Source: Streptomyces hyaluromycini (GTDB taxonomy: Bacteria; Actinomycetota; Actinomycetes; Streptomycetales; Streptomycetaceae). From it: a stretch of DNA of 64,000 nucleotides. The notes under the pieces were generated by a model. The model ran no database searches. It saw only the letters and a program-made list of their open reading frames with translations, and was not told where the DNA came from. The stretch spans positions 124,001-188,000 of the forward strand of contig NZ_BCFL01000021.1 in NCBI RefSeq assembly GCF_002217755.1, written 5' to 3'. The position numbers and the translations under genes are program-made. Below are positions 1 to 64,000 of this stretch, piece by piece (the first letter of the stretch is position 1; each line of letters starts with the position of its first letter).

Positions 1-45
1 GGTCAGCTCCCAGTAGGGAGTCACACTCATCCCAGGATCCGCCAT
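1..45 (-). CDS. Hypothetical protein, N-terminus only (cut by window edge)
   Basis: An ATG at 45 on the minus strand is preceded by a GAGGAG ribosome-binding site about 6 nt upstream. It opens a frame that runs to the window edge: M-A-D-P-G-M-S-V-T-P-Y-W-E-L-T. Only 15 residues are visible, so the family cannot be established. The start 'PYWELT' resembles, from memory, a group of actinobacterial alpha/beta-hydrolase-like proteins, but this is a weak hint. A second ATG at 30 is possible but lacks a good ribosome-binding site. Confidence 0.5.
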   Translation of the reverse strand, partial: MADPGMSVTPYWELT

Positions 46-125
46 ACCAGGCTCCTCGTCCCCCGAACCGGTGCGATGTGCGCGCATCGTCCTGCTGCGG
101 GGCAAGGTTGGCCATACGACGCGCC

Positions 126-1361
126 TCACCTGTAGAGGAGAAATTCCTTTCGGACCCGGCGGAATGCGGCGAGTTCGTCCTGCCAGGCGCCGACCACCTC
201 GTCCGGGCCCGCCCCGGCGTCGATCATCGTGCGCACGCGCGTGGATCCGGTGAGCTTGTCGATCCAGCCGTCCGGGCGCCAGGCGAAGCCGCTCCACACC
301 TTCTTCGCGGTGACCAGCAGGGCGATTCCGGTGCGTACCGGGTCGTAGGCGGCCCGGTCGTGCACATGGATCTGCACCCCGCCGGCGGTCCTGCCCTGGA
401 ACTTGGAGAAGGCCGGCGCGAAGTACGCCTCCCGGAACCGCACGCCCGGGAGCGCGAGCTCGTTGGCGGCGGCCGCCCAGCGCGCGTCGATGCCCTCGGC
501 GCCCAGCAGCTCGAAGGGGCGGGTGGTACCGCGTCCCTCGGACAGGTTCGTGCCCTCGAAGAGACAGGTGCCCGAGTAGACGAGGGCGGTGTCCGGGGTG
601 GGCATGTTGGGACTCGGCGGCACCCACGGCAGCCCGTACGCGTCGAGGAAGCGGGAGCGCCGCCAGCCCGTCATCGGTACGACGTCCAGCGCGACCGGCG
701 GGTCCAGGAACTCCGCGTTGAACAGCCGCGCGAGTTCGGCGACCGTCATGCCGTGTGCCTGCGCGATCGGCTGCCGGCCGACGAAACTGGCGAACTCCCG
801 GTGCAGGACCGGGCCCTGGGCGGTGCGGCCGGTCACCGGGTTCGGGCGGTCGAGCACCACGAAGCGCTTGCCGGCCAGCCGGGCGGCCTCCATGCAGTCG
901 TAGAGCGTCCAGATGTACGTGTAGAAACGGGCGCCGACGTCCTGGATGTCGAAGACGATCGTGTCCACGCCGGAGGCGGTGAAGACGTCGGCGAGGGGCT
1001 GTCCGCTCTTGAGGTAGGTGTCGTGGACGGGCAGGCCGGTCGCCGGGTCGTCGTAGCGGCCCTCGGAGCCGCCGGCCTGGGCGGTGCCGCGGAAACCGTG
1101 TTCCGGGCCGAAGACGGCGGTGAGGTTCACGCGAGGGTCGGCGTGCATGACGTCGACGATGTGGCGGGCGTCGGGGGTGATGCCGGTGGGGTTGGTCACG
1201 ATGCCGGTCTTCTGGGCGGCGAGGAGGGCATAGCCGTCGGCGGCGAGGTGATCGAAGCCGGTCTTGAGGGTGCCGTGGGCGTCGGCTGTGGTGGCCGTGG
1301 GTAGGGCTGTCACGGCCGTTGCCGTGGCCGCGGTGAGCAGACTTCGTCTGGACGGGCGCAT
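126..1361 (-). CDS. Tat-exported DUF1343 (NamZ-like) exo-beta-N-acetylmuramidase family protein
   Basis: This 411-residue protein matches the DUF1343 family, whose characterised member NamZ removes N-acetylmuramic acid from the non-reducing end of peptidoglycan fragments. The N-terminus S-R-R-S-L-L-T followed by an Ala/Thr-rich stretch is a twin-arginine type signal, so the enzyme should act outside the membrane in wall turnover. Family landmarks are FGPEHGFRG near residue 85, the acidic D-I-Q-D-V-G-A-R-F-Y segment and the P-S-P-N-M-P-T-P loop. The ATG at 1361 is chosen because GGAGG lies about 9 nt upstream and the signal peptide begins there; an upstream in-frame ATG at 1478 would put an intergenic repeat inside the protein. 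It is monocistronic and divergent from the SDR operon. The function is inferred from the family. Confidence 0.85.
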   Translation of the reverse strand: MRPSRRSLLTAATATAVTALPTATTADAHGTLKTGFDHLAADGYALLAAQKTGIVTNPTGITPDARHIVDVMHADPRVNLTAVFGPEHGFRGTAQAGGSEGRYDDPATGLPVHDTYLKSGQPLADVFTASGVDTIVFDIQDVGARFYTYIWTLYDCMEAARLAGKRFVVLDRPNPVTGRTAQGPVLHREFASFVGRQPIAQAHGMTVAELARLFNAEFLDPPVALDVVPMTGWRRSRFLDAYGLPWVPPSPNMPTPDTALVYSGTCLFEGTNLSEGRGTTRPFELLGAEGIDARWAAAANELALPGVRFREAYFAPAFSKFQGRTAGGVQIHVHDRAAYDPVRTGIALLVTAKKVWSGFAWRPDGWIDKLTGSTRVRTMIDAGAGPDEVVGAWQDELAAFRRVRKEFLLYR

Positions 1362-1384
1362 GGGGGTGAGCCTCCGTCGTCGTC

Positions 1385-1440
1385 CGGGTGCGGGTCGTGT
1401 GTGGCTGGTCGCGCAGTTCCCCGCGCCCCTTTGGGGCGCG
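1385..1440. repeat. Dispersed intergenic repeat, type A, copy 1
   Basis: The core CTGGTCGCGCAGTTCCCCG followed by CGCCCCTTTGGGGCGC also occurs near 34155-34209. The 3' half folds as a GGGGCGC/GCGCCCC hairpin. It sits between two divergent genes, so it is unlikely to be a terminator for either. It belongs to the same GC-rich family as the copies near 10.8 and 40.9 kb. Confidence 0.7.
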
Positions 1441-1478
1441 CTGCAGCTTAGGGGGTGTGACGGTCGCCCTTTTCTCAA

Positions 1479-1496
1479 ACATACCGACCGGTTAGT
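1479..1496 (+). promoter_or_regulatory. Candidate TetR operator upstream of the SDR/acyl-CoA ligase/tetR operon
   Basis: The sequence ACATACCGACCGGTTAGT contains a 14-bp near-perfect palindrome, ACCGACC/GGTTAGT with one mismatched pair. It ends 47 nt before the ATG of the first operon gene. A closely related sequence (14 of 17 positions identical) lies at 8545-8564 upstream of the acyl-CoA dehydrogenase operon. The TetR-family protein at 3999-4592 is the obvious ligand; this pairing is inferred. Confidence 0.55.
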
Positions 1497-1543
1497 GTGT
1501 CGTTGCTGAGCCGAGTCTGGTCGCGTCGTGTCGAAGGAGACCG

Positions 1544-2308
1544 ATGGTGGGAGCCGTGCAAGATGCCCGAGTCGTCGTCACCGGGGCGGGAGGGGGCATC
1601 GGGGCCGCCCTTGCCCGCCGGTTCGCCGCCGAAGGCGCCCGCGTCGTCGTGAACGACCTGGACGGGGACAAGGCGGCCGTCGTCGCCGAGGAGATCGGCG
1701 GGATCGCCCTTCCGGGGGACGCGTCCGGCATCGTCGGCGCCGCCCGGGAAGCGCTCGGCGGGAGCGTCGACGTCTACTGCGCCAACGCCGGGCTCGGTTC
1801 CGGCGGGTCCGAGGCGGCCGACGCGGCCGTGTGGGAATCGGCCTGGGACGTCAACGTCATGGCTCACGTACGGGCCGCCCAGGAGCTGGTGCCGGAGTGG
1901 CTGGAGCGGGGGAGCGGGCGGTTCGTGTCCACCGTGTCCGCCGCCGGACTGCTCACCATGATCGGCGCCGCGCCCTACAGCGTGACCAAGCACGCCGCCT
2001 ACGCCTTCGCCGAGTGGCTGTCGCTGACGTACCGGCACCGGGGCCTGAAGGTGCACGCCATCTGTCCGCAGGGCGTCCGTACCGACATGCTCGCCGCCAC
2101 CGGCAGCGCGGGTGACCTGGTGCTCCAGCCGACCGCGATCGAGCCGGACGCCGTCGCCGACGCGCTGTTCAAGGGGATGGCGGAGGACCGGTTCCTGATC
2201 CTGCCGCACCCCGAGGTCGCCGAGTTCTACCAGGCGCGGGCCACCGACCCGGACCGCTGGCTGACGAACATGAACCACCTCCAGCAGAAGTGGGAGGTCA
2301 CCCGGTGA
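1544..2308 (+). CDS. SDR family NAD(P)-dependent oxidoreductase
   Basis: A 254-residue classical short-chain dehydrogenase. The cofactor motif T-G-A-G-G-G-I-G is at residues 13-20, the N-A-G motif follows at about residue 82, and the catalytic pair Tyr145/Lys149 sits in Y-S-V-T-K. The length is normal for the family. The ATG at 1544 is preceded by GAAGGAG. The stop overlaps the GTG of the next gene by 4 bp (GTGA), indicating translational coupling with the acyl-CoA ligase. In this context it probably oxidises or reduces a hydroxyacyl or alcohol intermediate of a CoA-ester pathway. The substrate is unknown. Confidence 0.9.
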   Translation: MVGAVQDARVVVTGAGGGIGAALARRFAAEGARVVVNDLDGDKAAVVAEEIGGIALPGDASGIVGAAREALGGSVDVYCANAGLGSGGSEAADAAVWESAWDVNVMAHVRAAQELVPEWLERGSGRFVSTVSAAGLLTMIGAAPYSVTKHAAYAFAEWLSLTYRHRGLKVHAICPQGVRTDMLAATGSAGDLVLQPTAIEPDAVADALFKGMAEDRFLILPHPEVAEFYQARATDPDRWLTNMNHLQQKWEVTR

Positions 2309-3969
2309 GCGAGTCCGGATACGCTGCACGGCCCTGGGTGGCGCTGCTCAACGACGCCCAGCGCGGGCCGGTCGATCCGCCCGCCTCGCTGGTGCACGCC
2401 CTGCGGGCCGCCGTGGCCGAGGCGCCCGACCGCACCTGCCTCGCCTACTTCGACGCCCGCCTCAGCTTCCGCGAGGTCGACGAGCTGAGCGACTCGGTCG
2501 CCGCGCATCTCGCCGAGCGGGGCCTGGAGCGCGGGGACCGGGTCGCCGTGATCCTGCAGAACTCGCCGCACTTCGTGCTCGCGCTGCTCGGCGCCTGGAA
2601 GGCGGGCGCGACCGTCGTTCCGGTCAACCCGATGTACAAGTCGGGGGAGGTCTCGCACGTCCTGCGGGACGCCGAGGTGACCGCACTGGTCTGCTCCCAG
2701 CGGGCCTGGGAGTCGTATCTGCGCGACACGGCCGCCGACTCGCCGGTGCGGATCGTGCTCACCGCGAGCGAGCTGGACTTCCAGACGCGTGACGACGCGC
2801 GCGTGCTGACCTTCGAGCGGCTGCCGCAGGCCGCCGACGCCGAGGACCTGGTCGCCGTCGCGCGGCAGGGCGGGAAGGCGCCCGAGGGACGGGACCCGGA
2901 GCCCTCCGACATCGCGCTGATCAGCTACACCTCGGGGACGAGCGGCGCGCCCAAGGGCGCCACCAACCTGCACAGCAACATCATGTACAACGCGGAACGG
3001 CAGCGGACCGGGCTCGCCCTGCCCGACGCGCCGGTCTACTACGCCCTCGCGCCCCTCTTCCACATCACCGGCATGGTCTGCCAGCTCTGCGCCTGCCTCA
3101 CCAGCGTGGGCACGCTCGTGCTGACGTACCGCTTCGAGCCGGGCCTGGTGCTGGAGGCGTTCGCCGAGCACCGCCCGCAGTACACGGTCGGGCCGTCCAC
3201 CGCCTTCATGGCCCTGGCCGCCCATCCGGACGTCACCCCGGAGCACTTCGCGTCCTTCGTCAACATCTCGTCGGGCGGCGCCCCGCTGCCGCCGGCCCTG
3301 GTGGAGAAGTTCCGCGCCGGGTTCGGGCCGTACATCCGCAACGGCTACGGGCTGACCGAGTGCACCGCACCCTGCGCCTCCGTGCCGCCGGGCCTGGAAG
3401 CGCCCGTCGACCCGGTCTCCGGGACCCTCGCGGTCGGGGTGCCCGGCCCGGACGGCGTCGTCCGCATCATCGACGACCAGGGCGAGGAGGTGCCGTTCGG
3501 CGAGCAGGGCGAGATCGCCGTCCGCGGGCCGCAGGTCGTGCCCGGGTACTGGCGGCGGCCCGAGGCGACCGCCGAGACCTTCCCGGACGGCGAACTGCGC
3601 ACCGGCGACATCGGGTTCATGGACCCGCAGGGCTGGCTGTACGTGGTCGACCGCAAGAAGGACATGATCAACGCGTCCGGCTTCAAGGTCTGGCCGCGTG
3701 AGGTCGAGGACGTGCTGTACACCCACCCGGCGGTGCGCGAGGCGGCCGTCGTCGGGGTGCCCGACGGCTACCGCGGGGAGACCGTCAAGGCCTACATCAG
3801 TCTTCGTCCGGGTAGTGCAACCGATCCGGACGATCTCGCCCTCTATTGCAAGGAGAGACTGGCCGCTTACAAATATCCGCGCCAGGTGGAGATCCTGCCC
3901 GACCTGCCGAAGACGGCAAGTGGGAAGATCCTCCGACGGGAACTTCGTTCCCGACCGCAACAGAGTTAG
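2305..3969 (+). CDS. AMP-dependent acyl-CoA synthetase/ligase
   Basis: A 554-residue ANL-superfamily enzyme that activates a carboxylic acid to its acyl-AMP and then CoA thioester. Visible motifs are the P-loop Y-T-S-G-T-S-G-A-P-K-G near residues 207-217, G-Y-G-L-T-E near 348, R-T-G-D-I-G near 432 and the catalytic Lys541 in T-A-S-G-K-I-L. GTG 2305 is chosen because GGGAGG lies 7 nt upstream and it overlaps the SDR stop; an in-frame GTG at 2290 would place the ribosome-binding site inside the gene. The last 60 codons use noticeably more A/T-ending codons than the rest. The acid substrate cannot be read from sequence; medium- or long-chain fatty acids are the usual guess for this family. Confidence 0.9.
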   Translation: MSESGYAARPWVALLNDAQRGPVDPPASLVHALRAAVAEAPDRTCLAYFDARLSFREVDELSDSVAAHLAERGLERGDRVAVILQNSPHFVLALLGAWKAGATVVPVNPMYKSGEVSHVLRDAEVTALVCSQRAWESYLRDTAADSPVRIVLTASELDFQTRDDARVLTFERLPQAADAEDLVAVARQGGKAPEGRDPEPSDIALISYTSGTSGAPKGATNLHSNIMYNAERQRTGLALPDAPVYYALAPLFHITGMVCQLCACLTSVGTLVLTYRFEPGLVLEAFAEHRPQYTVGPSTAFMALAAHPDVTPEHFASFVNISSGGAPLPPALVEKFRAGFGPYIRNGYGLTECTAPCASVPPGLEAPVDPVSGTLAVGVPGPDGVVRIIDDQGEEVPFGEQGEIAVRGPQVVPGYWRRPEATAETFPDGELRTGDIGFMDPQGWLYVVDRKKDMINASGFKVWPREVEDVLYTHPAVREAAVVGVPDGYRGETVKAYISLRPGSATDPDDLALYCKERLAAYKYPRQVEILPDLPKTASGKILRRELRSRPQQS

Positions 3970-3998
3970 CGGACTTACGAGAAAGGCAGGTGGCGGCA

Positions 3999-4592
3999 GT
4001 GCCCAGGACGACGGACGGAGACGGGGCTCCTGTTCCGCAGCGGCTTCTTGCCGCCGCCACCCGGCTCTTCGCGGAGCAGGGGTACGACAGGACCTCCGTG
4101 CAGGAGATCGTGGAGGCGGCCGGCGTCACCAAGGGGGCGCTGTACCACTACTTCGGCTCCAAGGACGATCTCCTGCACGAGGTGTACGCGCGCGTGCTGC
4201 GCGTCCAGCAGGAACGGCTCGACGCCTTCGCGAACGCGGACGAGCCGATCGAGAAGCGGCTGCGGGGCGCGGCGGCGGACGTGGTCGTCACGACCATCGA
4301 GAACCTCGACGACGCGATGATCTTCTTCCGGTCCATGCACCACCTGAGCCCGGAGAAGAACAAGCAGGTGCGCGCCGAGCGCCGGCGCTACCACGAACGC
4401 TTCCGCGCGCTCGTGGAGGAGGGCCAGCGCGAGGGCGTGTTCTCCACCGCGACCCCGGCCGACCTCGTCGTCGACTACCACTTCGGCTCGGTCCACCACC
4501 TGTCGACCTGGTACCGCCCCGACGGCCCCATGGCCCCGCAGGAGGTCGCCGACCACCTGGCCGACCTGCTGCTGCGGGCACTGCGCCCCTAA
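3999..4592 (+). CDS. TetR/AcrR family transcriptional regulator
   Basis: A protein of about 197 residues with an N-terminal TetR helix-turn-helix (R-L-F-A-E-Q-G-Y-D-R-T-S-V...G-V-T-K-G-A-L-Y-H-Y-F) and a TetR-type ligand-binding C-terminal domain. It follows the acyl-CoA ligase by 29 bp in the same direction, so it is probably the third gene of the operon and autoregulatory. TetR proteins beside acyl-CoA genes commonly sense acyl-CoA thioesters. GTG 3999 (AGGTGG 5 nt upstream) is preferred; GTG 3990 is the alternative. A matching palindrome occurs at 1479-1496 and 8545-8564, making both operons likely targets. Confidence 0.88.
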   Translation: MPRTTDGDGAPVPQRLLAAATRLFAEQGYDRTSVQEIVEAAGVTKGALYHYFGSKDDLLHEVYARVLRVQQERLDAFANADEPIEKRLRGAAADVVVTTIENLDDAMIFFRSMHHLSPEKNKQVRAERRRYHERFRALVEEGQREGVFSTATPADLVVDYHFGSVHHLSTWYRPDGPMAPQEVADHLADLLLRALRP

Positions 4593-4648
4593 GCTGGAAC
4601 GGCTGAATTCCTCCACGAGTCGACTCGGGGGGAAGGAGACCGAGTGCG

Positions 4649-5344
4649 ATGGCGAAAGTCCTCTTCATCGTCAGCGGGGCGACCTACTGGGTTCTCAAGG
4701 ACGGCACCAGATACGCGACCGGCTACTGGGCCGAAGAGTTCGCCGTGCCCTACAAGAAGATCACGGAAGCCGGTCATGACGTCGTGGTCGGGACGCCCGG
4801 CGGCGTGACCCCGAACGTCGACATGATGAGCCTGCGCCCGTCGATGGCGGGCGGCGAGGAGATGGCCCTCGAACTGGAGGCGATCATCCGCTCCGCCGAG
4901 GTGATGCGGCGGCCCCTCCAGCTCTCGGACGTCCGCCTGGAGGACTACGACGCGGTGTACCTGCCCGGCGGCCACGGCCCCATGGCGGACCTGGCGTTCG
5001 ACGCCGACGTGGGCCGCCTGCTGACCGCGCAGCTCGCCTCGGGCAGACCGCTCGCGATCGTGTGCCATGCCCCCGCCGCGATCCTCGCCACCAGGATTCA
5101 CGGCAGGTCGCCCTTCGACGGATACCGCATCACCTGCTTCACCGACGAGGAGGAAGAGGCCGTCGGACTGGCCCCCCGGGCACCGTGGCTCCTGGAGACG
5201 GAGCTCAAGGAGAAGACCGGCATCGACTTCAGCCGCGGTCCGATCTGGGAGCCCTACATGGTCGAGGACCGCAATCTCATCACCGGCCAGAACCCCCATT
5301 CGTCGGCGATCCTGGCGGACCGGCTGCTCCAGATCCTCAAGTAG
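4649..5344 (+). CDS. Type 1 glutamine amidotransferase-like / DJ-1-PfpI superfamily protein
   Basis: This 231-residue protein has the DJ-1/PfpI fold signature: the nucleophile-elbow Cys139 in A-I-V-C-H-A-P-A, the upstream acidic residue in W-A-E-E-F near residue 30, and the Y-L-P-G-G-H-G-P loop near 107. The length and layout fit Hsp31/glyoxalase III-like members, which detoxify methylglyoxal or act as chaperones, more than true glutaminases. GGAAGGAG lies about 10 nt before the ATG. It stands alone, 56 bp after tetR, and could be read through from that operon. The exact activity is uncertain. Confidence 0.82.
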   Translation: MAKVLFIVSGATYWVLKDGTRYATGYWAEEFAVPYKKITEAGHDVVVGTPGGVTPNVDMMSLRPSMAGGEEMALELEAIIRSAEVMRRPLQLSDVRLEDYDAVYLPGGHGPMADLAFDADVGRLLTAQLASGRPLAIVCHAPAAILATRIHGRSPFDGYRITCFTDEEEEAVGLAPRAPWLLETELKEKTGIDFSRGPIWEPYMVEDRNLITGQNPHSSAILADRLLQILK

Positions 5345-5474
5345 GCGACGGCCGCCAGTACCGGGCGCCGGCCGGTGCCGGGACGGGGACGACACGCGCC
5401 CCGCAATCGCGAGCAGTCGGCCCGCCCCGGTCACTGGTGGCGGGGCACGGACACGTGCGCATAGTCTCGCCCGC

Positions 5475-6188
5475 ATGGCAGATGCGTTTGCGGGTGTCCG
5501 GCTGCTCGGCCCGCCGGTGACCGACGGTGAGTACATCGCGTTGAGCGAGCACGAGACGGTGCACCTGCACGAGTACACGCGGATCTACGCCGTGCCCGGC
5601 CTCTACGAGCATGTCGTCCAGGAACGGCTGCAGTGCAGATCGCCGCAGGTCGCGGCCGAGGGTCTGCTGCGCGCGGCCGCGCGCCTCGGGCTGGAGCCGG
5701 AGTCGATGACGGTGCTGGACGTGGGCTCCGGCACCGGACTGGTCGGCGAACTCGTGCGTCGTGGAGGCGTGGCCCGGGTCGTCGGGGTCGACGCGCTGCC
5801 GGCGGCACGCGAGGCGTGTCTGCGCGACCGGCCGGGCGTCTACGCCGACTACGTGGTCGGCGACTTCCAGCTCGGCGACGGACTCCGTGAGGCACTGAGC
5901 CCCTACGCGTTCGGCGGGTTGGTGTCGGCCGGCGCGTTCGGCGGCACGCACGCCACACCGCAGGCGCTGGTCAACGCGCTCGGGGTCCTGCCGCCGGGTG
6001 CGCCCGTGGCCTTCACGATCCACGAGCAGTGGATGGACGAAGCGGATCCGGACGGGTTCGGCGTCGCCGTGGAGCGGCTGGTGGCCGACGGACGTCTCGA
6101 ACTGCTGGAACGCACCCGGTTCCAGCACCGGGTGACGACGACCGGCGAGCCGATCTTCTACCAGCTCGTGGTGGGCCGGACCGGCTGA
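5475..6188 (+). CDS. Class I SAM-dependent methyltransferase
   Basis: A 237-residue protein with SAM-binding motif I V-L-D-V-G-S-G-T-G near residues 80-88 and an acidic motif II (V-V-G-V-D-A) about 22 residues later. No ribosome-binding site precedes ATG 5475, but a CATAGTCT-like -10 sequence lies 10-16 nt upstream, so it may be leaderless. The substrate is not recognisable. It converges on the acyl-CoA dehydrogenase operon and is separated from it by a long hairpin at 6201-6238. Confidence 0.8.
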   Translation: MADAFAGVRLLGPPVTDGEYIALSEHETVHLHEYTRIYAVPGLYEHVVQERLQCRSPQVAAEGLLRAAARLGLEPESMTVLDVGSGTGLVGELVRRGGVARVVGVDALPAAREACLRDRPGVYADYVVGDFQLGDGLREALSPYAFGGLVSAGAFGGTHATPQALVNALGVLPPGAPVAFTIHEQWMDEADPDGFGVAVERLVADGRLELLERTRFQHRVTTTGEPIFYQLVVGRTG

Positions 6189-6200
6189 GGCGGACGGCGA

Positions 6201-6238
6201 GGGGCCGGTGCGGGCATGTGGATGCCCGCACCGGCCCC
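6201..6238. terminator. Bidirectional hairpin terminator between convergent genes
   Basis: A perfect 17-bp inverted repeat (GGGGCCGGTGCGGGCAT and its complement) with a 4-nt loop lies between the convergent methyltransferase and acyl-CoA dehydrogenase stops. It has no U-tract, as is usual for Streptomyces terminators. Confidence 0.8.
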
Positions 6239-6251
6239 GACCGCGCAACGC

Positions 6252-7475
6252 CTACAGGTACTTCTTCAGCTCCCGCCGCGCCAGCGATCGCTGGTGCACC
6301 TCGTCCGGGCCGTCGGCGATCATCAGGGTGCGGGCCCCGGCGTACAGGTCGGCCAGCGGGAAGTCCTGGCTGACACCGCCGGCGCCGTGCAGCTGGATCG
6401 CCCGGTCGATGATGTCGACGACCGCACGCGGCGTGGCGATCTTGATGGCCTGGATCTCGGCGTGGGCACCCCGGTTGCCGACGGTGTCCATCAGCCAGGC
6501 CGTCTTGAGGACCAGCAGCCGCAGCTGCTCGACCGTCACCCGGGCGTCGGCGATCCAGTTGTGCACCACACCCTGCTGGGCCAGCGCCTTGCCGAAGGCC
6601 TGACGGGAGACGGCCCGGCGGCACATCAGCTCGATCGCCCGTTCGGCCATGCCGATCAGCCGCATGCAGTGGTGGATCCGGCCGGGACCGAGCCGGGCCT
6701 GGGCGATGGCGAAGCCGCCGCCCTCCTCGCCGACCAGGTTGGTGACGGGCACGCGCGCGTGGTCGAAGACCACCTCGGCGTGGCCGCCGTGCGAGTGGTC
6801 CTCGTAGCCGAAGACCTTCATCGCCCGCTTCACGGTCACGCCCGGGGTGTCGCGCGGGACCAGGACCATGGACTGCTGACGCCGGATGTCGGTGCCGTCC
6901 GGGTCGGTCTTGCCCATCACGATGAAGATCTTGCAGTCCGGGTTCATCGCCCCGGAGATGTACCACTTGCGGCCGGTGATGACGTAGTCGTCTGTACCGT
7001 CGGAGGCTCGCTCGATGTACGTGGTGATGTTGGTGGCGTCCGAGGAGGCCACCTCCGGCTCGGTCATGGCGAACGCGGAGCGGATCTCACCGGCGAGGAG
7101 CGGCTCCAGCCACTGCTTCTTCTGCGCGTCGTCGCCGAACTGGGCCAGCACCTCCATGTTGCCGGTGTCCGGTGCCGCGCAGTTCAGCGCGGTGGGCGCC
7201 AGGTGCGGGGAGCGGCCGGTGATCTCGGCGAGCGGCGCGTACTGGAGGTTGCTGAGGCCCCCGCCGTACTCGGCGTCGGGGAGGAAGAGGTTCCACAGGC
7301 CCTGCCTGCGCGCCTCGGCCTTCAGCTCCTCGACCACGGCCGGGGTGTCCCACGGCGAGGCCAGCGCGGCCCGCTGCTCCTCGGCCACCGCCTCGGCCGG
7401 GTAGACGAACTCGTCCATGAAGGCGAGCAGTTGGGCGCGCAGTTCCTCGGTGCGCGCGTCGAACGCGAAGTCCAT
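6252..7475 (-). CDS. Acyl-CoA dehydrogenase family protein (ACAD10/11-like)
   Basis: A 407-residue flavoprotein dehydrogenase with typical landmarks: F-A-M-T-E-P-E-V-A-S-S near residue 136, the F-V-Y-P N-terminal helix region, and a C-terminal FAD/dimer segment (Q-L-H-G-A-G-G-V-S-Q and A-D-G-P-D-E-V-H). It would oxidise an acyl-CoA to the enoyl-CoA and pass electrons to ETF. The phosphotransferase gene ends 6 bp upstream, so the two form an operon. This mirrors the kinase-dehydrogenase fusion of eukaryotic ACAD10/11, which handles 4-hydroxy acids. It is probably regulated by the TetR at 4.0 kb through the operator at 8545-8564. Confidence 0.92.
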   Translation of the reverse strand: MDFAFDARTEELRAQLLAFMDEFVYPAEAVAEEQRAALASPWDTPAVVEELKAEARRQGLWNLFLPDAEYGGGLSNLQYAPLAEITGRSPHLAPTALNCAAPDTGNMEVLAQFGDDAQKKQWLEPLLAGEIRSAFAMTEPEVASSDATNITTYIERASDGTDDYVITGRKWYISGAMNPDCKIFIVMGKTDPDGTDIRRQQSMVLVPRDTPGVTVKRAMKVFGYEDHSHGGHAEVVFDHARVPVTNLVGEEGGGFAIAQARLGPGRIHHCMRLIGMAERAIELMCRRAVSRQAFGKALAQQGVVHNWIADARVTVEQLRLLVLKTAWLMDTVGNRGAHAEIQAIKIATPRAVVDIIDRAIQLHGAGGVSQDFPLADLYAGARTLMIADGPDEVHQRSLARRELKKYL

Positions 7476-7481
7476 GGCCGG

Positions 7482-8504
7482 TCAGCCTTCCTGAAGAGTG
7501 GTCAGTCCGTGGTCGATGAAGACGGGGACGAGCTCGCCGATGCGGTCGAAGCCCTGCCCGAGCGTCTGGCCCAGCGTGTACCGGTAGTGGATGCCCTCCA
7601 GGATCACGGCGAGCTTGAACCAGGCGAACGCCGTGTACCAGGAGATGTGCGAGACGTCCCGGCCCGAGCGGGCGGCGTAGCGCTCGACCAGCTCCCGCGG
7701 GTCCGGGTGGCCCGGCGCCTCGGCGGTCGTCGACACCGGGGAGTCCGGCGCGCCCAGCGGCAGGCTGTACATCACCAGCAGGCCCAGGTCGGTCAGCGGG
7801 TCGCCGAGCGTCGACATCTCCCAGTCGAGAATCGCCTTGATCCGGTCGTCGTCGCCGATCAGGACGTTGTCGAGGCGGTAGTCGCCGTGGATCACGGTGG
7901 GCGCGGGGGACTGCGGCAGGCGGCGGCCCAGGGTGGCGTGCAGCTCGTCGATACCGGCCAGCTCACGGTTGCGGGAGGCGTCCAGCTGCTTGCCCCAGCG
8001 GCGGAGCTGGCGGTCCAGGAAGCCCTCCGGGCGGCCGAAGTCGGCGAGGCCGACCTCCGCGGGGTCCACGGCGTGCAGCTCGACCAGCGTGTCCACCAGG
8101 GACAGCACGGCGTTACGGGTGCGCTCGGGGCCGAGCGGGGCGAGCTGCTCGGAGGTGCGGTACGGGGTGCCGTCCACGAACTCCATCACGTAGAACGGCG
8201 CGCCGAGGACCTCGTCGTCCTCGCACAGCAGCACCGGGCGCGGCACCGGCACCTCGGTCGGGTACAGCGCGCTGATCACCCGGTGCTCGCGCTTCATGTC
8301 GTGCGCGGTGGCCAGGACATGGCCCAGCGGCGGCCGTCGCACGACCCACTTCGAGGTGCCGTCGGAGAGCGCGTAGGTGAGGTTCGACCGTCCGCCCTCG
8401 ATCAGCCTTCCGGTCAGCGGACCGGTCACCAGGCCGGGGTGCTCGCGGTCGAGCAGGCCGCGCAGCCGGTCGAGGTCGAGTCCGGGCGGGTGGTCGGGGC
8501 TCAT
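7482..8504 (-). CDS. Phosphotransferase (APH) family protein, partner of acyl-CoA dehydrogenase
   Basis: A 340-residue aminoglycoside-phosphotransferase-fold kinase. The catalytic loop V-I-H-G-D-Y-R-L-D-N lies near residue 200 and the metal-binding D-W-E follows near 222. Despite the fold name, linkage to an acyl-CoA dehydrogenase points to a hydroxyacyl-CoA kinase role, as in the N-terminal domain of ACAD10/11: phosphorylating a 4-hydroxyacyl-CoA so that its hydroxyl can be eliminated. It is not likely to be an antibiotic-resistance gene. The ATG at 8504 has a weak GGAG-like sequence upstream. A TetR-type palindrome lies 41-60 bp upstream. Confidence 0.87.
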   Translation of the reverse strand: MSPDHPPGLDLDRLRGLLDREHPGLVTGPLTGRLIEGGRSNLTYALSDGTSKWVVRRPPLGHVLATAHDMKREHRVISALYPTEVPVPRPVLLCEDDEVLGAPFYVMEFVDGTPYRTSEQLAPLGPERTRNAVLSLVDTLVELHAVDPAEVGLADFGRPEGFLDRQLRRWGKQLDASRNRELAGIDELHATLGRRLPQSPAPTVIHGDYRLDNVLIGDDDRIKAILDWEMSTLGDPLTDLGLLVMYSLPLGAPDSPVSTTAEAPGHPDPRELVERYAARSGRDVSHISWYTAFAWFKLAVILEGIHYRYTLGQTLGQGFDRIGELVPVFIDHGLTTLQEG

Positions 8505-8544
8505 GCATCGCTCCTACGAACGAATGAACAGGACCCGACTTATG

Positions 8545-8564
8545 ATGCCGACCAGTCGGTATGT
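8545..8564 (-). promoter_or_regulatory. Candidate TetR operator upstream of the phosphotransferase/acyl-CoA dehydrogenase operon
   Basis: Read on the minus strand this is ACATACCGACTGGTCGGCAT, containing CCGAC-TG-GTCGG. It shares 14 of its first 17 bases with the site at 1479-1496, including an identical ACATACCGAC. The location just upstream of a catabolic operon fits a repressor site. Confidence 0.55.
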
Positions 8565-8617
8565 CGTCCAGCGCGTGAGCCAAACGTGACCGGGACCACC
8601 CTACGACCCGTACGGTG

Positions 8618-8656
8618 GGTGACGGCTCCCCGCGTGCCGAGCGGGGAGCCGTCACC
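8618..8656 (-). terminator. Hairpin terminator for the histidine-rich gene
   Basis: A 16-bp perfect inverted repeat, GGTGACGGCTCCCCGC and its complement, with a 7-nt loop. It begins 14 bp beyond the stop codon of the histidine-rich protein. Confidence 0.8.
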
Positions 8657-8669
8657 GGCGAGGATCGGC

Positions 8670-8966
8670 TCAGTGGTCGTCCCAGTGACCGTTGTGCTCG
8701 GCGTGCCGGTGGCCGTCGTGCAGATAGTCGACGTGGTCGCCGTGCAGGACGCCGGTGTGCCCGCAGCCGTCGCCGTGCCGGTGCTCGTGGGCCTCGTGGG
8801 TGACGTGCCCGTCGGGCTCGCACTCGTCCCAGTGGCCGCCGTGCTCGCGGTGCAGATGTCCGTTGTGCGCGTAGTCGACGTGGTCGCCGTGCGGCACCTG
8901 GTCGTGCCCGCAGTCCGGTCCGTGGCTGTGACCGTGCGAGACGTGTTCCTGGTGAAGGGTGGTCAT
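8670..8966 (-). CDS. Histidine-rich, internally duplicated metal-binding protein
   Basis: A 98-residue protein with 27 histidines (28%) plus Asp, Glu and three Cys, and no signal peptide or membrane segment. Residues about 16-48 and 65-97 are a direct repeat. Each copy reads C-G-H...H-G-D-H-V-D-Y-x-H-x-G-H-x-H-x-E-H-x-G-H-W-D, so the gene arose by tandem duplication of a 33-residue unit. The composition is that of a cytoplasmic buffer or chaperone for Zn, Ni, Co or Cu. ATG 8966 has a GGTG-type weak ribosome-binding site; the upstream in-frame ATG at 9053 adds unrelated sequence and is rejected. No Zur- or Nur-like operator was recognised upstream, so the metal is unknown. Confidence 0.82.
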   Translation of the reverse strand: MTTLHQEHVSHGHSHGPDCGHDQVPHGDHVDYAHNGHLHREHGGHWDECEPDGHVTHEAHEHRHGDGCGHTGVLHGDHVDYLHDGHRHAEHNGHWDDH

Positions 8967-9094
8967 GGTGCTCGCCTTCGGGGGTGCAGGGTTCGGGAGT
9001 GTGGCGTGACGCCGACGGACAGGCTGCCACGCAAAGGGCGCATATGTGGGCATCCCGGTTGCGTGGCGTCCGAGTACCCCAGAGGGTCATTTGC

Positions 9095-10036
9095 ATGAAA
9101 GGCATCAGCTACAGCCGGTACGGCGGCCCCGAGGTGCTGGAGTACGGCGAGGTCAAGGACCCGAAGGTCGGCCCCGACTCGGTGCTCGTGAAGGTCCGGG
9201 CGGCGGCCGTGAACCCGGTCGACTGGAAGTGCCGCGAGGGCCATCTGCACGGCATCATGGACGCCGTCTTCCCGGTGGTCCCCGGCTGGGACGTCTCCGG
9301 CGTCGTCGTGCAGCCGGGCCCCGTCGTCACCGAGTTCGCGGTCGGCGACGAGGTGATCGGCTACGTCCGCGAGGACTTCCTCTCCCGGGGCACCTATGCC
9401 GAGTACGTCGCCGCACCCGTGCGCACCCTCGCCCGCAAGCCGCGCAACCTCACCTTCGAACAGGCCGCCGGGCTGCCGCTGGCCGGTCTCACCGCCTACC
9501 AGGTGCTGGTGCACGCCCTGGAGGTCAGGCGCGGCGAGACAGTCCTCGTGCACGCCGCCGCCGGCGGGGTCGGCTCCCTCGCCGTCCAGATCGCGGCCCA
9601 CCTCGGCGCCCGGGTGATCGGCACGGCGAGCGAGCGCAACCACGACTTCGTCCGGGGGCTCGGCGGCGAACCGGTGACCTACGGCGCGGGCCTGGCCGAA
9701 CGCGTCCGGGGGCTGGCGCCGGAGGGCGTGGCCGCCGTCTTCGACACCGTCGGCGGGGAGGCCCTGACCGCCTCGGCAAACCTGCTCGCACCCGAGGGCC
9801 GGATGGCCTCGATCGCCGACCCGGACGTCGTCGACTTCGGCGGCCGCTACTGCTGGGCGCGACCCGACGCCGAGGACCTGACCCGGCTCGCGGCGCTCGC
9901 GGAGCAGGGGGCTCTCACCGTCCATGTCGCCGAGACGTTCCCGCTGAAGCGGGCGGCCGACGCGCAGCGCCGCAGCCAGGAGGGGGGTACCCGGGGCAAG
10001 CTGGTGGTCATCGTGGACTGGCCGGAGGAGGGCTGA
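9095..10036 (+). CDS. NADP-dependent quinone oxidoreductase-like MDR protein
   Basis: A 313-residue zinc-independent medium-chain reductase. The nucleotide-binding loop A-A-A-G-G-V-G-S-L-A-V-Q lies near residues 150-161, and A-A-V-N-P-V-D-W-K near 35 is the usual quinone-reductase signature. There are no zinc-ligand cysteine clusters. It probably reduces a quinone or enone with NADPH. ATG 9095 is preceded by AGAGGG about 8 nt upstream. It is divergent from the histidine-rich gene and monocistronic. Confidence 0.87.
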   Translation: MKGISYSRYGGPEVLEYGEVKDPKVGPDSVLVKVRAAAVNPVDWKCREGHLHGIMDAVFPVVPGWDVSGVVVQPGPVVTEFAVGDEVIGYVREDFLSRGTYAEYVAAPVRTLARKPRNLTFEQAAGLPLAGLTAYQVLVHALEVRRGETVLVHAAAGGVGSLAVQIAAHLGARVIGTASERNHDFVRGLGGEPVTYGAGLAERVRGLAPEGVAAVFDTVGGEALTASANLLAPEGRMASIADPDVVDFGGRYCWARPDAEDLTRLAALAEQGALTVHVAETFPLKRAADAQRRSQEGGTRGKLVVIVDWPEEG

Positions 10037-10063
10037 GCGAGGGGCCGGATCCTTACCGGCTCC

Positions 10064-10378
10064 TCATACGACCAGTGCGGCGGCGCACAGGGCGATGGCG
10101 ATCGTGCACAGCACCGCTCCGGTCGCCTGCCGGGGGGCCAGCGCCGTGGGACGGTCGGCGGCCGCGAGGGCGCGGATACGGCGGTTGGCGACCAGGAGGA
10201 AGCCCAGCCACAGGGCGCAGCAGGCGGCGCAGCCGAGTACGCCGGCGGCCGAGGTGCTGCCGTGCAGTGCGGTCTTCGCCGCGAGTATGGCGGCGACGGT
10301 CGCCGAGAGGGTCGTACGGCGCCAGGCCAGCCGGGTCCGCTCCGGCTGGAGCCCGGGGTCGCGGGCCGGCTCCGTCAT
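10064..10378 (-). CDS. DUF202 family small membrane protein
   Basis: A 104-residue protein containing the DUF202 motif E-R-T-R-L-A-W-R-R-T followed by three hydrophobic segments. Its ATG overlaps the stop of the upstream DUF202 gene (ATGA), so the two are translationally coupled and may form a heteromer. The biochemical role of DUF202 proteins is unknown. Confidence 0.8.
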   Translation of the reverse strand: MTEPARDPGLQPERTRLAWRRTTLSATVAAILAAKTALHGSTSAAGVLGCAACCALWLGFLLVANRRIRALAAADRPTALAPRQATGAVLCTIAIALCAAALVV

Positions 10379-10767
10379 CCCTCCCACCCGACGAGCACCA
10401 CGACGACCATCGCGACGGCGACCACGGCGACGACCACGCTCAGCAGTGCCGGGAACCGGGACACCGGCAGATCCTCGCCGCGCCGCATCGCCCGCTCGCA
10501 GCGCATCCAGTGGTTCACGGCACGCAGCGAGCAGAGCACGCCGGCGGCGAGGAGCGCGAGCGCGAGGCCGACGCGCCAGCCCCAGCGGAGGTCGGGCAGG
10601 AACTGGTCCACGGCGAAGCCGCCGCCGATGAGGGCGAGGGCGGTACGCAGCCAGGCCAGGAAGGTCCGCTCGTTGGCGAGGGAGAAACGGTAGTCGGGGG
10701 TCGTGCCCTCCTGCCGTACCTCTTCGGGGGCGAACCACAAACGGACGTTCCGAGCGAATTCGATCAC
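10375..10767 (-). CDS. YidH/DUF202 family inner-membrane protein
   Basis: A 130-residue protein with the motif A-N-E-R-T-F-L-A-W-L-R-T-A-L-A followed by three transmembrane segments. GTG 10767 is chosen because the family sequence (I-E-F-A-R-N-V) begins there; the open frame continues upstream only through an intergenic repeat. No ribosome-binding site is visible, so a leaderless transcript is possible. It is the first gene of a two-gene operon of unknown function. Confidence 0.83.
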   Translation of the reverse strand: MIEFARNVRLWFAPEEVRQEGTTPDYRFSLANERTFLAWLRTALALIGGGFAVDQFLPDLRWGWRVGLALALLAAGVLCSLRAVNHWMRCERAMRRGEDLPVSRFPALLSVVVAVVAVAMVVVVLVGWEG

Positions 10768-10800
10768 GTATAGGAAGACTACCGGGGGCGGGACCCGTGG

Positions 10801-10890
10801 TTGTCCGGCCGCGGGCCGGTGGGGGCTGGCCGCGCCCACGCGGCGGAGCCGCAAATCAAATACAGCCCCGCGCCCCTTAAGGGGCGCTCC
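10801..10890. repeat. Dispersed intergenic repeat, type B, copy 1
   Basis: A GC-rich element beginning GCGGGCCGGTGGGGGCTGG, as in the type A copy near 34155. It continues with GCGCCCACGCGGCGGAGCCG and ends in CGCCCCTTAAGGGGCG. The type B part recurs in reverse orientation at about 40912-41005. The CGCGGCGGAGCCGC and GCCCC/GGGGC segments can fold. Confidence 0.7.
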
Positions 10891-10910
10891 CCAGCCGTGT
10901 CTCACATAGC

Positions 10911-11040
10911 TGCGGGCAGGCGTGCCTCCCCCAGTGCCTTAAGGGCCTGGGAGGTGCCCCCAGGCGGCACGGGTGGGCGCTGGGGGTCCCCCCGGCCGAA
11001 GGCTGGGGGAGGCACCCGGCCAGCGCCGGTAAGCGTCCCC
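10911..11040. repeat. GC-rich inverted-repeat patch between the DUF202 pair and the Nudix gene
   Basis: This stretch contains CTTAAGGGCCTGGGAGGTGC, CTGGGGGTCCCCCC and GGCTGGGGGAGGC in succession, giving several alternative hairpins. No gene is visible here. It may terminate the convergent or neighbouring transcripts and looks like remnants of intergenic repeats. Confidence 0.5.
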
Positions 11041-11050
11041 ACCCCCCGCC

Positions 11051-11560
11051 TCAGCCCCGCCACTCCCGCAACCGTTCCCACGCCGCCGCCCCGTCCGGCA
11101 CCCACTCCCACTCCCCGAGCCGGGACACCAGTTCCTCCTCGTTCAGGAAGGCGTGCCACGCCACCTCCTCCACCTGCGGCCGTACCGGCAGCTCGCAGCG
11201 CACCTCGTACACCGCCGACCACCAGCTCTGCCCGGCGCCGTCGTCGTACAGGAACTTGAAGAGGAACGTCGGCCGGGGGAGGCCGCTCACGCCCAGTTCC
11301 TCCTCGGCCTCCCGCAGCGCCGCGTCGTCGTAGGACTCGCCCGCGCCGACCACACCCCCGACGAACATGTCGTACAGGGAGGGAAAGACCAGCTTGGTCG
11401 CGGTGCGGCGGTGGACGAAGACGCGGCCGGCGGCGTCGCGGGCCTGGATGAAGACGCAGCGGTGGCGCAGGCCCCGGGCGTACGCCTCGCCGCGTGGGGA
11501 CTGTCCGGTCACCCGGTCGTGCTCGTCGACGATGTCGAGGATCTCGTCAGCAGCGCTCAT
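11051..11560 (-). CDS. Nudix hydrolase
   Basis: A 169-residue Nudix protein. The Nudix box G-x5-E-x7-R-E-A-E-E-E-L-G is complete near residues 69-91. The leading D-E-I-L-D-I-V-D-E-H-D-R-V resembles isopentenyl-diphosphate isomerase-like and YfcD-type Nudix enzymes. It would hydrolyse a nucleoside-diphosphate-linked substrate that is not identifiable here. ATG 11560 is preferred over the in-frame ATG four codons upstream. It ends in a GC-rich repeat patch. Confidence 0.88.
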   Translation of the reverse strand: MSAADEILDIVDEHDRVTGQSPRGEAYARGLRHRCVFIQARDAAGRVFVHRRTATKLVFPSLYDMFVGGVVGAGESYDDAALREAEEELGVSGLPRPTFLFKFLYDDGAGQSWWSAVYEVRCELPVRPQVEEVAWHAFLNEEELVSRLGEWEWVPDGAAAWERLREWRG

Positions 11561-11593
11561 ACCGCCATCCAAGCAGGCGGACGGCCGCCGGCG

Positions 11594-12487
11594 TCAGCGC
11601 GGCTGGAGGTCCAGCGAAGGCTCCTTGGGCGCCGTACCGCGCGGCATCGCCGGGTGCAGCCCGAGCAGCACGATGCCCGCCACGATCGCCGCGAGCCCCG
11701 CCGCCTCCCAGGCCAGCGCCCCGGTGTCGGTGCGCAGCCGGTCCCCGAGGAAGCCGACCCCGCAGAGGATCCCGGCGAGCGGCTGGGCCGCGGTGAGCGC
11801 GGGCAGCGAGTTGCGCAGTTCCGCCGTCTCGAACGCGCTCTGGACGAGGATCAGCCCGGTGACCCCGAGGACCAGCACGCCGTACGGCTGCCAGCCGGTC
11901 AGCACCTCCATGATGCCGCCCTCGGAGAAGCGGGTGCTGGTGACCCGGGTCAGCGCGTCCTGGACGCCGTAGAGCAGGCCCGCGGCGAGGGCGAGGAGGG
12001 TCGGTCCCGCGCTGAGGCGGGAGCGTTTGGCGTAGGTCGTCAGGAGCAGGGCTATCCCGACCATCAGGCCGATGATCAGCCAGTGCCGCAGCGGGTTGGC
12101 GATGGCGTCGCCGCCGCGTGGCTGGCCCGCCAGGATGAACGCGGTCACGCCGCCCGCGAGCAGGACGAGACCCGCCCAGCCCTGGTGGCTGAGGGGATGC
12201 CTGGTCTGGTGCCGGGAGAGCGCGAGGGCGAACAGGAGGTTCGTCGCGAGCAGCGGCTCGACGAGGGAGATCTCGCCCTTGCCGAGGGCGATCGCGCCGA
12301 GGACCATGCCGGCCACCATCAGGCCGATGCCGCCGAGCCAGCGCGGCACCCTCATCAGGTCGAGCAGCAGCCGGGGCGAGAGGAAGTCGCTGAGCGGTGC
12401 CTTCTGGGCGACGTTCTGCTGGAGCACGAACCCGAAGCCCAGGCAACAGGCCGCGCTCACGGCGAGGACCAGAACCAGAACGGACAC
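11594..12487 (-). CDS. DMT (EamA-like) family membrane transporter
   Basis: A 297-residue protein with nine to ten hydrophobic segments arranged as two EamA-like halves; the first half contains V-E-P-L-L-A-T-N-L-L-F and the second A-Q-P-L-A-G-I-L. It starts at GTG 12487 with GAGGT 7 nt upstream. The substrate is unknown. The Nudix gene begins 33 bp downstream, so the two may be cotranscribed. Confidence 0.85.
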   Translation of the reverse strand: MSVLVLVLAVSAACCLGFGFVLQQNVAQKAPLSDFLSPRLLLDLMRVPRWLGGIGLMVAGMVLGAIALGKGEISLVEPLLATNLLFALALSRHQTRHPLSHQGWAGLVLLAGGVTAFILAGQPRGGDAIANPLRHWLIIGLMVGIALLLTTYAKRSRLSAGPTLLALAAGLLYGVQDALTRVTSTRFSEGGIMEVLTGWQPYGVLVLGVTGLILVQSAFETAELRNSLPALTAAQPLAGILCGVGFLGDRLRTDTGALAWEAAGLAAIVAGIVLLGLHPAMPRGTAPKEPSLDLQPR

Positions 12488-12832
12488 GCTGCGTACCTCG
12501 ATCTGCGGCCGGGCTACGGAGTGCGTAGTGGCCGACTGTAGCGCTCCCGGGTAGGGATTGCTCCGGGGGTACCCGGAACCGGGCGGTTGACTCGGTCACG
12601 CTGCCCGAGTCGATCACGCTGGGCGGATCGGGGCGGCGGCGGGACCCTACGGCCATGGTCCGACGCCCGGGCGGCCGGCGCCATGGCGTACACCACAGCC
12701 GGAACCCGAAGCCCCACGGCCACGGTACGCCAACCGGGCCCCGGCGCGCGTCAAGTTCCGCCTCACGCAAGGTAGTTGAACGGAGTACCAGCCCCGTTCA
12801 GCTTGACGCAAAGTCTTGGCTGGGGGTTTGCT
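12488..12832. other. Intergenic region between divergent DMT and TPR-like genes
   Basis: No convincing gene is seen. It contains an inverted repeat GACTCGG...CCGAGTC at 12589-12611 overlapping a direct repeat TCACGCTG at 12596 and 12614. This may be a regulatory site for either divergent gene. Confidence 0.4.
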
Positions 12833-13867
12833 GTGCGTGATCGGCCGATGGCAGCCCGACAACCAGGAAGTTCCGCGGTGCCCCCAACCCCGCCCCTCTT
12901 AGGCCCAGGCCCGGCCGTCTCGGACCCAGGCCCGGCCGTCGTCCGAGCTCCCCGCGCGGCAGCGCACCCGGGGTGCGAACACTGCCCCGACGACGCCCTC
13001 GACGACGCAGAACTCATTTCCGCCCGGGCCGCGTTGACCCAGGGCCGCTGGCAGTCCGCCCGCTCCCTGCTGCTCCATACGGGTGATGACTGGGACCGCC
13101 GCGGCCACCGGGCCACCGTCCTCGCCCGTGAGCCCTACGCCACCGCCTGGGCCCGCGAGTGGCTGCTCGCCGAGCCCGGCTCCGCCGGCGCCGCCACCCT
13201 GTACGCCCTGACGCTGGTCCGGCGCGCCCTGCGCGGCAAGGAGGATCCGGAGCGGGCCCGCGAGGCCTGCGCCGGCGCCGCCGCGCTCGCCCCCGCCGAC
13301 CCCACGCCATGGCTCGGGCTGCTCCTGCTGGCCCGCTACCTGGGCACCGACGAGGAGACGCGCCGGACCTTCACCGAGGTGCGCCGCCGCCACCCCGAAC
13401 ACCATCACGCCCACCACCTGATGGCGGCCCGGATCGCGGAGACCGAGACCGGGGGGACGTACGAACTGTGCGCCTTCGCGGAACGCGCCGCGGCCGAGGC
13501 ACCGGCCGACTCCCCGCTCGCCGTCCTGCCGGTCGTCGCCTACGCCGAACGCCACCGGGTGCTGGCCGCCACCGGCCGGGCCCCCGCCGACCCGGCCGCC
13601 GCCGGGCACTGGACCGAGCCGTCCGCGCTGCGCGCCCTGGGCGCCGCCTTCGACTGGTGGCTGGAGTGGGGGATCGAGGAGCATCCCCGCCGCCACATCG
13701 ACCTCAACCATCTCGCCCACGCCACCTTCGGCGCCGGCCGGTACGCCGAGGCCGCCGCGCTGTTCCAGCGGATCGGCCGCCATGCCACCCCGGCACCCTG
13801 GTCGTACCCGGACCGCGACCCGTGCGAGGCGTTCCGGGCGGCCCGGGAGCGGGTGCTGGGAGGCTGA
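12833..13867 (+). CDS. Conserved hypothetical protein with TPR-like helical repeats
   Basis: A soluble protein of about 344 residues. After a Pro-rich N-terminus with P-G-C-E-H-C-P, it consists of Ala-rich helical pairs resembling tetratricopeptide repeats (for example D-D-A-E-L-I-S-A-R-A-A-L-T-Q-G-R-W and A-G-R-Y-A-E-A-A-A-L-F-Q-R-I-G). Scaffold or interaction roles are typical of such folds. GTG 12833 has a GGGGG sequence about 7 nt upstream; ATG 12848 is the alternative start. No specific function is assigned. Confidence 0.7.
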   Translation: MRDRPMAARQPGSSAVPPTPPLLGPGPAVSDPGPAVVRAPRAAAHPGCEHCPDDALDDAELISARAALTQGRWQSARSLLLHTGDDWDRRGHRATVLAREPYATAWAREWLLAEPGSAGAATLYALTLVRRALRGKEDPERAREACAGAAALAPADPTPWLGLLLLARYLGTDEETRRTFTEVRRRHPEHHHAHHLMAARIAETETGGTYELCAFAERAAAEAPADSPLAVLPVVAYAERHRVLAATGRAPADPAAAGHWTEPSALRALGAAFDWWLEWGIEEHPRRHIDLNHLAHATFGAGRYAEAAALFQRIGRHATPAPWSYPDRDPCEAFRAARERVLGG

Positions 13868-13954
13868 GGGGAGGATGATGAGAAGAGGTTGTGGATTCCT
13901 TACGGCCGCCGGATTTCGTGGCCGAGCCCGCCCCGATGGTGTTCGAATGAGTAC

Positions 13955-14695
13955 GTGAACTCTGAACAATCCGAGGAACCGCGGCGCACCGAGGAGGGCA
14001 GCCCGGTCGGCCGCCGGGTGTTCCTCGGCACCATCGGCCTCGGCGCGCTCGGTCTGGTGACCGCGCCGGTGCTGCAACGCGTCACCGAGTCGGTCCTCGG
14101 GACCTTCTCCGGCAAGGACCCCACGGGCCTGACCGGACTGCTCCCGAACGGCGGCGGCTTCCGCTACTACTCGGTGACCGGGTCGGTGCCGGACAAGACC
14201 GCCGCCGACTACCAGCTGAAGATCGACGGGCTGGTCGACAAGCCGCAGACGTACACCCTGGCCGACCTGCGGGCGCTGCCGCAGACCAAGCTGGTCAAGG
14301 ACGTCCAGTGCGTGACCGGCTGGCGGGTCCCCGACACGCCCTTCGAGGGCGTCCGCCTCTCGCACCTGCTGGACCTGGCGGGCGTCCGGGACTCCGCGAA
14401 GGCGATCCACTTCACCTGCTTCGACGGCGCGTACACCGAGAGCCTCACCCTCGACCAGGCCCGCCGGCCGGACATCCTGGTCGCGCTGCGCATGCAGAAC
14501 AAGGTCATCTCCCACGACCACGGCGGCCCGGTCCGCCTCTATGTCGCCCCCATGTACTTCTACAAGTCGGCCAAGTGGCTCTCCGGCATCACGGTCACCG
14601 ACAAGGTCGAACCGGGCTACTGGGAGCGGCTGGGCTACGACGTCGACGCCTGGGTCGGCCGCTCGAACGGACGTGACGATGAGCCTACGAGCTGA
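13955..14695 (+). CDS. Tat-exported molybdopterin-dependent oxidoreductase (sulfite oxidase/MsrP-like)
   Basis: A 246-residue protein with a twin-arginine signal G-R-R-V-F-L-G-T-I-G near residue 20 and an oxidoreductase molybdopterin-binding domain. The molybdenum-ligating cysteine is in V-Q-C-V-T-G-W near residue 111, and H-D-H-G-G-P-V-R-L follows near 189. The layout matches YedY/MsrP catalytic subunits, which reduce methionine sulfoxide or related substrates outside the membrane. The next gene encodes a polytopic cytochrome b-like protein overlapping by 17 bp, the expected electron donor. GTG 13955 is the only plausible start; it has no clear ribosome-binding site. Confidence 0.87.
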   Translation: MNSEQSEEPRRTEEGSPVGRRVFLGTIGLGALGLVTAPVLQRVTESVLGTFSGKDPTGLTGLLPNGGGFRYYSVTGSVPDKTAADYQLKIDGLVDKPQTYTLADLRALPQTKLVKDVQCVTGWRVPDTPFEGVRLSHLLDLAGVRDSAKAIHFTCFDGAYTESLTLDQARRPDILVALRMQNKVISHDHGGPVRLYVAPMYFYKSAKWLSGITVTDKVEPGYWERLGYDVDAWVGRSNGRDDEPTS

Positions 14696-15302
14696 GGCCC
14701 CGGCCGCCACGGACCGGCTGCGCCGCTTCACCGCCGCCGCGCGCTGGGTCCACCGCAGCACGGCGCTGCTGATGGGCCTGTGCGTCGCGACGGCCGCCTG
14801 CCTCTACATCCCGCAGCTGGCCGTCCTCGTCGGCCGCCGCGAACTGGTCGTCCGCATCCACGAGTGCGCGGGCCTCGCCCTTCCCGTCCCGGTCCTCCTG
14901 GGCCTGGCCTCCCGTGCCTTCCGCAGGGACCTCGGCTTCCTGAACCGCTTCGGCCCGCACGACAGGCTCTGGCTGCATGCCGCCCTGAGCCGCGACAAGC
15001 GCCCTTCCTCCCGTCCGGCGGGCAAGTTCAACGCCGGCCAGAAGATCTACGCGAACTGGATCGCCGGTGCGACCCTCGTCATGCTCGGCACGGGCCTCCT
15101 CATGTGGTTCACCCACCTCGCCCCGCTGATGTGGCGCACCTCGGCCACCTTTGTCCACGACTGGCTGGCCCTCACGATCGGCGTCGTCCTGGCCGGCCAC
15201 ATCGGCATGGCCCTCGGCGACCCGGAGGCAAGACGGGGCCTGCGCACGGGCACGGTGAGCAGAGAGTGGGCCAAGCGCGAACACCCGCTGTGGCGGCCGT
15301 AG
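14679..15302 (+). CDS. Cytochrome b/b561-like membrane subunit partnering the molybdopterin oxidoreductase
   Basis: A 207-residue protein with about four membrane segments and paired histidines (W-V-H-R-S near residue 23, I-H-E-C-A near 61, V-H-D-W-L near 156, G-H-I-G near 170) that can ligate b haem. It overlaps the upstream oxidoreductase gene. Together they resemble an exported molybdoenzyme with a quinol-oxidising membrane anchor. It is not an obvious MsrQ and is closer to formate-dehydrogenase-gamma/b561-type subunits. GTG 14673 is an alternative start two codons upstream. Confidence 0.8.
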   Translation: MSLRAEAPAATDRLRRFTAAARWVHRSTALLMGLCVATAACLYIPQLAVLVGRRELVVRIHECAGLALPVPVLLGLASRAFRRDLGFLNRFGPHDRLWLHAALSRDKRPSSRPAGKFNAGQKIYANWIAGATLVMLGTGLLMWFTHLAPLMWRTSATFVHDWLALTIGVVLAGHIGMALGDPEARRGLRTGTVSREWAKREHPLWRP

Positions 15303-15340
15303 CCCTGCGGAGCCTGCCGCACGAACTCCGACGGAGATCA

Positions 15341-15605
15341 GGCACCGCCGAGCACGGCCGTCGTGGCTGATCGCCGTCGCGGCGGAGAGAACTGTGAAGG
15401 CCATCGCTTTCCTCAGGCACCGCCGGACGCCGCCGTCGTGGCCGATGGCCGTTGCGGTGGAGGGAACTGTGAAGGCCGTCGCTTTCCTCAGCGATGCAAG
15501 GCCCCCCGGAGGCGCTCCAACGGTGCCGCAGGCGTCGCCGGACTTCGCCGTCGTGGCCGATAGCCCTTGCGGTGGAGAGAACTGTGAAGGCCGCCCTTCC
15601 TCATC
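15341..15605. repeat. Three tandem-spaced copies of a ~75-bp intergenic repeat
   Basis: Units begin with CCGTCGTGGCYGATNGCC at 15358, 15433 and 15548, and each continues through GAACTGTGAAGGCC and CTTTCCTCA-like tails. The first two are exactly 75 bp apart. A fourth, partial copy occurs at about 30668-30714. Frames open in both directions here only give repeated peptides and are not believable genes. The region lies between two unrelated convergent genes. Confidence 0.8.
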
Positions 15606-15689
15606 CCGCCGCAACGCCGGTCAGCGGAGACGGCGGAGTCCGGCGGTGCCGAGTGACGCGCACCGCCGGACTCCGGTCCCGTACCGCCC

Positions 15690-17087
15690 CTAGATCACCA
15701 GGGACAGCAGGAGAACCAGGCCGCCCCCGACCACCGAGATGATCGTCTCCATGACGGACCAGGTCTTGAGGGTCTGGCCGACGCTCAGGCCGAAGTACTC
15801 CTTCACCAGCCAGAAGCCGGCGTCGTTGACATGGCTGAAGAACAGCGAGCCCGCGCCGATGGCCAGGACCAGGAGGGCGGTGTGGGCCGTCGACATGTCG
15901 GCCGCCAAAGGAGCCACCAGGCCCGCCGCGGAGACCGTGGCGACCGTCGCGGAGCCGGTCGCGAGACGGATCGCGACCGCGATCAGCCAGGCCAGCAGCA
16001 GGGCCGGGATCGACCAGTCCTTGGAGATCTCCAGGATCATCTGGCCGACACCGCAGTCGATCAGCGTCTGCTTGAAGCCGCCGCCCGCGCCGACGATGAG
16101 GAGGATGCCCGCGATGGGCATGAGGCCCTTCTCGACGGTCTGCGAGATCCGCTCCCGCGAGAACCCGGCCGGGCGCCCCAGCGTGAACATGCCGACGATC
16201 ACGGCCGCGAGCAGGGCGACCAGCGGGGAGCCGATGACGTCGAAGACCCGCTGGACCTTGTGCGCCGGATCGTCGACGACTATGTCGACCAGCGCCTTGG
16301 ACAGCATCAGGACGACCGGCAGCAGGATGGTGGCGAGGGTGGCGCCGAAGCCGGGGCGGTGCTCCAGTTCCTCGGACGGGCGCTGCGGGAGCATCCGGTC
16401 GGGGGCCTGCACGTCCACCCAGCGGGCCGCGACCTTCGAGAACAGCGGACCGGCGACGATCACGGTGGGGATCGCGACCAGGACGCCGAGGGCCAGGGTC
16501 ACGCCCAGGTTCGCGTGGACCGCGTCGATCGCGACCAGCGGGCCCGGGTGCGGGGGCACCAGACCGTGCATCACCGACAGACCGGCGAGGGCCGGGATGC
16601 CGATGCGCATCAGGGAGTAGTTGCCGCGCTTGGCGACCATCAGCACCACCGGGATGAGCAGCACGATGCCGACCTCGAAGAACAGCGGCAGCCCGACCAC
16701 GGAGGCGATCAGCACCATCGCCCACGGCATGGCACGCCCGCCGGCCTTGGCGAGGATCGTGTCGACGATCTGGTCGGCACCGCCGGAGTCGGCCAGCAGC
16801 TTGCCCAGGATCGCCCCGAGCGCGATCAGGACACCCACGCCGGCGACGGTGGCGCCGAGCCCGGTGGTGAAGCTGGTGATGGCCTTGTCGAGCGGTGCCC
16901 CGGCGAACGCGCCGAGCGCGAGCGAGCCGATGGTCAGCGCCAGGAAGGCGTGGAGCTTGAACTTGGTGATGAGCAGGACGATGACGGCGAAGCCCAACAG
17001 GACGGCGATGCCGAGCCGGGCATGTCCGGCCGAGGTGATGGGCGCGACGGTGTCCGCTGCCAGCATCTCGACGCTGAGTCTGGTCAC
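15690..17087 (-). CDS. gntP: Gluconate:H+ symporter, GntP family
   Basis: A 465-residue permease with about 12 hydrophobic segments. GntP-family landmarks include L-G-A-I-L-G-K-L-L-A-D-S-G-G-A near residue 92, G-L-P-L-F-F-E-V-G, V-P-P-H-P-G-P near 172 and A-T-G-S-A-T-V-A near 378. It imports gluconate for the adjacent kinase. The start GTG 17087 follows AAGGAA. gntK lies 63 bp upstream in the same direction, so kinase and permease form an operon. Repression by the divergent GntR is the expected control. Confidence 0.92.
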   Translation of the reverse strand: MTRLSVEMLAADTVAPITSAGHARLGIAVLLGFAVIVLLITKFKLHAFLALTIGSLALGAFAGAPLDKAITSFTTGLGATVAGVGVLIALGAILGKLLADSGGADQIVDTILAKAGGRAMPWAMVLIASVVGLPLFFEVGIVLLIPVVLMVAKRGNYSLMRIGIPALAGLSVMHGLVPPHPGPLVAIDAVHANLGVTLALGVLVAIPTVIVAGPLFSKVAARWVDVQAPDRMLPQRPSEELEHRPGFGATLATILLPVVLMLSKALVDIVVDDPAHKVQRVFDVIGSPLVALLAAVIVGMFTLGRPAGFSRERISQTVEKGLMPIAGILLIVGAGGGFKQTLIDCGVGQMILEISKDWSIPALLLAWLIAVAIRLATGSATVATVSAAGLVAPLAADMSTAHTALLVLAIGAGSLFFSHVNDAGFWLVKEYFGLSVGQTLKTWSVMETIISVVGGGLVLLLSLVI

Positions 17088-17150
17088 GGGGGTTCCTTGC
17101 AGTGACGGGGACAGGTAGGGGGGATCCGGGGAAGGGGCTTACCGAGGGGC

Positions 17151-17672
17151 TTACTTCGGGGTGGGGCCGGGCAGCGTGTCCAGCGCCCGGACGGCCCGTT
17201 CGGTGATCTCCTCGGGGCTGCCCGAGACGTCCACGGCGACGCCCGGCTCGTCCGCGCTCAGCGGCTGGAGCGTGGCGAACTGGGAGTCCAGCAGCGCGGT
17301 CGGCATGAAGTGGCCCTGCCGGTGCGACATCCGGTCCGCGATGAGCCGCCGGTCGCCGGTCAGGTGCAGGAACACGATGCCGGGGGCCGCGGCCCGCAGC
17401 CGGTCGCGGTACGACCGCTTCAGCGCGGAGCTGCTGACCACCCCGCCCAGTCCCTCCCGCCCGTGCGCCCAGGAGCCTATGGCGTCCAGCCACGGCCACC
17501 GGTCGGCGTCGTCGAGCGGGTGCCCGGCCGACATCTTGGCGATGTTGGCCGGCGGGTGGAAGTCGTCGCCCTCGGCGTAAGGGACGCCGAGCCGGGCGGC
17601 GAGCAGGGGACCGATCGTGGTCTTGCCCGTGCCGGCGACGCCCATCACCACGACGACATGAGGGGTGCGCAT
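17151..17672 (-). CDS. gntK: Gluconokinase
   Basis: A 173-residue P-loop kinase with Walker A G-V-A-G-T-G-K-T-T near residues 11-19, followed by E-G-D-D-F-H-P near 36 and the lid region S-H-R-Q-G-H-F-M, all typical of GntK. It phosphorylates gluconate to 6-phosphogluconate, feeding the pentose phosphate pathway. ATG 17672 gives the normal family length; an upstream open extension is not conserved in character. It is the first gene of the gntK-gntP operon. Confidence 0.93.
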   Translation of the reverse strand: MRTPHVVVVMGVAGTGKTTIGPLLAARLGVPYAEGDDFHPPANIAKMSAGHPLDDADRWPWLDAIGSWAHGREGLGGVVSSSALKRSYRDRLRAAAPGIVFLHLTGDRRLIADRMSHRQGHFMPTALLDSQFATLQPLSADEPGVAVDVSGSPEEITERAVRALDTLPGPTPK

Positions 17673-17744
17673 CAGTGCCTCGCTGTGTCTTCCTCGGAAG
17701 GTGTCGGCCTCACTGAAACCCATTAGGTACGACGAATTCAAGAG

Positions 17745-17755
17745 TATGTGACATA
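17745..17755. promoter_or_regulatory. Candidate GntR operator in the gntR/gntK divergent promoter
   Basis: TATGTGACATA is a palindrome with 5-bp arms around one base, matching the GT-N-AC layout bound by FadR-type GntR regulators. It is centred about 52 bp before gntR and 78 bp before gntK and sits in an unusually A/T-rich stretch, so it could control both. Confidence 0.5.
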
Positions 17756-17801
17756 TAAGTCTGACTTTTTGGCTCAGTGATCCGCTCGGTACGCTGAGTG
17801 C

Positions 17802-18503
17802 ATGAGTACACCGGGCCGGGGCCTGCACGGCCGAGTACTGGACACCCTCGGCCCCGCCATCACCGCGGGCGAGTACCCGCCGGGAAGCGTCCTGCGCACG
17901 GACGAGCTGGCCCAGCACTTCCAGGTGTCACGCTCCGTGATGCGTGAGGCGGTCCGGGTCCTCGAATCCATGCACCTGGTCGAGTCCCGCCGCCGGGTGG
18001 GCGTCACCGTCCGCCCCAAGGCCGCGTGGAACGTCTACGACCCGCAGGTCATCCGCTGGCGCCTGGCCGGCGCCGACCGCCCGCACCAGCTGCGCTCGCT
18101 CACCGTGCTGCGCTCGGCGATCGAGCCGGTGGCGGCCGGTCTGGCGGCGCGGCACGCCACGGCCGCCCAGTGCGCCGAGCTCACCGAGTGCGCGCTCGGC
18201 ATGGTGGCCCATTCGCGCGGCCACGAGCTGGAGAAGTACCTGGTCCACGACGTGGCCTTCCACCGGGTGATCCTGGCGGCGTCGGGCAACGAGATGTTCG
18301 CCCGGCTCGGCGACGTCGTGGCCGAGGTCCTCACGGGCCGTACCCACCACGAGGTGATGTTCGAGGACCCCGACCCGGCCGCGGTCACCCTCCACGTCCA
18401 GGTCGCGGAGGCGGTACGGGAGGGCGACGCGCCCCGCGCGGAACGGCTGACCCGCGAGATCACCATGGGCGCCCTCCAGGAACTGGACGTCCTGGCGCCC
18501 TAG
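17802..18503 (+). CDS. gntR: FadR-subfamily GntR regulator of gluconate genes
   Basis: A 233-residue regulator: N-terminal winged helix (R-T-D-E-L-A-Q-H-F-Q-V-S-R-S-V-M-R-E-A-V-R-V-L) and an all-helical FCD domain with metal-binding-type D...H...H residues (V-H-D-V-A-F-H-R and H-V-Q-V). It is divergent from gntK-gntP and almost certainly represses it, with gluconate or a phosphorylated derivative as inducer. The stop shares a CTAG with the convergent YchJ-like gene. Confidence 0.88.
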   Translation: MSTPGRGLHGRVLDTLGPAITAGEYPPGSVLRTDELAQHFQVSRSVMREAVRVLESMHLVESRRRVGVTVRPKAAWNVYDPQVIRWRLAGADRPHQLRSLTVLRSAIEPVAAGLAARHATAAQCAELTECALGMVAHSRGHELEKYLVHDVAFHRVILAASGNEMFARLGDVVAEVLTGRTHHEVMFEDPDPAAVTLHVQVAEAVREGDAPRAERLTREITMGALQELDVLAP

Positions 18504-18901
18504 TCCAGGAACTCCCCGTCCAGATACACCCAGGCTCCCCCGACCCGCTCGAACCGGCTGCGCTCGTGCAGCGAGCCGCCCCTGAAGGACGCCCGGAAGG
18601 TCACCGTGCCGGTGGTGTGGAAGGCCGAGCCGTCGGTCGTCGCCAGGATCTCCAGGCCGGTCCAGCGCATCCCGGGGTCGAAGTCGACCCGGGCCGGGCG
18701 GGTCCGGGGATGCCAGGTGCGCAGCAGGTACGGCTCGTCCCGTCTGACGAAGGCGCTGTAGCGCGAACGCATCAGCGTCTCGGCCGTGGGCGCGGCCGCC
18801 TCGCCCCGGTGGAGCCGGCCGCAGCACTGCTCGTACGTCTCCGCGAGACCGCACGGGCAGGCGGCGGCAGGCTGCTGCCGGGAGGAGCGCTTCGGTGTCA
18901 C
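18500..18901 (-). CDS. YchJ/UPF0225 family protein with SEC-C-like cysteine motif
   Basis: A 133-residue protein: an N-terminal C-P-C-G...Y-E-Q-C-C-G-R-L-H zinc-binding motif followed by an NTF2-like domain (S-R-Y-S-A-F-V...T-W-H-P). GTG 18901 is preceded by a G-rich sequence. It begins 11 bp after the M1 peptidase stop, so it is likely the third gene of the synthetase/peptidase operon, although its role there is unclear. Confidence 0.85.
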   Translation of the reverse strand: MTPKRSSRQQPAAACPCGLAETYEQCCGRLHRGEAAAPTAETLMRSRYSAFVRRDEPYLLRTWHPRTRPARVDFDPGMRWTGLEILATTDGSAFHTTGTVTFRASFRGGSLHERSRFERVGGAWVYLDGEFLD

Positions 18902-18912
18902 CGGCCCGCCCC

Positions 18913-20376
18913 CTACGCCGACTCGGCGTTGGTGGGCGGCTGGGCCGGGCGCGCCGGGACGGCCAGGGTGGGCAGCACGGGCAGCGCCGTCCGGTGCACC
19001 CACGCGTCGAACAGGCCGTCCAGCGGCTCGTCCGCGAAGCGGTTGACGTGGGCCGTGAACATCGCCGTCGTCACGGAGCCGCCCCGGTGCAGCCCCGCCC
19101 ACGCGCGCAGCATGTGGAAGAACCGCTCGTCGCCGAGCGCGCAGCGGATCGCGTGGATCGTGACGCCGCCCCGCTCGTAGAGGCGGTCGTCGAACATCGC
19201 CTTCTTGCCCGGGGCGGCGATCCGGATGTCCTTGGGCAGCCCGGAGAGCAACCGGTGGGCGAGGGCGGCGAGTTGCTGGGCGCTACGGCCGCCGGAGCGC
19301 TCCGACCACAGCCACTCCGCGTACTTGGCGAGCCCCTCGTTCAGCCAGATGTGCCGCCAGTCGGCGATGGACACGCTGTTGCCGAACCACTGGTGCGCCA
19401 GTTCGTGCGCCACCAGGCGCTCCGAACCCCGGGCCCCGTCCACGTGGTTGACGCCGAACAGCGACAACCCCTGGGCCTCGACGGGGACGTCGAACTCCTC
19501 GTCGGCGACGACCACGGCGTACTCGTCGAACGGGTACGGCCCGAACAGCCGCTGGAACAGGTCCATCATCGCGGGCTGCCGCGCGAAGTCCCTGGAGAAC
19601 TCCGGGAGCAGCTGCGCCGGTATGTGCCCGTGCATCGGCACTCCGCCGAAGCCGGGGTCGCCGAGCAGCACCGTCTGGAACTTGCCGATCGCGAGGCTCA
19701 CCAGGTAGCTCGACGTCGGTGCCGCCTGCTCGTACACCCAGGTCGTCGTGGACGCCTTCGTGGTACGGGTGAGCAGCCGGCCGCCGGCCACCACCGAGTA
19801 CGCCGACGGGCAGGTGATCGAGAGCAGGTAGGACGCCTTGTCGGCCGGCCGGTCGTTGCACGGGAACCAGGAGGGCGCACCGGTCGGCTGGCTGGCCACC
19901 AGGGCGCCGTCCGTCAGCTCCTCCCAGCCGATCCCGCCCCAGGGGCTGTTCACCGGCTTGGGGTTGCCCGACCAGTGGATCTCCACGGTGAAGGCGGCCC
20001 CGGCGCGCAGCGGCTTCGCGGGCTTGATCCGCAGCCTGCCGCCGCGATGCGTCCAGTGCGGCTGGCGGCCGTCCACCCGGATCCGGCCGATCTTGAAGTC
20101 GGCCAGGTTCAGCTGGAACTCGGGCAGTGCGGCACGGCCCGCGATCGCGTTGATCCGGGCCATGCCGGCCAGGCGGTTGGGGCCCGGCCGGTAGTCCAGC
20201 GTGAGCTCATAGCGATGCACCCGGTACCGGGAATCGCCGTTGTCCGGGAAGTACGGGTCCGGACCCGCTGACTGCTGCACTGCCACTTCCGCGTTCGCTC
20301 CCTGCGCTGTGCTCGAACCGTCTCTCGGTGCACCGATGCCCGCGGCCACCGAGCGGCCCGCGCTCAGGGACGCCAT
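18913..20376 (-). CDS. M1 family metallopeptidase, coupled to the Pls-like synthetase
   Basis: A 487-residue gluzincin. The zinc site H-E-L-A-H-Q-W is at residues 324-330 and the third ligand Glu347 is in N-E-G-L-A-K-Y. The usual exopeptidase motif G-x-M-E-N is replaced by V-P-V-E-A-Q near 297-302, retaining only the Glu, so the preference for free N-termini may be altered. There is no obvious signal peptide. Its ATG overlaps the end of the synthetase gene by 13 bp, which implies translational coupling. From memory, epsilon-polylysine producers encode membrane Zn-aminopeptidases that degrade the polymer; a self-protection or trimming role here is inferred. Confidence 0.85.
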   Translation of the reverse strand: MASLSAGRSVAAGIGAPRDGSSTAQGANAEVAVQQSAGPDPYFPDNGDSRYRVHRYELTLDYRPGPNRLAGMARINAIAGRAALPEFQLNLADFKIGRIRVDGRQPHWTHRGGRLRIKPAKPLRAGAAFTVEIHWSGNPKPVNSPWGGIGWEELTDGALVASQPTGAPSWFPCNDRPADKASYLLSITCPSAYSVVAGGRLLTRTTKASTTTWVYEQAAPTSSYLVSLAIGKFQTVLLGDPGFGGVPMHGHIPAQLLPEFSRDFARQPAMMDLFQRLFGPYPFDEYAVVVADEEFDVPVEAQGLSLFGVNHVDGARGSERLVAHELAHQWFGNSVSIADWRHIWLNEGLAKYAEWLWSERSGGRSAQQLAALAHRLLSGLPKDIRIAAPGKKAMFDDRLYERGGVTIHAIRCALGDERFFHMLRAWAGLHRGGSVTTAMFTAHVNRFADEPLDGLFDAWVHRTALPVLPTLAVPARPAQPPTNAESA

Positions 20377-23300
20377 GCCTCGATCGGATTGCCGAGCCAG
20401 CGGGTGTCGTCGGGAACCGACTCCGCCGCCATGACGAGCGACGCGGGACCCAGGGTCGTACGGGCCCCGATCGTGCTGCCGGGCAGCACGATCCCGCCAG
20501 GACCCAGTGTGGCGCCCTCACGGAGAACCACAGTATCCGTCCGCAAGATCCGGTCGTGGAAGAGGTGAGTTTGCAGCACACAGCCGCGGTTCACGGTGGC
20601 CGCGTCCTCCAGGGTCACCAGATCGGTCTCCGGAAGCCAGTAGCTCTCCACCCAGACGCCCTTGCCGATGCGCGCGCCGAGGCCGCGCAGCCAGGCCGTC
20701 ATCACCGGCGTACCCGGCACCGAGCCGGCCAGCCACGGCACCGCCAGCACCTCGACGAAAGTGTCCGCCAGTTCGTTGCGCCACACGAACGAGCTCCACA
20801 GCGGGTGCTCCCCGCTGCGGTGCCGTCCGACCAGCAGCCACTTGGCCAGCACGGACACCAGGCCCGCGACCGCACCGGCACCGAGCAGCACCAGGCCGGA
20901 CAGCAGCGGCGCCCAGGCCCCCAGCGCGCACAGCGCGGCCACGGTCAGCCCGGCCAGCGCCACCGAGCACAGCACCGGCACGATCCGGCACGTCTCCACC
21001 AGGGCCCGCGCCCACAGCATCCGCGCCGGCGGCTCGTACGTCCGGCTCTGGTCGCCGTCGGCCGCGCTGCGCGGCAGCTTCACCGGCGGCAGCCCCAGGT
21101 ACGACGTGCCCTTCTTGGCCTTCTTCGGCGTCGCCGACAGCACACCCACCAGACCGCCGTCCGGCACACTGCGGCCCGGCGCGGTCATCCCGGAGTTCCC
21201 GAGGAACGCCCGCCGCCCGATCTCCGCCCGCCCGATCCGCACATAGCCGCCGCCGAGCTCGTACGGCGCGGTCAGCGTGTCGTCGGCCAGGAACGCGCCT
21301 TCGCCGACGGTCGTCAGGCTCGGCAGCGCGAGCACGGTCGACACCTCGGCGCCCTTGCCGATCCGCATCCCGAGCAGCCGCAGCCACACCGGCGTGACCA
21401 GGCCCGCGTACAGCGGGAACAGGGTCTCGCGGGAGCGGTCCATCAGCTGGGAGACCGTCCAGGCCTGCCAGCCGATCCTGCTGTGCGTCGGGTGCGTACC
21501 GACCCGCAGGCCCAGGCTCAGCAGCCGTACGGCGACCAGGATCAGCAGGGCGTACGCGAGACCGAACGCCAGCGTCGCCGGGACCAGCGCGACCGCAGCG
21601 CCCCGCAGGGCCTCGGCCAGGCCGTCCCCGGGGGCCACGAAACGCCCGGCGACCAGCAGCGCGGCTCCGCCCGCCAGCACCGGCAGCGCACTGAGCCCGA
21701 CGCCCGTCAGGCCGTACATCACCCGCCAGTACGTGCCGCGCTGCGGCCGGTGCTTGGGCCAGTTCCGCTTGGCCTTGCCGAGCTTGACCGCCGGGGCGCC
21801 GGCCCAGCGCTGGCCGGTCGGGATCTGCCCGGTGACCGCGGAGCCGGGGGCCACCTCGGCGCGCTTGCCGACGCGGGCGCCCGGGAAGAGCATGCTGCGC
21901 GTCCCGACGACCGCGTGGGCGCCGATCCGCACCGGGCCGATCACCAGCCGGTCCCCGTCCAGCCAGGAGCCGGACAGGTCCACCTCGGACTCCACGGCCG
22001 CGCCCCGCCCGATCCTGAGCAGGCCGGTGACCGGCGGCAGCGAGTGCAGGTCCACCTCGGGACCGATCTTGGCGCCGAGCGCCCGCGCGTACCGCTCCAG
22101 CCAGGAGCCGGTCAGCGTGGTCGCCCCGGTGAACTCCGCCAGCCGCTCCGCCGCCCACAGCCGCAGGTGTACGGAGCAGCCGCGCGCGTACCTGCCGGGC
22201 TTCACGCCCCGCAGCAGCAGCCGGGCGCCACCGGCCGCGACCGCGATCCGGCCGGGCGGGGTGAACAGGACCAGGGCCCCGAGGCCGACCAGCCACCAGG
22301 GTGCGGTGGGCAGCCAGCCGTAGCCGCCCAGCACATTGCCGAGGGCGGCCAGGACCACCGTCCAGCGCAGCCCGAGGAGCGTGAACAGGGGCAGCAGGAG
22401 CAGCAGCTGCACCAGCTGGGCGCTGCGCGGCACGGGCGCGATCGTGCGCTCGGCGCCGTCGTCCTGCGCGGACTTCTCCAGGTGGCGGGCCAGCTTGCGC
22501 AGCACCGGCTGCTGGTAGATGTCGAGGACGGCCGCGCTGGGGTAGCGGGTGCGCAGCCGGGTGGTGAGCTGGGCGGCGGACAGGCTGCCGCCGCCGATCG
22601 CGAAGAAGTCGTCGGAGGCGCTGCCCACCGGGATGCCGAGGACCTCGGTCCACTGCTCGGCGAGCCAGGCCTCGGTGCCGTACAGCTGCTCGGCCGGGCC
22701 GCCGGTCTCCAGGTCCTCCAGGGGCCAGGGCAGGGCGTTGCGGTCGACCTTGCCGGAGGTGCGGGTGGGCAGCTCGGCGACCGGCGCCAGCAGCGGGACG
22801 AGGGCCGCGGGCAGCTCGGTGCGCAGCTTCTCGACGGCCGCCGCGTGGTCCCAGCCGTCCTGGGTGACGACATAGCCGACGAGGAGCTGGTTGCCGCTGC
22901 GGGCCGTGCGTACGGCCGCCGCGGCGCCCGCGACGCCCGGGAGCGCCTGGAGGGCCGCGTCGACCTCGCCCAGCTCGATACGGCGCCCGCCGAGCTTGAT
23001 CTGCTCGTCGGCACGCCCGAGGAAGACCAGCCCCGCACGGTCGGCGCGCACCAGGTCACCGCTGCGGTACGCCCGCTCCCAGCCCAGCGACTCCAGCGGC
23101 GCGTACTTCTCCGCGTCCTTCTCGGCGTCCAGGTACCGGGCGAGGCCGACCCCGCCGATCACCAGCTGGCCGCTCCCGCCCATGGCCACGGGCACGCCGG
23201 CGTCGTCCACGACGGCCAGCTCCCAGCCGTTCAGCGGCAGCCCGATCCTGATCGGCTCCTCGCCGGTCATCAGGGCCGCACAGGCGACGACGGTGGCCTC

Positions 23301-24230
23301 GGTGGGCCCGTAGGTGTTCCAGACCTCGCGGCCCTCGGTCACCAGGCGCTGCGCCAGCTCGGGCGGGCAGGCCTCGCCGCCGAAGATGAGGAGGCGGACG
23401 TCGTTGAGGGTCTCGGGCTCCCAGAGGGCGGCCAGGGTCGGCACGGTCGAGACGACGGTGATCTCCTGGTCGACCAGCCAGGGGCCGAGGTCGGCGCCGC
23501 TGCGCACCTGGGAGCGCGGCACCGGCACCAGACAGGCGCCGTAGCGCCAGGCCAGCCACATCTCCTCGCAGGAAGCGTCGAAGGCCACGGAGAGGCCCGC
23601 CATGACCCGGTCGCCGGGCCCGATCGGCTCCTCGGCCAGGAACAGCGCGGCCTCGGCGTCCACGAAGGCGGCGGCGCTGCGGTGGGTGACGGCGACGCCC
23701 TTGGGCTTGCCGGTGGACCCGGAGGTGAAGATGATCCAGGCGTCGTTTTCGGCGCCGGGGCGGCCGGAGGGCCTTTCGGACTCGTGGCGGACGTCGATGT
23801 CCAGGCCCTCGCCGAGGACGGCTGCCACCTCCGCCTCGCCGAACACCAGCGCGGCCCGCTCGTCCGGGTCCTCGGCGTCGACCGGGACGTAGGCGGCGCC
23901 GGCCGCGAGCACGCCGAGAACGGCGACATACAGGTCGTTGGTTCCGGACGGCACCCGGACGCCCACACGGTCGCCGAGCCCGATGCCGGCCTCGGCGAGC
24001 CGCCGCCGCAGCCGCGCCACCTCTATGGCGAGCCCGCGGTAGGTGAGCTGGATGGTGCCGTCGTCCAGTGCGGGCTCGTCCGGGTGGGCCCGCACCGTTG
24101 CTTCGAACACGTCCACCAGGGTGCGCGGCGAGGCCGCCGCCCCGGCCGAGAAACGTGCGGTGTCCCCGAACTCCTCGCGGATCTCTTCGTCGAGCAGGCC
24201 GAGAGCGCTGCTCTCGTCAATCGCTGCCAT
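20364..24230 (-). CDS. Pls/PosA-type single-module NRPS (polyamino-acid synthetase-like)
   Basis: A 1288-residue protein with the architecture of epsilon-poly-L-lysine synthetase. It has an adenylation domain (residues ~45-505; core motif F-T-S-G-S-T-G-K-P-K-G at 168-178, catalytic Lys494) and a carrier domain with phosphopantetheine Ser549 in G-G-G-S-L. Three pairs of membrane segments (~605-665, ~840-905, ~1084-1130) enclose three left-handed-helix acetyltransferase-like domains used for condensation. There is no thioesterase. By hand alignment to GrsA the pocket residues are Asp218, Ala219, Glu222, Ser261, Ile282, Gly284, Thr306, Val314, Val315, Lys494. The acidic Glu222 suits a basic amino acid such as lysine. 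GAGGA precedes ATG 24230. The product is unknown and could be a short or long cationic peptide. Confidence 0.9.
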   Translation of the reverse strand: MAAIDESSALGLLDEEIREEFGDTARFSAGAAASPRTLVDVFEATVRAHPDEPALDDGTIQLTYRGLAIEVARLRRRLAEAGIGLGDRVGVRVPSGTNDLYVAVLGVLAAGAAYVPVDAEDPDERAALVFGEAEVAAVLGEGLDIDVRHESERPSGRPGAENDAWIIFTSGSTGKPKGVAVTHRSAAAFVDAEAALFLAEEPIGPGDRVMAGLSVAFDASCEEMWLAWRYGACLVPVPRSQVRSGADLGPWLVDQEITVVSTVPTLAALWEPETLNDVRLLIFGGEACPPELAQRLVTEGREVWNTYGPTEATVVACAALMTGEEPIRIGLPLNGWELAVVDDAGVPVAMGGSGQLVIGGVGLARYLDAEKDAEKYAPLESLGWERAYRSGDLVRADRAGLVFLGRADEQIKLGGRRIELGEVDAALQALPGVAGAAAAVRTARSGNQLLVGYVVTQDGWDHAAAVEKLRTELPAALVPLLAPVAELPTRTSGKVDRNALPWPLEDLETGGPAEQLYGTEAWLAEQWTEVLGIPVGSASDDFFAIGGGSLSAAQLTTRLRTRYPSAAVLDIYQQPVLRKLARHLEKSAQDDGAERTIAPVPRSAQLVQLLLLLPLFTLLGLRWTVVLAALGNVLGGYGWLPTAPWWLVGLGALVLFTPPGRIAVAAGGARLLLRGVKPGRYARGCSVHLRLWAAERLAEFTGATTLTGSWLERYARALGAKIGPEVDLHSLPPVTGLLRIGRGAAVESEVDLSGSWLDGDRLVIGPVRIGAHAVVGTRSMLFPGARVGKRAEVAPGSAVTGQIPTGQRWAGAPAVKLGKAKRNWPKHRPQRGTYWRVMYGLTGVGLSALPVLAGGAALLVAGRFVAPGDGLAEALRGAAVALVPATLAFGLAYALLILVAVRLLSLGLRVGTHPTHSRIGWQAWTVSQLMDRSRETLFPLYAGLVTPVWLRLLGMRIGKGAEVSTVLALPSLTTVGEGAFLADDTLTAPYELGGGYVRIGRAEIGRRAFLGNSGMTAPGRSVPDGGLVGVLSATPKKAKKGTSYLGLPPVKLPRSAADGDQSRTYEPPARMLWARALVETCRIVPVLCSVALAGLTVAALCALGAWAPLLSGLVLLGAGAVAGLVSVLAKWLLVGRHRSGEHPLWSSFVWRNELADTFVEVLAVPWLAGSVPGTPVMTAWLRGLGARIGKGVWVESYWLPETDLVTLEDAATVNRGCVLQTHLFHDRILRTDTVVLREGATLGPGGIVLPGSTIGARTTLGPASLVMAAESVPDDTRWLGNPIEAWRP

Positions 24231-24590
24231 CCGGTCCTCGCGTCTCGTTCCCGGAACCTCCGGGATGCCGGCGGGCCCGCAGGTCTGCCTGGGGTTGTCC
24301 GGCTCCGGCTAGGTAACAAGCCGGAAATATTAGTACGACGCTAGGCTCCCGTTCATCTCGCGGCCACCTGGAGACAGCCGTTCGGAGTAGTCCCTTGAAT
24401 CTTAAGCAACTCCTGACCTGGCATTCTCCGCGCACGACGAGAGATGGGACACACAGCGTGAGGCGGGCCAACTCCGTGTGTCCGGCGGCCCGTACGACAA
24501 CGGCCGGCCCTGCGGCGAAGAGGGGGGAGAGATCGCCGCGGAACCGGCCGTCGCCGTGGGGGCGGAGGAAACGTCACAGGGCGCCGGACG
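24231..24590. other. Intergenic region upstream of the Pls-like gene
   Basis: No convincing gene is seen in this 360-bp stretch. An A/T-rich patch at about 24312-24345 (around GGAAATATTAGTACGACGCT) is the likeliest promoter zone for the synthetase. A short plus-strand frame from GTG 24459 (48 codons, Arg-rich) has no recognisable features and is not called. Confidence 0.4.
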
Positions 24591-25034
24591 TCACGCGGCG
24601 CTGACCTCGGCCCAGATGGACTTGCCCCAGGGCAGATTGCCCACACCCCAGCGGCCCGAGCAGAGCGCGTCGAGGATCAGCAGACCGCGACCCCGGTCCC
24701 GTTCGACCGAGATGGGGCGCAGGCGGGGATGGCGGCCCAGCGGGTCGTGCACCTCGACCCGGGTCCGGGAGCCGTCGGTGTCGATGACGAGACGGACCGG
24801 GTCGTCCGGGTCGGTCTCGTAGCGCAGGGAGTTGGTGACCAGCTCGCAGGTGACCAGGGCGACCGCGTCGATGTGGTCGCGGGAGGCGTCAGGGGTGTGG
24901 TGGGCGATGAAGTCGCTCACGAACAGCCGGGCAGCCTTGGCCGACTGAGGCTCGCTGGCCAGTAACAGGACCGGCGGTGGGGCGACTTGCAGGGAGCGGG
25001 GTTCGGTCGTGGTGCTCCGCTGGCGTTCGATCAT
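24591..25034 (-). CDS. Anti-sigma-factor-like ATP-binding protein (RsbW/AbaA-like HATPase_c)
   Basis: A 147-residue protein with a GHKL ATPase domain: N-box C-E-L-V-T-N-S-L-R-Y near residue 65 and G-box D-R-G-R-G-L-L-I-L near 113. Streptomyces encode dozens of such RsbW-like proteins, many next to XRE/DUF397 pairs. ATG 25034 is chosen because GAGGGG lies 6 nt upstream. It is divergent from the XRE gene and shares its promoter region, so a common developmental or stress role is inferred. No sigma factor gene is nearby. Confidence 0.83.
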   Translation of the reverse strand: MIERQRSTTTEPRSLQVAPPPVLLLASEPQSAKAARLFVSDFIAHHTPDASRDHIDAVALVTCELVTNSLRYETDPDDPVRLVIDTDGSRTRVEVHDPLGRHPRLRPISVERDRGRGLLILDALCSGRWGVGNLPWGKSIWAEVSAA

Positions 25035-25187
25035 GTGCATCCCCTCACGGGCATGTCCCAACGCAGGCACGGTGGTTCGCCATGCGAGTGCGGTCACTGT
25101 CGTATTTCCCGGATTCATGGTGCCTTCACGGCACAGTCGATCGCAATACGTCCCGCGGGATGTGAAAAATTGCGCATCGACGCGAGA

Positions 25188-25204
25188 GACTTGCGGCACA
25201 AGTC
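25188..25204. promoter_or_regulatory. Inverted repeat in the ATPase/XRE divergent promoter
   Basis: GACTTG-CGGCA-CAAGTC is a perfect 6-bp inverted repeat with a 5-bp spacer. It lies 73 bp upstream of the XRE start and 154 bp upstream of the ATPase start. It is a plausible operator for the XRE regulator. Confidence 0.45.
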
Positions 25205-25276
25205 GTCAGTCGGTGGCGAGGGTTGGTGCGGCACGGGCAGACTGTCGGGCAGTTCACCGGACAGAAGGGGGAATCC

Positions 25277-26143
25277 GTGAGCACGCCCACGGTGCGCCGG
25301 CGACGGCTCGGTGCGAAGTTGCGCGAGCTGCGTGGCGAACTCACCCTCGACGAGGTCGCCGAGCACTCCGAAGGCGCGTTCGTCTCCTCCAAGCTGTCCC
25401 GGATGGAGACCGGCAAGACCGCCCCCAAGGCAGCGGACATCCAGGCGCTGCTCCATCTGTACGGCGACCTCGGCCGCGACGTCAGCGACGAGCTGCGCGC
25501 GGCCCTGATCACGCTCACCAAGGAGGGCGGCCGGCGCGGCTGGTGGCACTCGTACCGGGGTGTCCTCACCCCGGTGTACGAGGACCTGATCAGCCTGGAG
25601 GCGGAGGCCGAGACGGTCTCCACCTGGCAGCTGGGCATGGTCCCCGGACTGCTCCAGACCGCCGAGTACGCCCGCGAGATCATCCGGGCGACCGCCATGT
25701 CCGAGGCGGTCGAGGCACGGGTCGACGCGCTCGTCGAGGTACGGCTGGCACGCCAGGCCGTCCTCACCCGGGACAGCGACCCGCTGGCGCTCTGGGCGAT
25801 CATCTCCGAACAGGCCCTGCGCTCCACCACCGAGGATCCCGCCCTGATGTACGAGCAGTTGGGGCGCCTGCTTACGATGGGGCGGCGCCCGAACATCAAC
25901 ATCCAGGTGTTGCGGTCGGACGCCCCCCTGCACGCCGGGCTCACCGGCACCTTCAGCATCCTGGGCTTCGGTCCGCACACCGATCTGGACGTCGTCCACC
26001 AGGAAGGGCTGACCTCCGCCCTGTACATCGAGGAACGTGATCGGGTCTCCACGCACCGGGCCGCGTGGCAACGCCTCACGTCTGCCGCCGAGTCCGTCGA
26101 GGCGTCGGTGGAACTGATCACCCAGATAAGGAAGAACGAATAA
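25277..26143 (+). CDS. XRE/WhiJ-like helix-turn-helix regulator with DUF5753
   Basis: A 288-residue protein with an N-terminal XRE helix-turn-helix (L-G-A-K-L-R-E-L-R...T-L-D-E-V-A-E-H-S...S-K-L-S-R-M-E-T-G) and a C-terminal DUF5753 domain (W-Q-L-G-M-V-P-G-L-L-Q-T-A-E-Y-A-R near residue 117). This is the WhiJ family, abundant in Streptomyces and tied to development and antibiotic production. GTG 25277 follows AAGGGGGAA. The DUF397 gene follows after 3 bp, forming the standard pair in which the small protein is thought to antagonise the DNA-binding partner. Confidence 0.9.
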   Translation: MSTPTVRRRRLGAKLRELRGELTLDEVAEHSEGAFVSSKLSRMETGKTAPKAADIQALLHLYGDLGRDVSDELRAALITLTKEGGRRGWWHSYRGVLTPVYEDLISLEAEAETVSTWQLGMVPGLLQTAEYAREIIRATAMSEAVEARVDALVEVRLARQAVLTRDSDPLALWAIISEQALRSTTEDPALMYEQLGRLLTMGRRPNINIQVLRSDAPLHAGLTGTFSILGFGPHTDLDVVHQEGLTSALYIEERDRVSTHRAAWQRLTSAAESVEASVELITQIRKNE

Positions 26144-26146
26144 GGA

Positions 26147-26374
26147 ATGAAGCACGCTGACGACGCGTCGACTCTGCCGGTGACCTGGTGGAAGTCCTCG
26201 GCGTCCGCATCACAGTCCGACTGCGTGGAATGCGGGATCGTCGACGGGGCGACGGTCGCCGTCCGCGACAGCAAGTGGCCCGAAGGGCCCGCGCTCCTGC
26301 TGGACCGCACCGCGCTCCGCGCGTTCACCTCCGCCGTGGCCCTCGGTGACGGCCGAATAGGCGGCCTCGACTGA
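26147..26374 (+). CDS. DUF397 small acidic protein
   Basis: A 75-residue protein with the DUF397 pattern: W-W-K-S-S-A-S near residue 14, D-C-V-E-C near 25, V-A-V-R-D-S-K near 37 and L-x-F-T. It is translated almost continuously with the XRE gene (AAGGA directly before ATG). Together with the divergent RsbW-like ATPase it forms the WhiJ/DUF397/AbaA-type trio. Confidence 0.9.
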   Translation: MKHADDASTLPVTWWKSSASASQSDCVECGIVDGATVAVRDSKWPEGPALLLDRTALRAFTSAVALGDGRIGGLD

Positions 26375-26428
26375 GAGAGCGGCGCCCACCGGAAGGTGGT
26401 CGCCGACGGCGCTCTGTCCAGAAAAACC

Positions 26429-26457
26429 AAGAAACCCCTGCTCAGCAGGGGTTTCTT
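26429..26457. terminator. Intrinsic terminator downstream of tRNA-Leu
   Basis: A hairpin AAGAAACCCCTGC...GCAGGGGTTTCTT with a short loop. On the minus strand it is followed by GGTTTTTC, a U-rich tail placed immediately after the tRNA, so it ends tRNA-Leu. It could also stop plus-strand read-through from the DUF397 gene. Confidence 0.88.
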
Positions 26458-26459
26458 CG

Positions 26460-26547
26460 TGGTGTCCGAGGGGGGACTTGAACCCCCACGCCCGATAAAG
26501 GGCACTAGCACCTCAAGCTAGCGCGTCTGCCATTCCGCCACCCGGAC
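26460..26547 (-). tRNA. tRNA-Leu (anticodon GAG)
   Basis: An 88-nt class II tRNA with encoded CCA. The acceptor stem GTCCGGG/CTCGGAC pairs with one G-U. The anticodon stem C-T-A-G-C/G-C-T-A-G encloses loop TTGAGGT, giving anticodon GAG for leucine CUC/CUU. A variable arm TGCCCTTTATCGGGCG and a TTCAAGT T-loop are present. The T-stem is GGGGG/CCCCC. Confidence 0.95.
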
Positions 26548-26758
26548 AAGGTGTCTGTCGTGCGAAGTCTTCCGTGCGGGTTTCCCTCGCGACGACGAAG
26601 GAAACACTACCAGGCTTTCGGGGGCGGTCGATCACACCCTGTTTCCGGACCCGCGGGCGTGAACGGCGTGTGACGGGCCGGGACCGGCCTTGGGCCCGGA
26701 GCGGGAAGGGAGAGAGGATGGCGGGGACCGGGCGGCAGTGACAGCGGAAGGAAGCAGC

Positions 26759-28084
26759 GTGAGCGAGACGGACACGGCCAGGGGCGTCACCGGCGAGGAC
26801 GAGGTCGTCGACCTCTGCCGCGAGCTGATCCGGTTCGACACCAGCAACTACGGCGACCACTCCGGTCCCGGCGAGCGCAAGGCGGCCGAGTGGGTCGCCG
26901 AGAAGCTCGCGGAGGTCGGCCTCGAACCGAAGATCTTCGAGTCCCACCCGGGCCGCGCCTCGACGGTGGCCCGCATCGAGGGCGCGGACCCGTCCAGGCC
27001 CGCCCTCCTCATCCACGGCCACCTCGACGTCGTACCGGCCAACGCCGACGACTGGACCCACCACCCCTTCTCCGGCGAGGTCGCGGACGGGTGCGTGTGG
27101 GGCCGGGGCGCCGTCGACATGAAGGACATGGACGCCATGACCCTGGCGGTCGTACGGGACCGGCTGCGCAGCGGCCGGAAGCCGCCCCGGGACATCGTCC
27201 TCGCCTTCCTCGCCGACGAGGAGGCCGGCGGCATCTGGGGCGCCCGGCACCTGGTCGACAACCACCCGGACCTCTTCGAGGGGGTCACCGAGGCGATCAG
27301 CGAGGTGGGCGGCTTCTCCTTCACGGTGAGCGAGCAGCGGCGGCTCTACCTCATCCAGACGGCCGAGAAGGGCATGCACTGGATGAAGCTGAAGGTGGCC
27401 GGCACCGCCGGGCACGGCTCGATGATCCACCGCGACAACGCGATCACCGAGCTGTCCGAGGCCGTGGCCCGGCTCGGCCGGCACAAGTTCCCGGTGCGGG
27501 TCACCAAGACCACCCGGGCCTTCCTCGACGAGCTGGGCGACGCGCTCGGCACCGAGCTGGACCCGGAGGACATGGAGTCGACGCTGACCCGGCTCGGCGG
27601 CATCGCCAAGCTGATCGGCGCGACCCTCGGCAACACCGCCAACCCGACCCAGCTCAACGCCGGTTACAAGGTCAACGTCATCCCGGGCGAGGCCACCGCG
27701 CACGTCGACGGCCGCTTCCTGCCGGGCCACGAGGAGGAGTTCCTCGCCGACCTCGACCGGATCCTCGGCCCGAACGTGGTCCGCGCGGACGTGCACTCCG
27801 ACAAGGCGCTGGAGACCAGCTTCGACGGCGCCCTGGTGGAGGCCATGCAGTCCTCGCTGCTCGCCGAGGACCCGACCGCCAAGGCGATCCCGTACATGCT
27901 CTCCGGCGGCACCGACGCCAAGTCCTTCGACGACCTCGGCATCCGCGGCTTCGGCTTCGCGCCGCTCAAGCTGCCGCCGGAGCTGGACTTCGCCGGCATG
28001 TTCCACGGCGTGGACGAGCGGGTGCCGGTGGACGGGCTGCAGTTCGGGGTGCGCGTGCTCGACCGCTTCATCGACGCGTCGTAA
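26759..28084 (+). CDS. M20/M25/M40 family metallopeptidase
   Basis: A 441-residue binuclear zinc hydrolase. Zinc-site residues are His88 and Asp90 in H-G-H-L-D-V-V, Asp120 in G-A-V-D-M-K, and the catalytic pair Glu154/Glu155 in A-D-E-E-A-G-G; a dimerisation domain contains G-H-G-S-M-I near residue 220. It resembles dipeptidase/ArgE/DapE-like proteins; the substrate is unknown. GTG 26759 is preceded by GGAAGGAAG, whereas the open frame upstream lacks a start with a ribosome-binding site. It lies directly before the chaplin genes but is separated by an independent promoter region. Confidence 0.92.
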   Translation: MSETDTARGVTGEDEVVDLCRELIRFDTSNYGDHSGPGERKAAEWVAEKLAEVGLEPKIFESHPGRASTVARIEGADPSRPALLIHGHLDVVPANADDWTHHPFSGEVADGCVWGRGAVDMKDMDAMTLAVVRDRLRSGRKPPRDIVLAFLADEEAGGIWGARHLVDNHPDLFEGVTEAISEVGGFSFTVSEQRRLYLIQTAEKGMHWMKLKVAGTAGHGSMIHRDNAITELSEAVARLGRHKFPVRVTKTTRAFLDELGDALGTELDPEDMESTLTRLGGIAKLIGATLGNTANPTQLNAGYKVNVIPGEATAHVDGRFLPGHEEEFLADLDRILGPNVVRADVHSDKALETSFDGALVEAMQSSLLAEDPTAKAIPYMLSGGTDAKSFDDLGIRGFGFAPLKLPPELDFAGMFHGVDERVPVDGLQFGVRVLDRFIDAS

Positions 28085-28097
28085 AGTCCTGGCTTCA

Positions 28098-28103
28098 TAT
28101 AAT
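28098..28103 (+). promoter_or_regulatory. Possible -10 element upstream of chpH
   Basis: A perfect TATAAT lies 127 bp upstream of the chpH start in an otherwise GC-rich genome. No TTGACA-like -35 is seen at 17 bp. Chaplin promoters are often developmentally controlled, so this is only a candidate. Confidence 0.3.
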
Positions 28104-28229
28104 CGGGCGGCTGTACGAGGCCGAATGAGAAGAGTGAATGCGACGATAAGCTCGTAGCTCCATTACTCCCTCCTCGTTACTCCAGATGTGATCCGCTACT
28201 GCGAATCGCATTGCCAACAAGGAGGAATA

Positions 28230-28463
28230 ATGCTCAAGAAGGTCGTCGCTGCTGCGGCTGCCACTGGTGGTCTGGTTCTCGCGGGTGCGGGCCTGGCCGT
28301 CGCCGACTCGGGTGCCCAGGGCGCTGCCATGCATTCCCCGGGTGTCGTCTCCGGCAACGTGATCCAGGTTCCCGTGCACGTCCCGGTGAACGTCTGCGGC
28401 AACACGATCTCCGTGATCGGGCTGCTGAACCCCGCCTTCGGCAACACCTGCATCAACAAGTGA
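28230..28463 (+). CDS. chpH: Short chaplin (ChpH-like)
   Basis: A 77-residue secreted protein: signal peptide 1-26 (A-G-L-A-V-A-D cleavage region) and one chaplin domain with Cys56 and Cys74, H-S-P-G-V-V-S-G-N and the amyloid core V-C-G-N-T-I-S-V-I-G. Short chaplins assemble into amphipathic amyloid films on aerial hyphae and spores. The ribosome-binding site AAGGAGGAA is excellent, consistent with high expression. Its identity as ChpH rests on closeness to the remembered S. coelicolor sequence and on adjacency to chpC. A strong terminator follows at 28491. Confidence 0.93.
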   Translation: MLKKVVAAAAATGGLVLAGAGLAVADSGAQGAAMHSPGVVSGNVIQVPVHVPVNVCGNTISVIGLLNPAFGNTCINK

Positions 28464-28490
28464 CGCCGACTCCCTGAGGGGCGTCTTCCC

Positions 28491-28536
28491 GTCGGCCCCG
28501 GAGCGCGCGCCATGCGCTCCGGGGCCGACCGGTTTT
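28491..28536 (+). terminator. Intrinsic terminator of chpH
   Basis: A 16-bp perfect stem (GTCGGCCCCGGAGCGC and its complement) with a 7-nt loop, followed by CGGTTTTTCC. It separates the highly expressed chpH from chpC. Confidence 0.88.
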
Positions 28537-28607
28537 TCCGCGGGCTTTTTCCGAACGAATGTCCGTGCGGAATGCAAGGTCAGGATCCGAGGCAGGGGAA
28601 TTCAGAA

Positions 28608-29561
28608 ATGCGACAGGGTACCCGTAAGGGCCTTATGACAGTGGCCGCGGCGACCGGCGTGATCGCCGCGGCAAGCGGATACGCCCACGCCGACTCGGGG
28701 GCGGTCGGCTCCGCCGCCGACTCACCCGGCGTGCTCTCCGGCAACACGGTGCAGGCGCCGGTGCACGTGCCGGTGAACGTCTGCGGCAACACCGTGAACG
28801 TCGTCGGCGCCCTGAACCCGTCGATGGGCAACAAGTGCGCCAACCACGGCGGCGGGGGCGGTGCTTCGGCGGGCCACGGCCACAGCGGAGACCACGGTGG
28901 GTACGGCGGTCCCGGCGGCAACGGCGGCAACGGCGGTCACAGCGGCCACGGGGGTTCGCCCGCCGGGGGGCACACCGCAGGTTCGCCCGGTGTCGGCTCG
29001 GGCAACACCGCGCAGGCGCCGGTCGACGTTCCGGTCAATATGTGCGGCAACAGCGTCGACGTCATCGGCGTCGGCAACACCGCCGTGGGCAACGAGTGCG
29101 CCAACGACGGGGGTTCCGGACACATCGGACACCCGGGGCACCCAGGACACCCGGGACACCCAGGGTCTCCCGGCGGTGGTCACCCCACGCAGCCGCCCGG
29201 CCACGGCGGGCACGGCACGCCTCCTGCGCACGGCGGGCACGGCAGCACGCCGCCCGGGAAGCCGGGGAACCCCGGAACGCCGGGCAGGCCGGGGAACCCG
29301 GGGACTCCGGGACACCCGGGCGCTCCGGGCGTGCACCCGGGCATGCCCCCCGCTCACTCCGGGAGCAGGACCGTCCCGACCGGTGCCCGCGGCGCCACCC
29401 TCGTCCACCCGCTGGGCAGCGTCTCCGTGAGCCGGCCCGTCACCGCCGCGCAGCTCGCGCACACCGGCAGTGACCTGCCACTGGGTCTCGCGCTCCCGGC
29501 CGGCGCCGGTGCGCTGCTCGCGGGCGCCGTGCTGTACCGCAGGGCGCGCGCCGCGGCGTAG
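28608..29561 (+). CDS. chpC: Long, sortase-anchored chaplin with collagen-like linker (ChpC-like)
   Basis: A 317-residue protein. In order it has a signal peptide (1-28), chaplin domain 1 (~39-79, Cys59/Cys77), a Gly/His-rich spacer, chaplin domain 2 (~126-166, Cys146/Cys164), a Gly-X-Y collagen-like tract (~171-245, e.g. G-K-P-G-N-P-G-T-P-G), a Ser/Thr-Pro stretch, the sortase signal L-A-H-T-G (283-287), a membrane helix and an Arg-rich tail. The LAxTG motif indicates wall anchoring by a class E sortase. It would tether chaplin fibrils to the wall. AGGGGAA lies about 8 nt before ATG 28608. The collagen-like segment is longer and more regular than I recall for ChpC. Confidence 0.93.
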   Translation: MRQGTRKGLMTVAAATGVIAAASGYAHADSGAVGSAADSPGVLSGNTVQAPVHVPVNVCGNTVNVVGALNPSMGNKCANHGGGGGASAGHGHSGDHGGYGGPGGNGGNGGHSGHGGSPAGGHTAGSPGVGSGNTAQAPVDVPVNMCGNSVDVIGVGNTAVGNECANDGGSGHIGHPGHPGHPGHPGSPGGGHPTQPPGHGGHGTPPAHGGHGSTPPGKPGNPGTPGRPGNPGTPGHPGAPGVHPGMPPAHSGSRTVPTGARGATLVHPLGSVSVSRPVTAAQLAHTGSDLPLGLALPAGAGALLAGAVLYRRARAAA

Positions 29562-29604
29562 CGCACGGAGCGTGACGCGCCGCGACCGGTGCGTGGAACG
29601 GGAC

Positions 29605-29627
29605 GGGCCCCGTCGACACGGGGCCCC
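29605..29627. terminator. Hairpin between convergent chpC and DUF5703 genes
   Basis: GGGCCCCGT and ACGGGGCCC pair around CGAC, followed by CTTCCGTC. It lies between convergent stops and probably ends both transcripts. Confidence 0.75.
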
Positions 29628-29646
29628 TTCCGTCAGTCGGCCAGTC

Positions 29647-29835
29647 TCACCATGTGGCACGCACCTGGCGGATGATCCGCCGGCGCAACCGCACCCTGCG
29701 GCTGCCGTCGCGCATCAGGCTCAGTCGGTCCAACTCCCAGTGTCCGTACTCGGCATGGTCCGTCAGTAGACGTGTGGCCTCCTTGCGGGACACCCCGCGA
29801 GGTACGTACACGTCGACAAATTCGTATTCCGGCAT
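29647..29835 (-). CDS. DUF5703 family small protein
   Basis: A 62-residue basic protein: E-Y-E-F-V-D-V-Y-V-P-R-G-V-S-R-K-E-A at the N-terminus and an Arg-rich C-terminus (R-V-R-L-R-R-R-I-I-R-Q). It matches the short actinobacterial DUF5703 family as I remember it; the function is unknown. It is divergent from the acidic hypothetical gene with only 47 bp between start codons. Confidence 0.75.
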   Translation of the reverse strand: MPEYEFVDVYVPRGVSRKEATRLLTDHAEYGHWELDRLSLMRDGSRRVRLRRRIIRQVRATW

Positions 29836-29882
29836 CGCATCTATTGTGCGGGCTGGTGCCCGGTACGGATAGCGTCTGCACT

Positions 29883-30605
29883 ATGTCTGATGCTGTGCAG
29901 CCCACCGCTGCCGAGGTACGCGCCGCCGCCGAGGCGGTCAAGACCGCGCTCGACCGCCATCTGGCCGCGGTCGAACGCAGGTCGGGGGAGGACGACCCGG
30001 CTGTATACGAGGCGTTCAACCAGCTGGCCGCGGCCGCCGAGGTCTACGACGAGCTTCTCTACGACCGCTACGACGAGGTCACGCCCTTCGAGATCCCCGG
30101 TACGGACGACTCGCTGCCACCGTACGCGGGCCCCGAGGAACCGAACGCGATCAGCGTGCTGATCCGCCGCGACTACGCCGTGGCGGAACCACAGCGGCTG
30201 CTGGCCCAGGCCCAGCGCGTCGAGGCGGCGGAGTACGACGACGGCCCCGGCGCGGACGAGGGTGCCGCCGGCACGATCCACGGGGCGCTGGGCGTCCTGT
30301 TCGGCGAGTTCGAACCGGACGAGATCGCCTCCCGGCACAAGGAGTTCGGCCTGGAGGAGGGCGACTCCACGCTGTGGGTGACCGCGGCGGACGAGCCGGC
30401 CGAGCCCGGCGAGTGGCTGGAGGTGCCCTTCGAGGGCGTCGATCCGCAGCGGGTGGTGTGCCGCTTCGACGTCAGCGCGGTCTTCGACGACGAGGACACG
30501 GAGGACGGCGAGGACGGTGAGGACGCCGGGGGCGCCGACGAGCTGGACGACGACCTCGACCTGGACGAGGACGAGGATCTGGAGCCGTTGGACGCCGAGC
30601 GCTGA
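29883..30605 (+). CDS. Conserved hypothetical acidic protein
   Basis: A 240-residue soluble protein. The first 60 residues are helical and Ala-rich, the middle contains G-A-L-G-V-L-F-G-E-F-E-P-D-E-I-A, and the last 40 residues are almost entirely Asp/Glu. No catalytic motif is recognised. No ribosome-binding site is seen; GGATAGCGT 10-16 nt upstream suggests a leaderless start. The final 17 bp including the stop codon are tandemly duplicated (30590-30623). Confidence 0.75.
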   Translation: MSDAVQPTAAEVRAAAEAVKTALDRHLAAVERRSGEDDPAVYEAFNQLAAAAEVYDELLYDRYDEVTPFEIPGTDDSLPPYAGPEEPNAISVLIRRDYAVAEPQRLLAQAQRVEAAEYDDGPGADEGAAGTIHGALGVLFGEFEPDEIASRHKEFGLEEGDSTLWVTAADEPAEPGEWLEVPFEGVDPQRVVCRFDVSAVFDDEDTEDGEDGEDAGGADELDDDLDLDEDEDLEPLDAER

Positions 30606-30632
30606 TGGACGCCGAGCGCTGATTCGCCGGTC

Positions 30633-30680
30633 GGCCGGCGGTGCCTTCCGAGGGTTGAGACCGGATGGGCACCGCCGGCC
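30633..30680. terminator. Long-loop hairpin between convergent genes
   Basis: GGCCGGCGGTGCC at 30633-30645 pairs perfectly with 30668-30680 across a 22-nt loop. It lies between the acidic hypothetical gene and the RecD-like gene. Its right arm is part of the repeat also found at 15341. Confidence 0.55.
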
Positions 30681-30714
30681 CGCGCCGTTGCGGCTGATCG
30701 CCGTCGCGGCGGGA
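30668..30714. repeat. Isolated copy of the ~75-bp intergenic repeat
   Basis: GGCACCGCCGGCCCGCGCCG followed by TTGCGGCTGATCGCCGTCGC and GGCGGG. The block CGGCTGATCGCCGTCGCGGCGG differs from the first unit at 15358 by only one base. The GAACTGTGAAGGCC tail is missing here. Confidence 0.65.
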
Positions 30715-30788
30715 GCAGATCCGGCGGCGGGACAGGGACCGTGCGGCGGGGTCGGCTCGTGCCCGGACGGAGCCGCCGGCGGAAACGG

Positions 30789-33062
30789 TCAGTTCGCTGC
30801 GGGGACCTGCGTCTTCAACAGCAGCGGCAGGCGGGTCGTCCGCGGCTTCGGCAGGGACTCGGCCACCGCCTTCGCCAGGGCCTGGTCCACTCCGTGGACC
30901 ACCGACAGGTGGCGCTCCGCCCGGCTGAACGCCGTGTACACCCAGGGGCGGCTCAGGGACTGGACCGCGTCCCCGGGCAGCACCACGACCGCCGCCGGCC
31001 AGCGGCTCCCCGCCGCCTGGTGGGCGGTCAGGGCCCAGCCGTGGCGGACGGACTGCTCCACCCGCTCCTTCGGCACGACCACCGGCGCACCCGCGCACGA
31101 CAGGTGCAGCCCGTCGGCGTCGGCCTTCACCACCTGGCCGGGCACCGTACGGCCCGGCGCGGGGGAGTAGGCGATCCGGTCACCGGGGTCGAAGCCGCCG
31201 AAGCGGCCGGGGCCCGGATTGAGCCGTTCCTTGAGGGCGGCGTTGAGGGCGCGGGTGCCGGCCGCTCCACCGTGGCCCGGGGTGATCACCACCGTCTGCT
31301 CGGCGGGGACGCCGATCGCGCGCGGAACGGAGTCGGCGACCAGCTGCACCGTCCGGTGCACCGCCTCGCCCGCGTCCCGCACCGGCACGATCACGACCTC
31401 CTTGCCGGGCGCCTCGACCTGGGTGAGCTCGCCGACGCCGATCCCGGAGACCAGTTCGCCGAGCGGGCCGGGGTCGGGCGTGCGGGAGGCGATCTGCGGG
31501 CACACGCGGGCCGCCAGCAGGTCGGCGAAGACCCGCCCGGGACCCGCGGACCACAGCATCGCCGGATCCCCGCTCAGCACCAGCCGGGCCCCGTCGGGCA
31601 GCGCCTCCACGAGGATGGCCGCGCCCTCCACGTCCAGCTGGGGCGCGTCCAGCACGATGAGCAGGTCGAGATCCAGGGCGCCGTCCGCGTCCCGGCCGGG
31701 GCCCGTGACGCCGGCGAGCAGGTCGGCGACGGTGCCGACGGCTCCTTCGCCGCTCGTGAGGCGCCGGCTGCCGTCGGGGGTGTGGGCGGCCGCGAAGGCG
31801 CGCAGTCCGGCCGCGCGGGCGGCGGTCAGCAGGGCCGCGGGTTCGGCGCGGGCCGCCTCGCCGCCCGTGTGCAGCACCAGGCCGTGCCCGGCGACGGCAC
31901 GCGCCAGCTCGGCCGCGCCGCCGGCGGCCGCCGCGGCGGCCGCCTCCCAGAGCTCCGAGGCGTCCTTGGCCAGCGAGTTGACGAGCCGGGCCAGCCCGTC
32001 GGCGAGGCTCTCCTCGGCCAGCGCGTACCGCTCCAGGCCGACCAGGACCCGGACCGGCCGCTCCTCCTCGTCGTCCTCGGGCTCCGGGGCGCCTGGATCC
32101 AGGGCGTCCTGGAAGACCAGCGCCTCGCCCTCCGCCAGCGCGCCCTGCACGGCCTCCTCCGGGTCCGGCACCGCCCGCTGGGCGAGCGCGGCCGTGAGCG
32201 CCGGCATCTCCAGCGCGGTGTGCCCGGCCACGGCGGCCTGCTCCAGGAGCCAGCCGGTCACCGCCCGGCCGCGCCGCTCGTCGTCCGGACCGCACTCCGC
32301 GCCGAGCAGCGCCCGCGCGAACCCGTCGGCCTGGTCCGGCCGTACGCCGGTGACCCGGAGCAGCTGCCAGGGGTCCTCCCGCAGCAGCGTGTCCGCGCCC
32401 TCGCCGAGAGCGGCGGCGACCTGGGGGGCGAGCGACTCGGGCGCCCCGCCGTCGGTCAGCACCCCGCGTACCGCCGTGACCGCCTCCGCGGCGGGCGCGG
32501 CGGGCATGGCCGGTGCGGCGGTGGCGGGCGCCGACTCGGGCCTGCGGACCGGCTCGGGCGCCGGGGCCCGGCGCGTGGCCGGCTCGGGGTCCGCGAACAC
32601 GGTGGCCGCAGGCTTGTCCCCGCTCTCCACCGCCCGGATCGCCGCGAGCAGATCCGCGGCCGTCCCGCTGAGCTTGGTCCCGCTCTCGATGGGCCCCTTC
32701 TTCTCGGCCTTCCGCTGCGCGATCCGCTCCCGCTCGACCCGCTGAGCAGCCAACTCGGCCGCGGCCTCGGACAACTGAGCCGCGCTGTCGCCCCCGGCGG
32801 CCTCGCCGCTCCCCGCGTCCGGCACGGCACTTCCCGATCCGCCCGCGCCCGCCGCACCGGTGGCGCCGACCGCGCCGGATCCGGTGGCCCCCGCGTCGTC
32901 GTCGCCGTCCGCTCCACCGGTCCCGGGCGCGCCGGTCCCCGCAGTCGTCGTGCCGCCCGCTGTGGCCGTGTCGGCGGTGGGGTCGCCGGCTTCCGCCGTC
33001 CCCCCGGCCGTCGTGTCCTCGTCGGCCTCGGGCTTGGCGCCCAGCCCCGGCTCCGTGCTCAC
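30789..33062 (-). CDS. RecD-like helicase protein with degenerate ATP-binding motifs
   Basis: A 757-residue protein. The N-terminal ~200 residues are low-complexity Gly/Ala/Thr/Asp. Helix-hairpin-helix-like and RecD2-type N-terminal regions follow (~195-390), then two RecA-like domains. The expected Walker A (G-G-P-G-T-G-K-T) is replaced near residues 397-408 by H-T-G-G-E-A-A-R-A-E-P-A. The Walker B position reads I-V-L-D-A-P-Q-L-D (469-477). The UvrD-C-like end retains A-L-T-A-H-Q-A-A-G-S and Y-T-A-F-S-R-A-E-R-H-L. It therefore looks like a RecD2 relative that has lost ATPase chemistry. GTG 33062 overlaps the aldo-keto reductase stop by 4 bp. Confidence 0.8.
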   Translation of the reverse strand: MSTEPGLGAKPEADEDTTAGGTAEAGDPTADTATAGGTTTAGTGAPGTGGADGDDDAGATGSGAVGATGAAGAGGSGSAVPDAGSGEAAGGDSAAQLSEAAAELAAQRVERERIAQRKAEKKGPIESGTKLSGTAADLLAAIRAVESGDKPAATVFADPEPATRRAPAPEPVRRPESAPATAAPAMPAAPAAEAVTAVRGVLTDGGAPESLAPQVAAALGEGADTLLREDPWQLLRVTGVRPDQADGFARALLGAECGPDDERRGRAVTGWLLEQAAVAGHTALEMPALTAALAQRAVPDPEEAVQGALAEGEALVFQDALDPGAPEPEDDEEERPVRVLVGLERYALAEESLADGLARLVNSLAKDASELWEAAAAAAAGGAAELARAVAGHGLVLHTGGEAARAEPAALLTAARAAGLRAFAAAHTPDGSRRLTSGEGAVGTVADLLAGVTGPGRDADGALDLDLLIVLDAPQLDVEGAAILVEALPDGARLVLSGDPAMLWSAGPGRVFADLLAARVCPQIASRTPDPGPLGELVSGIGVGELTQVEAPGKEVVIVPVRDAGEAVHRTVQLVADSVPRAIGVPAEQTVVITPGHGGAAGTRALNAALKERLNPGPGRFGGFDPGDRIAYSPAPGRTVPGQVVKADADGLHLSCAGAPVVVPKERVEQSVRHGWALTAHQAAGSRWPAAVVVLPGDAVQSLSRPWVYTAFSRAERHLSVVHGVDQALAKAVAESLPKPRTTRLPLLLKTQVPAAN

Positions 33063-34042
33063 AGCGTGCTCCAGTCGTGATCGGGATAGCGGTGCACGGG
33101 CGCCGACACGTCGTCGAGCGCCCGGCAGATCTCGTCAGGAAGAGTAAGCGCCTCCACTGACAATGCCCCCGCGAGCTGCTGCGCGTTGCGCGCGCCGACG
33201 ATCGGCGCGGCCACGCCCGGCCGGTCCCGCACCCATGCGAGCGCCACCTGGAGCGGGGTGACCGCGAGCCCGTCCGCCGCCGTCTGCACCGCGTCCACGA
33301 TCCGGGTCGCGGTGTCGTCGAGGTACGGCTCGACGAACAGCGCCAGATGCTCCGAGGCACCGCGCGAGTCCGAGGGGGTGGAGTGCCGGTACTTCGCGGT
33401 CAGCACGCCCCGGCCCAGCGGGGAGGACGGCAGCAGGCCGATGCCCAGGTCGAGGGCGGCGGGCAGCACCTCGCGCTCGATGCCCCGCTGGAGCAGCGAG
33501 TACTCCAGCTGCGTGCTGGCCAGCCGGGTGCGCGTGCCCGGCGCCGCGAGCTGCCAGGTCGCCGCCTTCGCCAGCTGCCAGCCGCAGAAGTTGGAGACCC
33601 CGGCGTACCGGGCCCGGCCGGTGCTGACCGCCAGGTCGAGGGCCTGGAGGGTCTCCTCCAGCGGGGTGTCCGGGTCGTAGGCGTGCACGTGCCAGACGTC
33701 GACGTAGTCGGTGCCGAGGCGGGCCAGCGAGGCGTCCAGCGCGGCGAGCAGATGGCCGCGCGAGCCGTTGAAACGCCGGTCCGGGTCGGGGACGCTGCCC
33801 GCCTTGGTCGAGATGACCAGGTCCCGGCGCGGCACCAGCCCTTCTATGAGCTGCCCGAGCAGGTACTCGGCCTCTCCGTCGCCGTACACGTCCGCGGTGT
33901 CGACAAGGGTCCCGCCGGCTTCCCAGAACGCCTTCAGCATGTCCGCGGCGTCGTGCTCGTCGACGTCCCGGCCCCAGGTGAGGGTGCCGAGTCCGATCCG
34001 GGACACGCGCAGGCCGGTGCGGCCGAGATGCCTCTGCTCCAT
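33059..34042 (-). CDS. Aldo/keto reductase
   Basis: A 327-residue TIM-barrel NADPH-dependent reductase with the catalytic tetrad pattern: D-T-A-D-V-Y near residue 49 (Asp/Tyr), S-T-K-A-G near 78 (Lys) and W-H-V-H near 113 (His). The cofactor-binding segment is V-G-A-R-N-A-Q-Q-L near 291. The ATG has TAATCT as a likely -10 about 12 nt upstream and no ribosome-binding site, suggesting leaderless expression. It heads an operon with the RecD-like gene, joined by a 4-bp overlap. Confidence 0.92.
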   Translation of the reverse strand: MEQRHLGRTGLRVSRIGLGTLTWGRDVDEHDAADMLKAFWEAGGTLVDTADVYGDGEAEYLLGQLIEGLVPRRDLVISTKAGSVPDPDRRFNGSRGHLLAALDASLARLGTDYVDVWHVHAYDPDTPLEETLQALDLAVSTGRARYAGVSNFCGWQLAKAATWQLAAPGTRTRLASTQLEYSLLQRGIEREVLPAALDLGIGLLPSSPLGRGVLTAKYRHSTPSDSRGASEHLALFVEPYLDDTATRIVDAVQTAADGLAVTPLQVALAWVRDRPGVAAPIVGARNAQQLAGALSVEALTLPDEICRALDDVSAPVHRYPDHDWSTL

Positions 34043-34154
34043 GCCGCGAGATTACTGGCCAGAGCTGGTGCGTTGGGTTGCCTGTGGATAACCGATTTCC
34101 ATGGCAGAAGGGGTGGGACGGGTAACTTCGCTGTGGGCTTTCGGCCGTCGGCAG

Positions 34155-34209
34155 GCTGCGGGCCGGTGGGGGCTGAGCGCGCAGTTCCCCGCGCCCCTTT
34201 CGGGGCGCC
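34155..34209. repeat. Dispersed intergenic repeat, type A, copy 2
   Basis: CTGCGGGCCGGTGGGGGCTG followed by CGCGCAGTTCCCCGCGCCCC and TTTCGGGGCGCC. The core is nearly identical to 1385-1440. It is located between divergent aldo-keto reductase and F420 oxidoreductase genes. Confidence 0.7.
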
Positions 34210-34237
34210 TCACGCTAAGGTCTTCGCAACAGCGACG

Positions 34238-34251
34238 TTACTGATCGGTAA
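34238..34251. promoter_or_regulatory. Candidate operator upstream of the F420 oxidoreductase
   Basis: TTACTGATCGGTAA is a 14-bp near-palindrome (one mismatched pair) located 12-25 bp before the ATG, where a bound repressor would block initiation. It resembles TetR-type sites, but no adjacent regulator gene is present. Confidence 0.45.
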
Positions 34252-34262
34252 GGGGAACGGCC

Positions 34263-35318
34263 ATGCAGCTCGGGATCAACCTCGGCTACTGGGGCGCCGG
34301 GATGGACGGGGACAATCTGGCCGTGGCGCAGGAGGCCGAGCGGCTCGGGTACGCCGTGTGCTGGGCCGCCGAGGCCTACGGCTCCGACGCCGCCACCGTG
34401 CTCAGCTGGGTCGCCGCCCAGACCGAGCGCATCGACGTCGGCTCGGCCATCTTCCAGATCCCCGCCCGGCAGCCGGCCATGACCGCGATGACCGCCGCGA
34501 CCCTCGACTCCCTCTCCGGCGGCCGCTTCCGGCTCGGCCTCGGCGTCTCCGGACCGCAGGTCTCCGAGGGCTGGTACGGCGTCAAGTTCGACAAGCCGCT
34601 CTCCCGCACCCGCGAGTACGTGGAGATCGTGCGGCGGGCGATGAGCCGGGAACGGCTGTCGTACGAGGGCGAGCACTGGACGCTGCCGCTGCCGGGCGGC
34701 CCCGGCAAGCCGATCAAGCTGACCGTGCACCCGGAGCGCGAGCACATCCCGGTCTACATCGCGGCCATCGGCCCGAAGAACCTGGAGCAGACCGGCGAGA
34801 TCGCCGACGGCGCGCTGCTGATCTTCCCCTCCGCCGAGCACCTGGAGGAGACGGCCGTCCGGTATCTGCGCGCGGGACGGGAGAAGGCCGGCAAGACCCT
34901 CGACGGGTTCGACATCTGCCCGACGCTGCCGCTCGCCGTCGGCGACGACAAGGACGTGGCCTCGCTCGCCGACACCTTCCGGCCCTACACCGCGCTGTAC
35001 GTCGGCGGCATGGGCAGCCGCAAGCAGAACTTCTACAACCAGCTCGCCCAGCGGATGGGCTACGAGCGGGAGGCCGCCGAGATCCAGGACAAGTACCTGT
35101 CCGGGGACAAGAACGGGGCCGCGGCCGCCGTACCGCAGGAGCTGATCGACCAGACCACGCTGCTCGGTTCCGTGGACCGGATCGCCGACCGGATGAAGGC
35201 CTACGCGGCCGCCGGGGTCACCACGCTCTCCCTCGCGCCCGCCGGCTTCGCCCTGGACGAGCGGCTCGCCTCGCTGCGGGCCGGCGCCGAGGCCCTGGAG
35301 CGCGCCGGGCTCGCGTGA
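34263..35318 (+). CDS. LLM class F420-dependent oxidoreductase
   Basis: A 351-residue luciferase-like monooxygenase-fold protein. Landmarks are the N-terminal L-G-I-N-L-G-Y-W-G, S-A-I-F-Q-I-P-A-R-Q-P near residue 61, and S-G-G-R-F-R-L-G-L-G-V-S-G near 82-94. These fit the F420-dependent branch common in actinobacteria. The substrate is unknown. AAGGGGAA lies about 7 nt before the ATG. It is monocistronic, with a hairpin at 35344-35384 downstream. Confidence 0.9.
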   Translation: MQLGINLGYWGAGMDGDNLAVAQEAERLGYAVCWAAEAYGSDAATVLSWVAAQTERIDVGSAIFQIPARQPAMTAMTAATLDSLSGGRFRLGLGVSGPQVSEGWYGVKFDKPLSRTREYVEIVRRAMSRERLSYEGEHWTLPLPGGPGKPIKLTVHPEREHIPVYIAAIGPKNLEQTGEIADGALLIFPSAEHLEETAVRYLRAGREKAGKTLDGFDICPTLPLAVGDDKDVASLADTFRPYTALYVGGMGSRKQNFYNQLAQRMGYEREAAEIQDKYLSGDKNGAAAAVPQELIDQTTLLGSVDRIADRMKAYAAAGVTTLSLAPAGFALDERLASLRAGAEALERAGLA

Positions 35319-35343
35319 ACACCTGAGAGGTGAGAGAAGTCCG

Positions 35344-35384
35344 CGGCCGTGGTGGGGGCTCGGGGGTCTTCCCCGCCACGGCCG
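35344..35384 (+). terminator. Hairpin terminator after the F420 oxidoreductase
   Basis: CGGCCGTGGTGGGG pairs with CCCCGCCACGGCCG (one mismatch) around a GC-rich 13-nt loop, 26 bp after the stop. Confidence 0.7.
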
Positions 35385-35546
35385 TCACGCAGAACAACGC
35401 GCCGGTGCCCGCGCGGTTACGCCCCCGGTGTGACCCCGGTCCTCCTCCTTTCGGCCGAGTTCGCCCGGACACCTGTTGCAGCCACTCCGATGCGGCATTT
35501 GACTCGTTCTTTACGGGTTTGGTGAGCCTCCGGAGAGGTGCCCACG

Positions 35547-36335
35547 ATGCTTTCGGCCAGGAGTCTGTTCCAGGAGATCCTCGACAACGACGAGTCCTTC
35601 CGGCTCTTCTGCTCCATCGCGGCCGGCGGGGAGTCCCAGGGCGGCTGGGAGAACGCGCGGATCGCCGCGCTGGTACCGCGGAGCGAACGCGACCTCGCCC
35701 CCAAGATCACCCGCCATGGCGCCGACGAGGACAAGCACGGGCGCATCTTCCACGCCCTGCTGAGGAAGCGCGGGCTGACGCCCGTTCCGGTGCCGGCCGA
35801 CACCGACTACACGATGATCCTGGAACGGCACGGCATCGGGCTCGCCCACGACCGGCTCCGGGCCGACCGGCCGCTCACCGTGCCGGACATCATCACCTAC
35901 CTCGCCCACAGCCGGGTCACCGAGCAGCGCGCCTCCGAGCAGATGGAGCTGCTGCGCCGGTACTTCGCCGACCACCAGGACGTGGGCCGCGCGGTGCGCG
36001 TGATCTCCGGCGACGAGGACAACCACCTCGCCTACTGCCACGAGGAACTGCTGAGCTTCGCCGCCGCCGGGCACGGCCGCACCATCCAGCGGACCCTCCG
36101 CGCCTGCGCCCTCGCCGAGATCCGCATCCACCGGGACGTCAGCCTCGCCGTCATGGCCCGCATGGGCCGCATCCTCGGCTGGCGGAGGACCAGGTCCGCG
36201 CTCCTCGCGTGCGGCATCCACGCGGTCTACGCCTACGAGCGCGCCGCCGGCTGGCGCCGCATGGTCTCGCTGCGGATGCCGGAGCGCAGGAACGCCCTGG
36301 GCGGGCCCCCGACACCCGCACCCGAGTTCGCCTGA
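35547..36335 (+). CDS. Ferritin-like domain-containing protein
   Basis: A 262-residue helical protein with diiron-type residues spaced through a four-helix bundle: E-D-K-H-G-R-I-F near residue 63, T-E-Q-R-A-S-E-Q-M-E near 128, and a final E-D-N-H-L-A-Y-C-H-E-E near 158, i.e. two E-x-x-H motifs. It may be an oxidase or iron-handling protein of the DUF455-like ferritin group; no pathway is evident. ATG 35547 is preferred because GGAGAGG lies 8 nt upstream; GTG 35538 is too close to it. Confidence 0.78.
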   Translation: MLSARSLFQEILDNDESFRLFCSIAAGGESQGGWENARIAALVPRSERDLAPKITRHGADEDKHGRIFHALLRKRGLTPVPVPADTDYTMILERHGIGLAHDRLRADRPLTVPDIITYLAHSRVTEQRASEQMELLRRYFADHQDVGRAVRVISGDEDNHLAYCHEELLSFAAAGHGRTIQRTLRACALAEIRIHRDVSLAVMARMGRILGWRRTRSALLACGIHAVYAYERAAGWRRMVSLRMPERRNALGGPPTPAPEFA

Positions 36336-36365
36336 GTCCGGGCCGGACCGCCCCGCGGAGACCGC

Positions 36366-37370
36366 TCACATCCACCCGCGGCGCTTGAACATCCGGTACA
36401 GCATCAGCTCCAGGCAGGCCATGAACAGGATCACCGCCGGATACGACCAGATCCAGTGCAGCTCGGGCATGTGGTCGAAGTTCATGCCGTAGATCCCCGC
36501 GATCAACGTGGGGACGGCGGCCATGGCCGCCCACGCGGAGATCTTCCGCATGTCGTCGTTCTGCCGCACGCTCATCTGCGCGAGGTGGGCGCCGAGGACG
36601 TCCGACACCAGCCGGTCCAGCGCCTCCACGTTCTCGTTCACCCGCATCAGATGGTCGTTGACGTCCCGGAAGAACGGGCGGGCCGACTCCTGCACGAAGG
36701 GCACCGCCATACCGCTGCCGTACGGGCCCACCCCCGCCAGCTTGGTCATCGGCAGGGCCAGCGGCACCGTCGCCCGGCGGAACTCCAGGATCTGCCGCTT
36801 GAAGGTGTAGATCCGCGAAGCGGTGTGCCGGGACCCGCCGCCGCTCGGCGAGAACACCTCCGCCTCCAGCTCCTCCAGGTCGTTCTGCAGCTCGGTCGCG
36901 ACCTCCAGGTAGTGGTCCACGACCGCGTCGGAGATCGAGTACAGCACCCCCGTCGGCCCGTGCTTCAGCATCTCGTGCCGCTCCTCCAGATGCCGCCGGA
37001 TGTCGCCGAGCGGCGAGGGCGTCCCGTGGCGCACGGTGACCACGAAGGAGTCCCCGATGAAGATCATCAGCTCGCCGGAGGTCACCGTGTCGCTCTTCGG
37101 CTCGTACGTCACCGGCTTCAGGACGACGAACAGGGAGTCGTCGTACACCTCCAGCTTGGGCCGCTGGTGAGCCGTGAGGGCGTCCTCGACGGCCAGCGGA
37201 TGCAGCCCGAACTCGTCGGTGACCAGGTCGAACTCGCGTTCCGTCGGCTCGTACAGGCCGATCCACAGAAAGCTGTCGCCACGCGCGCGTGCCTCCGCGA
37301 GGGCGTCGGAGAAGTCCTGCGGCGTCTCCGTCCGCTCCCCGTCCCGGTAGATGGCGCAATCGACGATCAC
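36366..37370 (-). CDS. corA: CorA family magnesium/cobalt transporter
   Basis: A 334-residue protein with a cytoplasmic alpha/beta funnel domain, long stalk helices (N-E-N-V-E-A-L-D-R-L-V-S-D) and two C-terminal membrane helices, the first ending in the selectivity motif Y-G-M-N-F near residue 297. It forms pentameric divalent-cation channels. The GTG at 37370 begins the family-typical I-V-D-C-A-I-Y-R-D-G; the open frame extends 12 codons to GTG 37406 without a ribosome-binding site at either. It is divergent from the histidine phosphatase gene. Confidence 0.9.
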   Translation of the reverse strand: MIVDCAIYRDGERTETPQDFSDALAEARARGDSFLWIGLYEPTEREFDLVTDEFGLHPLAVEDALTAHQRPKLEVYDDSLFVVLKPVTYEPKSDTVTSGELMIFIGDSFVVTVRHGTPSPLGDIRRHLEERHEMLKHGPTGVLYSISDAVVDHYLEVATELQNDLEELEAEVFSPSGGGSRHTASRIYTFKRQILEFRRATVPLALPMTKLAGVGPYGSGMAVPFVQESARPFFRDVNDHLMRVNENVEALDRLVSDVLGAHLAQMSVRQNDDMRKISAWAAMAAVPTLIAGIYGMNFDHMPELHWIWSYPAVILFMACLELMLYRMFKRRGWM

Positions 37371-37432
37371 GGAGCGTATTCTCCCGTCGCCCGCCCGGCT
37401 GTGCACTTCGGCGTGCGCCTACCCTGGGCCGC

Positions 37433-38119
37433 ATGCCCACGCTGATCCTCGTAAGGCACGGACGGTCCACCGCCAACACCTCCGGTGTGCTCGCCGGCTG
37501 GACGCCGGGCGTCGCCCTCGACGAACGCGGGGCCGCCCAGGCCGCCGCGCTGCCCGGCCGGCTCGCCGGGCTGCCCATCTCCGAGATCGTCACCAGCCCG
37601 CTGCAACGCTGCCAGGAGACGCTCCGCCCGCTGCTCGACGCCCGCCCCGGGCTCACCGCGCACACCGACGAGCGGATCGGGGAGGCCCACTACGGCGACT
37701 GGTCCGGCCGCAAGCTCGCCGAGCTCAGGGACGAGCCGCTGATGGAGGTCGTCCAGGCCCATCCGTCGGCGGCGGCGTTCCCCGGCGGCGAGTCCATGCG
37801 GGCCATGCAGACCCGCGCCGCCGAGGCGGTCCGTGAGTGGAACGCGCGCGTGGAGCGCGACCACGGCTCGGACGCCGTCTATCTCATGTGCTCGCACGGT
37901 GACATCATCAAGTCCCTGGTCGCGGACGCGCTCGGGCTGCATCTCGACCTCTTCCAGCGGATCTCCGTCGAACCGTGTTCGATCACCGCGATCCGCTACA
38001 CCCGCCTCAGGCCGTTTCTCGTTCGTCTCGGGGACACCGGGGATTTCGCCTCGCTCGCCCCCCGCGAGGAACCTCCCGGGGAAGACGCCGCGGTCGGTGG
38101 CGGCGCCGGCGCGCCGTGA
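37433..38119 (+). CDS. Histidine phosphatase family protein (MSMEG_4193-type)
   Basis: A 228-residue phosphoglycerate-mutase-like phosphatase. The catalytic L-V-R-H-G-R-S-T-A-N is at residues 6-15, a second Arg is in S-P-L-Q-R-C near 55, and the second His is in C-S-H-G-D near 152. It is conserved beside DUF3090 and the mycothiol ligase in actinobacteria, but the substrate is unknown. A TACCCT -10-like sequence 11-16 nt before ATG suggests a leaderless transcript. Confidence 0.88.
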   Translation: MPTLILVRHGRSTANTSGVLAGWTPGVALDERGAAQAAALPGRLAGLPISEIVTSPLQRCQETLRPLLDARPGLTAHTDERIGEAHYGDWSGRKLAELRDEPLMEVVQAHPSAAAFPGGESMRAMQTRAAEAVREWNARVERDHGSDAVYLMCSHGDIIKSLVADALGLHLDLFQRISVEPCSITAIRYTRLRPFLVRLGDTGDFASLAPREEPPGEDAAVGGGAGAP

Positions 38120-38220
38120 TCGTCAGCCGCAGTAGGGTGAAGCGATCCACGTAAGCGACCCCACCGGTCGTGTCGCCGACCCCCAATGCCATGCACTCTC
38201 GATTCCCATGGAGACAGGAC

Positions 38221-38811
38221 GTGTCCCGTCAGGTGTTCCTCTACGATCCGCCGGACCGCTTCGTCGCGGGCACGGTCGGGATGCCCGGACGCCGTACGTT
38301 CTTCCTCCAGGCCACGGCCGGCCCCCGGACGACCAGCGTGGCCCTGGAGAAGACCCAGGTCGCCGCACTCGCCGAACGCATGGACGAACTCCTCGACGAG
38401 GTCGTACGCCGCAGCGGCGGCAACGCCTCCGTCCCCGCCGTCGCACCCAACGAGATCGCCGACAGCGCCCCGCTGGACACCCCCATCGAGGAGGAGTTCC
38501 GCGTCGGCACCATGGCACTCGCCTGGGACGGCGAGGAAGAGCGCATGATCGTCGAGGCGCAGGCCCTCGTGGAGCTGGACGCCGACTCCGAGGAGGACCT
38601 CGCCGAGGCCGAGGAGCGGCTCCTCCAGGACGAGGAGAACGGGCCCCCGATGCTGCGGGTCCGGCTGACCGGCGCGCAGGCCAGGGCCTTCTGCAAGCGC
38701 GCCCTCGACGTCGTCAACGCCGGGCGGCCGCCGTGCCCGCTGTGCAGCCTCCCGCTCGACCCGGAAGGACACGTATGTCCGCGCCAGAACGGATACCGCC
38801 GCGGAGCGTGA
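38221..38811 (+). CDS. DUF3090 family protein
   Basis: A 196-residue protein. It starts S-R-Q-V-F-L-Y-D-P-P-D-R-F-V-A-G, the DUF3090 signature, and ends with a zinc-finger-like C-P-L-C-S-L-P...G-H-V-C-P. Its function is unknown. It is conserved in the phosphatase-DUF3090-SCO1664 operon near mshC. GTG 38221 is preceded by GGAGACAGGA. The next gene starts inside its last 37 bp, so the pair is translationally coupled. Confidence 0.88.
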   Translation: MSRQVFLYDPPDRFVAGTVGMPGRRTFFLQATAGPRTTSVALEKTQVAALAERMDELLDEVVRRSGGNASVPAVAPNEIADSAPLDTPIEEEFRVGTMALAWDGEEERMIVEAQALVELDADSEEDLAEAEERLLQDEENGPPMLRVRLTGAQARAFCKRALDVVNAGRPPCPLCSLPLDPEGHVCPRQNGYRRGA

Positions 38812-39590
38812 CCGCCGCCGAGCTGCTCGCCCACGGTGAGCTGAAGGTACGCGGCCGCATCCGTGACGCCTCCAACGCGGCGCTGTTCTGCACGGTCGCG
38901 CACGACGGCGAGGAGGCGTCCTGCGTCTACAAGCCGGTCGCCGGGGAGCGCCCGCTGTGGGACTTCCCCGACGGCACCCTCGCGCAGCGCGAGGTGGCCG
39001 CCTACGAGGTCTCCGCGGCCACCGGCTGGGACCTGGTCCCGCCCACCGTGCTGCGCGACGGGCCGTACGGCGAGGGCATGGTCCAGCTGTGGATCGACGT
39101 CGACCCCGAGGGCAGCGAACTGCTCGCCCTGGTGGACGCGGAGGAGCCCGAGCCCGGCTGGAAGGCCATCGGCTTCGCCGAGGTCGGCGAGGGCAGGACC
39201 GCGCTGCTGGTGCACGCCGACGACGAACGGCTGCGCCGGCTCGCCGTCCTCGACGCCGTCATCAACAACGCCGACCGCAAGGGCGGCCACCTGCTGCCCA
39301 CCGCCGACGGCCGGCTCTACGGCATCGACCACGGCGTCACCTTCAACGTCGACAACAAGCTGCGCACCCTGCTGTGGGGCTGGGCCGGGGAGGACCTCAC
39401 CGGCGAGGCCGTCGAGGTCCTCACGGGGCTGCACGAGGCCCTCGGCGGGCCGCTGGGGACCCGGCTGGCCGAACTGATCACCGCGGCCGAGCTGGACGCC
39501 ACCCGCGCGCGTGTCGAGACATTGCTCACCGCCGGCAAGCACCCGGAACCCAGCGGCGAGTGGCCGGCCATCCCCTGGCCGCCCGTATAG
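38775..39590 (+). CDS. SCO1664 family protein (PI3/4-kinase-like fold)
   Basis: A 271-residue protein of the SCO1664 family. It contains kinase-like segments: [13 protein letters not shown] near residue 49, and N-N-A-D-R-K-G-G-H followed by Y-G-I-D-H-G-V-T-F near 160-185, matching catalytic-loop and metal-binding (D-H-G) motifs of phosphatidylinositol-kinase-like enzymes. The substrate is unknown. GGAAGGA lies 5-10 nt before ATG 38775. Confidence 0.88.
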
Positions 39591-39682
39591 GGCCTGGCAG
39601 CACACTCCGGGCCCGAGATCAAGAGCGCCTTCCCGGCCGTCCGGTTCGTATACCGAACTCGGGTCCGGTTACGCTCATGTAC

Positions 39683-40912
39683 ATGCATGCCTGGCCCGCT
39701 TCCGAGGTCCCCGCCCTGCCTGGTCAGGGCCGCGACCTGAGGATCCACGACACCGCGACCGGCGGTCTGGTCACCCTTGACCCCGGTCCCGTCGCCCGTA
39801 TCTATGTCTGCGGCATCACGCCGTACGACGCGACCCACATGGGGCACGCGGCGACCTACAACGCGTTCGACCTCGTGCAGCGCGTGTGGCTCGACACCAA
39901 GCGGCAGGTGCACTACGTCCAGAACGTGACGGACGTCGACGACCCGCTCCTGGAGCGCGCGGAGCGGGACGGCGTCGACTGGGTCGCCCTCGCCGAGAAG
40001 GAGACCACCCTCTTCCGCGAGGACATGACCGCCCTCAGGATGCTGCCGCCGCGGCACTACATAGGCGCGGTCGAGGCCATACCCGGCATCGTGCCGCTGG
40101 TCGAGCGGCTGCGCGAGCTCGGCGCGGCCTACGAACTCGAAGGCGACATCTACTTCTCCGTCGAGTCCGACCCCCACTTCGGCGAGGTCTCGGGCCTCGA
40201 CGCGGCCGCGATGCGGCTGCTGTCCGCCGAGCGCGGCGGCGACCCGGACCGCCCCGGCAAGAAGAACCCCCTCGACCCGATGCTGTGGATGGCCGCCCGC
40301 GAGGGCGAACCGAGCTGGGACGGCAGCTCCCTCGGCCGCGGCCGCCCCGGCTGGCACATCGAGTGCGTGGCGATCGCCCTGGACCACCTCGGCATGACCT
40401 TCGACGTCCAGGGCGGCGGCTCCGACCTGGCCTTCCCGCACCACGAGATGGGCGCCTCGCACGCCCAGGTGCTCACCGGCGAGTACCCGATGGCCAAGGC
40501 GTACGTCCACGCCGGCATGGTCGCCCTCGACGGCGAGAAGATGTCCAAGTCCAAGGGCAACCTGGTCTTCGTCTCCCGGCTCCGCCAGGACGGCGTCGAC
40601 CCGGCCGCCATCCGCCTCGCCCTCCTGTCCCACCACTACCGCGCCGACTGGGAGTGGACCGACCAGGTACTGCGGGACGCCCAGGAACGCCTCACCCGCT
40701 GGCGCGCGGCGGTCTCCCGCCCGGACGGCCCGCCCGCCGAGCCCCTGGTGGAGGAGATCCGCGAGGCCCTCTCCAACGACCTGGACGCCCCGGCCGCACT
40801 GGCGGCGGTGGACCGCTGGGCAGCACTCCAGCAGGACCAGGGCGGCACGGACACGGGCGCACCGGGTGTCGCATCGCGAGCCGTGGACGCCCTGCTGGGC
40901 GTGGCCCTATAA
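39683..40912 (+). CDS. mshC: L-cysteine:1D-myo-inositol 2-amino-2-deoxy-alpha-D-glucopyranoside ligase
   Basis: A 409-residue enzyme that ligates cysteine to GlcN-inositol in mycothiol biosynthesis. It is a class I aminoacyl-tRNA synthetase-like protein: H-M-G-H at 52-55, K-M-S-K-S at 286-290, and zinc ligands Cys43, Cys228 and His253. The context V-C-G-I-T-P-Y-D-A distinguishes it from cysteinyl-tRNA synthetase. ATG 39683 gives the family-typical M-H-A-W-P start; ATG 39677 is two codons upstream. GGTTACGCT upstream could be a -10 for a leaderless transcript. Confidence 0.95.
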
Positions 40913-41005
40913 GAAGCGCCCCCCCGCGCCCCTGTCTTTGTCTTTTAGGGGCGCGGGGCTGTATCAATATGCGGCTCCGCCGCGTGGGCGCGAGCAACCA
41001 CAACG
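40912..41005. repeat. Dispersed intergenic repeat, type B, copy 2 (reverse orientation)
   Basis: Read on the minus strand it gives GCTCGCGCCCACGCGGCGGA, then GCCGCATATTGATACAGCCC and CGCGCCCCTAAAAGAC...GGGGCGC, matching the copy at 10801-10890. The CGCCCC...GGGGCG arms can fold and may terminate mshC. Confidence 0.7.
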
Positions 41006-41104
41006 CACCCGCAGACAACTTTCGACGCGCACCCCCCAACTGTCGAAACCCTGTCGATCCCCCAACGCGGGTGTGCTCAATGTGACCCATGTGGTGGGCT
41101 ATTA

Positions 41105-41118
41105 CGGTCAGTTGACCG
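41105..41118. promoter_or_regulatory. Inverted repeat upstream of the Tat beta-propeller gene
   Basis: CGGTCA-GT-TGACCG is a perfect 6-bp inverted repeat with a 2-bp spacer, 47-60 bp before the GTG start. It could be an operator; no ligand protein is suggested nearby. Confidence 0.35.
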
Positions 41119-41164
41119 AACGGACCGGCCAACTGCCGGCCCCCCCCACGCGGAAGGCACCCCC

Positions 41165-42100
41165 GTGGCCCACCCCTTAAGCCGACGCCGCCTGCTCACC
41201 CTCGGCACGGCAACCTTCGGCGCCCTCACCCTCGGCCCCCACGCGCAAGCGGCGGCGCCCACCTCCCTCGCCCTCCCCGACGGCTGGCAGCCCGAGGGCA
41301 TCACCATCGGCGCCGGCCCCTACGCCTACCTCGGCTCCCTCGTCGACGGCTCCCTCTACCGCGCCGACCTGCGCACCGGCACCGGCAAGGTGATCTCGAC
41401 CGGCCCCGGCACCCCCGCCGTCGGCCTCAAACTCGACCCTCGCGGACGCCTGTTCGTGGCCGCGCGCAGCTTCGGCGCCCGCGTGGTCGACGCCCGCAGC
41501 GGCGAGACCCTCGCCTCCTACACCCTCGCCACCGCCGCCCCGAGCTTCGCCAACGACATCGTGCTGACCCCGCGTGCCGCCTGGTTCACCGAGTCGTACC
41601 AGCCGGTGCTCTACGGCCTCCCGCTCGGCCGCAACGGCGAACTCCCGGCCGCCGGGGACGTCGTACGGCTGCCGCTGACCGGCGACTGGGTCCAGTCGGC
41701 CGACGGCGCGATCAACGCCAACGGCATCGCCCGCACCCCCGACGGCTCCGCACTCCTCGTCGTCCAGGCCGGTGTCGGTCTGCTGCACCGCGTCGACCCG
41801 GCCACCGGGATCACCGAGGCCGTGGACCTGGGCGACGCGGCCCCGCTCGTCAACGGCGACGGCCTGCTGGTCCGCGGCCGCACGCTGTACGCCGTACAGA
41901 ACCGGCAGAACGCCATCGACGTCTTCCGGCTGGCCGCGGACGGCCGCAGCGGTGTCTTCCAGCGCCGGATCACCGACCCGGCCTTCGACGTCCCGACCAC
42001 CGTCGCCGCGTACGGCGGCCGGCTCTACCTGCCCAACGCGCGCTTCACGACCACGCCGACGTCCGAGACGACGTACTCCGTCACCGCGGTCGGCGCCTGA
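41165..42100 (+). CDS. Tat-exported SMP-30/beta-propeller-like protein
   Basis: A 311-residue protein with a twin-arginine signal S-R-R-R-L-L-T-L-G followed by a hydrophobic stretch and A-Q-A-A-A cleavage region. It then has about six repeating beta-blade units rich in G-x-L-Y-R-A-D and N-G-I-A-R-T-P-D-G-S. It resembles SMP-30/gluconolactonase-like propellers. Relatives are sometimes labelled superoxide dismutase, but no SOD metal motif is present. GTG 41165 follows GGAAGGC. The substrate is unknown. Confidence 0.8.
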   Translation: MAHPLSRRRLLTLGTATFGALTLGPHAQAAAPTSLALPDGWQPEGITIGAGPYAYLGSLVDGSLYRADLRTGTGKVISTGPGTPAVGLKLDPRGRLFVAARSFGARVVDARSGETLASYTLATAAPSFANDIVLTPRAAWFTESYQPVLYGLPLGRNGELPAAGDVVRLPLTGDWVQSADGAINANGIARTPDGSALLVVQAGVGLLHRVDPATGITEAVDLGDAAPLVNGDGLLVRGRTLYAVQNRQNAIDVFRLAADGRSGVFQRRITDPAFDVPTTVAAYGGRLYLPNARFTTTPTSETTYSVTAVGA

Positions 42101-42131
42101 CGCCGAAAAACCGAATGAAGAACAAAAAAAG

Positions 42132-42160
42132 GGGGCGGTACGCACTACGCGTACCGCCCC
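42132..42160. terminator. Bidirectional terminator between the beta-propeller gene and parJ
   Basis: GGGGCGGTACGC and GCGTACCGCCCC form a 12-bp perfect stem with a 5-nt loop. A run of seven A on its left gives UUUUUUU on the minus strand, making it a strong intrinsic terminator for parJ. It also lies just after the plus-strand stop. Confidence 0.9.
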
Positions 42161-42163
42161 TGT

Positions 42164-43201
42164 TCAGTCCTCGGAGGTGTCCTCGCCGTCCGGGCCAGGG
42201 TCCACGGAATCGCCGGTCTCCCCGGAATTCTCCGTGGTCCCGGGCGTGTCGGGCTTCGGCGCCCGTGGCGGGCGGGTCCGGCCGCCGGGGTTGTCCCGCA
42301 GGTACGACGCGCTGTCGCTGCCGTCCGCCGTGGCGTGACCGCCGGGCGAGCCGGGCGGGCTCACGTCCCGGCGCCGCAGATAGCGCTCGAACTCACGGGC
42401 GATCGCCTCACCCGACGCCTCCGGCAGCTCGGCGGTGTCCCGGGCCTCCTCCAGCGTCTGCACGTACTCGGCGACCTCGCTGTCCTCCGCGGCCAGCTGG
42501 TCCACCCCGACCTGCCAGGCGCGGGCGTCCTCGGGCAGCTCGCCCAGCGGGATCCGCAGGTCGAGCAGGTCCTCAAGGCGGTTGAGCAGGGCCATGGTGG
42601 CCTTGGGGTTGGGCGGCTGGGAGACGTAGTGCGGGACGGCCGCCCAGAGCGAGACCGCCGGGACGCCCGCATGCGTGCACGCCTCCTGGAGGACGCCGAC
42701 GATGCCCGTCGGGCCCTCGTACTTGGTCTCCTCCAGGTCCATCCGCTGGGCCAGGTCCGGGTCCGACGTCACCCCGCTGACCGGCACCGGACGCGTGTGC
42801 GGGGTGTCACCGAGCAGCGCGCCCAGGACGACCACCAGCTCGACGCCCAGCTCATGGGCGAAACCGAGCAGCTCGTTGCAGAACGAGCGCCAGCGCATGG
42901 ACGGCTCGATGCCTCTGACCAGCACCAGGTCGCGTGGCTTCGCGCCGCCGACCCGGACCACCGACAGCCGTGTCGTCGGCCAGGTGATCTTGCGCACGCC
43001 GGCGTCCATCCACACCGTGGGGCGGTTCACCTGGAAGTCGTAGTAGTCCTCGGCGTCGAGTGCCGCGAACACCTCGCCCTTCCATTCCCGCTCCAGATGC
43101 GCGACCGCGGTGGAGGCGGCGTCGCCGGCATCGTTCCAGCCTTCGAACGCGGCCACCATGACTGGGTCGATCAGCTCGGGAACCCCCTCCAGCTCGATCA
43201 C
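42164..43201 (-). CDS. parJ: PAC2 family protein, ParJ homologue
   Basis: A 345-residue PAC2-domain protein: G-W-N-D-A-G-D-A-A near residue 21, and G-A-L-L-G-D-T-P-H-T-R-P-V-P near 127; its C-terminal ~60 residues are Pro/Gly/Asp-rich and disordered. The S. coelicolor homologue SCO1662 (ParJ) was reported to interact with the chromosome-partitioning ATPase ParA during sporulation; assignment rests on family and neighbourhood. GTG 43201 has AAGGAGG 7 nt upstream. It terminates at the hairpin at 42132. Confidence 0.88.
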   Translation of the reverse strand: MIELEGVPELIDPVMVAAFEGWNDAGDAASTAVAHLEREWKGEVFAALDAEDYYDFQVNRPTVWMDAGVRKITWPTTRLSVVRVGGAKPRDLVLVRGIEPSMRWRSFCNELLGFAHELGVELVVVLGALLGDTPHTRPVPVSGVTSDPDLAQRMDLEETKYEGPTGIVGVLQEACTHAGVPAVSLWAAVPHYVSQPPNPKATMALLNRLEDLLDLRIPLGELPEDARAWQVGVDQLAAEDSEVAEYVQTLEEARDTAELPEASGEAIAREFERYLRRRDVSPPGSPGGHATADGSDSASYLRDNPGGRTRPPRAPKPDTPGTTENSGETGDSVDPGPDGEDTSED

Positions 43202-43353
43202 CCAGTGCCTCCTTCCGACGTGCCCTCGCGTACGCCCCAACCTTACGGCGTGAGGCGGGGGCGCCCGCAGCCCCCTTGCACGGGGGAGTGAACGGATCAC
43301 TGCCCCGTTCGCCGCCCTCGAACACCCCTGACCTCGGGAAGCCGGTAAGCGCT

Positions 43354-44025
43354 TCACAGACTGCTGCGCAGCCACTGCTCCACGCTCGCGATGTGCACGG
43401 TCGCCCAGGAGCGGGCCGCCTCGGCGTCCCGGTCGCGCAGTGCGGCCAGGATCGCCCGGTGCTCGCGCAGGGTCCGGGCGACCGCGTCCTCCTGGGTCAG
43501 GCCGCGCCAGATCCGGGCCCTGGTGGTCGGCCCGGACAGCCCGTCAAGCAGCGAGCACAGCACCGAGTTCCCCGAGCTCTGTACGATGCCCCGGTGGAAC
43601 TCCAGGTCGCAGGCGACCAGCTCCTCCACCGAGGGCGCGGTGCCGAGGGCGTCCAACTGGGCGGCGAGCGCGTCCAGTTGCTGCTCGCTGATCCGGGAGG
43701 CGGCCATCGCGGTGGCGGCCGGCTCCAGGATCCGGCGCACCGCGAGGAACTCCAGGACCGTGTCGTCGCGGTGGAAGTCGACGACGAAGCTCATCGCCTC
43801 AAGGAGCAACTGCGGGTCCAGGCTGGTGACATACGTGCCGTCGCCCTGCCGGACGTCCAGGATCCGGATCAGTGACAGGGCCCGTACCGCCTCCCGCAAC
43901 GAGTTGCGGGACAGGCCCAGTTCGGCGGCGAGCTCGCTCTCCTTGGGCAACCGGTCACCGGGGCGCAGCGCACCGGAGACGATCATGTCCTTGATCTTCT
44001 CGATCGCCTCGTCGGTGACTGCCAT
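43354..44025 (-). CDS. FadR-subfamily GntR transcriptional regulator
   Basis: A 223-residue protein with an N-terminal winged helix (L-P-K-E-S-E-L-A-A-E-L-G-L-S-R-N-S-L-R-E-A-V) and a C-terminal FCD domain with metal-ligand-type residues (C-D-L-E-F-H-R-G and E-H-R-A-I). A perfect 15-bp palindrome lies 20-34 bp before the start, so autoregulation is likely. No obvious target operon is adjacent; the NACHT gene lies upstream in the same direction. Sugar acids are common ligands in this subfamily. Confidence 0.88.
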   Translation of the reverse strand: MAVTDEAIEKIKDMIVSGALRPGDRLPKESELAAELGLSRNSLREAVRALSLIRILDVRQGDGTYVTSLDPQLLLEAMSFVVDFHRDDTVLEFLAVRRILEPAATAMAASRISEQQLDALAAQLDALGTAPSVEELVACDLEFHRGIVQSSGNSVLCSLLDGLSGPTTRARIWRGLTQEDAVARTLREHRAILAALRDRDAEAARSWATVHIASVEQWLRSSL

Positions 44026-44044
44026 ACCGGCCTCCCTGTCGCCC

Positions 44045-44059
44045 AGACATCCGATGTCT
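44045..44059. promoter_or_regulatory. Perfect palindrome upstream of the GntR gene
   Basis: AGACATC-C-GATGTCT is a 7-bp perfect inverted repeat around one base, 20-34 bp upstream of the GntR start. Its size and location suit an autoregulatory FadR-type operator. Confidence 0.6.
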
Positions 44060-44109
44060 CAGCCCCATTATGCGGCCTGATCAGGCCGTGTCAGCCGGTG
44101 GCCCGCCGA

Positions 44110-47100
44110 CTACCGGAGGGGCCGGCCGCCCCGCTCCCCGGCCGGTTCGCCGGGCGCCTCGCGGGGCCGGGGCGGGGCGTCGGCCGGGCCGGAGGCGGGG
44201 ACGCCGTCGTGCGCCAGGTGCGACTGCAGCCGCAGATGCCGGAACTCGAAGCAGGCCCCGGACCGGCGCAGGACGCCACGCCGGTGGGCGTCCTCCAGGA
44301 ATGCCATCAGCCGCCAGGGCAGCGCGCCGGTCACCCCGAGCCAGACCCGGGCGACCGCGAACCGGCCCCAGGCGCTCAGCGCCACCGCCGTGGTGCCCAG
44401 CGGGAGCCACAACTGGGTGCCGACATGCACCAGTCCGCCCCAGTCGCCGGGCAGCAACGTCACCGGCACGCAGACGCAGGCGACGAGCAGGGCGACGACA
44501 CCGCCGCGGGTGAAGGACGCCGTGCGGTCCGTGCGCAGGGAGGACGCGGGGCCGGTCGCGCGCATGGTGTCGGACGGCACGCTCAGCGCGCGGTAGACCC
44601 CGCACACGCACCCGCCCACCAGCCCGACCAGCGCCCCGGCGGCCACGAACGGCGGCAGGCACCGGGCCGCGAATGCCGTCGCCGGGCCCTGGGTCAGCCA
44701 GGCACGGGCGTCCGAGGGCAGCACCGACCGCAGGTCGGCCGCGTACGCGACCGTCACCGGCCCGTGGGCCGACGGCCGGGCGGGCTCATGCGCCGCGGGC
44801 CGTGCGGAGGCCGCGGCGAGGCGCACGGTCACCGCTCCGCCCCGGGACTCGAACTCCGTCTCCCGGGACTGGAAGGGGACGCATCGGCGCTCCGGGACCA
44901 GCGGGATCGTGCAGTCGGGCGGTTCCGCGCCCCGCGGGTAGGCGATCGGCCGGGCCCCGGCACCGGGAAGCAGCAGCGTGCCCCGCACCGGCCGTACCGT
45001 GGCCGCGGTCCTGACCCCGCCGTGTTCCGTGAACCGCCAGCCGTCGAGGTGCCGTCCGGCGAGATCGGGTGCGGCACCGGACTTGAGGAGGGTCACGCCC
45101 GTGGCGGCGAGCCCCGCGAGCGTGCAGGCGGTGACCCCGGTCAGCAGCGTGACGGCGGTGCCCCGGACCATGCCCGCCGCGAACCGCCCTACGACCCGGC
45201 CTGGCCGGGCCGGCAGCGCACCCTCCCGGCCGGCCCGGCGGGTGGCGCTCACCAGCAGGGCGGTCCCCGCACCGGCGGCCGTGACGCCCACCAGCACCGG
45301 CCACGGATCGCCGGTCCTGCCCAGCAGCCCCGTCCCCGCCGTGCCCGCCCCGCCGAGCAGCAGGACCGCCCCGCCCAGCCGGGCCGTCGCGCGTTCCCCG
45401 GCGCCGCTCCACGGCAGACCGAGCGGCACCGGCCGCCGGGACAGCCCGGCGGTGCCGAAGAACAGGGTGAACAGCAGGGAGAACAGACCCCCGCCGAGCA
45501 GATCGGGCAGCCAGCCGTCGGTCACCGAGCCGAAGCGGAAGCCGAACCGCAGGTCGTCGGCGTACGCGACGGCCGCCCACAGCGCCCCGGTCACCCCGAC
45601 GACGGTCAGCCCCTGCCGGACGAGGAACCGCCGGTCCGGCCCGCCCGCCGGCCCGCCGTCCGGTCCGTCCGCGCCGTCCGGCAGCAGCCGCGCCACCCCG
45701 AAGGCGAAGCCCAGGGTCTGTCCCACCAGCGCGGCGACCAGCGACAGGACGTCTTCCACCCCCGCCAGCCGGTGTACGGCACGGGTGACCGTGACGGGCA
45801 GCAGCAGCGCCGACAGCACGGCCATGGACAGCAGCCCCGGCCCGAACACCCGCAGCGCCCGCGGCAGCAGCGACTCCAGCTCCCACCACGCCAGCCGTCC
45901 GGTGTCCCGCCGGTGCAGCGCCCGCGCCAGCAGGGTGAGCCGCCGTACCGCGTCCGAGGCCGTGCGCGGGTCGGCGTCCGCGAAGGCGGCCGGTACGAAC
46001 GCCCCGAGCAGATGCTCCTCGACCGCGCCCACCGAGGCGAAGCGCTCCCGGTCGAGTAGTTCCGACGGGTCGCGGGAGGTGTCGCCGTACACCGCGCGGG
46101 CCAGCGTCACCATCAGGGGCGTGCTGAGCGCCCGGGCGGGAGCGGAGCGGGGGCGCCGGGCGAGTTCCCGCAGCACCGGCGTCCACACGGTGCCGGGTGC
46201 CCCGTCCGGCGTGCGCAGCGGCCGTGCGGTCCGCTCCAGGTGGGCCGAGGCCTGGGCGAGGTCCAGGGGCTGGAGTTCGACGACCTCGGCGGCGGTCAGC
46301 ACGTCGCCGTCGGCCACCGCGGCCGACCAGGCCGCGCGGCGGCTGGTGAGCAGCAGGGGCAGGTCGTCGTCGAGTTCGGCGTTGATGCGCCGTACGGCCT
46401 CCCCGTAGGCGGGCCGGGCCAGTTCGTCGAAGCCGTCGAGGACCGGCAGCACCAGACCGGTGTCCAGCAGGGAGCGGGCGAGGGTGCGCGACCCGTCGAG
46501 GACGGCGCCCAGCGGCCGGTAGTCGGCGGCCAGCCGGTCCGCGAGCCAGTCGCGCAGCCCGGTGTGCCGGGGGTCCCAGCCGGCCAGCGGGAAGAGCACC
46601 GGCACCGGTCCGCCCGGGCGCCGGGCGGCGAGCCGGGCGAGGACGAACCGCATCGCCAGCACGGACTTGCCGGAGCCGGGGCCGCCCAGGACCACCAGCC
46701 GCCGGCCGGGGAGACCGGCGAACCACGCGGCCAGGTCCTCGACCCGCCGCGCCCGCGGTGCGGGGATCCGGCCGCCGCGCCCGACGTTCTCCGGATGGTC
46801 GGCCAGCCGCCGGTCCGCGGGCGCCCAGCCCACCTCGATCGGCTCCGGGTCCTGGAGCCGCCGCAGCCGGGCCTCCGCCGCCCACTGCTCCCGTACGGCC
46901 TCGGCCAGCGCGTCGGCGGCCCGGCGCCGGTCCTCGTCGGCCGACCGCGGGGCCGGGTCGGCGTCGCCGCGCAGCACGTCGGCCAGGAGCGCGGCGACCG
47001 ACACCAGGGTGCCGATCGCCGAGACCAGGACGCCCTCGGTGGCGGCGTCGTCCCACCAGAACCGCAGTACGCCCGTGAGGGCGGCGAGCGCCGCCGCGCA

Positions 47101-47154
47101 CGCCGATAACCCCAGGCGCCGCCGCACCCGGGCACTGTGCCGTCCGCCGTGCAT
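44110..47154 (-). CDS. Membrane-anchored NACHT-domain NTPase (STAND family)
   Basis: A 1014-residue protein. Two N-terminal membrane helices (~17-60) and a helical linker precede a NACHT domain: Walker A G-G-P-G-S-G-K-S at 157-164, Walker B L-V-L-P-V-L-D-G-F-D-E-L at 234-245, and sensor-like L-L-L-T-S-R-R at 267-273. After ~residue 440 come 10 or more hydrophobic segments and a last helical motif A-F-L-E-D-A-H-R-R-G-V-L-R...F-R-H-L-R-L-Q typical of Streptomyces NACHT proteins. STAND NTPases act as nucleotide switches in signalling and, for some bacterial NACHTs, phage defence. The role here is unknown. GGGAG precedes ATG 47154. It sits between conserved glp and parJ loci, suggesting insertion. 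Confidence 0.87.
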   Translation of the reverse strand: MHGGRHSARVRRRLGLSACAAALAALTGVLRFWWDDAATEGVLVSAIGTLVSVAALLADVLRGDADPAPRSADEDRRRAADALAEAVREQWAAEARLRRLQDPEPIEVGWAPADRRLADHPENVGRGGRIPAPRARRVEDLAAWFAGLPGRRLVVLGGPGSGKSVLAMRFVLARLAARRPGGPVPVLFPLAGWDPRHTGLRDWLADRLAADYRPLGAVLDGSRTLARSLLDTGLVLPVLDGFDELARPAYGEAVRRINAELDDDLPLLLTSRRAAWSAAVADGDVLTAAEVVELQPLDLAQASAHLERTARPLRTPDGAPGTVWTPVLRELARRPRSAPARALSTPLMVTLARAVYGDTSRDPSELLDRERFASVGAVEEHLLGAFVPAAFADADPRTASDAVRRLTLLARALHRRDTGRLAWWELESLLPRALRVFGPGLLSMAVLSALLLPVTVTRAVHRLAGVEDVLSLVAALVGQTLGFAFGVARLLPDGADGPDGGPAGGPDRRFLVRQGLTVVGVTGALWAAVAYADDLRFGFRFGSVTDGWLPDLLGGGLFSLLFTLFFGTAGLSRRPVPLGLPWSGAGERATARLGGAVLLLGGAGTAGTGLLGRTGDPWPVLVGVTAAGAGTALLVSATRRAGREGALPARPGRVVGRFAAGMVRGTAVTLLTGVTACTLAGLAATGVTLLKSGAAPDLAGRHLDGWRFTEHGGVRTAATVRPVRGTLLLPGAGARPIAYPRGAEPPDCTIPLVPERRCVPFQSRETEFESRGGAVTVRLAAASARPAAHEPARPSAHGPVTVAYAADLRSVLPSDARAWLTQGPATAFAARCLPPFVAAGALVGLVGGCVCGVYRALSVPSDTMRATGPASSLRTDRTASFTRGGVVALLVACVCVPVTLLPGDWGGLVHVGTQLWLPLGTTAVALSAWGRFAVARVWLGVTGALPWRLMAFLEDAHRRGVLRRSGACFEFRHLRLQSHLAHDGVPASGPADAPPRPREAPGEPAGERGGRPLR

Positions 47155-47304
47155 ACGCCGCTCCCGGGTCGTGCCGTGCCGGCACCGTCTGCCGTCGTGC
47201 CGTGACGACCCGTTCTAGCCGCAGGACCTTTGGCAAACCCGCTGTTCGAAACACGTGTGAGGGAGCGTGCGGGAGTGTTCGGGGGGCGGCTGGTGGCATG
47301 CGAA

Positions 47305-47339
47305 AGGGGCGGCTCCCAAGGGGAGGGGGAGCCGCCCCT
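47305..47339 (-). terminator. Terminator of the glpF-glpK-glpD operon
   Basis: AGGGGCGGCTCCC pairs perfectly with GGGAGCCGCCCCT around a 9-nt loop, 66 bp after the glpD stop on the minus strand. Confidence 0.85.
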
Positions 47340-47404
47340 CTCATGTCCGGCCCCGGTCAGGGGTGGGGCCGGTCGTCACTCACCTCTTGCCGAGCCCTTT
47401 CGGC

Positions 47405-49021
47405 TCACTTCTCGTCGAGCAGCTGCTGGACCCTGGCCCGGACGTCGTCCGTGGCCAGGCCGCGGATCGTCAGGGTGGTACGGCGGCGCAGCACGTCGTC
47501 CGTGGTCTCGGCCCACTCGTGGTCACGGGCCCAGACGACCTGCGCCCAGATCTCCGGGGCGTCCGGGTGGACGCGCTCGGCGAGCTGCGGGTCCTCGTTG
47601 GCGATCCGGGCGATGTCGAAGGCCAGCGAACCGTAGTGGGTGGCCAGGTGCTTCGCCGTGTCGGCGGCCATGCGCGGACCCGGGGCGGGGTTGTCCACCA
47701 GCAGGCGGTGGGCGACGGCACGGGGGTTGGCGACGCCGGGCAGCGGCAGCTTCTTCGGCAGCGAGGCGATCGGCTCGAAGTCGTCGCCGAGCGGGTGGCC
47801 CGGCAGCGCCTCCAGCTTCTCCATCACGGTGCGGCCGATGTGCCGGAAGGTGGTCCACTTGCCGCCCGCGACGGACAGCATGCCGCCCCTGCCCTCGGTG
47901 ACCACGGTCTCCCGCTTGGCCTTGGCGGTGTTGCCGGGGCCGCCCGGCAGCACCCGCAGGCCGGCGAAGGAGTAGGTGATCAGGTCGCGCTTGAGCTGCT
48001 GGTCCCGGACGGAGAACGCGGCCTCGTCCAGGATCTGGGCTATGTCCTTCTCGGTGACGGAGACGTCCGCCGGGTCGCCCTCGTACTCCTCGTCGGTGGT
48101 GCCGAGCAGGAGCATGTCCTCCCAGGGGAGGGCGAAGGTGATCCGGTACTTGTCGATGGGGGTGGCCAGCGCTGCCTTCCACGGCGAGGTCCGCTTCAGG
48201 ACCAGGTGGGCGCCCTTGGAGAGGCGGATGGACGGGGCCGCGTTCGGGTCCTCCATCCGGCGCAGGTGGTCGACCCAGGGGCCGGTCGCGTTGAGCACCA
48301 GGCGGGCGTTGACGCCGAACTCGTCGCCGGAGACCGCGTCCTTCAGGTCGGCGCCGGTCACCCGGCCCCGGGTGAAGCGCAGCCCGGTGACCTGGGCGTG
48401 GTTGAGGACGACCGCGCCCGCCTCGACGGCCGCGCGGACCGTCATCAGCGCCATGCGCGCGTCGTTCATCTGGTCGTCGCCGTAGACCGCGACGGCCTTG
48501 AGGTTCTCGGTGCGCAGCTCCGGCACGTCCCGCTGGGCCCGCGCGGGGGAGAGCAGGTGGCCGACGCCGTCACCGAACGCGGAGAGCGCGGAGTAGGCGA
48601 AGACGCCCGCCCCGAGCTTCGCGGCGCCGTGCGGACCGCCCTTGTACACGGGGAGGTAGAAGGTGAGCGGGTTCGCCAGGTGGGGGGCCACCTGGCGGGA
48701 GACCGCACGGCGCTCGAAGTGGTTCTCCGCCACCAGCTTCACCGCGCCGGTCTGCAGGTAGCGCAGACCGCCGTGGAGAAGCTTGGAGGAGGCGGAGGAG
48801 GTGGCGCCGGCGAAGTCGCCGGCGTCGACCAGTGCCACCCTGAGCCCGGACTGCGCGGCGTGCCAGGCGGTGGAGATGCCCAGGATGCCGCCGCCGATCA
48901 CGAGAAGGTCGTACGACGCCTTGGAGAGCTGCTCCCTGGTCTCGGCGCGGCTCGGAAGCGAGCCGGAGGCCGGGTGCGTCCCCAGGGCAGGTACGGACTG
49001 CAGGGTGGACTGACTGGTCAT
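47405..49021 (-). CDS. glpD: Aerobic glycerol-3-phosphate dehydrogenase
   Basis: A 538-residue FAD enzyme that oxidises glycerol-3-phosphate to dihydroxyacetone phosphate at the membrane and passes electrons to quinone. The FAD-binding V-I-G-G-G-I-L-G-I-S is at residues 41-50, followed by W-H-A-A-Q-S-G and L-L-H-G-G-L-R-Y near 88, with a C-terminal G3P oxidase helical domain. It is the third gene of the glycerol operon, 53 bp after glpK, and ends at the hairpin at 47305. Confidence 0.95.
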   Translation of the reverse strand: MTSQSTLQSVPALGTHPASGSLPSRAETREQLSKASYDLLVIGGGILGISTAWHAAQSGLRVALVDAGDFAGATSSASSKLLHGGLRYLQTGAVKLVAENHFERRAVSRQVAPHLANPLTFYLPVYKGGPHGAAKLGAGVFAYSALSAFGDGVGHLLSPARAQRDVPELRTENLKAVAVYGDDQMNDARMALMTVRAAVEAGAVVLNHAQVTGLRFTRGRVTGADLKDAVSGDEFGVNARLVLNATGPWVDHLRRMEDPNAAPSIRLSKGAHLVLKRTSPWKAALATPIDKYRITFALPWEDMLLLGTTDEEYEGDPADVSVTEKDIAQILDEAAFSVRDQQLKRDLITYSFAGLRVLPGGPGNTAKAKRETVVTEGRGGMLSVAGGKWTTFRHIGRTVMEKLEALPGHPLGDDFEPIASLPKKLPLPGVANPRAVAHRLLVDNPAPGPRMAADTAKHLATHYGSLAFDIARIANEDPQLAERVHPDAPEIWAQVVWARDHEWAETTDDVLRRRTTLTIRGLATDDVRARVQQLLDEK

Positions 49022-49074
49022 GTCGGGTTCTTACTCCTCGTCAGAGCTCGATCGTGAGAGCGTGCGCGCTCTCG

Positions 49075-50613
49075 TCAGCTCTCGTCGTCGATCCAGCCCA
49101 TGGTCCGGTCGACGGCCTTGAGCCAGTTCTTGTACTCACGGTCGCGGGTCTCCGCGTCCATGCGGGGGGTCCACTCGGCGGCCCGGCGCCAGTTGGCGCG
49201 CAGTTCGTCGGTGCTGGACCAGAAGCCGACGGCGAGGCCGGCGGCGTAGGCGGCGCCGAGGCAGGTGGTCTCGGCGACCATCGGGCGCACCACGGGGGCG
49301 TCGAGGACGTCGGCGAGCTGCTGCATCAGCAGGTTGTTGGCGGTCATGCCACCGTCGACCTTGAGGGCCACCAGCTCGTCGCCGGAGTCCTTCACCATGG
49401 CGTCCGCGATCTCGCGGGTCTGCCAGGCGGTGGCCTCCAGGACGGCGCGGGCCAGGTGCGCCTTGGTGACGTACCGGGTCAGGCCGGCGATGACACCGCG
49501 GGCGTCGGAGCGCCAGTGCGGGGCGAACAGGCCGGAGAAGGCCGGCACGAAGTAGGCGCCGCCGTTGTCCTCGACCGAGAGCGCGAGCGTCTCGATCTCG
49601 GCCGCGGTGGAGATCAGGCCCATCTGGTCGCGCATCCACTGCACCAGCGAGCCGGTGACGGCGATCGAGCCCTCCAGCGCGTACTGGGTCGGCTGCTCGC
49701 CGATCTTGTAGCCGACCGTGGTCAGCAGGCCCGCGTAGGAGTTGATGATCTTGTCACCGGTGTTCATCACCATGAAGGTGCCGGTGCCGTAGGTGGACTT
49801 GACCTCGCCCTCGGCGAAGCAGCACTGGCCGAACAGGGCCGCCTGCTGGTCGCCGAGCGCGGACGCCACCGGGATGCCGCCGAGCAGGTCCCCCAGCTTG
49901 CCGCCGGTGACCTCGCCGTAGACCTCGGCGGAGGAACGGATCTCGGGCAGGATCTGCAGCGGCACGCCGATCGACTCGGCGATCTTGTCGTCCCACTGCA
50001 TGGTGTGCAGGTTCATCAGCAGGGTGCGGGAGGCGTTGGTCACGTCGGTGACGTGCTTGCCGCCGTTGGCACCGCCGGTCAGGTTCCAGATGACCCAGGT
50101 GTCCATGGTGCCGAAGAGGATGTCGCCCGCCTCGGCGCGCTCCTTGAGGCCGTCGACGTTGTCGAGCAGCCAGCGGGCCTTGGGGCCGGCGAAGTAGGAG
50201 GCCAGCGGGAGGCCGGTCTCGCGGCGGAAGCGGTCCTGGCCGACGTTGCGGCCGAGCTCCTTGCAGAGGGCGTCGGTGCGGGTGTCCTGCCAGACGATGG
50301 CGTTGTGGACGGGCTCACCGGTGTTCTTGTCCCACAGCACGGTGGTCTCGCGCTGGTTGGTGATGCCGATGGCCTTGATGTCGTCGCGGGTGATGCCGGC
50401 CTTCTGGATGGCCCCGGCGACGACTTCCTGGACGTTGGTCCAGATCTCGTTGGCGTTGTGCTCGACCCAGCCCGGCTTCGGGAAGATCTGCTCGTGCTCC
50501 TTCTGGTCGACCGAGACGATACGGCCGTCCTTGTCGAAGACGATGCAGCGGCTGGAGGTCGTGCCCTGGTCGATCGCGGCGATGAAGGGACCTGCGGTGT
50601 GGGCGTCGGTCAC
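49075..50613 (-). CDS. glpK: Glycerol kinase
   Basis: A 512-residue FGGY-family kinase: the N-terminal phosphate loop I-D-Q-G-T-T-S-S-R near residues 14-22, G-I-T-N-Q-R-E-T near 81, and the C-terminal domain with [11 protein letters not shown] near 411. It phosphorylates glycerol to glycerol-3-phosphate. GTG 50613 follows GAGGAG. It lies between glpF and glpD in the GylR-controlled operon. Confidence 0.96.
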
Positions 50614-50690
50614 TGTGTGCTCCTCAAAGATCCGTGGTGTGTGGCGGTACGTCTGCTGCTTCGGCGAGGCCTGCTGCTTTACCTGCTGCT

Positions 50691-51485
50691 TTAAGCGAAG
50701 GCGACGTTGTAGATGCCTGCGGCTATGGCTCCGCCGATGAGCGGGCCGACCACCGGGATCCAGGCGTAGCTCCAGTCGGAACCACCCTTGTTGGGCAGGG
50801 GGAGGAGCGCGTGCACGATGCGCGGGCCGAGGTCACGGGCCGGGTTGATGGCGTAGCCCGTCGGGCCGCCGAGGGAGAGGCCGATCGAGACGACCACCAG
50901 GGCGGTGATCAGGCCGCCCAGCACGCCGAGGCCGTTGCCCTTGTCGTTGAGGCCCTGGGTGAGGACCGCGAGGATCAGCACGACGGTGCCGATGATCTCC
51001 GTGGCGAGGTTCTGCACGGCGTTCCGGATCTCCGGACCCGTGGAGAAGATGCCGAGGACCGGGCCGGCCCCCTTCTCCTGCGCCTCGACGGCCTTCGCCG
51101 CGGTGGCCTGCGCGCCCGGACCGCCGACGATCTCCTTGTCGGTGAGGTGCGCGTGGAACTGGCCGTAGTAGGCGACCCACACCAGGGCCGCGCCGATCAT
51201 CGCGCCGAGCAGCTGTCCGGCGAAGTAGACCGGGACGTTGCTCCAGTCGCTGTTCTTGATGGCGAGAGCGACGGTGACGGCCGGGTTGAGGTGGGCACCG
51301 GACAGCGGTCCGGAGATGTAGACGGCCGTCATGACGGCGAAGCCCCAACCGAAGGCGATGGCGAGCCAGCCGGCGTTGCGGGCCTTGGAGGCCTTGAGGG
51401 TCACGGCGGCGCAGACGCCGCCGCCGAGCAGGATGAGTATGGCGGTACCGATGGTCTCGCCGATGAAGATGTCGGAGCTGGACAC
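50691..51485 (-). CDS. glpF: Glycerol uptake facilitator (MIP/aquaporin family)
   Basis: A 264-residue channel with six membrane helices and two pore motifs, A-H-L-N-P-A-V-T near residue 65 and Y-A-I-N-P-A-R-D near 215; the Asp after the second NPAR is typical of glycerol rather than water channels. GTG 51485 follows AAAGGAG. It is the first gene of glpF-glpK-glpD, equivalent to the gyl operon of S. coelicolor. A GylR-like site lies about 130 bp upstream. Confidence 0.95.
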
Positions 51486-51613
51486 CCGCGACTCCTTTGT
51501 CCTTCGTCCAGGGAAGCCGAACCCCGAGTCCCTTCGGGGTGTTGGCGCCCTCGGGGGTGAGAGCGATGCCGGCCTATGGCGTTGTCACACTCTAGCGCGT
51601 ATTGCCGGTAGGT

Positions 51614-51630
51614 GTTCGACAATGCCGACC
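51614..51630. promoter_or_regulatory. GylR-type operator upstream of glpF
   Basis: GTTCGACAATGCCGACC matches 15 of 17 bases of the perfect palindrome upstream of gylR (52679-52695). It lies 129-145 bp before the glpF start, within the expected promoter region of the glycerol operon. Confidence 0.7.
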
Positions 51631-51804
51631 GATGGACGGGAGTCTTGCCCCGGCGTTACGTGTGCGTCAAGAGTTCTGTTATCGAAAGCGCGATCGTTAT
51701 TGATTGCTGTGGGTTGTCGATGAGTCGGGTTGTCCGCCGGGTGTCCTGCGGTAGCTCCGCTGATCTGCACTTTTACCCTGTTTTGTCCATCTCAGGGTAC
51801 GACT

Positions 51805-51836
51805 GAGGCCGGTCCGCCGACATGCGGACCGGCCTC
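51805..51836 (-). terminator. Terminator of gylR
   Basis: GAGGCCGGTCCGC and GCGGACCGGCCTC form a 13-bp perfect stem with a 6-nt loop, 24 bp beyond the gylR stop. It insulates the glpF promoter from gylR transcription, and the 374-bp gylR-glpF gap otherwise holds only the glpF promoter and operator. Confidence 0.85.
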
Positions 51837-51859
51837 GGCCGTCGATCAGTGGCGCGCCG

Positions 51860-52624
51860 TCAGAACCTGCCCGCGCCCAGGTCCCGCGACACCGCACGGG
51901 CGCAGTCCCGCACCGCCGCTATCAGGTCGGGCCGCAACTCCCCGTCCTTGCAGAGCCGCTCCACCGCACCCGTGATGCCCACCGCGCCGACCGGCATCCG
52001 GCGGCGGTCGTGGATCGGGGCCGCGACCGAGGCCACGCCCTCCCAGGTCTCCTCCACATCCGCCGCGTACCCGCGCGCACGCGTGATGTCGAGGATGTGC
52101 TCGAAAGCGTCCAGGTCGCAGGTGGTGCGGTCGGTGAAGGGTTTGCGGTCGGCCTCCAGGGCCTCGCTGTGCGCCACCGGGTCGTAGGCCGACAGCACCT
52201 TGCCGAGGGCCGTGGAGTGCAGCGGCTGCATGGCGCCGATCTCCAGCACCTGCCGGCTGTCGTCGGGCCGGAAGACGTGGTGCACGATCAGCACGCCCTG
52301 CTGGTGGAGCACGCCCAGGTAGACGCTCTCCCCGCTGGAGCGGGCCAGGTCGTCCGTCCACACCAGCGCCCGCGCCCGCAGCTCGTGGATGTCCAGGTAG
52401 GTGGTGCCGAGCCGGAGCAGCTCGGCGCCCAGCTGGTAGCGCCCCGAGATCTCGTCCTGCTCGACGAATCCCTCCTGCTGGAGGGTGCGCAGTATGCCGT
52501 GGGCGGTGCCCTTGGCGAGACCCAGTGACGAGGCGATGTCCGACAGGCCGAGCCGTCGCTCGCCGCCCGCGAGCAGCCGCAGCATCGCGGCCGCCCGTTC
52601 GAGCGACTGGATGTTCCGTGCCAT
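51860..52624 (-). CDS. gylR: IclR-family regulator of glycerol catabolism
   Basis: A 254-residue IclR protein: N-terminal winged helix (S-D-I-A-S-S-L-G-L-A-K-G-T-A-H-G-I-L) and a C-terminal effector domain (P-L-H-S-T-A-L-G-K-V-L near 132; A-A-P-I-H-D near 200). The length equals that remembered for S. coelicolor GylR, and it directly precedes glpF-glpK-glpD in the same direction. GylR represses the operon and itself, relieved by glycerol-3-phosphate. ATG 52624 follows GGAGG by about 9 nt. Confidence 0.94.
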   Translation of the reverse strand: MARNIQSLERAAAMLRLLAGGERRLGLSDIASSLGLAKGTAHGILRTLQQEGFVEQDEISGRYQLGAELLRLGTTYLDIHELRARALVWTDDLARSSGESVYLGVLHQQGVLIVHHVFRPDDSRQVLEIGAMQPLHSTALGKVLSAYDPVAHSEALEADRKPFTDRTTCDLDAFEHILDITRARGYAADVEETWEGVASVAAPIHDRRRMPVGAVGITGAVERLCKDGELRPDLIAAVRDCARAVSRDLGAGRF

Positions 52625-52984
52625 CGCCGTTCTGCCTCCGTCCCCTGTGACCTTCACCGTCACGCCGCCGTAACCGTCGTTCGGCAATGCCGAACACTAC
52701 CGGTCCATGCCGACTCCCCGCTAATGGTCGGTCGACATCCGTTACTTCACGCGTGGCCCGCGCTTGGGCAGCCGGCCACACTCGTCCGCCCCGCACCATG
52801 ACCGGTGAGCGGCCGAAACGCCATGGCCGGCGTCATACTGCCCGCCCGCCGGGTCACTCGTCCGCCACATGGACGCCCTGCCCATCCAAGCCCACTCCCG
52901 GTTACGCTGGCGCCGTGCGTCCATGCCCGGGCCCGCTCGGGGAAACCGCATAGCCGACAGCCGTCGCATCCAAGGGAGCCCTTC
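52625..52984. other. Divergent promoter region of gylR and metH
   Basis: No gene is seen in this 360 bp. It holds the GylR palindrome (52679-52695), a further half-site-like CATGCCGACT near 52706, and a GGTTACGCT sequence near 52902 that could be the metH -10. No cobalamin-riboswitch-like structure was recognised before metH. Confidence 0.5.
52679..52695. promoter_or_regulatory. GylR operator (perfect palindrome) upstream of gylR
   Basis: GTTCGGCA-A-TGCCGAAC is an 8-bp perfect inverted repeat around a single base, 55-71 bp before the gylR start. A near-identical copy upstream of glpF supports assignment as the GylR site. Confidence 0.75.
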
Positions 52985-55900
52985 ATGGCCTCGTTGCCGC
53001 CGTCCCCTTCCGTCGACAGCCGGACCCGTGTGTCCGCGCTCCGGGAGGCGCTCGCCACACGTGTGGTGGTCGCCGACGGAGCCATGGGCACCATGCTCCA
53101 GGCGCAGGACCCCACTCTGGAGGACTTCGAGAATCTCGAAGGCTGCAACGAGATCCTCAACGTCACCCGCCCCGACATCGTCCGCTCCGTCCACGAGGCG
53201 TACTTCGACGCCGGTGTGGACTGTGTCGAGACCAACACCTTCGGGGCCAACTACGCGGCGATGGCCGAGTACGACATCCCCGAGCGGGTCTTCGAACTGT
53301 CCGAGGCGGGTGCCCGCATCGCCCGGGAGACCGCCGACGGCTATCTCGCCCGCGACGGCCGCCAGCGCTGGGTCCTGGGCTCCATCGGCCCCGGCACCAA
53401 GCTGCCCACCCTCGGCCACGTCGGGTACACCACGATCCGCGACGCCTTCCAGCAGAACGCCGAGGGCCTGATCGCGGGCGGCGCGGACGCGCTGATCGTG
53501 GAGACCACCCAGGACCTGCTCCAGACCAAGGCGGCCGTGATCGGCGCCCACCGTGCCCGGGAGATCGCCGGTCTGGACGTCCCGGTCATCGTCTCCGTCA
53601 CCGTGGAGACCACCGGCACCATGCTGCTGGGCTCGGAGATCGGCGCCGCGCTCACCGCGCTGGAGCCGCTCGGCATCGACATGATCGGCATGAACTGCGC
53701 CACGGGCCCCGCCGAGATGAGCGAGCATCTGCGCTACCTCTCCCGGCACTCCCGCATCGCGCTGTCCTGCATGCCGAACGCGGGCCTGCCCGTCCTGGGC
53801 AAGAACGGTGCCAGCTACCCGCTCGGTCCCGCGGAGCTGGCCGACGCCCACGAGACCTTCGTCCGCGACTACGGTCTCTCTCTCATCGGCGGCTGCTGCG
53901 GCACCACCCCCGAGCACCTGCGCCAGGTCGTCGAGCGGGTCCACGGCGTGACCCCGCCCGAGCGCAGCCCGCGTCCCGAGCCCGGCGCCGCCTCCCTCTA
54001 CCAGACCGTCCCGTTCCGCCAGGACACCTCCTACCTGGCCATCGGCGAGCGCACCAACGCCAACGGGTCCAAGAAGTTCCGCGAGGCCATGCTGGCGGCC
54101 CGCTGGGACGACTGCGTGGAGATGGCCCGCGAGCAGATCCGCGAGGGCGCCCACATGCTGGACCTGTGCGTGGACTACGTGGGCCGGGACGGCGTCGCCG
54201 ACATGGAGGAGCTGGCCGGCCGCTTCGCCACCGCCTCCACCCTGCCGATCGTCCTCGACTCCACCGAGGTCCCCGTCATCCGGGCCGGCCTGGAGAAGCT
54301 CGGCGGCCGGGCGGTCATCAACTCCGTCAACTACGAGGACGGCGACGGCCCGGAGTCCCGCTTCGCGAAGGTCACCACGCTCGCCCGCGAGCACGGCGCC
54401 GCGCTGATCGCGCTGACCATCGACGAGGAGGGCCAGGCCCGCACCCCCGAGAAGAAGGTCGAGATCGCCGAACGGCTGATCGACGACCTGACCGGGAACT
54501 GGGGCATCCACGAGTCGGACATCCTCATCGACACCCTGACCTTCACCATCTGCACCGGTCAGGAGGAGTCCCGCGGGGACGGTGTCGCCACCATCGAGGC
54601 GATCCGCGAGCTCAAGCGCCGTCACCCGGACGTCCAGACCACCCTCGGTCTGTCCAACATCTCCTTCGGCCTCAACCCGGCCGCCCGCATCCTGCTGAAC
54701 TCCGTCTTCCTCGACGAGTGCGTCAAGGCGGGCCTGGACTCGGCGATCGTGCACGCGAGCAAGATCCTGCCGATCGCCCGTTTCAGCGAGGAAGAGGTGC
54801 AGACCGCCCTCGACCTGATCCACGACCGCCGCGCCGAGGGCTACGACCCGCTCCAGAAGCTCATGCAGCTCTTCGAGGGTGCCACCGCCAAGTCGCTGAA
54901 GGCCGGCCGGGCCGAGGAACTGGCCGCCCTGCCGCTGGAGGAGCGCCTCAAGCGCCGGATCATCGACGGCGAGCGCAACGGCCTGGAGGCCGACCTCGAC
55001 CTCGCGCTGGCCGAGCGCCCCGCCCTCGACATCGTCAACGAGACCCTGCTGGACGGCATGAAGGTCGTGGGCGAGCTGTTCGGCTCCGGCCAGATGCAGC
55101 TGCCGTTCGTCCTGCAGTCCGCCGAGGTCATGAAGGCGGCCGTCGCCCACCTCGAACCGCACATGGAGAAGTCGGACGCGGAGGGCAAGGGCACCATCGT
55201 CCTTGCCACCGTGCGCGGCGACGTCCATGACATCGGCAAGAACCTCGTCGACATCATCCTGTCGAACAACGGCTACAACGTCGTCAACCTCGGCATCAAG
55301 CAGCCCGTCTCCGCGATCCTGGAGGCCGCCGACGAGCACCGGGCCGACGTCATCGGCATGTCCGGCCTGCTGGTCAAGTCCACGGTGATCATGAAGGAGA
55401 ACCTGGAGGAGCTCAACCAGCGCGGCCTCGCGGCCACCTACCCGGTCATCCTCGGCGGCGCCGCCCTCACCCGCGCCTACGTCGAGCAGGACCTGCACGA
55501 TCTTTACGAGGGCGAGGTCCGCTACGCCCGCGACGCCTTCGAGGGCCTGCGCCTGATGGACGCGCTCATCGGCGTCAAGCGCGGTCTGCCCGGCGCCGGC
55601 CTCCCGGAGCTGAAGCAGCGCCGGGTCCGCCAGACCGCCGCCGTCGAGGTCGAGGAGCGGCCCGAGGAGGGCCATGTCCGCTCCGACGTCGCCGTCGACA
55701 ACCCGGTGCCCGCCCCGCCGTTCTGGGACACCCGCGTCATCAAGGGCATCCAGCTCAAGGAGTACGCGAGCTGGCTCGACGAGGGCGCCCTCTTCAAGGG
55801 CCAGTGGGGCCTCAAGCAGGCCCGCACCGGCGAGGGACCGTCGTACGAGGAACTCGTCGAGACCGAGGGCCGCCCCCGGCTGCGCGGCCTCCTCGACCAG

Positions 55901-56500
55901 CTCCAGACCGAGAACCTGCTCGAAGCGGCCGTGGTCTACGGCTACTTCCCGTGCGTCTCCAAGGACGACGACCTGATCATCCTGGACGAACAGGGCAACG
56001 AGCGCACCCGGTTCACCTTCCCCCGCCAGCGCCGCGGCCGCCGGCTGTGTCTCGCCGACTTCTTCCGCCCGGAGGAGTCGGGGGAGACGGACGTGGTCGG
56101 CCTCCAGGTCGTCACCGTCGGCTCCCGCATCGGCGAGCAGACCGCCAGGCTCTTCGAGTCCAACTCCTACCGCGACTACCTCGAACTGCACGGCCTGTCC
56201 GTCCAGCTGGCCGAGGCCCTCGCCGAGTACTGGCACGCGCGCGTGCGCTCCGAACTCGGCTTCGCCGGCGAGGACCCCGGCGACATCGAGGACATGTTCG
56301 CCCTGAAGTACCGGGGTGCCCGCTTCTCGCTCGGCTACGGCGCCTGCCCGAACCTGGAGGACCGCGCCAAGATCGCCGAACTGCTCCGGCCCGAGCGTAT
56401 CGGCGTCCACCTGTCCGAGGAGTTCCAGCTGCACCCCGAGCAGTCCACGGACGCGATCGTGATCCACCACCCGGAGGCGAAGTACTTCAACGCGCGCTGA
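52985..56500 (+). CDS. metH: Cobalamin-dependent methionine synthase
   Basis: A 1171-residue four-module enzyme transferring a methyl group from methyltetrahydrofolate to homocysteine. It has a homocysteine/zinc module (~20-320; M-N-C-A and G-G-C-C-G cysteines), a pterin module (~340-600; G-E-R-T-N-A-N-G), a cap and B12 module (~640-880; cobalamin ligand motif Asp746-x-His748-x-x-Gly), and an S-adenosylmethionine reactivation domain (~930-1171; R-x-S-L-G-Y-G-A-C-P-N). ATG 52985 follows GGGAG. The open frame extends 60 codons upstream but without family sequence. A terminator follows at 56574. Confidence 0.97.
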   Translation: MASLPPSPSVDSRTRVSALREALATRVVVADGAMGTMLQAQDPTLEDFENLEGCNEILNVTRPDIVRSVHEAYFDAGVDCVETNTFGANYAAMAEYDIPERVFELSEAGARIARETADGYLARDGRQRWVLGSIGPGTKLPTLGHVGYTTIRDAFQQNAEGLIAGGADALIVETTQDLLQTKAAVIGAHRAREIAGLDVPVIVSVTVETTGTMLLGSEIGAALTALEPLGIDMIGMNCATGPAEMSEHLRYLSRHSRIALSCMPNAGLPVLGKNGASYPLGPAELADAHETFVRDYGLSLIGGCCGTTPEHLRQVVERVHGVTPPERSPRPEPGAASLYQTVPFRQDTSYLAIGERTNANGSKKFREAMLAARWDDCVEMAREQIREGAHMLDLCVDYVGRDGVADMEELAGRFATASTLPIVLDSTEVPVIRAGLEKLGGRAVINSVNYEDGDGPESRFAKVTTLAREHGAALIALTIDEEGQARTPEKKVEIAERLIDDLTGNWGIHESDILIDTLTFTICTGQEESRGDGVATIEAIRELKRRHPDVQTTLGLSNISFGLNPAARILLNSVFLDECVKAGLDSAIVHASKILPIARFSEEEVQTALDLIHDRRAEGYDPLQKLMQLFEGATAKSLKAGRAEELAALPLEERLKRRIIDGERNGLEADLDLALAERPALDIVNETLLDGMKVVGELFGSGQMQLPFVLQSAEVMKAAVAHLEPHMEKSDAEGKGTIVLATVRGDVHDIGKNLVDIILSNNGYNVVNLGIKQPVSAILEAADEHRADVIGMSGLLVKSTVIMKENLEELNQRGLAATYPVILGGAALTRAYVEQDLHDLYEGEVRYARDAFEGLRLMDALIGVKRGLPGAGLPELKQRRVRQTAAVEVEERPEEGHVRSDVAVDNPVPAPPFWDTRVIKGIQLKEYASWLDEGALFKGQWGLKQARTGEGPSYEELVETEGRPRLRGLLDQLQTENLLEAAVVYGYFPCVSKDDDLIILDEQGNERTRFTFPRQRRGRRLCLADFFRPEESGETDVVGLQVVTVGSRIGEQTARLFESNSYRDYLELHGLSVQLAEALAEYWHARVRSELGFAGEDPGDIEDMFALKYRGARFSLGYGACPNLEDRAKIAELLRPERIGVHLSEEFQLHPEQSTDAIVIHHPEAKYFNAR

Positions 56501-56573
56501 GCGGTACCCCGGCACCGAGACGTGTCCCACAGAGCACACTGATCGGATAAGTCGTACACTGGTCGGTCCACAG

Positions 56574-56604
56574 CAGGCCGGTTCCCCGTGCGGGAACCGG
56601 CCTG
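56574..56604 (+). terminator. Hairpin between metH and the HAD gene
   Basis: CAGGCCGGTTCCC and GGGAACCGGCCTG form a 13-bp perfect stem with a 5-nt loop, 73 bp after the metH stop and 26 bp before the HAD start. It could also act as an attenuator for the downstream gene. Confidence 0.75.
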
Positions 56605-56630
56605 GTCGTCCCTCAAGGAGGTGCGCCCGG

Positions 56631-57326
56631 ATGACCAGTACGGTCCCCGCGCTCGGAACCCGTACGGCGGAAGGCTCCGCTCTCCAAGCGGTGCTCCTCG
56701 ACATGGACGGCACCCTGGTGGACACCGAGGGCTTCTGGTGGGACGTCGAGGTCGAGATCTTCGCCCGCCTCGGCCACACCCTCGACGAGTCCTGGCGCCA
56801 TGTCGTGGTCGGCGGCCCCATGACCCGCAGCGCCGGGTTCCTCATCGAGGCCACCGGCGCCGCCATCACGCTCGCCGAGCTCAGCGTGCTGCTCAACGAC
56901 GGCTTCGAGGAACGCATCGGCACCGCCCTGCCGCTGATGCCGGGCGCACAGCGGCTGCTGGCCGAGCTGTACGAGCAGCAGATCCCCACCGCCCTGGTCT
57001 CCGCCTCGCACCGGCGCATCATCGACCGGGTCCTGACCTCGCTCGGCCCCCGGCACTTCGCCCTGTCCGTCGCCGGCGACGAGGTCTCGCGCACCAAGCC
57101 GTACCCGGACCCGTATCTGCTCGCCGCCGCCGGGCTGGGGGTGGATCCGGCCAGGTGCGCGGTCGTCGAGGACACCGCGACCGGCGTGGCCGCCGCCGAG
57201 GCGGCCGGCTGCCAGGTGGTCGCCGTCCCGTCGGTCGCGCCGATCGCCCCGGCCGAGCGGCGCACCGTGGTGACCTCCCTGGAAGAGGTCGACCTGGCTT
57301 TTCTGCGCGGCCTGATGGCGGTCTGA
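56631..57326 (+). CDS. HAD family hydrolase (phosphatase)
   Basis: A 231-residue haloacid-dehalogenase-fold protein. The nucleophile motif is L-L-D-M-D-G-T-L-V-D near residues 22-31, with motif II S-A-S near 124, Lys in T-K-P-Y-P-D-P near 155 and motif IV V-V-E-D-T-A-T-G near 173. It resembles beta-phosphoglucomutase/sugar-phosphatase-like HADs. AAGGAGG precedes the ATG. The substrate is unknown. Confidence 0.9.
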   Translation: MTSTVPALGTRTAEGSALQAVLLDMDGTLVDTEGFWWDVEVEIFARLGHTLDESWRHVVVGGPMTRSAGFLIEATGAAITLAELSVLLNDGFEERIGTALPLMPGAQRLLAELYEQQIPTALVSASHRRIIDRVLTSLGPRHFALSVAGDEVSRTKPYPDPYLLAAAGLGVDPARCAVVEDTATGVAAAEAAGCQVVAVPSVAPIAPAERRTVVTSLEEVDLAFLRGLMAV

Positions 57327-57767
57327 TGACGGAAATGCGCCAGCCGTTCACCCAGCGTGCAAAGTTCATTGGTCGAAATCCCGGCACTGGTCATTCAACG
57401 GAATTCGCAACTGTTCAACCGGCTGAATTCCGATACCCCATCACAGAAATGCGCGTGTGACGTTCCCCACGCGTCACGCAGCTCGACAACGTTGCCCGAT
57501 TGTGCAGCCCACCCCCGTTAGGGGGGAAACGGGGTGACCTTGTGTCCCGATTGGGGAGACGCTGCACTAATCCTGCCGCTGAAGGGTTTTCGGTCTGTCC
57601 GCAACCGGTTCCCCTGCGTGATGGGACCTCAACTCACGCCGCTGCCAACCCTCCTGCGGGCGCGGACTAATCTCGTCGCGAGAACATCGCCGTAACCCCC
57701 GTGATCCGCTTCGACACCCCATGTATGCGGGATACACGGACACGAACAGCTCTGGAGAACTTCGAGC
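57327..57767. other. Long intergenic region upstream of the solute-binding protein
   Basis: No gene is seen in these 441 bp. It contains A/T-richer sequence around 57360-57440, a CCCCCGTTAGGGGGG hairpin near 57512, and an inverted repeat TGTAT-GCGGG-ATACA at 57722-57736 close to the downstream start. Promoter and operator functions for the lipoprotein gene are likely. Confidence 0.4.
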
Positions 57768-59372
57768 ATGAACCGCAAGACTTTGGTGCTGCCGGCCGTG
57801 GTCGGCCTGCTCACTCCCGTGCTCGCCGCGTGCGGTGGATCCGGCAGCGGGAGCAGCAGTAGCGACGCGATCGTCGTGGGCACCACTGACCAGTTCACCG
57901 CCACGAAGGACGCTCCGGCGCCGGTCGACCCCGCGTACTCCTACGACGTCGGCGGCTGGAACATCCTGCGCCAGACGGTGCAGACCCTCATGTCCCAGCC
58001 CAAGGGCGAGGGCGACCCGGTCCCCGACGCGGCCGAGAGCTGCTCCTTCACCGACAGCGGCAGTGAGCGCTACGCCTGCAAGCTGCGTGAGGGCCTGAAG
58101 TTCTCCGACGGCAACGCGGTCACCGCCGACGACGTCAAGTGGTCCATCCAGCGCGCCCTGCGGATCAAGTCCGACACCGGCGTCTACGCCCTCCTCTCGA
58201 ACATCGACACCATCGAGACCCAGGGCGACCGCGAGGTCATCTTCCACCTGAAGACGGCCGACGCCACCTTCCCGTACAAGCTGTCCACTCCGGTCGCGGG
58301 CATCGTGAACCCGAAGGACTACGAGAAGGGCAAGCTCCGCGACGGCTTCGACATCGACGGCTCCGGCCCCTACACCTTCAAGGCCGACGTCAAGAACGAC
58401 GCGATCGTCTCCGCCACCTTCACCAAGAACCCGAACTACAAGGGCAGCGTGAAGGTGAACAACGAGCAGGTCGTCATGCGCTCGTACAAGGACGCCACCG
58501 CCATGGGCGAGGCGATCGACAAGGGCGACATCGACGTCATGACCCGCACCATGTCGCCGTCCCAGATCAAGAAGCTCGACGCCGGCGACGACTCCAACGT
58601 CGACCTCGTCGAGATGTCCGGCCTGGAGATCCGCTACCTCGGCTTCAACACCGACGCGCCGACCGTCAAGTCCAAGGCCGTCCGCCAGGCCATGGCCCAG
58701 GTCATCAACCGCGACGAACTCGTCGCCAAGGTGTACGGCTCCCAGGCCGACCCGCTGTACTCGCTGGTCCCGGCCTCCATCACCGGCCACTCCAACTCGT
58801 TCTTCAACAAGTACGGCGACCCCAGCGTCTCCAAGGCCAGGAACCTGCTCGCCGCGGCGAACATCACCACCCCGGTGAAGCTCACCATGCACTACACGAC
58901 CGACCACTACGGTCCGGCCACCAAGCAGGAGTTCGAGGTCCTCAAGCAGCAGCTCAACGGCAGCGGCCTGTTCGACGTCAGCATCGAGGGCACCCCCTGG
59001 TCGGCCTACCAGACCAACGAGCGCAAGGGCGACTACGACGTCTACGGCATGGGCTGGTTCCCCGACTTCCCGGACGCGGACAACTTCCTCGCGCCGTTCC
59101 TCGACAAGGACAACTTCCTGAAGTCGCCCTACGTCAACAACCGGATCATCAACACGCTGATCCCGGAGTCCCGCCGCGAGGCCGACCGCGCGAGCGCCAC
59201 CAGCAGCCTGACCGAGATCCAGAACGACGTCGCCGACGACGTCCCGGTGCTCCCGCTGTGGCAGGGCAAGCAGTTCGTCGCCGCCCGCGACGACATCACG
59301 GGCGTCGCCTACGCCCTCAACTCCTCCGCCAGCCTCCAGCTGTGGGAGCTCGGCCGCGGCTCCAGCAGCTGA
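57768..59372 (+). CDS. ABC transporter solute-binding lipoprotein, family 5 (orphan)
   Basis: A 534-residue extracellular lipoprotein. The signal peptide ends in a lipobox L-A-A-C (Cys22), followed by a Gly/Ser linker and an SBP_bac_5 domain with S-D-G-N-A-V-T-A-D-D-V-K-W-S near residue 115. Family members deliver peptides, nickel or sugars to ABC importers. No permease or ATPase genes flank it, so the transporter must be encoded elsewhere. GGAG lies about 10 nt before the ATG. It ends at a 50-bp perfect palindrome. Confidence 0.92.
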   Translation: MNRKTLVLPAVVGLLTPVLAACGGSGSGSSSSDAIVVGTTDQFTATKDAPAPVDPAYSYDVGGWNILRQTVQTLMSQPKGEGDPVPDAAESCSFTDSGSERYACKLREGLKFSDGNAVTADDVKWSIQRALRIKSDTGVYALLSNIDTIETQGDREVIFHLKTADATFPYKLSTPVAGIVNPKDYEKGKLRDGFDIDGSGPYTFKADVKNDAIVSATFTKNPNYKGSVKVNNEQVVMRSYKDATAMGEAIDKGDIDVMTRTMSPSQIKKLDAGDDSNVDLVEMSGLEIRYLGFNTDAPTVKSKAVRQAMAQVINRDELVAKVYGSQADPLYSLVPASITGHSNSFFNKYGDPSVSKARNLLAAANITTPVKLTMHYTTDHYGPATKQEFEVLKQQLNGSGLFDVSIEGTPWSAYQTNERKGDYDVYGMGWFPDFPDADNFLAPFLDKDNFLKSPYVNNRIINTLIPESRREADRASATSSLTEIQNDVADDVPVLPLWQGKQFVAARDDITGVAYALNSSASLQLWELGRGSSS

Positions 59373-59382
59373 CGTCCGGTCA

Positions 59383-59432
59383 TACGACAGGAAGGGCGCC
59401 CTCTCCGCGGAGAGGGCGCCCTTCCTGTCGTA
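59383..59432. terminator. Bidirectional terminator: 50-bp perfect palindrome
   Basis: The arms TACGACAGGAAGGGCGCC... and complement form an uninterrupted 25-bp inverted repeat with a TCCGCGGA centre. It lies between the convergent solute-binding protein and response-regulator genes, 9 bp from the latter's stop. Confidence 0.9.
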
Positions 59433-59440
59433 CCCGCGGC

Positions 59441-60112
59441 CTACTGCGCGCCGGGGCGCACCAGGCCGCTCTCGTACGCGTACACCGCCGCCTGCACCCG
59501 GTCCCGCAGCCCCAGCTTGGTCAGCACATGCCCCACATGGGTCTTCACGGTCGTCTCGCTGACGAACAGGTCGGCGGCGATCTCCGCGTTCGACAGCCCG
59601 CGCGCGACCAGCTTCAGCACCTCCACCTCACGGTCGGTGAGGGTGTGCAGGGTGTCCGGCACCGGCTCCTCGCCGGACGGCAGATGCGTCGCGTACTTGT
59701 CCAGCAGGCGGCGCGTGATGCTCGGCGCCAGCATCGCCTCGCCGTTCGCCACCACCCGGATCGCCTGCACCAGCTCGTTGGCCGGGGCGTCCTTCAGCAG
59801 GAAGCCGCTGGCGCCCGCGCGCAGCGCCTCCACCACGTACTCGTCGAGATCGAACGTGGTCAGCACCAGCACCTTCGCCGGGCCGTCCCGGCCGGGACCG
59901 GTGATCTGCCGGGTCGCCTCCACGCCGTCCATCCGCGGCATCCGGATGTCCATCAGCACGACATCGGGCTGGAGGGCGCGTACCTGGTCGAGGGCCTGAA
60001 GGCCGTCTCCGGCCTCGCCCACGACCGCGATGTCCTGCTCGGCCTCCAGAATCATCCGGAACCCGGTACGCAGCAGCGGCTGGTCGTCGACCAGTAGGAC
60101 GCGGATGGCCAC
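59441..60112 (-). CDS. NarL/LuxR-family response regulator (orphan)
   Basis: A 223-residue regulator: a receiver domain with acidic pocket D-D near residues 9-10, phosphoacceptor Asp55 in V-L-M-D-I-R-M-P and Lys107 in L-L-K-D-A, then a LuxR helix-turn-helix (L-T-D-R-E-V-E-V-L...G-L-S-N-A-E-I-A...V-K-T-H-V). GTG 60112 follows AAGGAG by 9 nt. No histidine kinase gene is adjacent; the upstream neighbour is the RecB-like nuclease 17 bp away, probably in the same transcript. Confidence 0.92.
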   Translation of the reverse strand: MAIRVLLVDDQPLLRTGFRMILEAEQDIAVVGEAGDGLQALDQVRALQPDVVLMDIRMPRMDGVEATRQITGPGRDGPAKVLVLTTFDLDEYVVEALRAGASGFLLKDAPANELVQAIRVVANGEAMLAPSITRRLLDKYATHLPSGEEPVPDTLHTLTDREVEVLKLVARGLSNAEIAADLFVSETTVKTHVGHVLTKLGLRDRVQAAVYAYESGLVRPGAQ

Positions 60113-60128
60113 GGTGAGTCTCCTTCTG

Positions 60129-61070
60129 CTAGTCCGCGCCCATTCTGCCCTGCGCCACGTCCCCGGACCCGGCCGACCTCACCGGCAGCGGGTACGGCGG
60201 GGGAGTGCCGCCGAACTCCGGGCAGTGCGCCTGGTGGTCGCACCAGCCGCACAGCTTCGTCGGACGCGGCCGCCACTCGCCCGACTCCGTCGCCTGCCGG
60301 ATCGCCTCCCACAACGCGAGCAACTTGCGCTCGACCCGCTGCAGATCGGCGGGGACCGGGTCGTACGTCAGCACGTCACCGCTGCCGAGATAGACCAGCT
60401 GCAGCCGCCTCGGCACCACGTTCTTCAGCCGCCACACCACCAGGGCGTAGAACTTCATCTGGAACAGCGCGCCCTCGGCGTACTCCGGCCTCGGCGCCTT
60501 GCCCGTCTTGTAGTCGACGATCCGCACCTCGCCCGTCGGCGCCACGTCGACCCGGTCGATGATCCCGCGCAGCCGCAGCCCCGACTCCAGCTCGGTCTCC
60601 ACGAACAGCTCCCGCTCCACGGGTTCGAGACGGACCGGATCCTCCAGCGTGAACCAGCGCTCGACGAGCTGCTCCGCCTCACCCAGCCAGCGGGCCAGCC
60701 GCTCGCCCTCCGGATCCTCGGCGAACAGCTCCCCGAGCTCGGGCCTGGACTCCCGCAGCCGGTCCCACTGCCCCGGGATCAGCGACTTGGCCCGCGGCGC
60801 CGTCCGCTCCGCCGCGGGCGCGTCGAAGAGCCGCTCAAGGACCGCGTGCACCAGAGTCCCGCGCGTCGCCGCCTCGCTCGGCTTCTCCGGCAGCCGGTCG
60901 ATCACCCGGAACCGGTACAGCAGCGGACACTGCATGAAGTCACTGGCCCGCGAGGGCGACAGCGAGGCCGGCGGCCCGGCCGCCTTCCCGGCCACCGCTG
61001 TGACCGGCCCTTCTCCCTGCGGGACGACCGCGCCCCGGGCCTGCGCGGCGTCCTCGATGCTGCTGTCCAT
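60129..61070 (-). CDS. RecB-like PD-(D/E)XK nuclease with Fe-S cluster cysteines
   Basis: A 313-residue nuclease. It has the PD-(D/E)XK core G-I-I-D-R-V-D and V-D-Y-K-T-G-K-A near residues 170-192. A four-cysteine set, Cys48 near the N-terminus and Cys274, Cys277 and Cys283 in C-G-W-C-D-H-Q-A-H-C, matches the 4Fe-4S arrangement of AddB and Cas4-type nucleases. Cleavage of single-stranded or end DNA in repair is likely; no Cas genes are present. The ATG at 61070 has TATGGTCT about 8-15 nt upstream and no ribosome-binding site, suggesting a leaderless transcript. Confidence 0.9.
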   Translation of the reverse strand: MDSSIEDAAQARGAVVPQGEGPVTAVAGKAAGPPASLSPSRASDFMQCPLLYRFRVIDRLPEKPSEAATRGTLVHAVLERLFDAPAAERTAPRAKSLIPGQWDRLRESRPELGELFAEDPEGERLARWLGEAEQLVERWFTLEDPVRLEPVERELFVETELESGLRLRGIIDRVDVAPTGEVRIVDYKTGKAPRPEYAEGALFQMKFYALVVWRLKNVVPRRLQLVYLGSGDVLTYDPVPADLQRVERKLLALWEAIRQATESGEWRPRPTKLCGWCDHQAHCPEFGGTPPPYPLPVRSAGSGDVAQGRMGAD

Positions 61071-61210
61071 GACCACAGACCATACGGCCCGCCACTGACA
61101 GTCACCCAACCCGCAGGGCGGCCCGGCCAACACAGGGGGTGCCGGGGCGAAACACGCCACGACGGCCGCATACCATCGACCGGAGAAGACGTATCTAACG
61201 AGGGGACACC

Positions 61211-62887
61211 GTGGACGTGAGCGGCGGCAGCGGGCAGCCCCGGTCGGACAACGCCGAACCGACCGAGCACCGCGCAGGTCCTACGGCCCCGCCCACCGAC
61301 GGAGGCCCGGACCCGGCCGACCCACGCGCCACCACCCCCGCCGACCGGGCCGAACCGACCCGGGAAACACCCGGCGACGAGCCTGCTCCGCAAGCCCCGG
61401 AAGCCTCGCAAGCCCCGGAATCGTCTGAGACGACGGCAACGCCGGAATCACCGGAGACGAAGGCAACGCCGGATACGCCGGAGACCACGGAATCGCCTCG
61501 GACTGCGGAGGCGCCGGAGACTGCGGAGGCGTCGGAGCCGACGTCCGTACCGGGCACCGCCGCGGCCCGGGACCCCCGTGAGGCCCCCGACGCCCCCGAG
61601 GCCCCCGACGCCCCCGAGGCCCCCGGCGCCCCCGAGGCCCGCAGGGACGCGCCCGCCGGTGCACCCGGTGACGGCGACGGGCCGGCCCGGGCGCAGTCCG
61701 GTATGGCCAAGGGGCAGCCGCCGCAGCGGCCCAAGGAACCCGGCGGCGGGCTGCTCATGGGGCGGCCCTTCGGCGTCCCGGTGTACGTCGCCCCCAGCTG
61801 GTTCGTCGTCGCGGCGCTGATCACCTGGGTCTTCGGCGGCCAGCTCGACCGCGTGCTGCCCGAACTCGGCGCCGCCCGCTACCTCGTCTCCCTCTTCTTC
61901 GCCATCGCCTTCTACGCCTCCGTCCTGGTCCACGAACTCGCCCACACGGTCGCCGCGCTCCGCTTCAAGCTCCCCGTCCGCCGCATCCAGCTCCAGTTCT
62001 TCGGCGGCGTCTCCGAGATCGAGAAGGAGGCCGAGACCCCCGGCCGGGAGTTCGTGCTGGCCTTCGTCGGCCCGCTGCTCTCCCTCGTCCTGTCCGGCCT
62101 CTTCTACCTCGCCATGCAGCCCGTCGAACCCGGCACGGTCGCCGGCGTCCTGCTGGCCGGCCTGATGGTCTCCAACCTCATCGTCGCCGCGTTCAACCTC
62201 CTGCCCGGCCTGCCCCTCGACGGCGGCCGGATGCTGCGCGCCGTCGTCTGGAAGATCACCGGCAGGCCCATGAGCGGCACCGTCGCCGCCGCCTGGGTCG
62301 GCCGCGCCCTCGCCGTCTCCGTCCTCATCGGCCTCCCGCTGCTCAACCACTGGGGCGCCTTCGGCGGCGGCACCGAGAACAGCAACGGCATGGACGCCGT
62401 CACCGACGCCCTGCTCGCCGCCATCCTCGCCGCGATCATCTGGACCGGCGCCGGGAACAGCCTGCGCATGGCCCGGCTCCGCGAACACCTCCCGGAGCTG
62501 CGCGCCCGCACCCTGACCCGCCGCGCCGTCCCGGTCGAGACCGACACCCCGCTCTCCGAGGCCCTGCGCCGTGCCAACGCCGCCGGCGCCCGCGCCCTGG
62601 TCGTCGTCGACGCCGACGGCAACCCCCTCTCCCTCGTCCGCGAGGCCGCGATCGTCGGCGTACCCGAACACCGCCGCCCCTGGGTCGCCGTCAGCGGCCT
62701 CGCCCAGGACCTCACCGACGGCATGCGCGTCTCCGCGGAACTCGCGGGCGAGGACCTCCTCGACGTCCTGCGCGCCACCCCCGCCACCGAGTACCTGGTG
62801 GTCGAGGAGACCGGCGAGATCTACGGCGTCCTGTCGGCGGCGGACGTCGAACGGGCCTTCGTCAGGGCCATGGCCCGGCCCAGCTGA
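61211..62887 (+). CDS. M50 site-2 protease family protein with CBS domains and a long Pro-rich N-terminus
   Basis: A 558-residue membrane metalloprotease. Residues 1-~178 are low-complexity Pro/Glu/Ala/Thr, including A-P-D-A-P-E repeats at ~125-142. The membrane core contains zinc motif H-E-L-A-H (241-245) and the third ligand Asp337 in L-P-L-D-G-G-R. A C-terminal pair of CBS-like domains (~425-552) may sense nucleotides. It probably performs intramembrane proteolysis. GAGGGG lies about 7 nt before GTG 61211. A start nearer residue 165 would remove the extension, but none with a better ribosome-binding site was seen. Confidence 0.9.
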   Translation: MDVSGGSGQPRSDNAEPTEHRAGPTAPPTDGGPDPADPRATTPADRAEPTRETPGDEPAPQAPEASQAPESSETTATPESPETKATPDTPETTESPRTAEAPETAEASEPTSVPGTAAARDPREAPDAPEAPDAPEAPGAPEARRDAPAGAPGDGDGPARAQSGMAKGQPPQRPKEPGGGLLMGRPFGVPVYVAPSWFVVAALITWVFGGQLDRVLPELGAARYLVSLFFAIAFYASVLVHELAHTVAALRFKLPVRRIQLQFFGGVSEIEKEAETPGREFVLAFVGPLLSLVLSGLFYLAMQPVEPGTVAGVLLAGLMVSNLIVAAFNLLPGLPLDGGRMLRAVVWKITGRPMSGTVAAAWVGRALAVSVLIGLPLLNHWGAFGGGTENSNGMDAVTDALLAAILAAIIWTGAGNSLRMARLREHLPELRARTLTRRAVPVETDTPLSEALRRANAAGARALVVVDADGNPLSLVREAAIVGVPEHRRPWVAVSGLAQDLTDGMRVSAELAGEDLLDVLRATPATEYLVVEETGEIYGVLSAADVERAFVRAMARPS

Positions 62888-62909
62888 GAACCGCTCCCCG
62901 AGGCGCGGC

Positions 62910-63680
62910 TCAGCCGCTCCCGGCCACGGCCGGCGCCCGCCGCTGCCGCCGCCGGACGGCGATCAGCACCGCCGACATGACCGCCGTGAGCGCCACGGCG
63001 ACCGGGGCCACGGCCTGCCACGGGACATGGAGCAGGAGCGCACCGTAGGCCCAGCCGAGTCCGGCGACCAGCACGATGCCCAGCAGCCAGCGCCCCAGCG
63101 GGCGCCAGGTCCAGGGCTCCGGGTCGTCCGGCCGGACCAGCCGCACCAGGCCGAACCACGCCGCCAGCGCCGCCAGGAGGCCCGCCGTCACGCCGAGCCC
63201 GGCGAACATCTGCGGCTCGTCGCGCGGCTCGTCGGCGGTGGCCTGCTCGTCGTCGTACCGGACGAGCCGCATCACCGCGCCGCGCCAGACCACGGCGTCG
63301 ACGCGGTCCCCGGTCCTGAGCTGCCGCAGCACCGGTCCCGGATCGCCGAACGCGACCACGCCGTTCCAGTACGGAGTGCCGGACAGGGTCGCCTCGAAGC
63401 GCATGTGCCGCCGCGGGACGAAGCCCCCCTGCCCGTCGACCACCGTGTCCCGCACCGTGAAGGTGACGGTGCGCAGGCAGTCCTCCGCGGGCCCGGCCGG
63501 CACGGAGCCCGGACAGACCTCGGCCGCCCGGTACTCCCGGTACTCCCGCACGGTGGTCGGCAGCATCACGGTGAACAGGTAGAAGCAGGCGAACGCAGCG
63601 ACCACGGCCCCGATCAGCAGTGCGCTGCCCGAGACACGTGACCGGCCTCTGTCCGATCCGTCTCCGGACCCGTCCGCCAT
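62910..63680 (-). CDS. Hypothetical membrane protein (DUF3592-like topology)
   Basis: A 256-residue protein with one N-terminal membrane helix (~19-41), an extracytoplasmic domain of about 110 residues containing two cysteines (A-E-V-C-P-G, E-D-C-L-R), and three C-terminal helices (~160-240) ending in an Arg-rich tail. The helix-domain-helix plan with G-D-R-V-D-A-V-V-W resembles DUF3592-like proteins; the function is unknown. It converges on the M50 gene, 22 bp apart. Confidence 0.75.
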   Translation of the reverse strand: MADGSGDGSDRGRSRVSGSALLIGAVVAAFACFYLFTVMLPTTVREYREYRAAEVCPGSVPAGPAEDCLRTVTFTVRDTVVDGQGGFVPRRHMRFEATLSGTPYWNGVVAFGDPGPVLRQLRTGDRVDAVVWRGAVMRLVRYDDEQATADEPRDEPQMFAGLGVTAGLLAALAAWFGLVRLVRPDDPEPWTWRPLGRWLLGIVLVAGLGWAYGALLLHVPWQAVAPVAVALTAVMSAVLIAVRRRQRRAPAVAGSG

Positions 63681-63823
63681 GATCCGCCCCTCCCCGTCCG
63701 CCGGCCCGTCCGGAGGACCGTCCCGTCGGCCCGTCAGGCGTCACCCGGCATGGACGCCGCGACTCCACGAGGCGGTTCCAGGCCCCCTTCGCCGTGGTCG
63801 GTGCCCTTCGCAAACCCCGGTAG

Positions 63824-64000
<177 letters not shown>

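Follow-up and report, generated by a model that had tools for sequence, protein, structure and literature searches.

The window, the whole 64,000-nucleotide stretch of the Streptomyces hyaluromycini genome that was analyzed, contains what is probably an epsilon-poly-L-lysine synthetase operon of a widespread actinobacterial lineage, in which a translationally coupled M1 depolymerase would remain in the cytosol; its product, enzyme activity, and location are each read from sequence (Table 1). The pairing of synthetase and peptidase is not new. The pls-pldII pair is described as a translationally coupled operon in which pldII of S. albulus overlaps pls by 4 bp (PMC4361855), and both the degradation of epsilon-polylysine by PldII and a self-protection hypothesis are already published (PMC4361855, PMC9223678, PMC8117764), which rules out a new cationic-polymer pathway. 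A search of the open library found nothing pertinent on a difference in M1 leaders between Pls lineages, and a two-way split of the Pls lineage matched by that leader thus appears, on an open-literature search, to be unreported.

Table 1. Features of the pls locus, by position in the window
Feature	Position	Strand	Remarks
GntR/FCD regulator, convergent on the YchJ-family gene	17802..18503	+	Accompanies YchJ in 24 of 26 YchJ-bearing loci
YchJ-family gene	18500..18901	-	Start most likely GTG 18901, 11 bp past the M1 stop
pls-coupled two-domain M1 zinc metallopeptidase (PldII homolog), 487 aa, HELAH-x18-E	18913..20376	-	Export leader absent by hydropathy
Overlap of pls stop and M1 start, 13 bp	20364..20376	-	M1 ATG at 20376, pls TGA at 20366-20364
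pls, putative epsilon-polylysine synthetase of the Pls/PosA family, 1288 aa	20364..24230	-	From ORF, profile, Pfam, and pocket alignment
Pls polymerization domain, residues 590-1288, three predicted TM-pair + left-handed beta-helix units	20367..22463	-	
Adenylation pocket, span D218 to K494	22749..23579	-	Code D-A-E-S-I-G-T-V-V-K, as in 7wew
Pls regions by residue			A domain ~26-505; T domain ~522-584, Ser549; polymerization domain ~600-1288

The Synthetase

The pls product scores 835 bits against TIGR02353, the profile of the Pls/PosA family (cut-off 423; residues 607-1283), which places it in the family to which the original prediction had assigned it. It carries AMP-binding, PP-binding, and Hexapep domains, with AMP-binding_C below threshold, and a Pfam scan (E <= 0.001) found neither a condensation nor a thioesterase domain. 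Hydropathy and an AlphaFold model (pLDDT 85, pTM 0.87) indicate three hydrophobic helix blocks (residues ~600-672, 833-913, and 1074-1136), with a beta-helix region after each; the three TM-pair/beta-helix units so predicted are those of a family member. The A-T-membrane architecture without a thioesterase, noticed at first reading in a protein of this length, is thus confirmed by the ORF, Pfam, hydropathy, and the model. In VIA-align comparisons, the modeled protein resembles hexapeptide acyltransferases (Z 14-17, rmsd 1.8-4.1), chiefly over the first unit. The three units also agree with the published model of PosA, the delta-poly-L-ornithine synthetase of Acinetobacter baumannii, which has the A-T-membrane order, three beta-helices, and the approximate threefold packing predicted for the window Pls (PMC10522769); PosA differs in having Met, not Ala, at code position 2 and in being encoded by a single-gene operon.

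The third unit contains H1222, the sole histidine invariant across 37 aligned rows of the family (36 distinct genes, because L139 and L166 are one gene). This residue would most likely be the catalytic one in polymerization; an open-library search for literature on a catalytic histidine in Pls returned nothing pertinent. A single invariant histidine in the third beta-helix offers a defined starting point for work on the unsolved polymerization step.

The adenylation pocket was located from core motifs and an alignment with 7wew rather than with GrsA itself. Its residues are D218, A219, E222, S261, I282, G284, T306, V314, V315, and K494, and each of the ten positions reads as it had in the earlier hand alignment. 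The epsilon-poly-L-lysine synthase 7wew is the closest solved relative of Pls (312 of 475 aligned residues identical), and the pocket agrees with it at 10/10 positions, which supports the lysine-type assignment. The same code was found in 100 of 102 rows (7wew counted), the two exceptions being an unrelated nonribosomal peptide synthetase (NRPS) and a synthetase whose position 2 is Phe, and in all 72 rows of the second Pls tree described below, 32 of these new. According to the work on PosA, position 2 holds Ala in the enzyme for lysine, Met in that for ornithine, and Phe in DAP/DAB enzymes, and alteration of the Glu at position 3 abolishes activity (PMC10522769). A pocket of lysine type is that of an epsilon-poly-L-lysine synthetase, and its identity with 7wew suggests that the A domain adenylates L-lysine.

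Two Pls Lineages

The architecture had been called rare, a description that does not hold: the S. albulus adenylation domain is matched in 166 of 392 Streptomyces genomes (E <= 1e-150), and, across the class, the window Pls in 95 of 394 genomes, spread over 31 of 137 genera (E <= 1e-200). The Pls tree has two well-supported sides, with the window on the more widespread one and S. albulus-type loci on the other; over its full length, the window Pls is ~56% identical to the proteins of the loci nearest 7wew. An unrelated NRPS (L165) was removed ahead of tree building, and the trees were built without the Pls of Corynebacterium variabile and Kitasatospora aureofaciens. A second tree took in 24 of 83 rows from the window side, each of the 16 S. 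albulus-type rows, and 32 additional rows, with L166 left out; long branches make placement unsure for L166 in the first tree and for L230, L231, L229, and L228 in the second. The leader label described below needs two changes on the second tree because one row inside the clade concerned has no M1. Streptomyces matches of weaker E-value (~1e-152 to 1e-160) may form a third group.

The distance between the lineages bears on what the window-side enzymes make. With ~44% of positions differing between the two, and with chain length said to be set by Pls itself (a Kitasatospora pls yielded short chains; PMC8506220), Pls of the window lineage could form a different product, for example a short oligolysine or a polymer built from another diamino acid, that M1 trims or matures. 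We consider this quite unlikely, given a pocket identical to that of the lysine enzyme and the retention of W646, whose mutation shortens chains, as W639 here and as Trp in 81 of 83 lineage members (W646 and L883 are numbered from L150, assumed equal to S. albulus numbering). The second chain-length position, L883, is likewise kept as L871 here, but is variable in the lineage (Leu in 53 of 83). Furthermore, a review states that loss of both Pld and PldII in S. albulus left production and degree of polymerization unaltered (PMC8506220), which tells against trimming by M1 and disfavors, for PldII, the chain-length control implied by the 'self-limiting' pathway of the original prediction.

Corynebacterium variabile provides a further comparison, as it has, like the window, a lysine-pocket Pls and a peptidase gene in an operon; its Pls yielded epsilon-polylysine of 26-35 residues as the heterologous product (PMC8117764). 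In the same report, the Corynebacterium enzyme made polymer in S. coelicolor when its gene was placed behind an S. albulus promoter, and none was seen in the native host or in C. glutamicum; the window gene may therefore be silent. Strain M145 of S. coelicolor is reported to have no pls of its own (PMC8117764).

The Coupled M1 Peptidase

The overlap of the M1 gene with the 3' end of pls, noted at first reading, is confirmed at the sequence joint and suggests translational coupling of the two genes. The 13-bp spacing recurs in 22 of 81 loci (window counted); across these 81, the spacing is below zero in 62, 0-60 in ten, and above 60 in nine, although the overlap counts are overstated because each M1 frame was taken to begin at its first start codon. 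The M1 zinc site, HExxH-x18-E, is conserved in 97/97 M1 rows, 14 of them S. albulus-type. The window M1 has the fold of the two-domain M1 zinc metallopeptidase from Deinococcus radiodurans (6a8z, 6ifg), to which it is 28% identical, with a TM-score of 0.81 by query, an rmsd of 2.5, and E 2.1e-39; alignment is poor in the stretch before the zinc site.

An M1 occupies the place of pldII in 14 of 16 S. albulus-type loci and is 42-48% identical to the window M1; this position beside pls suggests that PldII is itself an M1. The window locus is like S. albulus pls-pldII in domain order, pocket, and coupled downstream peptidase gene. It differs in its 13-bp rather than 4-bp overlap, in an M1 without an export leader, and in lying on the opposite side of the split.

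The S. hyaluromycini genome holds eight matches extending over most of the M1 protein, and certain pls loci have no M1: a homolog is absent from the ~2.5 kb downstream of pls in five of 32 wider loci and from the position next to pls in two of 16 S. albulus-type loci, so M1 is not indispensable. Both observations would fit a house-keeping peptidase that merely adjoins pls, a highly improbable explanation in view of the conservation of the pair. An M1 homolog lies downstream of pls in 80/80 named loci from five families, which makes chance pairing very unlikely and backs the synthetase-peptidase pair as predicted; a same-strand M1 follows pls in 27 of 32 further loci. In addition, the pls-coupled M1s (56 rows used, from 45 of 109 leaderless and 11 of 15 leader-bearing proteins) and seven paralogs from the window's own genome fall on separate sides of a branch supported at 100/100, and the leader-bearing coupled M1s form a single group, in agreement with their side of the Pls tree.

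The Export Leader

By hydropathy, an RR-hydrophobic, export-like leader is present in 15/15 S. albulus-type coupled M1s (14/14 and 1/1) and missing from 109/109 coupled M1s of the window lineage (83/83 and 26/26), a feature that the first reading had overlooked. The 14-residue hydropathy maximum is 0.99 in the window M1 and at most 1.09 in the window-side set (83/83), versus 1.34-2.34 in S. albulus-type M1s (14/14). All seven other compact M1 proteins of the same genome have an export-like leader, scored over more upstream residues (up to 75) than the coupled M1s (up to 45). These calls are hydropathy scores, not those of a trained signal-peptide predictor, and the start codons are unproven; a row was unscorable, and was classed as leaderless, where its anchor was preceded by fewer than 14 residues, and in other rows part of the frame lies inside pls. 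Some window-side M1s (e.g., L062, L063, L211, and L226) begin only 4-9 residues ahead of the conserved fold. Modeled disorder of M1 residues 1-39 provides no support, because other rows had been cut at residue 40. Two of the seven paralogs (L170 and L172) have one TAG within the match.

PldII is described as located outside the membrane (PMC9223678), a location that would require an export leader, and the window M1, as judged by hydropathy, has none. A leaderless M1 would have an altered site of action, and function is thus transferred from PldII to the window M1 across a change of compartment. Homology, the gene order shared with S. albulus, and the external location described for PldII all favor an ordinary pls-pldII operon, with a secreted antimicrobial polymer and an M1 that acts outside after leaving the cell without a classical leader. 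Non-classical export of M1 is possible; as an account of the locus, however, this is unlikely, since the leader is missing throughout the window side and present in the S. albulus-type M1s and in the seven paralogs, and since some M1s start almost at the fold.

A Proposed Cycle of Synthesis and Recycling

In the reading that we favor, with a cytosolic depolymerase, the A domain would adenylate L-lysine and then load it on Ser549 of the T domain. The membrane-anchored beta-helix domain would pass the lysyl carbonyl to an amine on a free chain of lysines, with H1222 the most likely residue to be used. M1 would degrade intracellular chains to lysine, which would protect the cytosol and return monomer for reuse; without a secretion leader, it would meet only chains left in or returned to the cell. 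In epsilon-polylysine, a free alpha-amine should stand beside the scissile carbonyl at each residue, making every bond aminopeptidase-like on chemical grounds, which would explain how an M1 aminopeptidase could attack bonds throughout the chain, as PldII is reported to do.

A broader and more tentative proposal, which we rate as doubtful, is that epsilon-polylysine is primarily intracellular and reversible in most pls-bearing actinobacteria, cycling between a membrane synthetase and a cytosolic depolymerase somewhat as cyanophycin does with its hydrolase, and that a secreted antimicrobial with an exported depolymerase is a specialization of the S. albulus branch. If true, this would help explain why many carriers of pls are not recognized as producers. 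Epsilon-polylysine serves as an industrial preservative, and the survival of its producers is discussed in terms of PldII, described as external; should the depolymerase of the widespread lineage be cytosolic, the PldII self-protection model would fail to cover those carriers, and the role of the polymer in them would become directly testable.

Neighboring Genes

A divergent HTH regulator (25223-26143) was rejected as a pls regulator: none of 80 loci, some with <6 kb of upstream sequence, contains a relative at E <= 1e-5. A scan of 24100-24700 revealed no sigma-70-type promoter, and the DNA upstream of pls occurs just once in the genome.

The YchJ-like gene reported to follow M1 by 11 bp is confirmed at that spacing, taking the start codon in Table 1 as the most likely one. 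A homolog lies beside pls-M1 in 26 of 80 named loci, 3-3836 bp from M1, and is thus judged not to belong to the module; in 48 other loci, within only ~1-2.3 kb after M1, YchJ was found in none. One further locus has the GntR gene without YchJ. YchJ was rejected as a tailoring or immunity factor in view of its pairing with GntR, its status as the sole PF17775 match of the genome, and its absence from the stretches of the 48 other loci covered, and the gene looks like a bystander, a syntenic neighbor outside the pls module. The 200-aa ORF at this position is the longest frame, not the gene itself.

The Synthetase-Peptidase Gene Pair

The 1288-residue protein scores 835 bits against TIGR02353, the curated model of the Pls/PosA type (cut-off 423), as expected of the polyamino-acid synthetase originally predicted. 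The start of the next gene, which encodes a compact M1 zinc peptidase homologous to PldII, sits within the 3′ end of pls; the proposed 13-bp overlap is present in the sequence at the joint, and the YchJ-family gene said to follow M1 is in place. According to published reports, pldII and pls of S. albulus lie in one operon and overlap by 4 bp (PMC4361855), in contrast to the 13 bp seen here; PldII is a translationally coupled, endo-type aminopeptidase located outside the membrane (PMC9223678); in S. coelicolor, expression of a Corynebacterium pls that shares an operon with a peptidase gene led to epsilon-polylysine 26–35 residues long (PMC8117764); and a self-protection role for PldII was postulated earlier (PMC8117764). 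Prior work thus already covers the gene pair, its likely product and the idea of protection; the original prediction is borne out as an observation, and its biochemical interpretation is sound, though for the most part already known. Inactivation of Pld and PldII left production and polymer length unaffected, according to a review (PMC8506220).

Features of the pls locus and of a second TIGR02353 locus in the same genome
Feature	Position	Strand	Remark
pls, 1288-aa protein	24230-20364	minus	ORF
M1, 487-aa protein	20376-18913	minus	ORF
YchJ-family gene	18901-18500	minus	located 3′ of M1
GntR-type regulator, convergent	17802-18503	plus	Pfam
Second TIGR02353 protein and following genes	L165:7118-16225 = G000:C30 about 145117-154224		own genome

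An ARAGORN call of tRNA-Arg (cct) inside the pls frame (21906-22001, minus strand) is probably false, in GC-rich coding DNA.

Adenylation Pocket

Among solved structures, the best relative of the synthetase is the epsilon-poly-L-lysine synthase adenylation domain 7wew, to which it is identical at 312 of 475 aligned residues. The pocket residues, located via core motifs and assumed by us to correspond to the GrsA-numbered positions, are D218, A219, E222, S261, I282, G284, T306, V314, V315, and K494; all ten letters are those of 7wew, which upholds the claim of a lysine-type pocket. A study of PosA (the delta-poly-L-ornithine synthetase of Acinetobacter baumannii) assigns Ala at code position 2 to the lysine enzyme, Met to PosA itself, and Phe to diaminopropionate/diaminobutyrate enzymes, and reports that PosA with a changed Glu at position 3 had no activity (PMC10522769). 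Since the window synthetase has Ala at position 2 and Glu at position 3, its monomer is expected from sequence to be lysine.

Two Lineages of Pls

At least 591 relatives of the window Pls were confirmed in a genome scan; the best 80 of these are at 61–89% identity, and all 80 loci have an M1 homologue downstream. Across the class, the window protein was matched in 95 of 394 genomes and 31 of 137 genera (E ≤ 1e-200), and the S. albulus adenylation domain was matched in 166 of 392 Streptomyces genomes (E ≤ 1e-150); among the matches listed to this domain, 23 are at 74–93% identity and the others at 65–71%. In a tree of 100 Pls rows, 83 form a window group (support 100), with the 16 S. albulus-type rows and a single distant row lying outside it, and the split is kept in a wider tree of 72 rows (support 98 and 99), where the window side includes genomes of 13 other family labels. 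Identity across the split is about 56%; the pocket is nevertheless the same in 72 of 72 rows of the wider tree.

Seven Streptomyces genomes have two matches to the S. albulus domain above the cut-off (E ≤ 1e-150), and one of them placed on the tree (G243) has one Pls of each lineage. Its S. albulus-type pls (L162, G243:C1:8637900-8647000) has no M1 homologue downstream, and its window-type pls (L167) is accompanied by an M1 lacking the export-like leader described below. Two Pls relatives from other families of the class (L230 and L231, 39–42% identity) have the same ten-letter lysine pocket; no M1 homologue was found near pls in either locus, and a frame some 206 residues long begins at the end of pls in L230.

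Expected Location of the Depolymerase

What appears to be new is a sharp, lineage-wide difference in the place where the depolymerase would be expected to work, as judged from hydropathy and trees. The S. albulus-type M1 proteins have an N-terminal arginine pair and a hydrophobic stretch in all 14 loci with M1, a leader that to our eye is Tat-like, and hydropathy revealed no hydrophobic leader on M1 in the window group (0 of 83); the 14-residue maxima are 1.34–2.34 versus at most 1.09. A wider sample of 32 loci yielded 27 M1 proteins, 26 of them leaderless, and the partner Pls of the single leader-bearing one falls in the S. albulus clade. By hydropathy, the totals are a leader in 15/15 S. albulus-type M1 proteins and its absence in 109/109 on the window side; no M1 was found near pls in two of the 16 S. 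albulus-type loci and five of the 32 wider ones.

As a control, all seven other compact M1 proteins of the own genome carry a hydrophobic leader (maxima 1.64–2.59). A tree of the catalytic part, with leaders excluded, separates the pls-coupled M1 proteins as a group from these paralogues (100/100) and, among the former, unites those that bear a leader (100/100). The HExxH-x18-E zinc motif is conserved in all 97 M1 rows examined. Residues 1–39 of M1 are disordered in an AlphaFold model, which adds nothing because the other alignment rows had been trimmed at that point.

We propose that Pls would activate lysine, then load the carrier, and then extend the growing chain on the cytosolic side of the membrane. 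Having no leader, M1 would be expected to remain in the cytosol, where it may target chains retained there or returned there. In epsilon-polylysine, linked via side chains, every residue retains an alpha-amine beside the scissile bond; an aminopeptidase site could thus accept internal bonds, which would account for the odd label of PldII as an "endo-type aminopeptidase."

Polymerisation Domain

Residues 590–1288 form three units, each of long helices and a beta-helix, in an AlphaFold model (41 sequences, pLDDT 85, pTM 0.87), in agreement with the units reported for PosA. By fold, the closest solved structures are hexapeptide acyltransferases, against which a second structural comparison, mainly of the first unit, gave Z 14–17 and rmsd 1.8–4.1. 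H1222, in the third unit, is the only invariant His among 37 family rows (36 genes), whose other invariant residues include E1201 and D983, and a third-unit profile alignment pairs it with the IYTH-motif His of the hexapeptide acetyltransferase 8vr6; in such enzymes this His is usually the catalytic base. We infer a putative single active site per pseudo-trimer, borne by the third unit.

Neighbouring and Related Genes

A close YchJ relative lies 3 to 3836 bp past M1 in 26 of the best 80 loci, accompanied by a GntR gene in 24 of the 26; none was found in 48 other loci, where a short stretch past M1 was covered. As far as we can see, YchJ is a neighbour within one Streptomyces group, outside the pls-M1 module.

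The second TIGR02353 protein of the own genome (833 bits) has carrier and membrane polymerisation domains and lacks an A domain according to Pfam. The genes that follow encode an A-T-thioesterase NRPS, a TauD dioxygenase, and members of the OCD and PALP families, the last two of which we assume may supply diaminopropionate. TIGR02353 proteins of similar length and score occur in six of 11 genomes, the own included (L120, L126, and L131-L134), the Pfam check having covered the own-genome protein only. Elsewhere in the window, two adjoining ORFs (28188-29561, plus strand) have repeated motifs around VPVNVCGN and are presumably chaplin-type surface proteins.
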